Shown: piece after piece, positions 1-44,049 of the stretch | Layout: every line of letters begins with the position of its first letter | Numbering within the stretch: the first letter of the stretch is position 1 | Assembly (NCBI GenBank): GCA_028873075.1 | Contig: JAGWND010000003.1 | Coordinates: 1-44,049, forward strand | Reading direction: 5' to 3' | Length of the DNA: 44,049 bases | Source: Bacteroidota bacterium | GTDB taxonomy: Bacteria; Bacteroidota; Ignavibacteria; UBA10030; UBA8401 | Position numbers and translations under genes: made by a program | Notes under the pieces: generated by a model | Told to the model about the DNA's origin: nothing | What the model saw: the letters and a program-made list of their open reading frames with translations, nothing else | The model's database searches: none

Positions 1-77
1 ATTAAAGAGGTTAGGTTACACAAAACAATATCAAACATAAATAGAATAGTGAACGTGCATATTGAATTTCATGTTGA

Positions 78-230
78 TACTATGAATTTTGTACGATTGA
101 AGAAATAAAAGTATTCCGTGAACTTGCCGAAACGTTAGAAAATGGTACATTGGGTAATCACGCATATGAATTTTGCGTGCGACCAAATGGAACTCGTATT
201 GTTTTTAATGGAGTAGAGTGGAACGGTTAA
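78..230 (+). pseudogene. C-terminal remnant of an unrecognised coding sequence
   Basis: The + frame is open for about 50 codons from just after a TGA (75-77) to a TAA (228-230), with no in-frame ATG. It reads like real protein, ending ...VRPNGTRIVFNGVEWNG. It overlaps the 3' end of the minus-strand ORF by 26 bp. I do not recognise the family. It may be the tail of a gene decayed or cut at its 5' side, which fits the accessory look of this patch, but at this length a chance open frame cannot be excluded. Confidence 0.25.
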
Positions 231-483
231 CATAATCAGCACTAACATCAGTACCTTTTACACGGATGTCGAGTATTTCACCTTTGGGCGCATTCTTTGC
301 TAAATCAGAAAAACGAGCTTGGTATTGCGATTTATGCATTTCTGGATACTTTTCAACCTTTATTGAAATAACAAATTCAATACATACTGGACACTTAAAA
401 TGTTTTCTAAAATCATGGTCTATTAAAACAAATCGTGCAGGGTTGCTACATAAAGGACATTGTTGGTCTTGTATTGATTGCAT
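205..483 (-). CDS. Small zinc-ribbon protein, hypothetical
   Basis: A 92-residue protein with two CxxC knuckles, CPLC at 9-12 and CPVC at 31-34, spaced like a zinc ribbon. The rest is charged, has no signal peptide or membrane segment, and resembles no family I can name. The ATG at 483 is supported by AGGAG seven bases upstream on the minus strand, a better ribosome-binding site than most genes here have. It lies inside the AT-rich segment bounded by 13-bp inverted repeats, so horizontal acquisition is likely. The function is unknown; small CxxC proteins of this sort occur as accessory nucleic-acid or protein binders. Confidence 0.6.
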   Translation of the reverse strand: MQSIQDQQCPLCSNPARFVLIDHDFRKHFKCPVCIEFVISIKVEKYPEMHKSQYQARFSDLAKNAPKGEILDIRVKGTDVSADYVNRSTLLH

Positions 484-658
484 ATGAACTCCTAAGAAAA
501 ATTATTGAATGCTAATTCTGTGTAACCTAACTAATATTATACTGCGCTCTGTTGAATAATGTGAGCTATCGAATGTTATTCAACTTCTCTGTTAATTGAA
601 AAAAATTACAATTCATTTTCACCTCGTTTCCAATGTCCTCGCTGAAACGTTAGCGCAA

Positions 659-681
659 GTCCCGAAGGGACTCCTTCGGAG
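659..681. repeat. Two adjoining short hairpins
   Basis: GTCCC-gaa-GGGAC (659-671) is directly followed by CTCC-ttc-GGAG (671-681), sharing one base; the CGAAGG and CCTTCG cores also pair with each other. This is the style of dispersed palindromic repeat found in intergenic DNA. No T-run follows, so a terminator role is unlikely. Confidence 0.5.
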
Positions 682-729
682 CGGGCACAATGGGGAAAAA
701 ATCTAAGAGAATCGTGGGGCTATTCTCTT

Positions 730-748
730 CCTGCCTGTCGCAGGCAGG
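730..748. repeat. Palindrome CCTGCCTG-tcg-CAGGCAGG
   Basis: A perfect 8-bp stem with a 3-nt loop. GC-rich palindromes of this kind are usually multi-copy in genomes of this group. It has no flanking T-run and no nearby gene end, so it is listed as a dispersed palindromic repeat rather than a terminator. Confidence 0.6.
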
Positions 749-976
749 GTTTACCTAAAACAATGGGTTCATCTTACCTTTTCTTTACCACAAAATCAAG
801 TCCCCTTTCTTAAAGAAAATCCCTCAAGCCTTTCCCCAAACCTTGAAACCCGTTCAATAAGTGCGCAGCCTAAATTTAATTGCACGATGCACACAACGCC
901 GGTCGGCACGCCGGAATGGCTGGAATTTAGCCTTTTTAATAAAACCCTCGTTTTTAAAATTGAAAATCGTATTAAA

Positions 977-1130
977 AGTTTCTTTTATTGCGTTTTGAGA
1001 AACTTTTATTGTACTAAAAGTTTCTTTTTTCGCATTCCGAAAACTCTTATCGCGATTTCAATTTCTTCTATTGCGTGCAAAGAAACCCTTGCCGCGTTCC
1101 GAAATTTCTTTATTGCATAGAAAGGTTCTT
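977..1130. repeat. Degenerate ~21-bp tandem repeat array
   Basis: Read on the minus strand, the segment falls into units such as GCAATAAAGAAATTTCGGAAC, GCGGCAAGGGTTTCTTTGCAC, GCAATAGAAGAAATTGAAATC and GCGATAAGAGTTTTCGGAAT, of 19-23 bp with a conserved GC(A/G)ATAAA...TTTC(GG)AAC shape. About seven units are visible, all diverged. Because the period is close to 21, a minus-strand frame shows heptads (AIKKFRN, AARVSLH, AIEEIEI), but no gene-like context supports translation. Confidence 0.5.
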
Positions 1131-1184
1131 GAATTGGGGGGGTGATGTTACTGGAATGGTTTGTCTCATTGCTTACATTTGCCG

Positions 1185-2300
1185 TCACCATTCGAGCGTT
1201 TCGCCGATCATCATCAGCCAATAATTTTCGGGCGAAAGATTTTTTCTTTTCATCTCGTCGCGGAAACGTTTCGGCGGTTCGTCAATCGGCTCGTCGGTCA
1301 GCTTGAATGTTCCCCAATGCACTGCTAACATAATTTTTCCTTTCAAATCGCTGTTTGCCTTTATCGCTTCTTCAGGCGTCATGTAAATCTGGTGCATCAG
1401 CTCTGCCGGTTCGTATCCGCCGATGGGAAGAATTGTCAGGTCGAAAGGACCGAATCTGCTGCCAATTTCTTCGAAGCCGGTAAAGTAGCCGGAGTCGCCG
1501 CAGAAGTAGAGCCGCTTTTCTTTTCCCCAGAGAACGAACGATGCCCATAATGTTTCGTCGCGGTCGGTCAGCCATCGCCCGGAAGAATGCTGCGCCGGCG
1601 TGCAGATGATTTTTATTCCTTTGTAGGTCGTTCCTTCCCACCAGTCAAGCTCCTGCACATTGGAAATTCCGATGTCTTCCAGTTTGTCGCGCAGGCGCAG
1701 CGGCACAATAAAACGTGTAGCCTTGTTTTGCGCTAACTTCATCAGCGTTTCTTTGTCGAAGTGATCGTAATGGTTATGCGAGATAATGACAAGGTCAATG
1801 GGTGGAAGTTTGTCGAATGCAATGCCGGGGTCAACTGCACGCGGAGCGCCTGCCCAGCTTACCGGGCCGAGCCTGCCGCTCCACACCGGATCGGTGAGGA
1901 TATTTTTTCCTTCACATTGAATGAGCACTGTTGATTGCCCCACCCACGTAACGGTGTATGGTTTGTTTTGCGCGATGAGCGATCCATCGTTGGATACGTG
2001 CGGCGTTTCAGCGGTTGCCGTGGAAAACGGCGCCGTGAATTTTTCGATGAACCACGGAACATACCGCGTGAACGGAATTTCTTTGAATGCCGGATCGGGA
2101 TTTTTAAATCCCCCTTCGATTGTGTGGGAGGGCGTGTTATTCGTTTGCGCGGAAAGAGGGATGACGAATAGAACCAGTGATGCCGAGAGGAATTGGATGA
2201 ATGGATAAATGGATTGATGAATTGACGACCTTAAATTTTCCAGTAATCCAATAATCCAACAATGCAGCGATGCATTCGCTTTTTGTTGTCTCGGCATCAT
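1185..2300 (-). CDS. Exported metallo-beta-lactamase-fold hydrolase (UlaG/NAPE-PLD-like)
   Basis: A metal-dependent hydrolase of the MBL superfamily, closest to the UlaG and N-acyl-phosphatidylethanolamine phospholipase D branch. The metal motif HNHYDH sits at about residues 175-180; later ligands fit CTPAQHSSGR, the conserved FCGDSGY and HWGTF near the C-terminus. Around residues 35-50 a hydrophobic stretch ending PLSAQ looks like a signal peptide, so it probably acts in the periplasm or at the membrane. Residues ~12-36 (HCWIIGLLEN...SIHQSIYPF) are encoded by a dispersed TTGGATTATTGGAT-type intergenic repeat, which forms the 5' end of the gene; no later ATG, GTG or TTG would keep the signal peptide. 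The substrate is unknown. It is divergent from the HerA gene. Confidence 0.85.
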   Translation of the reverse strand: MMPRQQKANASLHCWIIGLLENLRSSIHQSIYPFIQFLSASLVLFVIPLSAQTNNTPSHTIEGGFKNPDPAFKEIPFTRYVPWFIEKFTAPFSTATAETPHVSNDGSLIAQNKPYTVTWVGQSTVLIQCEGKNILTDPVWSGRLGPVSWAGAPRAVDPGIAFDKLPPIDLVIISHNHYDHFDKETLMKLAQNKATRFIVPLRLRDKLEDIGISNVQELDWWEGTTYKGIKIICTPAQHSSGRWLTDRDETLWASFVLWGKEKRLYFCGDSGYFTGFEEIGSRFGPFDLTILPIGGYEPAELMHQIYMTPEEAIKANSDLKGKIMLAVHWGTFKLTDEPIDEPPKRFRDEMKRKNLSPENYWLMMIGETLEW

Positions 2301-2348
2301 CGTGGTTAAAAAATACGAAAAATAAATCGTAGAAGTTGCGCCTGCACG

Positions 2349-2377
2349 TTGACAAACCGCTCTAAATTTCTTACACT
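2349..2377 (+). promoter_or_regulatory. Candidate sigma-70-like promoter for the HerA gene
   Basis: TTGACA (2349-2354), a 17-bp spacer, then TACACT (2372-2377). It has a perfect -35 and a 4/6 match at -10, about 80 bp before the ATG at 2459. The predicted leader contains the hairpin at 2394-2420. Confidence 0.4.
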
Positions 2378-2393
2378 AACGCAAGCTCTATTT

Positions 2394-2420
2394 GTAGGGC
2401 AAAGCGCCGCTTCGCCCTAC
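2394..2420. repeat. GTAGGGC...GCCCTAC hairpin in the herA leader
   Basis: GTAGGGCaAAGC pairs with GCTTcGCCCTAC, a 12-bp stem with one mismatch and a short loop. It lies between the candidate promoter and the start codon. It resembles a dispersed palindromic repeat but would form a stable structure in the mRNA leader. Confidence 0.5.
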
Positions 2421-2458
2421 TGTTCCAATGAGAACTCTTCAACAGTACCGGTACATAC

Positions 2459-4066
2459 ATGACAACTTCTGAAAAACATATCGGCATCATTCAAGATGTC
2501 TCCAGTTCTTCTGCTATCGTTGCGCTTGACGACACGCTCGATTCATTCGAGCGTGCAATAAACGGCAAGACGTATCGCATTGCGCAATTGGGTTCGTTCG
2601 TGTCGCTGCCGATAGCGGACGTCACCGTTATCGGCATGGTAACAAATGCGAAAATTAACTCATCGCAGGACGACGGGAAAAAGAAGTCAATTGTTGTTCA
2701 ACTCATCGGTTCCGTTGCCGATGGAAAGTTCGAAAAAGGTCTTGCCATGTTTCCGCTCATCGGCGGCGATGTGTACATGACTGACGACGACGACCTTACA
2801 CAATTCCTTTCTGCCTTTGCCCAGTTCGGGTTTGCGGTCGGCGATCTTTCCGGGTACGCGGGAGAGAGATTGTACATTGACCCGAACAAATTTTTCGGGA
2901 AACATATTGCGCTTCTCGGTTCAACCGGATCGGGAAAGTCAACCGCAGTCGCATCCATTCTCCAAAAGGTGCAGATGTTTTCCAACACGCACGTCATTGT
3001 CCTCGATATTCACAATGAATACGCTGCTGCGTTCCGCAGTTACGGAAATCTTATCAACCTTACAGAGCTGGAGCTGCCGTACTGGTTCATGAACTTTGAA
3101 GAGATGCGTGAGATGTTCGTTGACGAGAGCGAGCCTTCGGCGCAGAGCCAGATTATGATGTTGAAAGATCTCGTGCTGAATTCGAAGAAAGCAAAAAACC
3201 CCACGATCCAGCAATTTATCACCGTTGATTCTCCCGTCTATTACGACCTGAACGAAGTCCGCGCAAAATTTCAGTTCTACGATACCGAGCGCGTAAGCGG
3301 CTATGCCGGCGGACAGGCGCGCGAAGGCCCGTTCTACGGACAGTTCACGCGCTTTCTTGTTCGCCTCGACAGCCGCATGACGGACAAGCGCTACGAATTT
3401 ATGTTCCGTCCGCGGAAGTATAAAGACTCCGGTGCGCTGAAAGAGATTCTCACGCGAATGTTCGGTTTCGAATCGAAGAAGCAGATCACGGTGGTGGACC
3501 TCAGCGGCGTCCCGTTCGACATTGTCAACACGATCGTCTCGCTGCTGGGCAGAACGGTGTTTGATTTCAATTTCTGGAATAAGAGCAAATCGGATTTTCC
3601 CGTGCTGCTTGTCTTCGAAGAATCGCACAACTATCTCCCGCAAATTCCAACGCCGACAAACCGCGCCGCGCGGCGCACCGTGGAGCGTATTGCAAAAGAA
3701 GGAAGAAAGTACGGGGTTGCCTGCATGATTGTCAGCCAGCGGCCGTCGGAGCTATCGGAGACGATTCTTTCGCAGTGCAATAATTTCATTACTCTGCGCC
3801 TGACGAACCCGAACGATCAGGCGTACGTGAAAAAGCTTGTGCCGGATTCATTCGGCGGTTTGCTCGATGTGCTGCCGTCGCTCCGCCAGGGCGAAGCGAT
3901 GATCGTCGGCGATGCCACGGCGCTGCCGATGCGTGTCATGCTCGATTTCCCGTCGCCTCCGCCGGACAGTTCGGATATTAAATTCTACGACAAGTGGGTT
4001 GCGTCTGAACAGCCGACCGTCGTTTCCGATGTTGTCGAGCGGTGGTGGAGGCAGGAAAGGACGTAG
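2459..4066 (+). CDS. HerA-like ATPase (DUF87 family)
   Basis: A 535-residue P-loop ATPase of the HerA/FtsK superfamily. The N-terminal ~110 residues look like the HAS-barrel of HerA proteins. Walker A (GSTGSGKST) is at about 154-162 and Walker B (VLLVFEESHN) at about 382-391, followed by the RRTVERIAKEGRKYG segment and a SQRPSELS sensor-like motif near 423-430, all typical of HerA. Family members are hexameric DNA translocases, in archaea paired with the nuclease NurA for end resection; in bacteria they are often alone or in defence loci. No NurA, SIR2 or other nuclease partner is adjacent, so the role is open. The ATG at 2459 has no obvious Shine-Dalgarno. A separate DUF1684 lipoprotein follows 58 bp downstream. 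Confidence 0.88.
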   Translation: MTTSEKHIGIIQDVSSSSAIVALDDTLDSFERAINGKTYRIAQLGSFVSLPIADVTVIGMVTNAKINSSQDDGKKKSIVVQLIGSVADGKFEKGLAMFPLIGGDVYMTDDDDLTQFLSAFAQFGFAVGDLSGYAGERLYIDPNKFFGKHIALLGSTGSGKSTAVASILQKVQMFSNTHVIVLDIHNEYAAAFRSYGNLINLTELELPYWFMNFEEMREMFVDESEPSAQSQIMMLKDLVLNSKKAKNPTIQQFITVDSPVYYDLNEVRAKFQFYDTERVSGYAGGQAREGPFYGQFTRFLVRLDSRMTDKRYEFMFRPRKYKDSGALKEILTRMFGFESKKQITVVDLSGVPFDIVNTIVSLLGRTVFDFNFWNKSKSDFPVLLVFEESHNYLPQIPTPTNRAARRTVERIAKEGRKYGVACMIVSQRPSELSETILSQCNNFITLRLTNPNDQAYVKKLVPDSFGGLLDVLPSLRQGEAMIVGDATALPMRVMLDFPSPPPDSSDIKFYDKWVASEQPTVVSDVVERWWRQERT

Positions 4067-4124
4067 AGCGAATATCTGAAAGCGTTTTTTGCTGTCTGAC
4101 ATTTCACCATAACCTAAATTTTCA

Positions 4125-4817
4125 ATGCTGTTTAATAATCAATTACCGACAGCCGATTTCCGATTACAAACGATTCATTATCTTATCGCGATAATCGCTG
4201 CGCTGTTTTTTTCTTCATGCTCAAAAAAGCATCTGGATACTTCGCCTTCTGTTCCTTCAGATTTTATATCGAAGCTCGAGACCCACCGCGCGGAAGTGGA
4301 TTCCGTTATGCATTTCGCGCCGGATTCACCGTTCAACCGGGATACAACCGTTGCTTATCATGGTCTGAATTATTTTCCTCCGAATGCGGAGCTCCGTTTC
4401 GGATGCGTTTTACACCGCTATCCGATTCCAACACCGACTGCGGTAGTGGGAACGAAAGGTGAGATACGAAGCGAAATGAAGTACGGCTATTTTGCATTTA
4501 CGTACAGGGAGAAAAATTACCGCCTCACTGTTTACAAAATGTCTGACCAAGAATTGCGCAAGCATGGCAGCGGGCTGGAGGATTATTTGATGGTTTGGTT
4601 CACCGACAGCACAACGGGAAGAGAAACATATCCTGTCGGGCGGTATGTGGATGTCGAGCGCGAATCTCCCGATCCGAATTTTCTTTACACGCTCGATTTC
4701 AATTACGCATACAACCCGTACTGCGCGTACAGCGCCAACTATTCATGTGCTGTCCCGACGAAAGAGAATGCGCTGCCTTTCCCGGTTTACGCCGGCGAGA
4801 AAAAATACCATAATTGA
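4125..4817 (+). CDS. DUF1684 lipoprotein
   Basis: A 230-residue protein of the DUF1684 family, recognised from the core PFNRDTTVAYHGLNYFPP, the GRYVD segment, and the C-terminal NYAYNPYCAYSANYSC followed by ALPFPVYAGEKKY, all near-diagnostic. The biochemical role of the family is unknown. A hydrophobic stretch ending FFSSC (Cys32) is a lipobox, so it is probably anchored in the envelope. The first ~16 residues (NNQLPTADFRLQ) are encoded by a simple dispersed repeat of the ccgacagccgatttccgatt kind; there is no later Met before the signal peptide, so the repeat appears to supply the start. It is almost contiguous with the following GHL10 gene and probably cotranscribed. Confidence 0.85.
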   Translation: MLFNNQLPTADFRLQTIHYLIAIIAALFFSSCSKKHLDTSPSVPSDFISKLETHRAEVDSVMHFAPDSPFNRDTTVAYHGLNYFPPNAELRFGCVLHRYPIPTPTAVVGTKGEIRSEMKYGYFAFTYREKNYRLTVYKMSDQELRKHGSGLEDYLMVWFTDSTTGRETYPVGRYVDVERESPDPNFLYTLDFNYAYNPYCAYSANYSCAVPTKENALPFPVYAGEKKYHN

Positions 4818-4819
4818 AA

Positions 4820-6604
4820 ATGCTTCAAAGAATTTCTTCTGCAACGAAAATCAGAGGACATCATTTTCTCCGCTGCATTTTTCTTTCTTTCATTGTACTC
4901 TCTCTTGCCGCTGCTCAGTCTTCCCTTTTTCCCAAGCGGGAAGTCCGCGCAGTGTGGCTGACGACTGCGGGGGGTGCAGATTGGCCTGCGTCATTCAATG
5001 CCGAGGAGCAGAAACGCTCTTTGATCCAAATTTTCAATACGCTTCAGAAAGAAAATTTCAATACCGTTTTTTTTCAGGTGCGCCCGCGCGGGAATGCGTT
5101 TTACCGTTCAAGCTACGAGCCGTGGGCGGCAGAACTGACCGGGACGCTCGGGAAAGATCCGGGATGGGACCCGCTTGCGTTTGCAATTGACGAAGCGCAC
5201 AGGCGCGGAATGGAACTGCATGCGTGGTTCAATGTGGCGAAAGTGTACGGCGAAGGAATGCCGCCGGTGAGTTCTCCGCGTCACATTGTGCGCGCTCATC
5301 CGGAATGGGTGCAGCAATACAACGGCGAGTGGTGGGTCGATATGGGGATTCCGAATGTGAGAACGTACACAGAGAACATAGTAATGGAGTTGGTCCGGAA
5401 GTACAATCTCGACGGAATTCATTTCGATTACATTCGGTACCCGGGGGAGAAATTCAACGACTGGAGTTCGTTCCGCGCATTCGGAGGCGGGATGAACCGC
5501 GACGATTGGCGGCGGAATAATATTACGACGTTTGTCCGCGACATGTACCGCGAGATTACCGCAGAAAAGCCGATGATGAAAGTCGGCTCGGCGCCGCTCG
5601 GAGTTTACACGCAAATTCCCGGCGCGTCGTCGGGGTTCGCCGGTTATTCTGTTTTGTACCAGGATTCGCGGTTATGGCTGCGCGAAGGAATTCACGATTA
5701 CCTTGCACCGCAAATTTATTGGAGTTTCGGCGAACAATCTTCTCCTAACGATCCTGATTTCCGCGCACTGTGCATTGATTGGGCGCGGAATAATTTCGGC
5801 AGGCACATTTATATCGGTATCGGCGCGTACCGCGAAAACGTGCGCAGCGAGATACTGGAGCAGATATTCATGGCACGAAGCACGGAAGCGAATGGCGAAG
5901 CGTTTTTCCGTTATGAAAATATCGCCGACATGCCGTCTCTTGTTGCGGCATACAAATATCCCGCCCTTATTCCGCCGATGCCGTGGAAAGATTGCATCCC
6001 TCCGCTGCCGCCTGAAAATATCCGTGTGAGCGAGCCGCAGCCCGATCTCTCTCTGATTCAGTGGACAGCGCCGCCTGCTGCTGCGGATGGCGATACAGCA
6101 TGGCGATACGTCATCTACCGTTCTACTTCCGAAAATATAGATACCGACAATCCGCGCGCGATTGCCGCTGTCGTTCCGGCAACGGAAACGAGGTACATTG
6201 ACCGAACGTCGAACACGTTCGGAATGAAATTGTATTATACAGTAACCGCGCTTGATCGCGGCAATAATGAAAGTGTTGCACCGACATTAGCCGGTACTGC
6301 ATTTTCCGTTTCCGAGAAAGCCTCGAATAAGGCGGAGCCGGCATCATTGTGGCTCGCTCAAAATTACCCGAATCCTTTTTTCACACGCACGTACATTTCC
6401 TACAAACTGAATAGGCGGATGCCTGTTGAGCTGGTAGTCAGCGATACGGCAGGAAGAACGGCAATGACGCTCGTGCGCGAAACGCAAAATCCGGGAACGT
6501 ATATCGTTTCGGTTGACGCCGCGGATTTGTCCGAAGGGAAATATATTTATCGTCTGAAGGCGGGATCGTTTATCAAGACGAAGTATATGGTGAGAGGAGA
6601 ATGA
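4820..6604 (+). CDS. Secreted GHL10 (DUF187) glycosyl-hydrolase-like protein with T9SS sorting domain
   Basis: About 594 residues. A signal peptide ending SLAAAQ is followed by a glycosyl-hydrolase-like 10 TIM barrel at about 33-370, beginning REVRAVWLTTAGGADWP and containing FQVRPRGNAFYRS, HAWFNVAK and DGIHFDYIRYPG. Residues ~395-490 look like a fibronectin type III domain, and the last ~80 (AQNYPNPFF...YIYRLKAGSFIKTKYM) are a type IX secretion sorting domain, so the protein should be exported by T9SS and cut or anchored at the surface. Family members act on polysaccharide or peptidoglycan; the substrate here is unknown. I chose ATG 4820, two bases after the upstream stop, over the TTG at 4814 in the ORF track. 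Confidence 0.88.
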   Translation: MLQRISSATKIRGHHFLRCIFLSFIVLSLAAAQSSLFPKREVRAVWLTTAGGADWPASFNAEEQKRSLIQIFNTLQKENFNTVFFQVRPRGNAFYRSSYEPWAAELTGTLGKDPGWDPLAFAIDEAHRRGMELHAWFNVAKVYGEGMPPVSSPRHIVRAHPEWVQQYNGEWWVDMGIPNVRTYTENIVMELVRKYNLDGIHFDYIRYPGEKFNDWSSFRAFGGGMNRDDWRRNNITTFVRDMYREITAEKPMMKVGSAPLGVYTQIPGASSGFAGYSVLYQDSRLWLREGIHDYLAPQIYWSFGEQSSPNDPDFRALCIDWARNNFGRHIYIGIGAYRENVRSEILEQIFMARSTEANGEAFFRYENIADMPSLVAAYKYPALIPPMPWKDCIPPLPPENIRVSEPQPDLSLIQWTAPPAAADGDTAWRYVIYRSTSENIDTDNPRAIAAVVPATETRYIDRTSNTFGMKLYYTVTALDRGNNESVAPTLAGTAFSVSEKASNKAEPASLWLAQNYPNPFFTRTYISYKLNRRMPVELVVSDTAGRTAMTLVRETQNPGTYIVSVDAADLSEGKYIYRLKAGSFIKTKYMVRGE

Positions 6605-6610
6605 GAAACC

Positions 6611-6657
6611 GGGATATTGGATTACCCGACCGCTCGTTTGCATAAATCCAATAACCC
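6611..6657. repeat. Inverted dispersed repeat GGGATATTGGATT...AATCCAATAACCC
   Basis: GGGATATTGGATT (6611-6623) pairs with AATCCAATAACCC (6645-6657), a 13-bp stem with one mismatch and a 21-bp loop. It lies between convergent genes. The TTGGATT/AATCCAA vocabulary recurs at 2215-2270, 17900-17985 and 42876-42905, which marks a dispersed family. Confidence 0.55.
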
Positions 6658-6740
6658 AAGCATCTCGACTTTTACCTCTCGGTCAAATTGCCAAAAACAC
6701 TGCTGATCTTTTTCTCCATCGTCAAGTGAGTTAAGCCGGC

Positions 6741-7685
6741 TCACCAATTTCCCATCGGACCGCCGTAGGCTCCCTGATCGTTTCTGCTGCCGTCAAGGTT
6801 GTTGAAAGCGGGAGAAGGATTTCCTGCGCGGCGGCAGGGCGAGGATGAGAGAAGGTGAAAATCAGACGTTGAAGCGAAGAGCGGATCGTTTGTATCCGAT
6901 CCGAAGAAGTTGTATTTCACAAGATACCGGCTCGAGTCGCTGGCGAGTATTTGCAAGTTGGGGTCCAGCGTGCGGCTCGCATTTTCGTAGAAAATATTAT
7001 TTTCTATCGTGTCGTCTTGCGCGCTTGAGACGGCAAGCCCGCCCCCCGCGTTCCAGCTTGTGTTGCCGAAAAAAGTATTATTCACAATTGTTGCTGTCGA
7101 ACTGTCTGCTACCACAGCGCCGCCGTAGACGGAAGCCTTATTCACAGAAAAAACCGAATTGGTGATTGTTCCTTTTGAAGCAGACAGGGAAATGCCGCCT
7201 CCGCTTGGAGCGTTGTTTTGGGCCAACAAACAATTATGAACCGTGATTGATGAATTGACGACGTCAATGGAGCCGTTTCTTGTTCGGTCGTTTACCGCGT
7301 TGATTTTTTCGAACACGGCAAACTGAAATGCGGAGATTCCCGTAGAGTTCAGAATTTTTATTCCGTCCCACTGTGTGTGCAGCGCTGTGAAAAGAATCGT
7401 CTTATCAGCTGTGCCTTGTGCAAGCAAAGCCCCGCGGACAATAATTACTGTGCTGTCGTCGCAGAACACCTGCACCCCCGGTTCAATTGTGACCGATTGT
7501 GAAGAATCAATGACAATTGTTCCTGAAAGATAAAACGGGGAATTAGCGAATTTCAATGTGCCGCTGATGTGCCCCGAAAGAGGAGTGTGCGCGGGCGTCG
7601 GCAGAGCCTGATCCGGGCCGAGTTGCTCGCGGCAGCCGGACGAGACCATGAGCAGTACAAGGATATATGGAACAGTCCGATTCAT
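6741..7685 (-). CDS. Lipoprotein with right-handed beta-helix repeats
   Basis: A 314-residue protein starting with a lipoprotein signal (LLMVSSGC, Cys18). The body shows repeated short beta segments with N/S/G turns (e.g. SITVHNCLLAQNN, GTITNSVFSVNKA, ATIVNNTFFGNTS, DTIENNIFYENAS), which is the pectin-lyase-like parallel beta-helix seen in NosD/CASH-type and adhesin-like surface proteins. The end (NNLDGSRNDQGAYGGP) is the usual C-terminal cap of such proteins in this group. No catalytic residues can be assigned, so a surface structural or carbohydrate-binding role is an inference. It follows rodA by 46 bp on the same strand and may share its transcript, though the functions look unrelated. 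Confidence 0.78.
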   Translation of the reverse strand: MNRTVPYILVLLMVSSGCREQLGPDQALPTPAHTPLSGHISGTLKFANSPFYLSGTIVIDSSQSVTIEPGVQVFCDDSTVIIVRGALLAQGTADKTILFTALHTQWDGIKILNSTGISAFQFAVFEKINAVNDRTRNGSIDVVNSSITVHNCLLAQNNAPSGGGISLSASKGTITNSVFSVNKASVYGGAVVADSSTATIVNNTFFGNTSWNAGGGLAVSSAQDDTIENNIFYENASRTLDPNLQILASDSSRYLVKYNFFGSDTNDPLFASTSDFHLLSSSPCRRAGNPSPAFNNLDGSRNDQGAYGGPMGNW

Positions 7686-7731
7686 TCCATTTTCCGCCTT
7701 CCGTCATTCCGACAATCCGTTCTTCCAAGCA

Positions 7732-8949
7732 TCAATATTCTTTCCTGTTCGCGTACACGTTCATTAACAACCCTGCCAGGATCATAAATGAACAGAGCGA
7801 AGAGCCGCCGTACGAAAGAAAAGGGAGCGGAATACCGATGACCGGCATCAGTCCAACCGACATGCCGATATTCACAAACATGTGGAAAGCAAACAACGCT
7901 GTAATGCCGAGCGCCGTAATGCTGCCGAATTTATTTTTGGCAACATGTGCGAGCTTGACGCCGTGCAGGAATAAAATTGCGAAGAGCGTGAGGATCACAA
8001 TAGCACCGATAAATCCGAATTCCTCTCCCGGAACACAGAAAATGAAATCAGTCCACTGTTTTGGTATGAAATTCAACTGTGTTTGCGTTCCGTGCAAATA
8101 TCCTTTTCCGAACAGGCCGCCTGAACCGATCGCCACTTTCGCTTGAATGACATTATAGCCGGCGCCGAGCGGGTCGTTGTTGGGATTCAGAAATGTAGAA
8201 ATTCTTTTTTGTTGATACAGGGCAAGTTTTTCGTACACAACTTGCACAAAAATGCCGACGACAGCATTTACACCGAACATCAACGAAGAAGAAAACATAT
8301 CTTCGCGCAGAAGGTACAGCGCGACCCCGACGAGAGCGAGTACAACGACAAATGTCGTTGTGCCGATCAATGCCGCGACAGCGATAATCGGCGGCGTGAG
8401 AAGCGCAACGATGAGAAACTGCGATGCACCTGCCCAGTACAAAACAGGCAGAAGCATTGCAATAAATGTAAGGGAAGTGCCGAGATCCGGTTGGAGCATA
8501 ATCAGCGCCACAGGAAGAAGCACAAAACCGCACGCTTTAAGAATGTCCGTCGTTTTGCCGATGCTGACGTCGCTTCGGCTGAGGTAGGAAGCGAGTGCGA
8601 GCAGTGTCGTTACCTTGACGAACTCGGAAGGCTGAATGCCGAACCCGCCGATGCCGAACCAGCTTGTCGAGCCGTATACTTTTTTGCCGATAGCGAGCAC
8701 AATGATGAGCAGCGCCAGTGAAAGAGCATACACGATATACGCCGAGCGCTGAATGAGGCGCAGCGGTGTCGCAAGCGCTACTATCATCAGCACCAAACCG
8801 ATTGCCGTCCACACCAACTGGTGATCAAAACTGCGTCCTGCCTGCATGTCGAATGTCGCGCTGTAAATAGAGAGCAGCCCGATAACAATCAACGCTAACG
8901 TTGTCCACAGTGTTGTATGATCAAAATGTTCTTTGAAAAAAGAATTCAA
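7732..8949 (-). CDS. rodA: RodA, SEDS-family peptidoglycan glycosyltransferase
   Basis: A polytopic SEDS protein of about 405 residues that polymerises lipid II for the elongasome together with PBP2. Around ten hydrophobic segments are visible, plus the SEDS signatures FGIQPSEFVK, PDLGTSLTF, DPLGAGYNVIQAKVAIGSGGL (in part) and FIPKQWTDFIFCVPGEEFG. The ORF track extends to 9234, but that extension runs antiparallel to sense inside mrdA and is not RodA-like. The plausible start is TTG at 8949-8947 overlapping the mrdA stop (CATTGA), giving NSFFKEHFDHTTLW before the first membrane helix; no ATG or GTG is available there. The stop-start overlap implies translational coupling with PBP2. Confidence 0.93.
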   Translation of the reverse strand: MNSFFKEHFDHTTLWTTLALIVIGLLSIYSATFDMQAGRSFDHQLVWTAIGLVLMIVALATPLRLIQRSAYIVYALSLALLIIVLAIGKKVYGSTSWFGIGGFGIQPSEFVKVTTLLALASYLSRSDVSIGKTTDILKACGFVLLPVALIMLQPDLGTSLTFIAMLLPVLYWAGASQFLIVALLTPPIIAVAALIGTTTFVVVLALVGVALYLLREDMFSSSLMFGVNAVVGIFVQVVYEKLALYQQKRISTFLNPNNDPLGAGYNVIQAKVAIGSGGLFGKGYLHGTQTQLNFIPKQWTDFIFCVPGEEFGFIGAIVILTLFAILFLHGVKLAHVAKNKFGSITALGITALFAFHMFVNIGMSVGLMPVIGIPLPFLSYGGSSLCSFMILAGLLMNVYANRKEY

Positions 8950-10856
8950 TGCCGTAAGCTTTCCGGGGAAGTTTTTACAATTTTTTGAGTTTGAATGCTG
9001 CTGCCGGGCTGAACGGCTTTCTGCACAAGTGTAACTCTTGGAGTTATCGCCGTGTCCTTCAAAGAAACAGGAGTGTTCCGTGCTGGCTGCGGCTGGATGA
9101 TTTCTCCGTACAAGTATTTTTCCATGCACAATCCGGCAATCGGTGCTGCAAAGGAGCCGCCGTAGCCCGCGTTTTCTACGAGCACACAAATTGCAATTTT
9201 CGGATGATCGAACGGCGCAAACCCGATAAACCACGCGTGCGCTTTACCGTGCGGGTTTTGTGCAGTCCCGGTTTTTCCGGCAACTTCGATGCCGGGAATC
9301 CGCGCCTCCCATCCGGTTCCGCCGGGCGACATAACACAGCGGCGCATCCCTTCACGAACAATATCCCACGTGCGTTCTGAAACGTGAATAGAATCTTTTT
9401 TGTACGCAACCGTTTCCGTCTTATGCGTCCGGTTGTTGTAAATGTAATCCACGATATGCGGCTGGTAGTGGTGCCCTTTGTTTGCCAGCATGGCACAGTA
9501 GTCCGCCATTTGCAGCGGCGTTACGCCGATTTCTCCCTGACCGATGCCGAGACTGACGAGATAGCCTTGCGTCCATTTGCCTTTTCCGTATACGCGGTTG
9601 AAATAATCGGTTGTCGGAAGCAATCCCGGGTTCTCTTCAAGAATATCAATGTCCGAAAGCTCGCCGAAACCGAATTCTTTTCCGACTGCAGCCCACGGAT
9701 CGAGTCCGACTTTGAGCATCAGTTGATAGAAGAAAACGTTGCATGATTTCTGAATTGCCTCGATGATATTCACGGAGCCGTGAACGTGTTCGTCTCTGAA
9801 AACCTTGTTTCCGAATTTGAACGAGCCGCGGCACACGATGCGGTAGTTTTCATTGACCACATGATTTTCTAATGCTGCAATTGCGAGTACCATTTTGAAT
9901 GTCGAACCGGGAGGATACCGCGTCAGCGTTGCGCGGTTGAAGAGCGGCTTGCTATCATCGTCGTTCAGCGCTTTCCATAGTTCCGGCGGCGTTACGCCGC
10001 TGAAATCGGAGAGATTGTATTCCGGCGCGCTGACCATTGCGATCACGCCGCCGTTGTTGGGGTCAACGGCGACGACAGCGCCGCAGCGATCGGTCATGAG
10101 CGATTCCGCAAGCGCCTGCACGCCGGCGTCAACGGCAAGATGAAGATCGAGTCCGTCATGGGGAGGAATATCATCTTTGCCGTTGTTGAATGTACCGATC
10201 ATTTGTCCCCTGGCGTTCTGCGAAATAAATTCATATCCTTTTTGTCCGCGTAGATATTTTTCGTACTTCGCTTCGATACCGACCGAACCGACGACATCGC
10301 CTTGCTGGTAATAATCTCCCAGCCTTTCCAATTGATAGTCGGAAATTTCCTTCACGTAACCGAGCAGGTGCGATGCGGACGCCGGTGATGCGTAATAGCG
10401 TTTCGATTCCGTTTGAATTTTTACGCCCGGCAGTTGCTCTTTATACTCCTCAAGAATCGAAAGTGTTCGGAAATCAATATCACGCTTGATGCGCGCAGGC
10501 ATGAACGGATTGTACTGCCGCGCGCGTTTGATTTTTTCGAGGATCGCCTCTTCAGGGAGGCCGAGAATCTGCGAGAGGAACGGAAGGTTCTTCTTGTTGA
10601 AATCAATCGGCGTGAGCATGACGGAATATGAGGGGCGGTTGTCAACGATGAGCTTGTCGTTGCGGTCGTAGACATAACCGCGAACCGGCTCTTCCACAAT
10701 TTTCCGGATGCTGTTCTCTTCGGATTTCTTTCCGTATTCCGCGCTGTAAATATATTGAAGCTGGTACAGCCGTCCGACAACAACAATGAACCCTAACCAC
10801 ACGACAAGGGTGATAATTGTTCTGCGCTTGCTTGAACCGAACTCTTCAGTGACCAT
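8946..10856 (-). CDS. mrdA: Penicillin-binding protein 2 (elongasome transpeptidase)
   Basis: A 636-residue class B PBP. One N-terminal membrane helix at about 14-34 is followed by the PBP dimerisation/pedestal domain (VRGYVYDRNDKLIVDNRPSYS) and a transpeptidase domain with all three motifs: SxxK as STFK (Ser318), SxN as SCN near 373, and KTG as KTGTAQ (Lys528). It cross-links peptidoglycan during side-wall growth in complex with RodA, MreC and MreD. Length and motif spacing are normal for MrdA. It starts 6 bp after the mreD stop and its stop overlaps the rodA start, so the three genes form one tight operon. Confidence 0.95.
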   Translation of the reverse strand: MVTEEFGSSKRRTIITLVVWLGFIVVVGRLYQLQYIYSAEYGKKSEENSIRKIVEEPVRGYVYDRNDKLIVDNRPSYSVMLTPIDFNKKNLPFLSQILGLPEEAILEKIKRARQYNPFMPARIKRDIDFRTLSILEEYKEQLPGVKIQTESKRYYASPASASHLLGYVKEISDYQLERLGDYYQQGDVVGSVGIEAKYEKYLRGQKGYEFISQNARGQMIGTFNNGKDDIPPHDGLDLHLAVDAGVQALAESLMTDRCGAVVAVDPNNGGVIAMVSAPEYNLSDFSGVTPPELWKALNDDDSKPLFNRATLTRYPPGSTFKMVLAIAALENHVVNENYRIVCRGSFKFGNKVFRDEHVHGSVNIIEAIQKSCNVFFYQLMLKVGLDPWAAVGKEFGFGELSDIDILEENPGLLPTTDYFNRVYGKGKWTQGYLVSLGIGQGEIGVTPLQMADYCAMLANKGHHYQPHIVDYIYNNRTHKTETVAYKKDSIHVSERTWDIVREGMRRCVMSPGGTGWEARIPGIEVAGKTGTAQNPHGKAHAWFIGFAPFDHPKIAICVLVENAGYGGSFAAPIAGLCMEKYLYGEIIQPQPARNTPVSLKDTAITPRVTLVQKAVQPGSSIQTQKIVKTSPESLRH

Positions 10857-10862
10857 ATCCTG

Positions 10863-11345
10863 TTATGCAAGCTTCCGGTGAAACGAAAAAACAGGGAACA
10901 ACGCCGTTGCTGTTGTATAAATTGTGGAAAAAATTCCGAACTGAAACACTGCTGTCCAAAAACTTATGCTTGTGCCCTGCACGAAGATTGTAAAGTACAC
11001 AATATTGTGGATAAATGATGCCAGCGCCACAACGAGAAGAAATCTGTGGCTTCCGAGCGTCTGCTCGATTTTGTTATCGCTGTAAAAATATCCCGCAAGA
11101 AACCCGGCGATAGTTTTGGAAAACGCCGATAATCCGATGAACTGACCGCCGATCAGATCAACAACGATGCCTGCTGTAAATCCGGCGATGGTAGCTGGAA
11201 TTTGTCCCGCCTGAATGGCAATATAGACGATCCACACTAACAAAACATCCGGGACAGTGTTCGCAATCGAGACGAATGGTATGATTGTCGCCTGGAGGAT
11301 AACAAGCGCCAGAGTAATCAGCGCGTACTGCACATATCGTTGCAT
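10863..11345 (-). CDS. mreD: Rod shape-determining protein MreD
   Basis: A 160-residue integral membrane protein with five or six hydrophobic segments and the MreD-typical stretches IPFVSIANTVPDVLLVWIVYIA and GIVVDLIGGQFIGLSAFSKTIAGFLAGYF (quoted in parts). It scaffolds the elongasome in the inner membrane. It is the first gene of mreD-mrdA-rodA; the mreB and mreC genes usually found upstream are not here. On the minus strand a TTGCTT-N17-TAACTT(TG) sequence ending around 11383 could be the promoter, with a TAnnTTTG-like -10, but the match is modest. The predicted mRNA leader is about 40 bases. Confidence 0.88.
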   Translation of the reverse strand: MQRYVQYALITLALVILQATIIPFVSIANTVPDVLLVWIVYIAIQAGQIPATIAGFTAGIVVDLIGGQFIGLSAFSKTIAGFLAGYFYSDNKIEQTLGSHRFLLVVALASFIHNIVYFTIFVQGTSISFWTAVFQFGIFSTIYTTATALFPVFSFHRKLA

Positions 11346-11548
11346 GAACTGCGGAACGCCAAGGGATTAAAAATAAGTTTCCCAAAGTTAGCAGAAATTC
11401 GTGTAAGAAGCAATGAATTCCATCTCATTCAGGATGTTTCTATTCGGCAAACCTTTAACGCGGTGTGTTGTCCAACGAGTTGAAAAACCCCTTTGGCAGA
11501 CAAGCCAGCCTTCATTTCAAGAAAAAATTTGGAGTAAAGGAGGTTCGT

Positions 11549-11875
11549 ATGAAAAAGCTCATTGGTTTTGTTTTTGCCGCAGTTCTGGTAAGCGGTTGTT
11601 ACACGGAGCTTCAAACATTGAATGAAGAAAGCTCATCTACCCCTCAACCAATAATTGAATATGTGCCCGTACCCATACTCATACCCGTGCCCGTTCCTGC
11701 GCCGCCTCCGCCGCATCCTTATCCTCCTCGACCGACTCCTATTTCGCCGCCAATTATTGTAGCGCCTACTTCACCAGCCCCTCCGCCGCAACCGCCGCGA
11801 GTGCGCACGGGGGGTGCAACGCGAGGCGGGAACAGCCAAACCAGCGCGAGGGAAAGAACGCGTTCTTCGCGGTAA
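11549..11875 (+). CDS. Short proline-rich lipoprotein
   Basis: A 108-residue protein starting MKKLIGFVFAAVLVSGC, a lipoprotein signal with Cys17. The rest is a proline-rich, low-complexity rod (VPVPILIPVPVPAPPPPHP...) and a basic Ser/Thr/Arg tail, with no folded domain. The ORF track starts at 11465, but AAGGAGG at 11537-11543 sits six bases before the ATG at 11549 and the signal peptide begins there, so that start is preferred. A proline-rich tether could span the periplasm or stiffen an envelope link; this is inference. Family not recognised. It lies upstream of the PEBP lipoprotein on the same strand. Confidence 0.75.
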   Translation: MKKLIGFVFAAVLVSGCYTELQTLNEESSSTPQPIIEYVPVPILIPVPVPAPPPPHPYPPRPTPISPPIIVAPTSPAPPPQPPRVRTGGATRGGNSQTSARERTRSSR

Positions 11876-11936
11876 GTGCACGTTGTATCCGTTCAGGAAT
11901 TTTCTTAGCTTCCCATTGTACGAAAGAAAGTGAAGT

Positions 11937-12494
11937 ATGAATAAAATTCTCACGTGCTGCATTCTTTCTTTTCTTCTCATGGATTGCAGTCAGCGTCCTG
12001 TTCAAAGTCGATCTGTAGCGAAAGGAGTTGACCCGATGAGCATCACTGTGATCAGCGCCGCCTTCAACGACGGAGAGCTGATCCCGAAGAAGTTTACGTG
12101 CGACGGGGCGAACATCTCACCCGCATTGACATGGTCATCGTTTCCTGCACGAACAAAGACGTTTGCGATTATTGCAGATGATCCCGATGCGCCGGCGGGG
12201 ACATGGGTGCATTGGGTCGTGTTCAACATCCCGCAATCCGTTGCAACGCTTTCGGAAAATATTCCGCACGACGAAATTCTTTCCAACGGAGCAAAACAGG
12301 GGAAAAATGATTTTGGCGATATCGGCTACGGCGGTCCGTGCCCTCCGCGCGGAACGCACAGGTATTTTTTCAAAATGTACGCTCTCGATACAGCGTTAAA
12401 CCTCGAAGCCGGATGCACAAAAGAGGACTTGCTCGATGCAATGCACGGGCATATTTTGGCGCAAGGTCAGTTGATGGGACGGTATCATCACTAA
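11937..12494 (+). CDS. YbhB/YbcL (PEBP) family protein, probable lipoprotein
   Basis: A 185-residue member of the phosphatidylethanolamine-binding/Raf-kinase-inhibitor-like family, shown by FTCDGANISPALTW, ADDPDAPAGTWVHWVVFNIP, the YGGPCPPRGTHRYFF ligand-pocket motif and HGHILAQGQLMGRYHH at the end. Residues 1-17 (...LSFLLMDC) look like a lipoprotein signal, unlike the cytoplasmic E. coli homologues; the core would start at MSITVISAAF if that extension were not translated. The bacterial function is poorly known; ligand binding is the conserved property. Its stop overlaps the next start by one base (TAATG), so the two are probably coupled. Confidence 0.88.
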   Translation: MNKILTCCILSFLLMDCSQRPVQSRSVAKGVDPMSITVISAAFNDGELIPKKFTCDGANISPALTWSSFPARTKTFAIIADDPDAPAGTWVHWVVFNIPQSVATLSENIPHDEILSNGAKQGKNDFGDIGYGGPCPPRGTHRYFFKMYALDTALNLEAGCTKEDLLDAMHGHILAQGQLMGRYHH

Positions 12495-13075
12495 TGCCTC
12501 CCGGTGCTTCGGAATCGTATCCGTACCTTGTTGAATTTGCCCGCGAGCTTGTTCCGCAGCCGCGCCGCGTTCTCGATGTCGGCGTTGGATTCGGGACAAT
12601 CGGATTTCTCGTTCGAAATTATTTTGAAGCGAAAGAACATTTGCGTTTTTCAAAGCGCGAGTGGAAAGTCACGCTTATCGGCATAGAAATTTACAAAGAT
12701 TCCATTCATTCTCTGCAAAAAGAAATCTACAACTCAATTGTTATCGGCGATGTGTTTGAAGAAGCGGAAAAGTTGGGAGCATTCGATCTTATTTTTCTCG
12801 GCGATATTATTGAGCATTTTGCAAAAAGAGACGGGCACCGTTTGCTTTCACTGCTGCTTCAGCGCACAAAGTATGTGGTTATTGCGACACCGCTCGGATT
12901 TAAAAAGCAAGGTGCAGTCGGAAGGAATGTTCACGAAGCGCACAAATCGGGATGGGTGCCGAAGGATTTCAAAAAATATTCTGTTGCGAAAAGTGCAGTT
13001 GTGCCGAGAATTCGGAAGAAAGAAAAAGTGTTGGTAGCAGCGTTACGGGGACATGGTAATGGAAAGCTCTCATAA
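12494..13075 (+). CDS. Class I SAM-dependent methyltransferase
   Basis: About 193 residues. Motif I is VLDVGVGFGTIGFLV, followed by an acidic loop (GIEIYKD), and FDLIFLGDIIEHF fits motif IV; the end is basic. Overall it looks like a UbiE/BioC-type Rossmann methyltransferase of unknown substrate. The ORF track begins at 12338 inside the PEBP gene, but ATG 12494 overlaps that gene's TAA and gives a normal domain start (MPPGASESYPYLVEF). The overlap implies translational coupling to the PEBP lipoprotein, although a functional link is not evident. It is convergent with mutS. Confidence 0.82.
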   Translation: MPPGASESYPYLVEFARELVPQPRRVLDVGVGFGTIGFLVRNYFEAKEHLRFSKREWKVTLIGIEIYKDSIHSLQKEIYNSIVIGDVFEEAEKLGAFDLIFLGDIIEHFAKRDGHRLLSLLLQRTKYVVIATPLGFKKQGAVGRNVHEAHKSGWVPKDFKKYSVAKSAVVPRIRKKEKVLVAALRGHGNGKLS

Positions 13076-13148
13076 ATCTCTCGCGAAGCCCCAAAGAAAC
13101 CAAGAATTATTTTTCAGGTTTTGCTTTGCGCCGGGCGTCTTTGCGTAA
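13076..13148. repeat. Degenerate dispersed repeat between convergent genes
   Basis: This short convergent gap carries a phrase of the type ctcgcgaagccccaaagaaac...tttgcgccgggcgtctttgcg, reminiscent of the 'ctttgcgtctttgcgagg' dispersed repeats common in related genomes. No canonical terminator hairpin with a T-run is seen. Confidence 0.35.
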
Positions 13149-15818
13149 TCAGAGATTCTCTTTCAGTTTTGCCAGAACCTTCAGTGCTTCGAGCGGCGTC
13201 AGTGAATTGATATCAAGAGTGCGGATCGCGTCGCGCAGTTCGTCATCTTTCATTTCGAACATGGTGATTTGCGTAGTTGAAGGGATGTCTGCAATTTTTT
13301 GCTTGATGTTCCGGGCCTCTTTTTTGTCCGAAGGGCTTTCGCCGTGTGCAGAGAGCTGCGATGATTCCAAATTTGCAAGGATGGTTTTCGCTCGTTCCGT
13401 TACTGTTTCCGGTACGCCTGCCATTTTTGCGACTTGGATTCCGTACGAATGATCAGCGGTTCCTTGCGTAACCGTGTGGAGAAAAACGACCTTGTCCCCG
13501 TACTCGCGCACATCAACTTTGTAATTTTTGATTCTCGGAAGCAACTCGGCAAGCTCGTTCAGTTCATGATAATGCGTTGCGAACAGCGTTCGCGCCCCGA
13601 TATGCTCGTGAAGAAATTCCGTGAGCGCCCACGCGATACTGATGCCGTCGAATGTGCTCGTGCCGCGTCCGACTTCATCGAGTAAAATCAAACTGTGCGA
13701 CGTTGCACGGTTGACAATATTCGCCGCTTCGTGCATTTCCACGAGGAACGTGCTTTCGCCCGATGCAATATTGTCGCTCGCACCGACGCGCGTGAAAATA
13801 TTGTCTACCAGACCGATGACAGCTTTTTTTGCCGGAACGAACGAGCCAATCTGGGCAAGCAGCACGATCAATCCGACTTGGCGAAGGAACGACGATTTCC
13901 CGCTCATGTTTGGCCCGGTGATAATCAAAATTTGGTTCGATGTTGTATCGAGCGAAACAGAATTCGGCACGTACTGTTCGCCGGGCGGGAGGAGAATTTC
14001 GATAACAGGATGGCGCCCATCTTCAATAATAAGCGAAGTTGATGCATTCACTTCGGGTTGTGTATAGCGATTTTCGTGCGCAACTTGTGCGAGCGAGACC
14101 AGACAATCAAGGGTGGCAATGGTCTGTGCATTTCCCTGAATTGCTGCTGCGTGTTCGGCAATTCTCATTCGGAGCGCCGAAAACAATTCTGTTTCCAGTG
14201 CAAGAATTTTTTCCTCCGCATGAAGAATTTTCTCCTCATATTCTTTCAACTCGGGCGTGACGTACCGTTCCGCGTTCGTCATCGTTTGTTTGCGGATGTA
14301 ATCCTGCGGAGCTTTGTTTTTATTAGCATTCGTGATTTCGATGTAGTAGCCGAAGACATTGTTGAAACCGATTTTCAGTGACGCAATGCCCGTGCGCTCG
14401 CGCTCTTTCTTTTGAAGATTCGCGATCCATTCTTTCGCCGAATGTGCAAGCGTTGTCAGCTCGTCAAGCTCGGCATTGTAGCCGCGGCGGATAACGCCCC
14501 CTTCAACAAGTGTTGCTGGCGGGTTATCGGCAATCGCTTTTTCGATTTCATCGGCAAGAAAATCCAACGGCTGCAACGCTGTATCGATGTCGGCAAGCGC
14601 CGAAATGGACTCTGCCTTCCTTGCTTCGTTCCCAAACCCTGTCTGGGAACGACCTTCGCTCAAAATATTTTTGAGCGAGGGAATTCTTCTGAGTATGAAT
14701 TTCATCGCCGTAACGTCGCGCGGCATTGCTCTGCCGGTAGCAATTTTCGCAATGAGCCGCTCAATGTCCCCGATTTCCGCAAGCTCATCCTGCAATTTTT
14801 TTCGGACCGAAGAATGCTGAACCAGAAACGCGACGCCGTTCGAGCGCCAGCGAATTTCTTCCAATTTCTTTAGCGGATGTGCGACCCATTTTTTCAGCAG
14901 ACGTCCGCCCATTGGCGTGCCTGTTTTATCGAGCACGGAAAAAAGCGTTCCCTCCGATGCGCCGCCGAACGACGAGGTGATTTCTAAATTTCGTTTTGTT
15001 GAAGGATCGAGGACGATGGTTTCCGAGATTTCGTGCGGAACAATTTTCGAGATGTGCGCGAGGTTCGCTTTCTGTGTTTCGTTCAGGTAATGCATCGCTG
15101 CGCCTGCGGCAACAACGCCGATACGCATTTCATCGATGCCGAAGCCTTTCAGGGACTGTGTTTTGAAATGGCGCGCGAGCGTTTCAAAACCGTATTCAAA
15201 ATTGAACAGCCAATCGTCGAGCGTTGAAAAAATTCCTTTATAGCTTGTGCGAAGAATGTTTTGCAGCGTTTCTTTGTCCCGTTTCTGAACGACAATTTCC
15301 GACGGTGTAATGGAATGAATTTGCTGCTCGAGTATTTTGAGCGGAATCTCCGAGCATGCAAATTCGCCGGTCGAAATATCCACGAATGAAAATCCGGCGA
15401 CGTCATCTGCAGCGGTAAGCGCATTCGGGAGTGCAATGGCGGCAAGGTAATTATTCTGTTTTTGGTCGAGCACCTTGTCGGAAAACGCGACACCCGGCGT
15501 CACGACTTCAATGACGTCCCGCTTCACAATTCCTTTGGCGAATTTCGGGTCTTCAAGTTGTTCGCACACGGCGACGCGAAGCCCCGCTTTCAATAATTTC
15601 GGCAGGTACGCATCGAGAGCGTGATGCGGAAAGCCCGCGAGCGGCACTTCGCCCGCTGCGCCGTTGCCGCGGCGTGTCAGCGTGATGCCGAGAACGCGCG
15701 AAGTGATTTTTGCGTCGTCATCGAATGTCTCGAAAAAATCTCCCATGCGAAAAAGAAGTATTGTGCCGGGATACTTCGCTTTCACCTGAGCGTACTGTTT
15801 CATCAGCGGCGTTGACAT
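13149..15818 (-). CDS. mutS: DNA mismatch repair ATPase MutS
   Basis: About 889 residues. It has the mismatch-wedge Phe-x-Glu in MGDFFETF (F28, E30), connector, lever/clamp domains (GFNNVFGYYIEITNANKNK) and an ATPase with GPNMSGKSSFLRQ as Walker A and LILLDEVGRGTSTFDG as Walker B. QITMFE near the C-terminus fits a sliding-clamp binding motif. It recognises mispairs and recruits MutL. The start is MSTPLMKQYAQ at 15818, where homologues begin; the ORF track's 30 extra residues are not conserved-looking. The lever region carries a ~12-residue insertion (SEGRSQTGFGNEARK) relative to E. coli MutS, encoded by two tandem palindromes. It is divergent from the DUF1573 gene. Confidence 0.95.
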   Translation of the reverse strand: MSTPLMKQYAQVKAKYPGTILLFRMGDFFETFDDDAKITSRVLGITLTRRGNGAAGEVPLAGFPHHALDAYLPKLLKAGLRVAVCEQLEDPKFAKGIVKRDVIEVVTPGVAFSDKVLDQKQNNYLAAIALPNALTAADDVAGFSFVDISTGEFACSEIPLKILEQQIHSITPSEIVVQKRDKETLQNILRTSYKGIFSTLDDWLFNFEYGFETLARHFKTQSLKGFGIDEMRIGVVAAGAAMHYLNETQKANLAHISKIVPHEISETIVLDPSTKRNLEITSSFGGASEGTLFSVLDKTGTPMGGRLLKKWVAHPLKKLEEIRWRSNGVAFLVQHSSVRKKLQDELAEIGDIERLIAKIATGRAMPRDVTAMKFILRRIPSLKNILSEGRSQTGFGNEARKAESISALADIDTALQPLDFLADEIEKAIADNPPATLVEGGVIRRGYNAELDELTTLAHSAKEWIANLQKKERERTGIASLKIGFNNVFGYYIEITNANKNKAPQDYIRKQTMTNAERYVTPELKEYEEKILHAEEKILALETELFSALRMRIAEHAAAIQGNAQTIATLDCLVSLAQVAHENRYTQPEVNASTSLIIEDGRHPVIEILLPPGEQYVPNSVSLDTTSNQILIITGPNMSGKSSFLRQVGLIVLLAQIGSFVPAKKAVIGLVDNIFTRVGASDNIASGESTFLVEMHEAANIVNRATSHSLILLDEVGRGTSTFDGISIAWALTEFLHEHIGARTLFATHYHELNELAELLPRIKNYKVDVREYGDKVVFLHTVTQGTADHSYGIQVAKMAGVPETVTERAKTILANLESSQLSAHGESPSDKKEARNIKQKIADIPSTTQITMFEMKDDELRDAIRTLDINSLTPLEALKVLAKLKENL
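14626..14652. repeat. Palindrome TCGTTCCCA...TGGGAACGA inside mutS
   Basis: Two perfect 9-bp arms (14626-14634 and 14644-14652) flank 9 bases. The element resembles the dispersed GTTCCCAGAC...GTCTGGGAAC repeats of many bacterial genomes. Here it is translated in frame, contributing about TGFGNEA to MutS. Confidence 0.65.
14656..14678. repeat. Perfect stem-loop TCGCTCAAAA-tat-TTTTGAGCGA inside mutS
   Basis: A perfect 10-bp stem with a 3-nt loop lies three bases from the preceding palindrome. The pair forms a composite palindromic unit within coding sequence, translated as part of LKNILSEGRS. Confidence 0.7.
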
Positions 15819-15936
15819 GGAAAGAAGGTAGCCAAAAAATGAGCGCCAATCAAGAATTGAAATTCGAGAGAAGTTTTGGTAGCTTATTTTATCCCGAAAT
15901 GCAGGCATACGACCTCAAAACAATTTAGGTGTGACG

Positions 15937-16662
15937 ATGAAACGGATTCTATCAACATTGATTGCCTTTCTTGGATTCTCGGCGGTGTTTTTCCCGCTAT
16001 TGAATAATGCCGCGCTTGCCCAGTTCACAAAAGATTTACACCCGAAACTTGTTGTGGGCAGTCTCGAAGTTCACTGGGGATTGATCCGCGCCGGCACGCT
16101 GAAGATCACCCGCATAGCGTTGAAAAATGCCGGCACCGACACGCTGAAAATTCTTCACGTCCAAACATCGTGCGGATGCACAACGGTGAAGCCTTCGAAA
16201 CCGGTATTGCTTCCGGGAGAATCGGACACGTTGGTTGTGCAATTCAATTCCACCGGCTATCAAGGCGACGTGAAAAAGTATGTAGACATTGAAACAAACG
16301 ACCCGTCATCTCCGTTTGTTACAGTAAAATTTTTCGGAACCGTTCATGCAATTTTGGAGTCGACGACATTTACGTCATATCTCTGGTTAGGAGGCGTTCC
16401 CGTCGGCAAAGGGTTGAAAAAAAGTTTTACTCTTCGCAATACAACGGATCATCCTGTAACTGTGAAAACGGCGGAGATGCATTCCGGTGAATTATCGTTC
16501 ACAACAAAACAGCGGACAATTATGCCCGCAGATTCTGCGACATTCACATTTACCCTCACGCCTCTGCGGACAGGCTTAGAAAGCAAGAGGATTGTTCTGA
16601 AAACGGATGACGCAAATCAGACAGAAGTCCCGATTCTCATCACTTTTACCGGCGTGCAATGA
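15937..16662 (+). CDS. DUF1573-domain exported protein
   Basis: About 241 residues with a signal peptide ending NAALAQ. The DUF1573 signature (KNAGTDTLKILHVQTSCGCTTV, then PGESDTLVVQFNSTGYQG, in parts) is present, followed by a second immunoglobulin-like beta-sandwich (residues ~140-240). DUF1573 proteins are ASPM/SPD2/Hydin-like periplasmic or surface beta-sandwich proteins of unknown function, abundant in Bacteroidota. ATG 15937 is preferred to the GTG at 15931. Its stop overlaps the phosphatase start (ATGA), so the two are translationally coupled. A weak TTGAAA-N17-TAGCTT at 15857-15885 could be the promoter. Confidence 0.85.
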   Translation: MKRILSTLIAFLGFSAVFFPLLNNAALAQFTKDLHPKLVVGSLEVHWGLIRAGTLKITRIALKNAGTDTLKILHVQTSCGCTTVKPSKPVLLPGESDTLVVQFNSTGYQGDVKKYVDIETNDPSSPFVTVKFFGTVHAILESTTFTSYLWLGGVPVGKGLKKSFTLRNTTDHPVTVKTAEMHSGELSFTTKQRTIMPADSATFTFTLTPLRTGLESKRIVLKTDDANQTEVPILITFTGVQ

Positions 16663-17888
16663 ACCAACGCAAACTCTATAAAACGATCGAGAGCTTCGAT
16701 TCGCGGAAGTTCGATTCGACACAGGATCTGTTGGCGCATGTTGTGCGCCAGCTTGTTGACAATGACAGCATCGAAATTCGCGGCGGACGCGTGTGGAAGC
16801 TCAATCAACAAAAAGAGACGTACGAACTGGTTGCGCAAATCGGTATGGTGGAAACAATCAAAGCGCATTTCTCGGTCCGTGTAGACGATTACCGGATGTT
16901 CAAGCTTCTTCCGAAACACCGGACGATGGTAGCGAACGAAACGAATGCGTATTTGCGCAGCAAAGGAATTTTTAAATATTCTGCAACCGGCCTCGGCGAG
17001 CTTGTGAAAGTGAACGGAGCGGAATTGTATCCGTACGTACTTTCGTTCAACACCGATTTGAGCCACGAACAAGTGGCGCCGATGCTGAACATTATCGGTC
17101 TCGCTGTTACCGCTATGCTGCGCAGCCGCAGCATCGAAAAAAAGCGGGCGCAGTTGGAGAAGGATCTCGATAAAGCGCGTCTCATTCAGCAAAGCATACT
17201 TCCTGAACACGAGCTGCGTTTTCATAATTACGAAGTGTTCGGCATTTCGGTGGCGGATAGAATCGTCGGCGGGGATTTTTTCGATTACATTCTCAGCGAT
17301 GACGGAGACCGTCTCGGCATCGCTATCGGCGATGCCGCGAGCAAAGGAATGTCCGCGGCGGTACAGGCGCTGTATGTTTCAGGCGCGCTGCGGATGGGCG
17401 CCGGCTTTGAGACGAAAATCAGCACGCTCATCCGTAAAATCAATTCGCTCGTTCGTCGCACGTTTACCGACGACCGGTTCCTGACGCTTTTTTATGCTGA
17501 ATTGATTGACGACAAGCAGGGGTTGTGCGTCTATGTCAACGCCGGACACAGCAGTCCGATTGTGTACCGCGCAAAGAGCGACGCGGCGGAGTTTTTGGAA
17601 GCAACAGGGAATATCATCGGTCCGTTTGAAGATCAAATCTACCGCAGCGAGGGGATCATGATTGAAAAAGGGGATATCATGTTGTTGTACACCGACGGCG
17701 TTTCCGAAGCGATGGACGAGAAAGGAAATCAATACACGGAAAAGCGATTGCTTGAAAATCTTTCTTCGATGAAAAAGAAGAGTGCTCAGGAAATTGCCCG
17801 CCTGTTGTTGGAAGACGTGCAGAAGTTCAATGCCAAAAGCAAATATTCCGATGATAAAACCATTGTCGTTATAAAGCGTGTGAAATAA
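16659..17888 (+). CDS. SpoIIE/PP2C-type serine phosphatase (RsbU-like)
   Basis: A 409-residue signalling phosphatase. The N-terminal ~150 residues look like a divergent GAF-type sensor domain. A short helical linker (EKKRAQLEKDLDKARLIQQSILPE), typical of RsbU-like proteins, leads into a PP2C/SpoIIE domain at about 195-408 with the metal motifs VGGDFFDY, GDAASKGMSAA, NAGHSSPIVY, LYTDGVSEAMDE and SDDKTIVVI. Such enzymes dephosphorylate anti-anti-sigma factors in partner-switching modules; no partner (STAS or HATPase) is adjacent. The 4-bp overlap with the DUF1573 gene implies coupling of an exported beta-sandwich protein with a cytoplasmic phosphatase. Confidence 0.9.
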   Translation: MNQRKLYKTIESFDSRKFDSTQDLLAHVVRQLVDNDSIEIRGGRVWKLNQQKETYELVAQIGMVETIKAHFSVRVDDYRMFKLLPKHRTMVANETNAYLRSKGIFKYSATGLGELVKVNGAELYPYVLSFNTDLSHEQVAPMLNIIGLAVTAMLRSRSIEKKRAQLEKDLDKARLIQQSILPEHELRFHNYEVFGISVADRIVGGDFFDYILSDDGDRLGIAIGDAASKGMSAAVQALYVSGALRMGAGFETKISTLIRKINSLVRRTFTDDRFLTLFYAELIDDKQGLCVYVNAGHSSPIVYRAKSDAAEFLEATGNIIGPFEDQIYRSEGIMIEKGDIMLLYTDGVSEAMDEKGNQYTEKRLLENLSSMKKKSAQEIARLLLEDVQKFNAKSKYSDDKTIVVIKRVK

Positions 17889-17894
17889 CTGAAT

Positions 17895-17985
17895 CTCCAG
17901 AGTATCGGATCGTTGGATGACTGGAAGATAGTTACAAAGTCTGCGGTTCGATGATCCAATAATCCATTAACGCAACAATCCATTT
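17895..17985. repeat. Dispersed TGGATNATTGG-type repeat
   Basis: The gap contains atcgttggatgactgg followed by gatccaataatccatt and caacaatccattt, imperfect opposed copies of the same vocabulary seen at 2215-2270, 6611-6657 and 42876-42905. No gene is seen. It occupies almost the whole interval before the metallophosphoesterase. Confidence 0.45.
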
Positions 17986-17990
17986 AGACT

Positions 17991-19148
17991 ATGCCGAAAA
18001 TTTCTTTCGTTATTTTCTTTTCTATTGCAATTTTCATTTATCTTCTCATCAACTTTTATATTGTTCTCCGCGGGTGGCAGGCGCTTTCCTCATTGCCGCA
18101 GTACCGAACGGCATATCTTGCTGTGAGCTCGGTCGTTTCGCTCTCATTTATCGCGGGAAGATTTCTTGAGCGTGGATCGCTTACGTGGTTCAGCAGTGCG
18201 CTTGTGTGGATCGGCTCGTTCTGGCTTGGTGCAATGGTTTATTTTCTTTTGATTCTTTTTTGTGTGGACATTCTGCGGGGAATCTCGCATTTTGTTTCCT
18301 TTCTCCCGCCCTCGGGATCAGCGGAATATAACCGTTTGAATATTCTCTCGTTCATCGGCATCGTTTCTGTTGTAGCAGTGATTGTGATTGCCGGATTTTT
18401 CAATGCAGTTTCGCCCCGAGTAAAAACTCTCGATTTGGCTATTCACAAAAATTCTCACCCGTTAAAATCACTCGACCTCGTTGCAGTTTCGGATATTCAT
18501 CTCGGCACAATTATCGGAAGGCACCGGCTCGAGCGCCTTGTGGAAAAAATCAATTCGCTGAACGCGGATATCGTACTGTTGCCGGGCGACGTTGTGGATG
18601 AAGATATCGGTCCCGTTATCAAACAAAATCTCGGTGAAACGCTTCGAACGATTAAAAGCAAGTTCGGCGTCTACGCCGTTACCGGCAATCATGAATACAT
18701 CGGCGGCGTGGAGGCGGCATGCCGTTATCTCACCGAGCACGGAATTGTGATGCTTCGCGACAGCGTTGCGACGATTGCGGATGCAATCACTCTTGTGGGA
18801 AGGGAAGACATCAGCATCAAAAGCTTTGCGCAACAACAGCGGGCTTCGCTTGGCGAGCTGATGAAGAATGTTGACCGAACGAAACCGGTTATTCTGATGG
18901 ATCATCAGCCGTTTCATCTGAACGAAGCGGCAGAAGCCGGCGTTGACCTTCAGCTTTCGGGGCACACGCACCACGGACAGTTGTGGCCCTTCAACTTCAT
19001 CACGGAAAAAGTATACGAGGTAAGCTGGGGATATTTGAAGAAAGGCACAACTCATTATTATGTTTCCTGCGGTGCCGGAACGTGGGGGCCGCCGATGCGA
19101 ACAGGAAACACACCGGAGATTATGAACATCCACTTGAAACTTGATTGA
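17991..19148 (+). CDS. Membrane-anchored metallophosphoesterase (YkuE-like)
   Basis: A 385-residue protein with about four N-terminal membrane segments (residues 1-140) and a calcineurin-like phosphoesterase domain from ~155. The dinuclear metal motifs are intact: SDIHLG (Asp168, His170), GDVVDE near 199, GNHE near 227, and GHTHHGQ near 324. Close relatives include the YkuE and YaeI types, some of which act on lipid phosphate substrates such as UDP-diacylglucosamine; the substrate here is not deducible. The domain should face the cytoplasm or periplasm depending on topology, which I cannot fix. It is followed by the ABC transporter genes on the same strand. Confidence 0.88.
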   Translation: MPKISFVIFFSIAIFIYLLINFYIVLRGWQALSSLPQYRTAYLAVSSVVSLSFIAGRFLERGSLTWFSSALVWIGSFWLGAMVYFLLILFCVDILRGISHFVSFLPPSGSAEYNRLNILSFIGIVSVVAVIVIAGFFNAVSPRVKTLDLAIHKNSHPLKSLDLVAVSDIHLGTIIGRHRLERLVEKINSLNADIVLLPGDVVDEDIGPVIKQNLGETLRTIKSKFGVYAVTGNHEYIGGVEAACRYLTEHGIVMLRDSVATIADAITLVGREDISIKSFAQQQRASLGELMKNVDRTKPVILMDHQPFHLNEAAEAGVDLQLSGHTHHGQLWPFNFITEKVYEVSWGYLKKGTTHYYVSCGAGTWGPPMRTGNTPEIMNIHLKLD

Positions 19149-19227
19149 TTCTCTAAATGAATCTGTCTATATTTTTGACAAAAATCATCCACGAAGCACA
19201 CGAAACCCCATAAAGAAAAAAATCCCC

Positions 19228-20145
19228 ATGTCCGCTGAAGTCGTTCTCCGTACCATCGCCCTCGGCAAGCAGTACAAATCAAAACGCTGGGCGGTACAGG
19301 ATGTGAATTTGGAAATTCATCGCGGGGATATTTTCGGCTTTCTCGGTCCGAACGGCGCGGGAAAAAGCACGACGATCCGGATGATTCTTTCGTTGATTGC
19401 TCCGACTGCCGGCTCTGTCGAGCTTTTCGGTCATCAGCTTTCCACAGAGCGCGAAGCCGCGCTCGCGAAGGTCGCCGGCATCGTTGAGAAACCCGATTTC
19501 TATCTTTATCTCAGCGCCTTTCGGAATATGCAGATTACCGGCGCAATGACGTTAGGAAAAACTCCGTTGCGCACGATGATTATGGACAGTCTGCAGCTTG
19601 TCGGACTTGCCGGACGCGCGTTCGACCGCGTGAAAACTTTTTCGCACGGGATGAAACAGCGTCTCGGCATTGCGCAGGCGCTCCTGTGCAAGCCCGAAGT
19701 GATCGTGCTTGATGAACCTACGAGCGGGCTCGATCCGCAGGGAATGAAAGAAGTGCGAGAGCTGATCGCGCGCTTGTCGCGCGAACATAAAATGACGGTT
19801 TTTCTTTCTTCGCACTTGCTCAACGAAGTCGAACAAGTTGCAACGCGCATGGCAATTATCAGCAAGGGAAAACTTGTCGCTCAGGGAAGTGTGGAGGAGC
19901 TGCTTCGTTCAAAGATAAGCAGCGTCAAAATTTTAAGCGAGCCTGTGAAACGATCAACTGCAATTCTGAAGAAAATGAAAAGCGTTAGCAATGTTGTGCT
20001 CAATGGAGACGGTATTTCCGCAACAATTGAAAAAAGCGATATTCCCAAAGTTGTCAAGACGCTGACGGCAGCAGAGTGTAAAATTTATTCAATTGTACCG
20101 CAGCAATCTTTAGAAGAATATTTTCTTTCGGTGACGGAAGAATGA
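19228..20145 (+). CDS. ABC transporter ATP-binding protein (ABC-2/CcmA type)
   Basis: About 305 residues with Walker A GPNGAGKST (40-48), signature FSHGMKQRLGIAQAL (~138), Walker B VIVLDEPTSGLDP and a C-terminal ~85-residue extension typical of drug or lipid exporters of the YxlF/BcrA class. It energises the permease encoded 66 bp downstream. The ORF track begins at 19141, but that extension translates a dispersed 'atccacgaagcacacgaaacc' repeat (NHPRSTRNPIKKK); the ATG at 19228 begins the conserved domain and is preferred. Substrate unknown. Confidence 0.9.
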   Translation: MSAEVVLRTIALGKQYKSKRWAVQDVNLEIHRGDIFGFLGPNGAGKSTTIRMILSLIAPTAGSVELFGHQLSTEREAALAKVAGIVEKPDFYLYLSAFRNMQITGAMTLGKTPLRTMIMDSLQLVGLAGRAFDRVKTFSHGMKQRLGIAQALLCKPEVIVLDEPTSGLDPQGMKEVRELIARLSREHKMTVFLSSHLLNEVEQVATRMAIISKGKLVAQGSVEELLRSKISSVKILSEPVKRSTAILKKMKSVSNVVLNGDGISATIEKSDIPKVVKTLTAAECKIYSIVPQQSLEEYFLSVTEE

Positions 20146-20172
20146 TCGAAAACGGATGATGGAAGATGAACT

Positions 20173-20187
20173 CCACCTTGAAGGTGG
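20173..20187. repeat. Hairpin CCACCTT-g-AAGGTGG between ABC genes
   Basis: A perfect 7-bp stem with a single unpaired base at the centre sits between the ATPase and permease genes. No T-run follows directly, so attenuation or a dispersed repeat is more likely than termination. Confidence 0.45.
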
Positions 20188-20211
20188 GTGACCGTCTTTT
20201 AACAACACACT

Positions 20212-21054
20212 ATGTTCAACTTAATCTATTACGAGTTGTTCAAAACGTACGCGAAGTGGCGAACCTACATTGGTTTCATCGCTGTGGGTCTCATTATCCC
20301 GTTGATTATGTGGGGAATGCATCTTCAAGCCGGGCATAATTTCGTGCAGTATCAGTTGCGCTCGCTGCAAAGCGATTTTCTCATCACGGGAAATTTGTTC
20401 AACGGCTGGAGCATCTCTCAAATTATTATGAACAGCTTGTGGGTGCATGTGCCGTTTCTCATCAGTCTTGTTGCAGGAGATCAGCTTGCCGGCGAAGCGA
20501 CGGCAGGAACATTCCGGCTGATATTGATTCGTCCCGTGTCGCGCACGCGTGTTCTCGTTTCAAAATATAGTGCCACGCTGCTCTATACAGCCTCGCTCTT
20601 GATGACGATTGCCGTCCTCAGTCTCGGTCTCGGTTTGATGATCTTTGGCAGCGGCGATTTGCTTGCAGTTGACCGCGACATGCTCACGGTCCTTCCCGAA
20701 GTGCATCTGTGGAGCAGATTTCTTCTTGCGTACTCGCTTGCAATCTGGTCCATGTGGGTCATCGCTTCGCTTGCGTTTCTTTTTTCTTCGTTTGTGGAAA
20801 ATGCCATCGGACCGATCATTTCGACAATGACTGTTGTCATCGGGTTGTTGATCATTTCAAACCTTCCGGTTGAATCGTTCGAGCCGGTGAAGCCGTATCT
20901 TTTCACGACGTATCAGGATGTGTGGCAGCAGGCATTCAAGGAACCGGTGAATTGGAGCCGCATTGCGGAATCGTGCGGCGTGCTCGGGGCGTACAGTGCA
21001 GTGTTTTTTTCAATGACGTGGTACATTTTTAAGAGGAAGGACATACTCTCATAA
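20212..21054 (+). CDS. ABC-2 type transporter permease
   Basis: A 280-residue membrane protein with six hydrophobic segments in the ABC-2 pattern. MFNLIYYELFKTYAKWRTYIGF at the start (quoted in part), the GEATAGTFRLILIRPVSRTRVLVSKY loop after helix 2 and a C-terminal SMTWYIFKRKDI match the family. It pairs with the ATPase gene just upstream to form an exporter of unknown substrate. There is no separate periplasmic component nearby, which is normal for this class. Confidence 0.88.
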   Translation: MFNLIYYELFKTYAKWRTYIGFIAVGLIIPLIMWGMHLQAGHNFVQYQLRSLQSDFLITGNLFNGWSISQIIMNSLWVHVPFLISLVAGDQLAGEATAGTFRLILIRPVSRTRVLVSKYSATLLYTASLLMTIAVLSLGLGLMIFGSGDLLAVDRDMLTVLPEVHLWSRFLLAYSLAIWSMWVIASLAFLFSSFVENAIGPIISTMTVVIGLLIISNLPVESFEPVKPYLFTTYQDVWQQAFKEPVNWSRIAESCGVLGAYSAVFFSMTWYIFKRKDILS

Positions 21055-21060
21055 ATAATT

Positions 21061-21251
21061 ATGAATGATGAACGACGACGAAGATGTCCATAGCGTATGA
21101 AAAAGCTCGGGAAACACATTATTGGTTGAGACTTTTGAAAGAAAGTTAGTTGAGAGGAAACAAATTGGCTGAATCCATGCCAAGAGATGTTGATGAACTC
21201 CTGAAAATGATCGGTTCCATTCAACGGACAACACGAAATAAAAATTCATAA
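21061..21251 (+). pseudogene. Decayed four-helix-bundle (S23/IVP-like) protein gene
   Basis: The frame from 21081 reads KMSIAYEKARETHYWLRLLKES, then a TAG at 21147-21149, then LRGNKLAESMPRDVDELLKMIGSIQRTT to a TAA at 21249-21251. The two halves match the C-terminal helices of 'four helix bundle protein'/23S rRNA intervening-sequence proteins (YEARETHYWLRLL... DELLKMIGSI). The N-terminal half is missing and MNDERRRRCP in another frame may be a frameshifted part of it. The flanks carry AT-rich phrases (aattatgaat on the left, attcataatt on the right) in opposed orientation. This small gene type is typically multi-copy and inserted between genes. Confidence 0.65.
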
Positions 21252-21271
21252 TTGATAATTCGTCATTAGCT

Positions 21272-22549
21272 ATGGACATAAAGCAGACTTTTCTTGAACT
21301 CAAACGCGGCTTTCACCGTTCATTCTGGGTCGCAAACGGGATGGAGCTATTCGAGCGGCTTGCGTACTACGGACAGCAGATCGTCTTCATGATTTATCTG
21401 AGGAACAAGTTGGGTTTCACCGAAGCCGAAGCGGGTCAGCTCTCCGGCGTTTTCGGCGGAATCATTTTCCTGCTTCCCATCCTCGGCGGCACGCTTGCCG
21501 ACAAATGGGGATTTCGGAGAGCGTTCAACGTTGCGTTCAGCATCCTTGCTCTCGGTTATTTTCTCATCGGCTCCGTCGGGATGAGTGCGTTCGCCGGTGT
21601 GTATGGAAATTTTTCGCTCTACTGGCTGATGATGATTTTTTTGATCTTCACCGCGTTCGGCGGTTCATTCATCAAACCTTCCGTGCTCGGGACGGTGGCG
21701 GTAACATCAACGGAAAAATCGAAATCGTTCGGATTTGCGATCTATTATTGGCTGGTAAATGTCGGTGCGGCTATTGGTCCGACGATTGCTTATTTCGTGC
21801 GCGACGGTTTGGGCACCCAATACGTCTACATGGTCTCAGCCTTGAGTTGTTTGGCGATGCTGATCGTGAACGTGACGCTTTACAGAGATGTGCAAGGCAG
21901 GGGAACGGGAGTAGCGGAGTCGGTTGGGAAAAAAATAGTCAACCTTTTTGTCGTGTTGGGAAATTTCAAGTTCATGATTTTTCTTCTGATCTATTCACTC
22001 TACTGGATTATTTTCTGGCAGGAATTCATCATTATTCCTTATTACGTTACAGATTATATCAGCGCTTCGTATCCGTACGAAATTCTCCAGTCATGGGCGG
22101 CGGCAGGTGCGATTATCCTGTTTCAAATCCCCGTCAATCGTCTCACGAAGAATATTCCGACTCGCACAGCCATTGCATTAGGCTTTGCAATATCCAGTCT
22201 TATTTGGGTCATTATCGGAATCTATCCAAGTATTCCGACGATCGCTGCGGGTGTTATAGCATTTGCAATCGGCGAGATGACGCAAGCGCCGCGCTATTAT
22301 GAATATATTTCGGAAATTGCTCCGCCGGGCCAACAGGGACTTTATCAGGGATACGCATTTCTTCCCATTGCGATTGCCCGCTTCGTCGGCGATCCGTTCG
22401 GAGGCTGGATTTATGAAGTTGCGAAGGCAGCAGGCAAACCGGCGTACATCTGGTGGTCGCTGATCGGCGTCGGCGTTTTGGGCGCAGCGGCGATGCTTAC
22501 GTACAATTATTTTATTTCCCGTCAGGAACTTCAGCGCGCTCCGGAGTGA
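21272..22549 (+). CDS. POT/PTR-family major facilitator transporter
   Basis: A 425-residue transporter with about 12 membrane helices. SFWVANGMELFERLAYYG at the start is the ELFERxxYYG signature of proton-dependent oligopeptide transporters, and GGTLADKWGFRRA is the MFS loop 2-3 motif. POT proteins import di- and tripeptides with protons; the E(x)xERFxYY-type motif is only partly kept, and the protein is shorter than many POTs, so peptide specificity is probable rather than certain. It follows the four-helix-bundle pseudogene and precedes a LolA-like gene by 27 bp. Confidence 0.82.
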   Translation: MDIKQTFLELKRGFHRSFWVANGMELFERLAYYGQQIVFMIYLRNKLGFTEAEAGQLSGVFGGIIFLLPILGGTLADKWGFRRAFNVAFSILALGYFLIGSVGMSAFAGVYGNFSLYWLMMIFLIFTAFGGSFIKPSVLGTVAVTSTEKSKSFGFAIYYWLVNVGAAIGPTIAYFVRDGLGTQYVYMVSALSCLAMLIVNVTLYRDVQGRGTGVAESVGKKIVNLFVVLGNFKFMIFLLIYSLYWIIFWQEFIIIPYYVTDYISASYPYEILQSWAAAGAIILFQIPVNRLTKNIPTRTAIALGFAISSLIWVIIGIYPSIPTIAAGVIAFAIGEMTQAPRYYEYISEIAPPGQQGLYQGYAFLPIAIARFVGDPFGGWIYEVAKAAGKPAYIWWSLIGVGVLGAAAMLTYNYFISRQELQRAPE

Positions 22550-22576
22550 ACGCCGGCCATTATTCTCGAGGACAGT

Positions 22577-23266
22577 ATGAAGAAAAAAATTGTCATCGCA
22601 TGTTTACTCTGCATCCTTCCGGCTTTTGGAAGAGCGCAGCAATTGACCGCGTCTCAGATTCTTGCCAACGTTCAGAAGCAATTCGAGCAGGTGAACGATT
22701 ATACCGTGACGCTTCACGCGACGGTGAATATCGAGCATTTGAACATTCCCGATATGACGGTAAAATTATATTTCAAGCAGCCCGACAAGATTCACATCGA
22801 ATCGAAGAACTTTGCCATGCTGCCGAAAGAAGGCATCGCGCTGACGCCGGCGCTGTTGTTAGCGAAGTTCGACGCGACGCTTGCCGCCACCGAACAAACC
22901 GGAAAAGAAAAAATTTATAAGCTCCGTCTCATCTCGAAGCCGGAGCCGGGGAAGCTCACGATTGAAAGTTATGTGTGGGTGGATGCCGCACGATGGATCA
23001 TTACCCGCTTGGAATCGGAGCCGATGGGAAACAGGCGTATCAGCATAGTGTTCGAAGATACGCTTATCGAAGGGAAATATTTTTTGCCTGCGAAGATTAC
23101 CGCTTCATTCGGCTCGTCGGCAGTTGATACGGTGGGCGTTCCTTTTCCCGAAAGCAAGTTCTCTCAGCGAATGCCCCGCAAAGGGAGCGTGACCATTTTC
23201 TATTCCGGCTACAAGATCAACAGCGGCTTGCCGGACGAGATGTTCGAGAAAAAAGCGGACGAGTAA
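22577..23266 (+). CDS. LolA-like exported protein
   Basis: A 229-residue protein with a signal peptide ending FGRAQ. The mature part opens with LTASQILANVQKQFEQVNDYTVTLH, followed by alternating amphipathic beta strands (MTVKLYFKQPDKIHIESKNF, WIITRLESEP) that fit the LolA/LppX/outer-membrane lipoprotein-sorting fold, a half-barrel that binds lipid chains. It could carry lipoproteins or other lipids across the periplasm. It is not a close match to classical LolA, so the family is assigned only at fold level. It is probably cotranscribed with the POT transporter. Confidence 0.72.
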   Translation: MKKKIVIACLLCILPAFGRAQQLTASQILANVQKQFEQVNDYTVTLHATVNIEHLNIPDMTVKLYFKQPDKIHIESKNFAMLPKEGIALTPALLLAKFDATLAATEQTGKEKIYKLRLISKPEPGKLTIESYVWVDAARWIITRLESEPMGNRRISIVFEDTLIEGKYFLPAKITASFGSSAVDTVGVPFPESKFSQRMPRKGSVTIFYSGYKINSGLPDEMFEKKADE

Positions 23267-23345
23267 CGGGGTTCGAGTTTCCAGGTTCGGGGCAGTTGGA
23301 ACTCTGAAACTGGGAACGCAAGCCTCGAACCTCGAAATACCTTCC
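23267..23345. repeat. Degenerate gttcgag/ctcgaac intergenic repeat
   Basis: The phrase ggttcgagtttccaggttcgg is followed by ctgaaactgggaacg and cctcgaacctcg, opposed imperfect copies of one vocabulary. It fills the gap before the metal regulator promoter. The GGTTCGAG string is not a tRNA T-loop; no cloverleaf can be built around it. Confidence 0.4.
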
Positions 23346-23349
23346 ACGC

Positions 23350-23391
23350 TTGACAAAGCCATATCTAATTATTATTTTAGTCTTACCTAAA
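23350..23391 (+). promoter_or_regulatory. Promoter with overlapping palindrome, candidate MntR operator
   Basis: TTGACA (23350-23355), 17-bp spacer, TATTTT (23373-23378). TTTAG-tcttac-CTAAA (23376-23391) overlaps the -10 and start region and sits 17 bp before the regulator ATG. A palindrome with TTAG/CTAA arms is of the general kind bound by DtxR-family repressors, so metal-dependent autorepression is plausible. Confidence 0.4.
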
Positions 23392-23407
23392 TTTTTTAGC
23401 AATCATT

Positions 23408-24061
23408 ATGCCAAGCATCAGCGTCGAAGATTATCTTAAGCACATCTATTACCTCGGAGAAAAAGGCGGTGCTGTAACGACGTCGTTGTTAGCCGCGGAG
23501 CTGAAGATTGCCGCCGCTTCCGTAACGGATATGGTGAAGAAGCTTTCCGGGCAGAAATATCTCCGCCATTCGCCGTACCGCGGCGTTCAGCTTACGGAAA
23601 AAGGGCGCCGCTCTGCGCTGAAAATTATCCGCAAGCACCGGCTGTGGGAAATGTTTCTTTCGGAGGTGCTCCATTTCCGCTGGGATGAAATTCACGAAGA
23701 AGCGGAAAAGTTCGAACACATTATGTCGGAAAAAATGGAGGATAAGATTGATGAAGTGCTCGGCTTTCCGCGCGTTGATCCTCACGGCGATCCGATTCCC
23801 GCAAAAGACGGCACCGTGAAAACCATCGTGGCGTTTCCGCTTTCCAACGCTGAGGAGGGAACAACGGTGCGCGTTCTCCGCGTGAATGACGCGAATCCGG
23901 AACTGCTTCAGTATGTTTCGAGCATCGGGCTTTCGCTGAATAAAAAACTGGGCATCAAACAGCGGATCAAGTTTGATAATTCGCTGGTCATCAAAATCGG
24001 CTCGAAGGAAATGACGATCAGCTCGCTTGCCGCAGAGAATATTTTTGTCGAATCGGTGTAA
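23408..24061 (+). CDS. DtxR/MntR-family metal-dependent repressor
   Basis: A 217-residue regulator with an N-terminal winged helix (SVTDMVKKLSGQKYLRHSPYRG), a dimerisation/metal domain (residues ~70-140) and a C-terminal FeoA/SH3-like domain. Metal ligands are readable by analogy with MntR and DtxR: Asp8, His in IRKHRLWE, and Glu-x-x-Glu-His in EAEKFEHIMS. Glu rather than the DtxR Cys at the first of these points to manganese over iron; the MntR Glu11 is Lys here. It lies 5 bp upstream of the NRAMP gene, so it probably represses its own operon when metal-replete. Confidence 0.88.
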   Translation: MPSISVEDYLKHIYYLGEKGGAVTTSLLAAELKIAAASVTDMVKKLSGQKYLRHSPYRGVQLTEKGRRSALKIIRKHRLWEMFLSEVLHFRWDEIHEEAEKFEHIMSEKMEDKIDEVLGFPRVDPHGDPIPAKDGTVKTIVAFPLSNAEEGTTVRVLRVNDANPELLQYVSSIGLSLNKKLGIKQRIKFDNSLVIKIGSKEMTISSLAAENIFVESV

Positions 24062-24066
24062 GAAGT

Positions 24067-25452
24067 ATGACTTTTGAGCAGAAAAAAACTCCGGACCATC
24101 TCTCACTTGAAGGAATACACGGCACAATCGAAGTGCCGCATCATCAATCCGGTTTCTGGCAGCAATGGAAAGCATTTGTCGGTCCCGCACTTCTCGTCAG
24201 CGTCGGTTATATGGATCCGGGAAACTGGGGAACCGATCTGATGGGAGGCGCTCAGTTCAAATACAGCCTGCTCTGGGTTGTCGGTTTGGCAAGCTTGATG
24301 GCGATTTTCATGCAGGTGATTTCCGCTCGCTTAGGTGTGGTAACAGGAAAAGATCTTGCGCAAGCATGCCGCGATTGGTATCCGCGCTGGACTCGCTGGC
24401 CTAACTGGCTTCTGAGCGAACTGGCAATCGGCGCGTGCGATTTGGCGGAAGTGTTGGGAAGCGCAGTCGCGCTGAATCTGCTGTTTCATATTCCGCTCCT
24501 CTGGGCTGTCATCATTACCGGTTTCGATGTGTTGATGTTGTTGGCTCTGCAGCGTTTCGGCATGCGCACGATTGAAGCGATAGTGCTTGTGCTGATATCA
24601 ACGATCGCCGTTTGTTATTTTATAGAAATTTTTGTTTTGCCGGAAACTCAACCCAGCTTTTTGGAAATGGGAAAAGCGTTGGTAAGTCCGACCTTCCGCC
24701 AAATCGGAATGATCTACATTGCGATCGGCATTATCGGTGCGACCGTAATGCCTCATAATCTGTATCTTCATTCAGCACTCGTGCAGAGCCGCAAATTGCA
24801 GAAGGACGACACCTCAATCAAACAAGGGATTCGTTTCAATACTATTGATTCTGTCGTTGCGCTGACGATCGCCTTTTTTGTGAACGCAGCAATTCTGGTG
24901 CTTGCCGCGTTGGTTTTCTACGGGAAAACGAGCGTTACAACGGCAGGTGGAGAAGTGGTGAAATTTGTTGCCGACAGCGATTGGATCCGCGTTGCGTATC
25001 TCACGCTTGCCCCCTTGCTTGGGACGGCGGCGGCGAGTACATTATTTGCAATAGCGCTGTTGGCAAGCGGTCAAAGCAGCACCATTACCGGAACGCTTGC
25101 CGGTCAGGTTGTGATGGAAGGCTTCATGCATTGGAGATTGAAGCCGTGGGTGCGTCGTCTTATCACACGCACGCTGGCAATTCTTCCGGCAATTTTTATT
25201 ATCGGCATACGCGGCGAGAGCAGTGTAACGGATCTGTTGACGCTAAGCCAATTCGTGCTGGCGCTCCAGCTTCCGTTTGCGATGTTTCCGCTGCTTCACT
25301 TTACAAGCTCGAGAAAACGAATGGGAAAATGGAAGAACGGCTGGCTGTTGATGATGCTCGGGTGGGGAAGCGCGCTGTTGATTACGGCAATGGACGTGTA
25401 CGGTTTGCCTGAGTCGCTTGCGGCAGCATGGCATGTTATCATCGGCGGATAA
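24067..25452 (+). CDS. mntH: NRAMP-family divalent metal (Mn/Fe) importer
   Basis: A 461-residue NRAMP transporter with about 11 membrane helices. The metal-site motifs are intact: DPGNWGTD in helix 1 and MPHNLYLHSA in helix 6. It imports Mn2+ or Fe2+ with protons across the inner membrane. The gene begins 5 bp after the DtxR/MntR-like repressor, a textbook regulator-target operon, which with the Mn-type ligands in the repressor favours manganese. The N-terminal ~35 residues are a soluble, charged extension (EQKKTPDHLSLEGIHGTIEV) common in this branch. Confidence 0.93.
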   Translation: MTFEQKKTPDHLSLEGIHGTIEVPHHQSGFWQQWKAFVGPALLVSVGYMDPGNWGTDLMGGAQFKYSLLWVVGLASLMAIFMQVISARLGVVTGKDLAQACRDWYPRWTRWPNWLLSELAIGACDLAEVLGSAVALNLLFHIPLLWAVIITGFDVLMLLALQRFGMRTIEAIVLVLISTIAVCYFIEIFVLPETQPSFLEMGKALVSPTFRQIGMIYIAIGIIGATVMPHNLYLHSALVQSRKLQKDDTSIKQGIRFNTIDSVVALTIAFFVNAAILVLAALVFYGKTSVTTAGGEVVKFVADSDWIRVAYLTLAPLLGTAAASTLFAIALLASGQSSTITGTLAGQVVMEGFMHWRLKPWVRRLITRTLAILPAIFIIGIRGESSVTDLLTLSQFVLALQLPFAMFPLLHFTSSRKRMGKWKNGWLLMMLGWGSALLITAMDVYGLPESLAAAWHVIIGG

Positions 25453-25504
25453 TATTTTCTTTTACCGCGAAAACATCCCGCTTGAGCGCGATCAACTTCG
25501 GCAC

Positions 25505-25605
25505 AAAGAAATTGAAAATTGAGAGTTGAATATTGAACATTGAGAATTTCTTTCTGCCTAAGTTACATTTTTCAAAATGTTCAATAAACAATGCTCAATA
25601 AGACA
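25505..25605. repeat. AT-rich ttgaa/ttcaa dispersed repeat
   Basis: The gap contains attgaaaattgagagttgaatattgaac, then after ~30 bases tgttcaataaacaatgctcaata, opposed imperfect copies of a TTGAA/ATTGAG vocabulary. It lies in front of the UspA start and accounts for the extra N-terminal residues (MFNKQCSIRHEKRNS) of the ORF-track version. Confidence 0.4.
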
Positions 25606-25621
25606 CGAAAAAAGGAATAGC

Positions 25622-26038
25622 GTGTACAAAACAATCCTTGTAACGTTAGACGGCACGCCGACCGACAGGGCAATCATCGAACATGTGAAGCAGCTCGCAG
25701 CGCTGGCGAAGAGCCGCGTTGTGCTGTTACATGTTGCCGATGGCTGGGCAGCCCGCACATTTGGCTCGGATGCTGTTGGTCCGGAAGTTGCGGAGGACAT
25801 TGCTTATCTTGAAAAAGTGAAGTCGGAATTGACCGCAAATGGCATTCCAGCCGAAGCGGAACTTGCATACGGCGAACCGGCCGCAGAAATTGTGAAGTGG
25901 GTGAAAAAAGGGAATTGCGATCTTGTCGCGATGAGCACGCACGGCCACCGCTTTGTCGCCGATTTGTTTCTCGGTGCAACGGCAACGCGCGTGCGGCACG
26001 GGGTGGATGTTCCAGTGTTGCTTCTTAAAGCGAAGTAA
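25622..26038 (+). CDS. Universal stress protein (UspA family)
   Basis: A 138-residue single-domain Usp: YKTILVTLDGTPTDRAIIEHV at the start (in part), VVLLHVAD, then VAMSTHGHRFVADLFLGATATRV and VDVPVLLL at the end. The G-x-x-G...GS/T ATP loop is only partly matched (THGH...LGAT), so nucleotide binding is uncertain. GTG at 25622 is chosen because the fold begins there and AAGGAA lies just upstream; the ATG at 25577 would translate repeat DNA. It sits between the NRAMP importer and the CDF exporter, suggesting a link to metal stress. Confidence 0.88.
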   Translation: MYKTILVTLDGTPTDRAIIEHVKQLAALAKSRVVLLHVADGWAARTFGSDAVGPEVAEDIAYLEKVKSELTANGIPAEAELAYGEPAAEIVKWVKKGNCDLVAMSTHGHRFVADLFLGATATRVRHGVDVPVLLLKAK

Positions 26039-26042
26039 TATC

Positions 26043-26060
26043 GGAGGTGGAAGAAATTTG
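26043..26060 (+). promoter_or_regulatory. Shine-Dalgarno fixing a TTG start for the CDF gene
   Basis: GGAGGT (26043-26048) lies nine bases before TTG 26058-26060, directly after the UspA stop. No ATG or GTG is present in frame between here and the first membrane helix, so this site decides the start. Confidence 0.6.
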
Positions 26061-26945
26061 TCCCCCGCGCGTCAATCGTTGAATTACAATAGGCTCTTTG
26101 GCTATGGAGTTGTCTTCAATGTTTCGTACATCATTGTCGAGATTGTGTACGGCCTTCGCATTGATTCCATGGCGCTTCTTGCCGACGCCGGACATAACTT
26201 TGGCGACGTGTTGAGCTTAATGCTGGCATGGGGCGCGACTTCTCTGGCAAAAACAGCAGCGACAAAAAACCGGACGTACGGATTAAGAAAATCTACAATT
26301 TTAGCTTCCTTGTTTAATGCGATTATTCTCTTGATTGTTGTTGGTGCAATTGCAATTGAATCATTAAGAAAAATTTTTGAACCGCAGTCCGTGGGTGGAA
26401 TGACGATGACGATTATCGCAGGCGTGGGAGTGGTTGTCAATACGCTGACGGCGTTGTTGTTTGTGAAGGGAAGGAAATCCGATTTGAATATGAAAGCGGC
26501 GTTTCTTCACATGGCGGCAGATGCGGGAATTTCATTAGGCATTGTTGTAGCAGGATTGTTTATCATCATGACAGGTTACGTTCTTCTCGATCCGATTGTC
26601 GGTCTTGCGATTATCATTGTCATCACCGCGGGGACGTGGAACCTGCTCAAAGATTCAGTTCACCTTTCTATGGATGCCGTTCCGAGAGATATTGATGTAG
26701 AGAACGTCAAAAAATTTCTCACGTTGCTCGATGGTGTAGAAGAAGTTCACGATCTTCATGTTTGGGCGATGAGCACGACTGAAACTGCTCTCACCGCTCA
26801 TCTTGTTATGCCGCGCGAACACCACGACGATAAATTTTTGGGTAACGTGTGCGGTCAATTGTACGAAAAGTTCGGCATCGAACATTCCACAATCCAAGTC
26901 GAAAGGAACGCGCAAAGCGCAAGCTGCGCAAAGGATAAGGTGTAG
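26058..26945 (+). CDS. Cation diffusion facilitator (CzcD/ZitB-like metal exporter)
   Basis: About 295 residues with six membrane helices and a C-terminal ~90-residue cytoplasmic domain (VPRDIDVENVKKFLTLLDGVEEVHDLHVWAMST, in part). The transport site is HNFGD in helix 2 and HMAAD in helix 5, the Hx3D pattern of zinc-type CDFs. It should export Zn2+ or related cations with protons. The ORF track starts inside uspA at 25953; the better start is TTG 26058 with a strong GGAGGT. It is probably in one transcript with uspA. The stop lies four bases from the stop of the convergent Wzi-like gene. Confidence 0.9.
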   Translation: MSPARQSLNYNRLFGYGVVFNVSYIIVEIVYGLRIDSMALLADAGHNFGDVLSLMLAWGATSLAKTAATKNRTYGLRKSTILASLFNAIILLIVVGAIAIESLRKIFEPQSVGGMTMTIIAGVGVVVNTLTALLFVKGRKSDLNMKAAFLHMAADAGISLGIVVAGLFIIMTGYVLLDPIVGLAIIIVITAGTWNLLKDSVHLSMDAVPRDIDVENVKKFLTLLDGVEEVHDLHVWAMSTTETALTAHLVMPREHHDDKFLGNVCGQLYEKFGIEHSTIQVERNAQSASCAKDKV

Positions 26946-26958
26946 TGTATCAATACAC
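26945..26958. repeat. Palindrome GTGTAT-ca-ATACAC across two convergent stops
   Basis: A perfect 6-bp stem with a 2-nt centre spans the end of the CDF gene and the end of the Wzi-like gene. It might contribute to bidirectional termination, but there is no T-run on either side. Confidence 0.3.
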
Positions 26959-28623
26959 GTTGTAACGAATACTGAATACCACATCGTACTTTCCTGCATA
27001 CGCTGGTTCAGCAAGATAATCAAATGGATTGTTGATGAAATCGGGCGTTGTGGGTTTTATGTCTGTTGAAAAACGTGTTCGCAGCACATGAAAATCTACA
27101 AATAAATCACGCAGCGGCTGATAACTCCCGACAATTCCAAACGATTGCTGTTTAGTGACCGGTCCGTAAAATAACGGAGGTTCGTTTCTTGAATATTGAT
27201 ATTTCGTTGAATCTTTCCCTCCTTTGCGAAGCGATTCAAATTGCAGACCGACTTCAAGATTGTACATCGGACGATAGGAAATCGCAGCGGAAAATAAATC
27301 CGCATTTTGACCGATCCAATTTCCTAAATTCACGCCATGATTTTGATATGTGTCTTCAGGAAAATTATGATTATAGACCCACGGATTAATGCGGGTGTAT
27401 TCGACGTTTATTCTCGTATCGTGATATACTACATCGTAGGCATTTCCGCCGAACGTAAAGCCGACCTGATTATGGTTTTCGGTCGGGCTGAATATCTTTT
27501 CGGGTCGTAATTCATCAACATACCATGCGAGATACCAACTGTAATTCTTGATGACAGAAACTTTAAAGCTGCCAAAAAATGCCGAGTTGTCGTCATCATC
27601 CATATAATGCTCTGCGGCTTTGAAAAACATCACGGGAATGAGATACAGCAATTCAGGATTTCTGTTCCCGTAAATTTCCGATTCGCCGAGCGCAATGTTC
27701 ACGCCGTTCCAGGGCGTGAACTCGAGCATTTGCGCCGCAATGTATTTGGGCACATAAATGCTCCTTATACTTTTTGTTCCTAGAGCAGAAGCATTGTACG
27801 AGCGCGACGAGTCTAATATTCCTGAAAAAAGCCAGCCGTGAATATAGGTGAACTCTATATCTTTGCTCAGCCTGGCACGTAATTTAATTTGTGGGAATGC
27901 CGGTGCTTTGGTGGAAAGAATAAGATTGCCGTTTTCACCTGCACCCCAGACGTCGTTCATTTGTTCGAGAGAGAGCGTAACGAATCCCAAATCAATATTC
28001 AATTGCGCGTTGAAGGTATCGTAATCGTACGACGTTGCGGATGTTGAGTTTGAAATTACCGCCGCTTGTAGAGGAGAAAGAGGGCGCAACACCGCCTGAT
28101 TTTGCCCCAGAGAAGCGACATATGAACCGCCGTCGTGGTTATCGTGATAGTAAAAATATACGCCAAGAGATTTTCCGAAATATCCGTACGAAAAGAATCC
28201 ATTCTGCCAATTGTGAAGAACGTTTCCGTCCGCCATGTGATCGTTTGATGCGCCGCCGATAAGATCAACAACAAAATTTGATGGCTCGCTTTGGTAATGG
28301 TACAGATGCCAGCGCTCTTCGGGTAGCTTATCGTATTTCAGGTTTTTCAATTCTTCAAAAAATTCTTCTTTATAAAACCTCAATTCGTCACGCTCAATAC
28401 TAGTCATTTGTGCATCAGTGCTGTCGAGCGTTATAAGAAATTTTGCAATCGCTTCGCGGCTCAGTGGTTTCACGGCGTCGCGGTAGTCGGTGATGAATTG
28501 TTTTGCCGCCATTTTGTCAAGAAAATTATAGACAGGATGGGTTGCGGGTAAATAAACGGATTGAGCGGTGAGCGATGAAAAGACGAACAAACACGCTGTG
28601 GAGAAAAATACGATTTTGTTCAT
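26950..28623 (-). CDS. Wzi-family outer-membrane barrel (capsule assembly-like)
   Basis: About 557 residues. A signal peptide (MNKIVFFSTACLFVFSSLTAQ, in part) is followed by a short helical domain (residues ~25-110: HPVYNFLDKMAAKQFI...) and a long run of amphipathic beta strands ending RYNVY, with an aromatic last residue as in barrels. This arrangement matches 'capsule assembly Wzi family' proteins common in this phylum, which in E. coli retain capsule at the surface. The helical segment near the start (LDRL-like, 'YRDAVKPLSREAIAKFL') is characteristic. The start is moved from 28674 to the Met at 28623 that opens the signal peptide. It is downstream of tatA on the same strand. Confidence 0.78.
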   Translation of the reverse strand: MNKIVFFSTACLFVFSSLTAQSVYLPATHPVYNFLDKMAAKQFITDYRDAVKPLSREAIAKFLITLDSTDAQMTSIERDELRFYKEEFFEELKNLKYDKLPEERWHLYHYQSEPSNFVVDLIGGASNDHMADGNVLHNWQNGFFSYGYFGKSLGVYFYYHDNHDGGSYVASLGQNQAVLRPLSPLQAAVISNSTSATSYDYDTFNAQLNIDLGFVTLSLEQMNDVWGAGENGNLILSTKAPAFPQIKLRARLSKDIEFTYIHGWLFSGILDSSRSYNASALGTKSIRSIYVPKYIAAQMLEFTPWNGVNIALGESEIYGNRNPELLYLIPVMFFKAAEHYMDDDDNSAFFGSFKVSVIKNYSWYLAWYVDELRPEKIFSPTENHNQVGFTFGGNAYDVVYHDTRINVEYTRINPWVYNHNFPEDTYQNHGVNLGNWIGQNADLFSAAISYRPMYNLEVGLQFESLRKGGKDSTKYQYSRNEPPLFYGPVTKQQSFGIVGSYQPLRDLFVDFHVLRTRFSTDIKPTTPDFINNPFDYLAEPAYAGKYDVVFSIRYNVY

Positions 28624-28677
28624 CAAGGGTTTCCTTTTTTGAAGATGTGAATATGTACACAACAAAGCATACATACG

Positions 28678-28875
28678 TTACTTTTTCTCAGATTTATTGT
28701 CAAGTTGTTTTGCTTCTTTTTCGACTTCTTCTTGGATGTCCCGCGCTGCTTTACGAAATTCCCGAATTCCCTGCCCAAGCCCTTTTGCTATCTCAGGAAT
28801 TTTCTTCGCGCCGAAGAAGATAATGATGACAAATAATATCAGCAGAAGTTCCGGGAGACCGATATTTTCAAACAT
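28678..28875 (-). CDS. tatA: Sec-independent translocase subunit TatA/E
   Basis: A 65-residue protein with the TatA layout: one N-terminal helix (LPELLLILFVIIIFFGAKK), the FG hinge, an amphipathic helix (IPEIAKGLGQGIREFRKA) and a charged tail. TatA oligomers form the pore for folded proteins exported by TatC-bound signal peptides. No tatC or tatB is in this window. It lies 42 bp behind the efflux outer-membrane gene and 54 bp before the Wzi-like gene, so it may ride on the RND transcript, though a functional link is not evident. Confidence 0.93.
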   Translation of the reverse strand: MFENIGLPELLLILFVIIIFFGAKKIPEIAKGLGQGIREFRKAARDIQEEVEKEAKQLDNKSEKK

Positions 28876-28917
28876 GACAGTTTTCCTTTCTCGTATTTGT
28901 GAAATGCGTTCGTTAAT

Positions 28918-30414
28918 TCAATTTTTTGGGACATCTTCTCTGTTCCACCAGCCGCCGCCAAGCGCAAAGAATAACGCCGCTGTGTCGGCATACCGGTTCG
29001 CTCGCGCCTGCACAAGGCTGATCACCGCGTCTTGATATGTTTGTTCAGCGTTCAACAATGCGAGATAGTTTGTGTATCCCGCTTGCCATTGTTTCCTTGC
29101 TAAGTCGAGGGTCATTTCGGCAGCATTGTTAGCGTCAGCCGACGCCTTCAGCGTCGCGGCATCTTGCTCGAGAGCTTGAAGTACATCGGCAACATTTCGG
29201 AACGCATTGAGAACAGTGCTGCGGTATTGTTCTGCAGCTTGTGTGTATGCCGCTTTCGCCGCACGCTCTTGGTGCAGTAACTTTCCTCCTTCAAAAATCG
29301 GTTGCGTTGCGTTCGCAGCCATGTCCCAGATCCCCGTGCCACCTTTAAATAGAGTGGCAGGATTGAGCGCCATGCTTCCGATATCAGCAGTCAGAGTAAT
29401 AAGCGGCAGCCGGTTGGCTTCAGCAATTCCGATTTGTGCGCTTGCCGCGTGTAAATTTTCTTCCGCTTGCAAAATGTCGGGACGCCGTTCCACTAACTTT
29501 GAGGGAATGCTCTCAGGAAGTTCTTGCGGAAGCTGTAAGCTTGAAAGTGAAAACGTTTCAGACAAATCCTGGTTCGGAAAATTTCCGGACAGCATTGCGA
29601 GAAGATTGCGCTGCTGAGCGAGCTGTTTTTCCAGCGGTGGAAGCGTGGCGGTAATCTGAGCGAGCTGGGATTCCTGCTCGGCAACTTCGAGCCGGCCGAC
29701 ATACCCTTTCTCGAATTGCTTGTGCAGGATTTCAACCATGTCGCTATTGATGGTGATGAGTTGCCGCGTCGCATCAATCTGCGCGCGCAGCGATGCTTCC
29801 TGAATCGCCGCCGCAGCGACATTTGCGCTTACTGTAATGTGTGCTGCGATAAGAGCGAATCGGATTTGTTCTGCCTGCGCTTTGAATAGTTCAGCGGTTC
29901 GACGATATAGACCAAATACATCCGGTACGTACGAGACGCTCACTTGCGGTGTGAAAAGACTGAAATACACATCGCCTGAATTAGGCGTGGGTGAAATTTC
30001 TGACGCTGTTTTCGATCTGCTTGCTGAAAAATTTCCTGCCGCACTTGGATACAATGCACTGCGTTGCGCGAGAAAATTTTCCTGCGCAGCGGTTAAAGCG
30101 GCTTGAGCAGCTTTAAGATCGGGATTGTTTTTCAGCGAAAGCTCTATTAAAGCATTAAGCGGTTTCGATTGGAACAGTGCCCACCATTCTCCGGAAATAT
30201 CACTGTCTTCTATAAAACGTTGAGCACTCCCGCCGGAGAGATTCGCTGTGGAGTCGGTGGTCGAAAGAGGTTTTGTTGTATAGCCAGCAGTGCTGTCCGG
30301 AGGCGAAGGTTTTACAAAATCGGGACCGACAGTGCAGCCGGCGGTAAACAGCAAGAGTGTTGTAATAACCGAAACCCAATCTGATTTTTTCTGAGATAAA
30401 ATCATACAAATCAT
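28918..30414 (-). CDS. RND efflux outer-membrane lipoprotein (NodT/OprM-like)
   Basis: A 498-residue TolC-family channel. The lipoprotein signal ends TAGC (Cys27) and is followed by TVGPDFVKP, the hallmark of NodT-type factors. Two repeats of long coiled helices with short beta segments follow (e.g. LKAAQAALTAAQENFLAQRS; VERRPDILQAEENLHAASAQIGIAEANRLP, in part). It forms the outer-membrane duct of the pump. It starts 3 bp after the stop of the RND transporter, so the three pump genes are one operon in the order adaptor, transporter, duct. Confidence 0.92.
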   Translation of the reverse strand: MICMILSQKKSDWVSVITTLLLFTAGCTVGPDFVKPSPPDSTAGYTTKPLSTTDSTANLSGGSAQRFIEDSDISGEWWALFQSKPLNALIELSLKNNPDLKAAQAALTAAQENFLAQRSALYPSAAGNFSASRSKTASEISPTPNSGDVYFSLFTPQVSVSYVPDVFGLYRRTAELFKAQAEQIRFALIAAHITVSANVAAAAIQEASLRAQIDATRQLITINSDMVEILHKQFEKGYVGRLEVAEQESQLAQITATLPPLEKQLAQQRNLLAMLSGNFPNQDLSETFSLSSLQLPQELPESIPSKLVERRPDILQAEENLHAASAQIGIAEANRLPLITLTADIGSMALNPATLFKGGTGIWDMAANATQPIFEGGKLLHQERAAKAAYTQAAEQYRSTVLNAFRNVADVLQALEQDAATLKASADANNAAEMTLDLARKQWQAGYTNYLALLNAEQTYQDAVISLVQARANRYADTAALFFALGGGWWNREDVPKN

Positions 30415-30417
30415 TCC

Positions 30418-33400
30418 TTATACACTTTGTTTTATTTCCGCTTTAGTTACTTGATTTTTCTTGCGATCCAGAACAATCATTTTCAATGCGGGCACGACGA
30501 TGAGCAGCATAAGCGGACCAACTAACATACCGCCAACGATGACCGTTGCCAGAGGACGCTGCACTTGACTTCCAATTCCTGTGGAAATTGCCGAAGGCAG
30601 CAAACCAAGGCAAGCAGAGAGGCTTATCATAAGTATCGAGCGCATGCGAGTAGACGCGGCGTAAAACATCGCATTCATCGGTGCATCGCCGCGGAGCCGT
30701 GCGTGGTTGAAATACGTCATCAGTAGAATTCCATTCATAACGGAAACGCCGAAGAGCGAAATAAAGCCGATCGCCGCGGAAATACTGAAATTAAGTCCAG
30801 CAATATAAAGCGCTAATACGCCGCCGGCAATCGCAAACGGAATTCCTGAAAGAACCAACAAACACTCGCGCAATGAATTGAACATCGCGTAGAGAATGCC
30901 GAGAATAATGACAAGCGTAATCGGTACGATAATCGCCAGACGTTTTTGTGCAGCCTGAAGCTGTCCGAATTCTCCAGCCCACACAAGACGATAGCCGCTC
31001 GGGAGCTTCACGTTTTTTGCAATGCGCTCCTGCGCTTCTGCAACAGTGCTTCCAAGATCGCGTCCGCGCACGCTGAACTTTATCGGAATGAAACGCTCGG
31101 TGCTTTCATGATAGATCCATGAGGCTCCGTTATCAAAAGTGATCGTTGCCAATTCGCTCAACGGTATGTAGGCGCTTGCACCGCTTCGTGTTTGGTAGGC
31201 AACTTTGATGTTCGATATTTTCTCAACGTTGTCCCGGTATTCCTGCGGATAGCGGACAGCGACGTCAAACTGGCGGTCGTTCTCGAAAATTGTTGTTGCC
31301 GTCACTCCGCCCACTGCTGCCTGGATGATGGAATTCACGTCTCCGACGTTCAATCCGTAGCGTGCAGCTTTTGCTCTGTCCACCTTGATGTTAAGATTCG
31401 GCTGACCAAGGATCGGAAAAATCCCGAGATCGGCAACTCCCGGCACCTGTGCCATCTCATTGCGAACTTGTTCAGCCAATACTGTCAGCGTTTTTAGATT
31501 TGGTCCGATAATCTTGACAGAATTCGCGCCTTTGACGCCGGAAATCCCTTCCTGAATGTTGTCCTGAATGTATTGCGAAAAAGTAAAATTGACTCCCGGC
31601 AATTCCCGTTGGAAGTCTGCGTTAATTTGCTCAGTCAATTTTTCTTTTGTCATGCCTTTAGGCCACTGACTCAGCGGTTTGAGCGGCGCGAACAATTCAA
31701 CATTTGAAAACGGCGAAGCATCGCTGCCGTCATCGGGTCGTCCGTGCTGAGATGATACGGTGATGACTTCGGGGTATTTCATGAGTATCAGCCGCATTTT
31801 TCTTGCTGCTGCTTCACCATCCTGAAGTGAAAGCGTCATCGGCATGGACGCACGAATCCAAAAATTACCTTCTTCAAGGGCAGGAAGAAATTCACTTCCG
31901 AGGCGAGCTGCTAAAAATCCTGCGAGAGCGATGAAGAGAATTCCGGCGATGAGCATCGCTCTTCGTTTTGCAAGCGCAAACCGCAGTACCGGATTATAGA
32001 GACGGTGCAAAAACCGGACAACGATTGTCTCTGTTTCTTTCACATTCTCTGGAAGAAGAAAGGAAGAAAGAACGGGTGTAGCGGTGAATGTTGCAATCAA
32101 CGCGCCGGCAAGCGCGTACGCATACGTTCGCGCCATCGGTCCGAAGATGGCTCCTTCGACTCCTTGCATCGTGAAGAGCGGAACAAAGGCGGCAACGGTG
32201 ATGAGTGCCGAGAAGAGAACAGGATTGCCGACTTGTATAGCGCTGATCAGGATTTCTTTTAACCGCGTTGTCCAAGTTTGGTGCACTGAAGAGTGCAGCG
32301 CGTTTGTCGGATCGGGTCCCCAAAATCCGTCGGCGAGTTGACGAAGCAAACTTTCCCGTTCCTCCGGCGTTTTCTGAAAATTTCTGAAAATATTTTCGAT
32401 GAGAATAACCGATGCGTCCACAATAATACCGAGGTCAACAGCGCCTACCGAAAGGAGATTGGCGCTTTCGCCTCGTATCACAAGAATGATAACGGCGAAA
32501 AAAAGTGCAAACGGAATAGTCAAGCCGACAATAATTGCGCTTCGGAGATCGCCGAGAAAAATCCATTGAATGAAAAAAATCAGCAGCGTTCCGAAAATCA
32601 GGTTATGCAGAACAGTGCTTGTCGTAACCGATATTAACCAGCCACGATCATAAAACGGAACGAGCTTTACTCCGGGCGGCAGGCTGCCATCATGGTTCAT
32701 TTTGTTAATTTCGGCTTCAACCTTCGGCAGCAAGTCATGTGCACGCTCATCGCGGCTCATCACCACAATTCCCGCGACTCCGTCGTCTTCCTTATCGTGT
32801 CCCCAAATGCCGAGTCTCGGTACATATCCTACAGATACTGCAGCAACATCCTTTACCAGAATCGGAACTCCGTTCGATTGAGTGAGAACAACATTTTCAA
32901 TGTCATCGGTGTGGTAGCCCTGAGTCAAATCATCGTTTCCTCCGTCGTCCATTAATCCGACGCCGCGAATGTTGATGGACTGCTGACCGATTCGAATTTC
33001 CCGTCCACCGACGTTGATGTTCGCGTTATTCAACGCCGTGAGCACTTGAGGCACAGAAAGATTGTAGGCTTGAAGCTTGTGCGGATCAACATCAACCTCG
33101 AATTGTTTTGTCGGACCGCCCCACGAGTTGACTTGAACAATACCGGGAATAGTCAACAGGCGCCGCTTCACGATCCATTCCTGCACCGTCCGAAGATTTT
33201 CCAATCCAAAATGTTTCGGACCGATAACTTCGTAGCGAAGAATTTCTCCGGTTGTGCTGTTCTGTTGGATTGTTGGAACCAAACCTCCCGGCAGATTAAT
33301 ATTTTGCTGTATTGCGACTGCTGTTTGACTGTAAGCAAAATGAAAATCTACGCCGTACTTGAAAACAACCCGAACAAACGACAAACCGTAGAACGATGTT

Positions 33401-33651
33401 GAGCGAATGACATCAATTCCGGGAACAGTGTACAGCCCGATTTCAATCGGTCGCGTGTAGTAACGCTCCATTTCTTCAGCGGAAAGCCCCGGCGCTTGAG
33501 CGGTGACTTCAAGAATAACCGGCGTCGGATTAGGATATGCCTCGATGTTGAGCTGCTGGTATGCGGCGAATCCGGCGCCGAGGAACAGCAGCAAACAGAC
33601 GAGAACGATGGCGCGATGACTTAAACAAAACGCGATGATGGAATTCAGCAT
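30418..33651 (-). CDS. Heavy-metal efflux RND transporter (CusA/CzcA family)
   Basis: A 1077-residue inner-membrane pump with 12 helices and two large periplasmic loops. Helix 4 carries GAVDLGIIVDASVILIEN, with the two Asp and the Glu that mark the HME-RND (CzcA) class. The N-terminus (MLNSIIAFCLSHRAIV) and QLNIEAYPNPTPVILEV are typical. It pumps metal cations from periplasm or cytoplasm through the duct using the proton gradient. Whether it is Cu/Ag- or Zn/Co/Cd-type cannot be decided by eye. It starts 14 bp after the adaptor stop. Confidence 0.94.
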   Translation of the reverse strand: MLNSIIAFCLSHRAIVLVCLLLFLGAGFAAYQQLNIEAYPNPTPVILEVTAQAPGLSAEEMERYYTRPIEIGLYTVPGIDVIRSTSFYGLSFVRVVFKYGVDFHFAYSQTAVAIQQNINLPGGLVPTIQQNSTTGEILRYEVIGPKHFGLENLRTVQEWIVKRRLLTIPGIVQVNSWGGPTKQFEVDVDPHKLQAYNLSVPQVLTALNNANINVGGREIRIGQQSINIRGVGLMDDGGNDDLTQGYHTDDIENVVLTQSNGVPILVKDVAAVSVGYVPRLGIWGHDKEDDGVAGIVVMSRDERAHDLLPKVEAEINKMNHDGSLPPGVKLVPFYDRGWLISVTTSTVLHNLIFGTLLIFFIQWIFLGDLRSAIIVGLTIPFALFFAVIILVIRGESANLLSVGAVDLGIIVDASVILIENIFRNFQKTPEERESLLRQLADGFWGPDPTNALHSSVHQTWTTRLKEILISAIQVGNPVLFSALITVAAFVPLFTMQGVEGAIFGPMARTYAYALAGALIATFTATPVLSSFLLPENVKETETIVVRFLHRLYNPVLRFALAKRRAMLIAGILFIALAGFLAARLGSEFLPALEEGNFWIRASMPMTLSLQDGEAAARKMRLILMKYPEVITVSSQHGRPDDGSDASPFSNVELFAPLKPLSQWPKGMTKEKLTEQINADFQRELPGVNFTFSQYIQDNIQEGISGVKGANSVKIIGPNLKTLTVLAEQVRNEMAQVPGVADLGIFPILGQPNLNIKVDRAKAARYGLNVGDVNSIIQAAVGGVTATTIFENDRQFDVAVRYPQEYRDNVEKISNIKVAYQTRSGASAYIPLSELATITFDNGASWIYHESTERFIPIKFSVRGRDLGSTVAEAQERIAKNVKLPSGYRLVWAGEFGQLQAAQKRLAIIVPITLVIILGILYAMFNSLRECLLVLSGIPFAIAGGVLALYIAGLNFSISAAIGFISLFGVSVMNGILLMTYFNHARLRGDAPMNAMFYAASTRMRSILMISLSACLGLLPSAISTGIGSQVQRPLATVIVGGMLVGPLMLLIVVPALKMIVLDRKKNQVTKAEIKQSV

Positions 33652-33665
33652 AATAATTCTCCTCC

Positions 33666-34658
33666 TTAATCTTCCGGCGGAGCTTGCAGCATGTTGCTGA
33701 GAAATACGCCCCCTCTGCTCACCATCTGTTCTCCGGGTCTAAGTCCATCGAGGATTTGGTATTCGTCGTCTCGCTGCAATCCTACTGTCACCTTTCTCTG
33801 GACGAAGCGGCAGCGGTCTGTCGTTACCCAGACGGTTAACGTACCGTCGCCTTCACGCACGATACCCGTAACAGGAATTGTTACAGCTTTTTTCTTGTCG
33901 CCGAAAAAATGTGCTGTTCCGAACATTCCGGCGCGGAGTTTGTTCTCAAGATTCGAAAGAATGATTCGGACTTTCGCGGTTCTCGTTGTTGGATCAATGA
34001 CATCGCCGATGGAGGAGACCTTTCCAATGAAGCGTTCTGCGGGATATGCGTTACACTCAATTTCAACTTTTGAGTTCGTTTTGATATTGGTGAGCTGTCC
34101 TTCTGGGACTTCGGCGGCAACGATCACCGTTCCTGCAGCCGTTTGCTCGAGCACCTTCGGATCAATTCCAGCAGCACGCAACTGGCTTTCTTTCTGTGCC
34201 ATATCTGCCTGCGATTGGTTGTAGTCTGTTTGTGCGTCGAGCAATTCTTTTTCTGCGATGGCTTTGTCTTTTGTCAAATCTTCCAAACGGCGGTAATTTT
34301 TTGACGAGCGCTCGACGGCAGAAACGCTTTTTACAAAATCGGCATACAATTGCGTTAAGTCCGGCGTTTCAAAAAGGTATACGTTGCCGTTTCCGAATTC
34401 GGAGCGCGCGATGCTCACAGCAAAATGCGCCGGAGCCGTAAACTCGGTTTGAATAGTTTCTTCGTGTACCGTATCAATGGTGAATTGTTGAAGCTGAAGC
34501 GAATTCGGTGAGAAAACAATTTCGTTTTCATCGTTCAGCACCTGCGGCGCTGAGATGTTTCGTCCCGAAGCCGCCCGGGCTTCATCTGAGCGATTGCATG
34601 ACTGTAATGCTAATCCATCCAAAATTATCAGCATGGGAATTAAAATTCTCGTGATCAT
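33666..34658 (-). CDS. RND efflux periplasmic adaptor (CusB/CzcB-like)
   Basis: A 330-residue membrane-fusion protein with a lipoprotein signal (LALQSC, Cys21). A helical hairpin (~115-165: LYADFVKSVSAVERSSKNYRRLEDL..., in part) is flanked by lipoyl-like halves, then a beta-barrel (GKVSSIGDVIDPTTRTAKVRI) and a membrane-proximal domain (IPVTGIVREGDGTLTVWV). It bridges the RND pump and outer-membrane duct and may bind metal. It is shorter than many CusB proteins and lacks the N-terminal heavy-metal-binding domain and any obvious Met-rich site. It is the first gene of the pump trio, 218 bp after the small exported protein. Confidence 0.9.
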   Translation of the reverse strand: MITRILIPMLIILDGLALQSCNRSDEARAASGRNISAPQVLNDENEIVFSPNSLQLQQFTIDTVHEETIQTEFTAPAHFAVSIARSEFGNGNVYLFETPDLTQLYADFVKSVSAVERSSKNYRRLEDLTKDKAIAEKELLDAQTDYNQSQADMAQKESQLRAAGIDPKVLEQTAAGTVIVAAEVPEGQLTNIKTNSKVEIECNAYPAERFIGKVSSIGDVIDPTTRTAKVRIILSNLENKLRAGMFGTAHFFGDKKKAVTIPVTGIVREGDGTLTVWVTTDRCRFVQRKVTVGLQRDDEYQILDGLRPGEQMVSRGGVFLSNMLQAPPED

Positions 34659-34720
34659 ATCTTTTCCTCGATAAAGCCTAATACATTCTTTTTAATACAA
34701 CTGAAGAATCAAACTTGTAT

Positions 34721-34746
34721 GTGAAACCGTTTCAGCGGTTTTTCAC
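34721..34746. repeat. GTGAAACCG...CGGTTTTTCAC imperfect hairpin
   Basis: GTGAAACCG (34721-34729) pairs with CGGTTTTTCAC (34736-34746) with a two-base bulge. It lies in the 218-bp leader between the small exported protein gene and the adaptor. Read on the minus strand it would form a stem without a T-run, so it is more likely a dispersed GAAACCG...CGGTTTC repeat or an mRNA structure than a terminator. Confidence 0.4.
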
Positions 34747-34876
34747 TATGCAAGCGTTAATGCGGCATTTTTATTCATTCGAACGGAGAATGGATAAAAA
34801 TAACGAGCGCTTGTACCGGCACAAAACAACCGGCGCAACCAAGTCTAAAAAAGGAAATGGAAACTGGAGAAAAAGA

Positions 34877-35284
34877 TTAGATGAGAAATTCGCAGTGGAG
34901 CAGGTACAGCGGTAACGCGGAAATATGAGAAATACAATGAACGTTCTGCTCAACAGGGAGGATGCTTATACTCTGATCTACTAGTGCCGGATCTGCTGCA
35001 AGGGAGGGGCTGTCCAAATCTACAATTTGTATTGTGTGCCGGCGTGCAGCGTGCAGCGGAGTGAGAGATAGCTTCAGCTGAATAAGTGATTTTGCATTTT
35101 GAAGCTCCTCGCTGTTTATCGCCGCGTTGCCCGATTCCTCTGAAATGCCGACTTCCTCGGGGTGGCTTACACTGGTTCCCGGCAAAACATCGTCGAGATT
35201 TGCGAAATCAGCGAAGAACGTGGCGATAAAGAACCACGTTACCAGTGTCAACAAATTCGATTTTTTAAAGCAGAGGGTCATCAT
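34877..35284 (-). CDS. Small exported protein of unknown function, leads the RND operon
   Basis: A 135-residue ORF starting MMTLCFKKSNLLTLVTWFFIATFFADF, a signal peptide or signal anchor. The rest has no recognisable domain and a few His residues (SVSHPEE, LHAARRH, VHCISHISALPLYLLHC). I do not recognise the family. Support comes from its position: a near-consensus promoter ends 21 bp before its ATG and the metal-efflux genes follow on the same strand. A small periplasmic metal-binding or sensing accessory for the pump is a reasonable guess, not a finding. Confidence 0.55.
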   Translation of the reverse strand: MMTLCFKKSNLLTLVTWFFIATFFADFANLDDVLPGTSVSHPEEVGISEESGNAAINSEELQNAKSLIQLKLSLTPLHAARRHTIQIVDLDSPSLAADPALVDQSISILPVEQNVHCISHISALPLYLLHCEFLI

Positions 35285-35304
35285 ATTTGAGCATCAAACG
35301 TACA

Positions 35305-35333
35305 AATATACGCTGCCGCTGCGTGGTTGTCAA
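35305..35333 (-). promoter_or_regulatory. Strong sigma-70-like promoter of the metal-efflux operon
   Basis: On the minus strand TTGACA (35333-35328), a 17-bp spacer and TATATT (35310-35305). This is the best promoter match in the window, about 21 bp from the ATG at 35284, so the leader is very short. Confidence 0.65.
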
Positions 35334-35402
35334 GGTTTGTTTGCTGAAGAAAAAGCGCTGATCACTTCACAGCATATACATGCATTGCAAATTAGTCGAA
35401 TG

Positions 35403-36902
35403 CTATTGCACAACAAACATTTTCTTTTCCCTGTCCCACAGTAAACGCGCACGATTTTTTCCCCACCACGTTTGGACTTTTGCAACATCCTTCACAGAAA
35501 ATGAAATTGGAATATGGCTTTGCAGATGATCGTGTGCGTCATCGGCGAAAATTCCGCCGTCCTGAATAAGGCGAATCATCGCCGGAATTGCGTCGGCATC
35601 TCCCAGCTCAAGTGCGGTTTCCAAAAACTGGATTTGCATCTCGGGGTCGTCCTCCGACTTCGACGCCTCGACAAGTTTTTTCGCGGAAACACCGTCGCCG
35701 AATGTCTTCACTGCAACAAGCACGCTTTGTTGAACGTCGTCTGATTTGTCGTTGAGAAGCGGAACGATCTGAGCTTCCGCTGAAGCGACGCGCGATTTCG
35801 TTAACAGGTCCACTGCGGCTTTACGCACTTCGGAATCTTCATCGTGAAGAGCTTTTGTAACAAGCGGAATCCATTCTTGTTGCTGTGCGGGAAACGAAGC
35901 AAGCATGTGAATACCCGATTGTCTTTCTGTGCTCGCTTGACTCTGAAGCAAATGCAATGCGTGTTCGAGAGGATCTTCTGCAGGTTTGCGGAAGAAAAAA
36001 ACACCCGCAATAAAAATTGCAACGACAGCAGCAGCCGACGCGAGATTTCTAACTGCAATAGAAACACGCTCCGCCGTTTTGATGTAGCGGTACATTCCGC
36101 TTATCAGTAAACCGGCTGCGAGCAAAACAACAACCAAGGGGCTTGTCGGAAGTCCGGTGTTCCACGAAAGCTTCACGCCGATGAAGCTGATGATCGCACT
36201 TCCGATCCAGCCGATTGCGAGCCGCGTGCTGAGTTTATCGGAAAGCATCATTGCTCCGACGGACGGAATGACGAGGTAGCTGAAGACGAGAAACACCCCC
36301 GCAATTGCCACTGAACTTGTGATGACGAATCCGAACGACATATAAAAGAGAAAATCCCATAAGCGGACATTGATGCCGCCCGCTTCCGCTCTTGCAGGAT
36401 CGAACGAGATTGCCATGAACTTTTTCCGGAAGATGAAATGGAACAACCCGACAATCGAATAAATGATTGCTGTTTTGATAACGACGTGGCCCTGTACCCA
36501 GAGCAGATCGCCTTTAATGATGTGATCGAGTTCCTGCGGACCGAGCGCGCTTTTTGAAAGGATCAGAATTGTTGCCGCGAACGTTACGGCATAGACAATG
36601 CCAATGATCGCTTCGTGCGGTACTTTTTCGCTCTTCATGCGTGTGGCGGAAAAGATGAACGCGCCGAAAATCGTGAATGCAAGCGAGTAAAGATACAATG
36701 CTGTAATATCCGTGCCAACTTCGTAACCGAGCAGCACGCCGATGACTGTTCCTAATGCGGCAATTTGCGCCAACGCAAGATCAACGAAAATGACTTTTCG
36801 TGCGACAACGTGAACACCTAAATAGACATGAATGCCGGTGAGCACGAGGCACGCCAGCAGCGGCCAGATCATTGTTGAGGGCAAATAGAAAAGTTGTTCC
36901 AT
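35403..36902 (-). CDS. ABC-3 metal permease (ZnuB/TroC-like) fused to a HEAT-repeat domain
   Basis: A 499-residue protein. Residues ~1-275 are a standard ABC-3 family permease for Zn/Mn/Fe uptake: GVHVVARKVIFVDLALAQIAALG (in part), PHEAIIGIVYA, and VIPSVGAMMLSDKLSTRLAIGW. Usual members stop near 270-290. Here an additional membrane helix (~285-303, AAVVAIFIAGVFFF) leads into ~190 residues of HEAT-type repeats (LVTKALHDEDSEVRKAAVDLL; IVPLLNDKSDDVQQSVLVAVK; AIPAMIRLIQDG), an unusual fusion with a probable protein-docking role. No ABC ATPase gene is adjacent. The binding-protein gene lies 412 bp upstream on the same strand. Confidence 0.88.
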   Translation of the reverse strand: MEQLFYLPSTMIWPLLACLVLTGIHVYLGVHVVARKVIFVDLALAQIAALGTVIGVLLGYEVGTDITALYLYSLAFTIFGAFIFSATRMKSEKVPHEAIIGIVYAVTFAATILILSKSALGPQELDHIIKGDLLWVQGHVVIKTAIIYSIVGLFHFIFRKKFMAISFDPARAEAGGINVRLWDFLFYMSFGFVITSSVAIAGVFLVFSYLVIPSVGAMMLSDKLSTRLAIGWIGSAIISFIGVKLSWNTGLPTSPLVVVLLAAGLLISGMYRYIKTAERVSIAVRNLASAAAVVAIFIAGVFFFRKPAEDPLEHALHLLQSQASTERQSGIHMLASFPAQQQEWIPLVTKALHDEDSEVRKAAVDLLTKSRVASAEAQIVPLLNDKSDDVQQSVLVAVKTFGDGVSAKKLVEASKSEDDPEMQIQFLETALELGDADAIPAMIRLIQDGGIFADDAHDHLQSHIPISFSVKDVAKVQTWWGKNRARLLWDREKKMFVVQ

Positions 36903-37314
36903 AAAGTTTCCTTCGAGTGATCGTCATTTTGAGGTACTTATCCACGCCTTTGGCGTGGAAACTTCTTCTGCAATGACATTCGTTGTCATTCGTAGTCGTG
37001 GTTCGACTTCGCTCACCACGACAGCCGCCCTGAGCGAAGTCGAAGGGCGGAAAAAACCTCTTTCTTCTCGATGTCATTAGTAGGAGCGAAGCGACGAAGA
37101 ATCCAGCTTTTTGCCTCAAGGTAAAGTATGGATTCTTCGCTCCGCTGCTTATGACATTGGAGTCGTTCTGGGTCCCGCTGTTTTTTCGCTGATGCTCAGC
37201 ATGACAAACTCGGCCTAATTCGAAAGGCTGATCGGATGTCAATGCATGCGAAGATTCTTGACAAAGTCGAGATACATACCTCAGAATGACAAATCAGAAG
37301 ATTCTTGTTTTCTG
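36903..37314. repeat. Island of dispersed palindromic repeats
   Basis: No gene was found in these 412 bp. Perfect inverted repeats follow one another: CCACGCC/GGCGTGG (36942-36958), AATGACA/TGTCATT (36972-36990), GTCGTGG/CCACGAC (36995-37022) and CCGCCCT/AGGGCGG (37025-37050). Then come GGAGCGAAGCGACGAAGAATCC (37083-37104) and GGATTCTTCGCTCCGCT (37130-37146), which pair imperfectly. Related phrases (gaagattcttgacaaagtcgag) run to 37315. They resemble the dispersed 'GAGGAGCGAAGCGACGAAG' and 'CTGAGCGAAGTCGAAGGG' repeats of many genomes. No trace of an ABC ATPase reading frame was seen here. Confidence 0.7.
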
Positions 37315-38346
37315 TTACGATGCTGCTTTCAATATTTTTTCAAGCAAATAGGTGATGAGGTTTTCGTACGTGTTCGCCTCCGGACTGGAATACACATCAA
37401 TGTACGTCACGATTACTTTTGCTCCGGTTTTACTCGCAACATAGTCCGCCGCATCGGTGGAATAAAAATTATCGTTTAAAATGACTTTCACGCCGTCTCG
37501 TTTTACAAGGTCAACAACTTCGTCACGATGCTTCGCTGGCGGCGGAATGCCCGGCTTTTCTTCAAGCTCCCCGGCAATTTTTACTCCGAAGCGGTCGGCG
37601 AAATAGATGTACGTTTTGTGATAGGAAATGATTTCCTTCCCTTGCAGCGGCTCTGCCATTTTCATCCATCCGCCTAACTTTGCATCGAGATGCCGCGAAG
37701 CAAGCCACGAATACAGCTCGCCGTCTTTTGTTTTGCGGGTGAGAATATCGCCCCCTTTTTTGCCGAGCAGGTCGAGCAATTCGCTGCCGTACATTTTTTC
37801 GTCGAGACGGTGCTTGAAGGCATCGAGTCGTTGCTGGTAATAGCCCGAATTTGTCGGGTCAATTTGTTGAAGCCGTGCAGCAATATTTTCTGCTACGATT
37901 CTCACGTTCAGCGGATCGAGCCAGATGTGTGGATTGCCCTGCGGATGGATATCGCCCCACGCGCGCGAAACTTCTGTCGGCAATTCTCTTACCGGCACAT
38001 TGATCGTCGCGATGAGATGTCCGGGATTTCCGACTCCGATATTCGGATTACCCGATGCGTCAATAACATTTTTTGCCCAGAGGTCGAGCGACAATCCGTT
38101 TTCGATGAACAAATCGGCGTTTGTTGTTACTTCATTCATGCGCGGCGTCGGCGTAACATAGTGCGGGTCCTGTTTTGGATTGGCAAGAGCCGTGACCGTT
38201 ACTTTATCCCCGCCGACCTGTTCCGTCACGTATTTGAGATAATTCAGCGTGACAACAACGTTTAATTTTTTTTGTGCCGCCGCTGAAACATGCGCTATTG
38301 AAAACGCCAGAAATACGGCAAGTAGTGCTGCGAAAAGTTTTTTCAT
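37315..38346 (-). CDS. Cluster A-I metal-binding protein of an ABC importer (ZnuA/TroA-like)
   Basis: About 343 residues with a signal peptide ending AHVSAAAQ. Metal-ligand segments of the ZnuA/TroA family are present: DPHYVTPTP, NPHIWLDPLNVR, the SYHKTYIYFADRFG motif and NDNFYSTDAADYVA (Asp). There is no His-rich loop, so Zn versus Mn is undecided. It should deliver the metal to the ABC-3 permease encoded downstream. I moved the start from 38382 to Met 38346, because the extra 12 residues (MVNGKLENLENI) translate an intergenic repeat and the signal peptide begins at MKKLFAALL. It follows the outer-membrane barrel gene by 54 bp. Confidence 0.9.
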   Translation of the reverse strand: MKKLFAALLAVFLAFSIAHVSAAAQKKLNVVVTLNYLKYVTEQVGGDKVTVTALANPKQDPHYVTPTPRMNEVTTNADLFIENGLSLDLWAKNVIDASGNPNIGVGNPGHLIATINVPVRELPTEVSRAWGDIHPQGNPHIWLDPLNVRIVAENIAARLQQIDPTNSGYYQQRLDAFKHRLDEKMYGSELLDLLGKKGGDILTRKTKDGELYSWLASRHLDAKLGGWMKMAEPLQGKEIISYHKTYIYFADRFGVKIAGELEEKPGIPPPAKHRDEVVDLVKRDGVKVILNDNFYSTDAADYVASKTGAKVIVTYIDVYSSPEANTYENLITYLLEKILKAAS

Positions 38347-38400
38347 GATATTCTCCAAATTCTCAAGTTTTCCATTGACCATTTTTCGTCTTTCATGTTT

Positions 38401-39756
38401 TTATTTGTTCACCCAATATGGCTCTACCGGATGAGAGCCGAAGACGAAGTTTGCTCCAAAAAGTATTGAATTGGTGTTGTTCAGATTCGGCGCCAACGCA
38501 TCGCTCGTTCTGTGCTCGAAGCCGAGCCGGAAGCGGAGAAATTCCGTTGTGTAATAACTGACGAAAACAGAAATTTCCCGCGTCACTAATTGAGCATTTG
38601 ACGGTTCTTGTACCCAATCGTAACGAAGCCCCGCATACGTCCAGTATGAAAATTGATACTGAGCAAAGGTGTACCAACCGTACGGCTTGCGTGTTACCGT
38701 TCCTCCGGCAGGATTTGGTGTTGTATGATCGCCGAAGAAAATTTCTCCGCCGCCGACAAACGAATGATTTTCTCTTTGCTCGCTTGGCGCCCACTTATAC
38801 ATGAGGTTGCCTCCGACGAGATTCGTTGTTGTGATGCCGCTTTCGGTATAGCCGCTGACGCCGAGAACGAGCAGGTGCTCGTTGTTCCAATCCTGCGACA
38901 AGGTTAAATGCCCGAGATACGCGGTCTGTCCTCCCGGGTCGCCTGCGGATATTCCAAGCTCACTGCCGCGAAGAACGTCGGCGTTCATCTCGAATGTCGC
39001 AGAAGGAACCGGCGACGGGAGGAAGAATTGAAAATCGGCACCGACCGGATTGAAACCGGAATCAAAAAAGTTGCCGTGTTCTCCCCCTAGGTATTTTGAA
39101 ATCACAAGCGGGTATGTTGTCCACGGCAAATCGTGCAGGTGCGTGATGTTGCTGATGCCGATGGGAGCGAGATAGCGCCCGATTTTCACTTTCAACCCGA
39201 GCGGCGCGGTTTCGAGAATCGGCAGGCGTTTGATGAGGCCGTACGCTTCTTCCGCTTCAACACTGAACCCTTGCTGTGCATCGCTGTTGAGTGAAATGAT
39301 CGCGACGGCTTCAGCGTAGGGATCGACCGCAGAGCCTAATTCCATTTCTACCGCGCGGAGAAACGGGCGGTTGGAAATAACACTGCCGCCCGGCGCATCG
39401 TACACTGTGTCGTTGTCATGCCGCGCGGCAAAATTGATGAATGCCGTCATGCGCGGATTCAGAACGATCGGTGCCGATGCGCGAGACACGGCATCAACCT
39501 TGTTTTCCAGCCTCTGCATTCGTTGATCAATATTGTCTTCAAGCGCATCAAGGTCGTCTTCCGTTACCTGAGTCAACGATGTAGTTGTGCTGTCTGTTTT
39601 CAGGCTTTGAATCTCTTTGCGCAGTTCGTTAACCTCGTTTCGCAGCCGTTGAATGCTTGTCTCGCTGGTATCAGCCTGAGAATCCTTTGCGGATTGTTGT
39701 GCCATTATTGTGCCTGCGCATACAAACATTCCAACGGCAATCAAAAAATATTTCAT
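38401..39756 (-). CDS. Outer-membrane barrel with N-terminal coiled coil, probably metal-related porin
   Basis: A 451-residue protein with a signal peptide ending GTIMAQ. Residues ~30-95 are coiled-coil heptads (IQRLRNEVNELRKEIQSLK; LEDNIDQRMQRLENKVDAV). The rest is amphipathic beta strands (LGLKVKIGRYLAP, ATFEMNADVLRG, YQFSYWTYAGLRYDW, LRFRLGFEHRT) as in a porin. The coiled coil resembles the trimeric, cell-wall-facing linker seen in some outer-membrane porins. I do not recognise a named family. Its place between a DUF2946-like protein and a ZnuA/TroA-type binding protein makes metal passage across the outer membrane a plausible role. Confidence 0.72.
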   Translation of the reverse strand: MKYFLIAVGMFVCAGTIMAQQSAKDSQADTSETSIQRLRNEVNELRKEIQSLKTDSTTTSLTQVTEDDLDALEDNIDQRMQRLENKVDAVSRASAPIVLNPRMTAFINFAARHDNDTVYDAPGGSVISNRPFLRAVEMELGSAVDPYAEAVAIISLNSDAQQGFSVEAEEAYGLIKRLPILETAPLGLKVKIGRYLAPIGISNITHLHDLPWTTYPLVISKYLGGEHGNFFDSGFNPVGADFQFFLPSPVPSATFEMNADVLRGSELGISAGDPGGQTAYLGHLTLSQDWNNEHLLVLGVSGYTESGITTTNLVGGNLMYKWAPSEQRENHSFVGGGEIFFGDHTTPNPAGGTVTRKPYGWYTFAQYQFSYWTYAGLRYDWVQEPSNAQLVTREISVFVSYYTTEFLRFRLGFEHRTSDALAPNLNNTNSILFGANFVFGSHPVEPYWVNK

Positions 39757-39828
39757 GATTGCCCTCTGAGTAGTTGAACGATTTGTCGGTGATCCCGCTA
39801 TTAACAGGACACCGTTGAGGAAAATAGA

Positions 39829-40251
39829 TTAGGCAGTCACGAAAGGAGGGCCGCGATGGAAATACGGCGATAAAACTTCAAAGGAAACTGCAGGAACAAA
39901 AGTGATATAGGGAAGGTAAAATGCTTTCTCTTCAGGCTGAACTGTGAACACGGCCGTCGGCATGAATGCTCTGCCGAAAATCCCTGAGCATACGGCACAT
40001 GTTTCGGTATGCGAGAGGTCAATATGGTGACAATGAGCAGCATCCGCGTGTGTTGAGACAGTCTCATATCCCGTGCCTATAACAAATATTGCTTCATAGT
40101 CGCGGTGAATGGGCACAAGAATAACCATACCCACGACGTAAAACGCGAGCACCCACGACGAAAGCTTTTTATTGATACGGGAAATCATTGATGCATAAAA
40201 GATACAACATTCTAAACCAAATACAAGGAAAAAGGTTCCGCTTTGCGACAT
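39829..40251 (-). CDS. Small membrane protein, DUF2946-like
   Basis: A 140-residue protein with one or two hydrophobic segments at the start (FFLVFGLECCIFYA; LSSWVLAFYVVGMVILV), a His/Cys-rich middle (HADAAHCHHIDLSHTETCAVC) and a C-terminal FHRGPPF. A CxxC after a His cluster and an RGPP tail are features of DUF2946 proteins, which are known near TonB-dependent copper receptors in Proteobacteria. Assignment is by pattern only. It is divergent from the Cys-rich protein gene and heads the minus-strand barrel, binding-protein and permease block, so metal binding, perhaps copper, is inferred. Confidence 0.6.
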   Translation of the reverse strand: MSQSGTFFLVFGLECCIFYASMISRINKKLSSWVLAFYVVGMVILVPIHRDYEAIFVIGTGYETVSTHADAAHCHHIDLSHTETCAVCSGIFGRAFMPTAVFTVQPEEKAFYLPYITFVPAVSFEVLSPYFHRGPPFVTA

Positions 40252-40271
40252 GATTTTTTATTGCACGAAGA

Positions 40272-40295
40272 AACCTTCAAAGTAAAAAGAAGGTT
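40272..40295. promoter_or_regulatory. CueR-like palindrome in the divergent gap
   Basis: AACCTTC (40272-40278) and GAAGGTT (40289-40295) are perfect arms with a 10-bp centre, in the 56-bp gap between two His/Cys-rich genes. ACCTTC/GAAGGT are the half-sites of CueR/MerR-type copper promoters, whose centre is 9 bp; here it is 10. On the minus strand TATAAC (40298-40293) overlaps one arm as a possible -10. Confidence 0.45.
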
Positions 40296-40307
40296 ATATC
40301 ATCAGGC

Positions 40308-40730
40308 ATGAATGTTATTGCTAAATACTTCGGTGTCGGGCTGGCGGTTGTGCTGTTATCAGCAAACGGATTTTTTACAGCCTTCGCTCCGGACTTGCGC
40401 CATCACAACAGTGTAAAGAAGGCTTCAATGCAGATGTGCAGTTGCTATTCCGGCGATGAGGCAATGACGTGTTCATGCTGTTGCGCGAAGCATCGCTCAC
40501 ATACTGCAGCGTGCACTTCGTGTGAATTTTCTTCTGCGCCATGCGCAAATCCTATTGCCGCCGTTTCACCGAATGTTCTTGATCCTGCAGTTCAAACGCA
40601 ATCGAAAGAGCAAGACATTCTGCTTGGTACGAGATCGGAAAAATTTCCGGTGCTCGCTATATTGCTTCTTTCACGGACACAAGACCCGCTTTTCCATCCC
40701 CCGCAATCCTTTTCACACATCTTTTCATAA
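40308..40730 (+). CDS. Small Cys/His-rich membrane-anchored or exported protein
   Basis: A 140-residue protein with an N-terminal hydrophobic segment (GVGLAVVLLSANGFFTAFA), then nine Cys within ~40 residues (CSCYSGDEAMTCSCCC, AACTSC, APC) together with His (KHRSH). The tail is unstructured and ends PPQSFSHIFS. I do not recognise the family; a soft-metal-binding periplasmic protein is the natural reading. It lies 169 bp before a TonB-dependent receptor on the same strand and is divergent from the DUF2946-like gene across the palindrome at 40272-40295. The ATG at 40308 has no clear Shine-Dalgarno. Confidence 0.6.
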   Translation: MNVIAKYFGVGLAVVLLSANGFFTAFAPDLRHHNSVKKASMQMCSCYSGDEAMTCSCCCAKHRSHTAACTSCEFSSAPCANPIAAVSPNVLDPAVQTQSKEQDILLGTRSEKFPVLAILLLSRTQDPLFHPPQSFSHIFS

Positions 40731-40761
40731 TACAACTGCTCAACAAAAAATCTGAAGGCAA

Positions 40762-40790
40762 TGTCTGACAGCGGTTGTTACTGTCTGACA
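40762..40790. promoter_or_regulatory. Twin TGTCTGACA sites upstream of the TonB receptor
   Basis: TGTCTGACA occurs at 40762-40770 and again at 40782-40790, exactly 20 bp apart. Each is itself a TGTC-t-GACA dyad. Helically phased dyads in a promoter region look like operator sites; the regulator is unknown. Confidence 0.35.
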
Positions 40791-40898
40791 TTCAGCGAAA
40801 ATGAAATAAAGATATCAGCGGCTCGAAAACGCCGTCAGGTATCATTACGTTGAGCAATGATAAATTTTTCTTTGCGGTACTTAACGAAAGAAATCTCT

Positions 40899-42869
40899 AT
40901 GCGTTGGTATGTTATCAGTGCGCTGGTGTGTTTCCTTTTTTCAACGGCGTGGTCGGAAGATTCGCCGCCGGATACATCAGCCAAAGTTGTTCAGCTCCCA
41001 GAGGTAACGATTACTTCCGCTCCTGTCGCTCGCGAATTGCCGGTGAGTTCGGTAGTCGTTTCTCCGGTGGCGATTCAAAGAACCGTTGCGACAGATTCGT
41101 GGGATCTTCTTCGTCAAACTACGGGAATTGAAGTTCATGAACAGGGACAAGGACCCGGCTTCGCATCGGATGCATCCATCCGCGGCTTCAGCTCTGATCA
41201 CTCGACCGACCTCGCGCTTTGGATTGACGGAGTGCCGGTGAACGAGCCGATTAACGGACACGCGGAAGGATACAATGATTTCAGCCTTCTGATGCCGGAA
41301 GCGATCCACTCGCTCAATCTCATCAAAGGACCGACCAGCGCGCTGTACGGCAATTTTTCTATGGCAGGCGTGGTAAATGTTCGGACGCTTGAACGCATGG
41401 ACGGAACGGACATTCGTGTTTCCGGCGGCACGTTCGGCAAGCTGGAAGGATCTGCATTGAGCGGTTTTGATAACGGTAGCAGCAGCGGAGTATTCGGCAT
41501 TCGCGGCATTCAGAATCAGGGTTGGCGGCCGAACAGCCAGTACGATCTTGAACAAGCACATGCTCGGTATTTGCAGAATGTATTTTCCGATGCAACGATT
41601 GATGCCGGGGTGGAATTGTACTCTGCCAATTGGCATTCTCCCGGCTCGCTTACTGCGGCACAGTTCGCTCAACGCCAGTATAATGTTGTCGCGAACTCAA
41701 CTGACGGCGGATACAAACGCCGCGCACAGGAACGAGTGAGTTTGAGATTTTCTCCCGACTCCATCATGTTCTGGCGGACGACTATTTTTGCTACACAGGG
41801 GCGCTGGCAGCTTTTTCTCACAACGCCGCCGGAAGGTGGATTGACAGAAGGCTCCGGAAATCAAACGGAAGAAGAGGACAAGCGTTACGGTCTTGGCGGA
41901 ACAAGCGCGTTGACATGGCAGTTTCCGCAGAGTGAAATTACTGTCGGTGTAGAAGGAAAGCTCGATCATTCGAATTACGAGAACTGGTTTACAACCAATC
42001 GGGAAAGAGATTCAGCGCAGATACTCGTTTCGGCACGGCAGAGTGCCGGAGCGTTCTTTTTTCAATCGGAAGAAAATGTCGGCGATGCAAAGTTCACTCT
42101 CGGCGGACGTTATGATATTCTCAGTGTAGAATCTGTACCGGAAGGTGGCGGAACGTTGAATAATGCCAAGGGAATTTTTTCTCCGAAGCTCGGCGTAATG
42201 TATTCCTTTCCCGAAAACTTTTCCGTCTATGCAAACATCTCGCGCGGATTTCGCTCAACAGATGGTACAATAGAAGATCCATCGCTGCCGTTCATCACCG
42301 CATGGGCATACGAGACAGGAACAAAATTCGATGCAGATGTTGCCAGCGGCAGTGTTGCGCTCTTTCGGATGAATGTGAGCAACGAACAGACATTCGACCC
42401 TGTTACGCTCACTTCAACAAACGGGGGAAAAAGCCGCAGGCAAGGAGTGGAAGTGTCGGCGATGATTCGCTTTACAAATCAGGTTCGTTTCATCACTGAT
42501 GTAACGTTCAACGATGCACGTTATGAAAATTTAATTACGGAAGGTGGGGACACGCTTTCCGGTGCACGCGTGTACAACACGGCAAAATGTGTCGGCGATG
42601 CCGCGCTCGACGTTGTTCCGAACGCTCAGTGGCAGTTCCGTCTCAATTCGGATATTGTCGGTCCCTATAGTCCGTTTGATGAACCGGGAGTAGTGTTGCC
42701 GCCGTACGTTATTTTTTCGATGACAATCGGTACACATATCGGCGATGCATTTCTTCAGTTGGGAATCAAGAATCTTGCGGACAAAGCGTACCCCGAATTG
42801 CGTGCAGGCGGATTTGTCAATCCCGGTCAACCGCGCACGTTGTACGGAACAGCGTCGTATTCGTTTTAG
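40899..42869 (+). CDS. TonB-dependent receptor, candidate metal (copper) receptor
   Basis: About 656 residues: signal peptide (MRWYVISALVCFLFSTAWS), plug domain at ~35-180 (VQLPEVTITSAPVARELP as TonB-box region; SDASIRGFSSDHSTDLALWIDGVPVNEP; SALYGNFSMAGVVNVRTL, in parts) and a 22-strand-type barrel ending GTASYSF with a terminal Phe. It takes a ligand across the outer membrane with TonB/ExbBD energy. Neighbouring DUF2946-like and Cys-rich genes suggest copper or another soft metal, but nothing in the sequence itself fixes the ligand. The Met at 40899 starts the signal peptide and is preferred to ATG 40857. Confidence 0.88.
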   Translation: MRWYVISALVCFLFSTAWSEDSPPDTSAKVVQLPEVTITSAPVARELPVSSVVVSPVAIQRTVATDSWDLLRQTTGIEVHEQGQGPGFASDASIRGFSSDHSTDLALWIDGVPVNEPINGHAEGYNDFSLLMPEAIHSLNLIKGPTSALYGNFSMAGVVNVRTLERMDGTDIRVSGGTFGKLEGSALSGFDNGSSSGVFGIRGIQNQGWRPNSQYDLEQAHARYLQNVFSDATIDAGVELYSANWHSPGSLTAAQFAQRQYNVVANSTDGGYKRRAQERVSLRFSPDSIMFWRTTIFATQGRWQLFLTTPPEGGLTEGSGNQTEEEDKRYGLGGTSALTWQFPQSEITVGVEGKLDHSNYENWFTTNRERDSAQILVSARQSAGAFFFQSEENVGDAKFTLGGRYDILSVESVPEGGGTLNNAKGIFSPKLGVMYSFPENFSVYANISRGFRSTDGTIEDPSLPFITAWAYETGTKFDADVASGSVALFRMNVSNEQTFDPVTLTSTNGGKSRRQGVEVSAMIRFTNQVRFITDVTFNDARYENLITEGGDTLSGARVYNTAKCVGDAALDVVPNAQWQFRLNSDIVGPYSPFDEPGVVLPPYVIFSMTIGTHIGDAFLQLGIKNLADKAYPELRAGGFVNPGQPRTLYGTASYSF

Positions 42870-42965
42870 ATTTGAAGATTGATTGTTGGATGGCTGGATT
42901 GTTGAAATGACGGAATCGTGTTGAAAAATTCCATTTACCGTTTTCCATATTCCATTTTCCTAAAG
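42870..42965. repeat. Dispersed ttggat and ttccatttt repeats
   Basis: The gap between convergent genes has gaagattgattgttggatggctgg, of the family seen at 2215, 6611 and 17900, and then ttccatttaccgttttccatattccattttcc, a second low-complexity family whose complement (a tggaaaac-type phrase) appears at 38360-38380. No terminator hairpin was recognised. Confidence 0.45.
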
Positions 42966-42987
42966 ATTGTGTAGCATCGTTTAGAAA

Positions 42988-44049
42988 TCACAGCTCATGA
43001 ATCAGGTGTTCGTTCTTCACTAAATCGTCGAACGTTTCCCGTTCCCGCGCAATGAAAAACTTAGCGCCGTCAACAATCACTTCTGCTGCGCGTCGGCGGG
43101 AATTGTAATTCGAGCTCATCACAAATCCGTACGCGCCGGCGGACATCACCGCAAGCAATTCGCCTCGCCCGCTTGTTTGAATCTCGCGGCTCTTCGCAAG
43201 AAAATCTCCCGATTCACATACCGGCCCGACAATATCCGCGGTGATTGTTTCGTTCTTCGTTTTTTTCACCGGCTTGATTTCGTGGAACGCGTTATACAAA
43301 CTCGGTCGCAGAAGATCGTTCATCGCCGCATCAACGATGATGAAATTTTTTTTCTTGTTTTGCTTCGTGTAAAGGACTTTTGTCAGCAAAATGCCGGCAT
43401 TTGCAGTAAGAAATCGTCCCGGCTCGAAAAGGATTTTACGGCCGATATTTTTCAAAACGGGAATCAACGCCTCAGCATAATGCCGCGGTGTCGGCGAATC
43501 ATTGTCGTTATACGAAACACCGAGCCCACCGCCGATGTCGAAATGCTGAAGCGTAATGCCGCGGCGTTCCAGTTCTGTGGCAAGCTCTGCCATTTTTCTG
43601 CATGCTTCGACGAACGGCTCGACTTGCGTAATCTGTGAGCCGATGTGCATGTCAATGCCGACGACGCGGAGATTGGGAAACGAAGCGGCGCGCTCGTACG
43701 CTTTCAGCGCCTGCGATGCTTCGATGCCGAATTTGTTCTCCGACAATCCGGTCGAGATGTACGGATGCGTTTTCGCATCAACATCCGGATTGATGCGGAT
43801 TCCGATCGGCGCAATTTTTTTCAGCGAAGCGGCAACGTTATTGAGTACGTTCAGCTCTTCGAACGACTCGACTTTGATCATCATAATATCGTGTTGAAGC
43901 ACCATCAGCATTTCTTCTTCCGTCTTCCCGACACCGGTAAAGATGATTTTGCGCGGATCAACGCCGGCTTTCAGCGCGCGGAAAAATTCTCCGCCGGAGT
44001 TGCAGTCAACGCCGCTTCCTGCAGTGTACAATATTCTGCAGACGTTGAG
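42988..44049 (-). CDS. lysA: Diaminopimelate decarboxylase, 5' end outside the window
   Basis: The visible 353 residues (the frame stays open to the window edge) are the bulk of LysA, which makes L-lysine from meso-diaminopimelate with PLP. Seen in order: SGGEFFRALKAG, the HIGSQ motif, FDIGGGLGVSYND, EPGRFLTANAGILLTKV, a C-terminal beta domain with VDAAMNDLLRPSLYNAFHE and GPVCESGDFLAKSRE, and the tyrosine-containing AGAYGFVMSSNYNSR (all active-site or PLP-phosphate regions). The lysine Schiff-base segment is upstream of the edge. It is convergent with the TonB receptor. The ORF-track TTG at 44031 is not the start. Confidence 0.93.
   Translation of the reverse strand, partial: LNVCRILYTAGSGVDCNSGGEFFRALKAGVDPRKIIFTGVGKTEEEMLMVLQHDIMMIKVESFEELNVLNNVAASLKKIAPIGIRINPDVDAKTHPYISTGLSENKFGIEASQALKAYERAASFPNLRVVGIDMHIGSQITQVEPFVEACRKMAELATELERRGITLQHFDIGGGLGVSYNDNDSPTPRHYAEALIPVLKNIGRKILFEPGRFLTANAGILLTKVLYTKQNKKKNFIIVDAAMNDLLRPSLYNAFHEIKPVKKTKNETITADIVGPVCESGDFLAKSREIQTSGRGELLAVMSAGAYGFVMSSNYNSRRRAAEVIVDGAKFFIARERETFDDLVKNEHLIHEL

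Follow-up and report, generated by a model that had tools for sequence, protein, structure and literature searches.

Palindromic repeats and their transposases

The closest described systems are palindromic repeats (REPs) and the REP-associated tyrosine transposases (RAYTs). Subclass 2.6 (RAYT group 5) is found mostly in Bacteroidetes; its flanking hairpins are atypical and lack the GT[AG]G tetranucleotide (PMC6006769). The transposases of this subclass are about 179 amino acids long with NH[LIV]H, WQ, YIH[QN]NP and SS motifs (PMC6006769). The RAYT motif used here was taken from PMC2817692. In-frame REP insertions within transposase genes are a precedent for repeats that become coding sequence (PMC6006769). 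According to the main text of Di Nocera 2013 (PMC3733652), replication and repair genes hold many of the in-gene REPs, which are thought to be tolerated there in flexible regions, and recB of two Xanthomonas species carries different REPs at about the same site. That main text does not name mutS among the REP-bearing genes.

The locus described here is the mutS gene of a member of the Ignavibacteria, located in a 44,049-nucleotide stretch of DNA (the window). Selfish REP-type DNA has very probably landed repeatedly in a loop of this MutS that tolerates it, and one of two palindromes in the loop, A, is very probably a REP-type insertion of a GTTCCCA family. An earlier note on this DNA had supposed that core repair genes seldom tolerate palindromes; the main text of PMC3733652 and many MutS relatives analyzed here contradict this.

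The mutS gene and its variable linkers

The mutS open frame occupies positions 13149-15908 on the minus strand and codes for 919 amino acids. It is intact; the NCBIfam MutS equivalogs NF003810 and TIGR01070 match above the cut-off and 5 of 5 Pfam MutS domains are found. Met31, at position 15818, is probably the conserved start of MutS. An AlphaFold model of the host protein (pTM 0.61, mean pLDDT 75) gives residues 1-31 a pLDDT below 50.

Comparison of about 90 MutS sequences of the order (Ignavibacteria) showed strong length variation in two segments only, after residues 417 and 854. A 79-residue insertion near residue 640 of the G096 protein turned out to be a run of N, an assembly gap. The first variable segment is a hypervariable linker of MutS domain III, residues 410-444 (35 amino acids; positions 14577-14681, minus strand), identified by this order-wide length comparison. 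Measured as the stretch from PxLK to LxPL, the loop has 21 residues in 61 of the 68 members of other families. Its length ranges from 21 to 63 residues in the host's family, where only 2 of 21 members have the 21-residue form. The host loop of 35 residues is thus 14 residues longer than that of most of the order. Extra residues relative to E. coli MutS had been claimed at this site, and phmmer alignment indeed opened gaps of 11 and 3 residues at the loop. The AlphaFold model places the insert after helix 396-422 and before helix 428-444; pLDDT drops below 50 at residues 425-427, in confident surroundings. The earlier note had proposed mapping the site to see whether it is a surface loop, and the predicted structure does show a loop there, flanked by these helices. 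Of 8 hairpins with arms of 11 bp or longer, 7 lie in the two variable segments, though the p-value is optimistic since the second segment was chosen post hoc.

The second variable linker, residues 849-885 (positions 13254-13364, minus strand), was recognized from the length comparison and the AlphaFold model and precedes the C-terminal helices. Strong palindromes occur here in relatives (L025, L018, L013, L300) and none in the host; their arms reach 17 bp, as in AAGATGACCGTCACCTTGAAGGTGACGGTCATCTT of G021. This C-terminal linker may be another landing site. In family f3, the MutS loops (L031, L032, L259) contain LSEVEG, LSDGEG and LSKVEG, which resemble a minimal element CCTGAGCGAAGTCGAAGG; ILSE codons, common in the host's family, resemble the left arm of this element. 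Remnants of old repeats may make up part of the loop.

Two palindromes of different origin

Palindromes A and B lie 3 bases apart, both within the mutS open frame, and were found exactly as the earlier note had placed them, arms and spacing included. Palindrome A (positions 14626-14652, minus strand) is read as RSQTGFGNE. It has perfect 9-bp arms, TCGTTCCCA and TGGGAACGA, with a 9-nt loop, or alternatively 12-bp arms with one mismatch. The hairpin and its dispersed copies identify it as a REP-like member of the GTTCCCA-N-TGGGAAC family. Palindrome B (positions 14653-14681, minus strand) consists of the codons for PSLKNILSE; its perfect core at 14656-14678 has 10-bp arms and a 3-nt loop and codes for SLKNILSE. 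The single-stranded DNA of the A and B region has a folding z of -5.7.

Both palindromes had been taken as inserted. This holds for A, a dispersed element sitting in frame, and fails for B. The sister species G001 has nearly identical DNA at the position of B, CCTTCGGTCAAAAATATTTTGAGCGAA, and the two differ at one base of the hairpin core. Because this native sequence is the same bar one base, B was not inserted and its inclusion in the insertion is ruled out; to judge from the sister's sequence, B is native coding DNA that apparently became a perfect hairpin through one substitution. Its peptide aligns residue for residue among the host (PSLKNILSE), G001 (PSVKNILSE) and G002 (PSVKKILSE).

A dispersed family linked to a RAYT

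The family was searched for with the pattern GTTCCCA-(5-12 nt)-TGGGAAC, with the reversed pattern as control. The idea that A is an insertion had been said to fail if the genome held no other copy. Other copies exist; the pattern occurs at 8 places in the host genome, against 1 for the control. There are 71 copies in the host's family. Of 60 relatives, 30 contain the pattern, and G033 alone has 75 copies. The copies have their outer arms in common and their inner parts differ yet stay complementary. The modal length is 23 bp, and the copies have a weak TCTC flank consensus, perhaps belonging to the element itself. None of the element's frames contains a stop codon. Compared with the canonical CGTTCCCAAACAGAGTTTGGGAACGA, the window copy carries two transitions, one of them synonymous (CAA to CAG) and the other changing Glu to Gly. 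Slippage at such a hairpin had been proposed in the earlier note; the copy shows these two transitions in a gene that is intact. A cluster of near-identical GTTCCCA palindromes with a spacing of about 124 bp, like a repeat array, was seen at G031:C9:306166-306710.

Another 80 GTTCCCA copies were read in context, judged by the open frames that span them and by a small number of Pfam scans, and none was convincingly inside a gene; the copies in mutS are therefore an exception for the family. That the family might be common within genes was rejected for the copies read, since each frame across a copy proved to be an upstream extension or gave no Pfam match.

In relatives, GTTCCCA palindromes or their one-base variants are present on both sides of RAYT genes (L160, L168, L049, L206), about 25-150 bp from the gene in L168, L049 and L206. 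The sole Y1/HUH transposase gene of G033 has two GTTCCCA copies on each side. In G005 a copy adjoins, on one side, the third RAYT gene of the host's family, f1 (L310). Three RAYTs tested scored 101 bits against NF047646 (REP-associated tyrosine transposase), for which the cut-off is 80. The RAYTs at GTTCCCA loci are 179-182 amino acids long with NPVRRG, WQ and SS motifs, WQ and SS being found in all that were read. The histidine motif is NHLH in L160 and L049 and HHLH in L168 and L206; the tyrosine motif is YIHNNP in L206 and L049, YIHMNP in L160 and YIHTNP in L168. By length and motifs, the cognate RAYT appears to fit closely among the HUH tyrosine transposases of subclass 2.6 / group 5.

The foot of the GTTCCCA hairpin lacks the GT[AG]G tetranucleotide and has the TCTC consensus in its flank instead. 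This absence excludes the canonical GTAG families only, because subclass 2.6 REPs are also without GT[AG]G. The GTTCCCA palindromes are REP-type elements, palindromic, dispersed and mostly intergenic, since they flank a REP-associated tyrosine transposase in relatives.

The cognate RAYT has no match in the host genome, G011 or G019, so that mobilization there is deduced from the relatives. The three Y1 transposases of the host were considered as the source of A and rejected; 0 of 3 have GTTCCCA flanks and 0 of 3 match the cognate RAYT. The element is therefore non-autonomous in the host genome. One host RAYT (G000:C200:5337-5657, L150) is flanked on both sides by palindromes of its own, TAGGTCGAAGCGCCGCTTCGACCTA and GTAGGTCGAAGCATCGCTTCGACCTAC (L150 1166-1190 and 1890-1916), and looks like a GTAG-tagged REPtron of another family.

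Recurrent occupation of the MutS loop

Three unrelated dispersed families, GTTCCCA, GGTCTCC and CCTGAGC-N-TCGAAGG, occupy the MutS loop in different species. GTTCCCA is found in the host, G011 and G019, at the same place and in each case in the frame RSQT(G/E)FGNE. The sister G001 has GGTCTCC-N-GGAGACC in its loop; there are 8 copies of this pattern in the G001 genome and 0 control matches. CCTGAGC-[inner palindrome]-TCGAAGG occurs as an exact pattern in the loops of G005, G010, G011, G017, G018, G020 and G021 and as decayed units in G003, G008, G016 and G019. This family is dispersed in 14 of the 15 genomes searched. The close relatives G002 and G004 have a loop without any palindrome. The insertion had also been said to be refuted if all relatives, even distant ones, shared the residues without palindromic DNA; the relatives do not all share them.

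In a MutS tree built without the two variable linkers, G011 and G019 form a well separated clade, with several bare lineages between it and the host. Most simply, GTTCCCA entered the loop at least twice, because these bare lineages separate the host from G011 and G019. The distribution suggests, on the simplest count, at least 4 insertion events: two of GTTCCCA, one of GGTCTCC and at least one of CCTGAGC. Part of the added length of the loop in other members is due to shared descent, not to repeated insertion. One genome was sampled per species, so a recent jump would not show.

CCTGAGC-TCGAAGG units have fixed outer arms; their inner arms vary freely yet pair, often with tandem G-A mismatches. 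In the sample, copies in other genes were seen at two loci, an Eco57I-type methylase (L318) and a secreted protein (L330). The former, in G010, is an inverted CCTGAGC-TCGAAGG pair in frame within an Eco57I-type restriction-modification methylase (L318 801-903). Near-identical CCTGAGC palindromes form array-like clusters at G003:C37:892-10902 and G008:C74:11475-11755. The CCTGAGC and GGTCTCC families were considered as partners of the RAYTs analyzed here, and this was rejected; none of the RAYT loci read carried them.

Origin of the pattern

The two palindromes might have arisen by chance, from the codon usage of an ordinary loop, and B is of a kind that chance produces; the window should by expectation hold 2-3 single 9-bp hairpins. 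It contains 8 hairpins with arms of at least 9 bp and loops of at most 12 nt, where Markov-1 simulations gave 2.6 on average, and two hairpins as close as A and B were found in 0 of 20 such simulations. Synonymous-codon shuffles of mutS regenerate hairpin A in only 14 of 2000 trials and hairpin B in 11 of 2000. Palindrome A belongs to a dispersed family and is read in one and the same frame in the host, G011 and G019. Its dispersed copies rule out a chance origin of A, and chance as the source of both palindromes has almost no probability left. Selection is another route by which such hairpins could be kept. On this view MutS level or activity, and hence the mutation rate, would be tuned by the loop peptide or by a hairpin in the mRNA or DNA of mutS. 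The CCTGAGC arms in mutS covary across eight genomes, with 14 cells changed on both sides, a level reached in 0 of 500 shuffles, and slid controls gave 0-3. The dispersed CCTGAGC copies, however, have equally variable and paired arms; replacement by other copies, or re-insertion, is therefore the simpler account of the covariation. The window copy has already lost one arm pair and the close relatives G002 and G004 lack a palindrome in the loop. A selected function is accordingly highly improbable. Scarcely less doubtful is the more elaborate idea that the loop is a preferred, perhaps selected REP home, where families re-enter and swap stems and the mobile hairpins modulate mismatch repair activity or expression.

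More serious is targeting, in which the insertion machinery would choose the mutS linker rather than merely be tolerated there, either through single-stranded DNA exposed on the lagging template, or by using a resident repeat or hairpin as target. It would explain why three unrelated families lie in the same ~100 bp, two of them at once in G011 and G019, why the loops of G010, G018 and G020 hold two inverted copies, and why none of the other GTTCCCA copies read lies convincingly within a gene. On the other hand, GTTCCCA copies have only the weak TCTC flank, perhaps part of the element itself, and the CCTGAGC family also enters other genes (the L318 methylase and the L330 secreted protein). Permissiveness accounts for the same pattern. 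Targeting is thus unlikely, and the recurrence would reflect tolerance rather than targeting.

The preferred reading, a tolerated landing site, can be put as a sequence of steps. As the relatives suggest, a RAYT of subclass 2.6 / group 5 would have produced or spread the GTTCCCA element, and A presumably owes its mobilization to such an enzyme. The in-frame insertion of A in the host lineage would most simply postdate the split from the two congeners compared, with drift by two transitions afterwards. It likely survived for two reasons: it falls in a loop that joins two helices of the MutS lever/core domain, and none of its frames holds a stop codon; A would be neutral for MutS function. The same spot appears to have been struck repeatedly in the host's family, by at least 3 unrelated palindrome families, because the loop tolerates extra residues.

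Comparison with known systems

A literature search found no paper on REPs in mutS, and a search for the string GTTCCCA gave unrelated primer matches only; the sequence is also absent from the main text of PMC6006769. The analysis ties a non-GTAG family, GTTCCCA...TGGGAAC, in the Ignavibacteria to a specific RAYT subgroup. In addition, a single loop in a core repair protein has independently admitted several unrelated repeat families, which gives a natural series bearing on tolerance, targeting or selection of in-gene REPs.

Like the subclass 2.6 REPs, the GTTCCCA elements are short palindromes on both sides of a Y1 HUH transposase, with further genomic copies and no GT[AG]G foot, in Bacteroidota, and the transposase of about 179 amino acids has WQ, YIHxNP and SS (PMC6006769, PMC2817692). 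Unlike them, the copy studied here lies inside mutS and its host genome is without a cognate transposase. The Rickettsia palindromic elements (RPE) are likewise palindromic repeats in frame within many protein genes; compared by length, RPEs are about 150 bp and often in genes, whereas the GTTCCCA element is 27 bp and almost always intergenic. The REPs in the main text of Di Nocera 2013 (PMC3733652) are similar in being palindromes within repair genes. They differ in being GTAG/CGTC-tagged, whereas in mutS three unrelated families share one loop. Thus a single in-gene REP, including one in a repair gene, is already known; a hot spot for three families in one loop is unusual.
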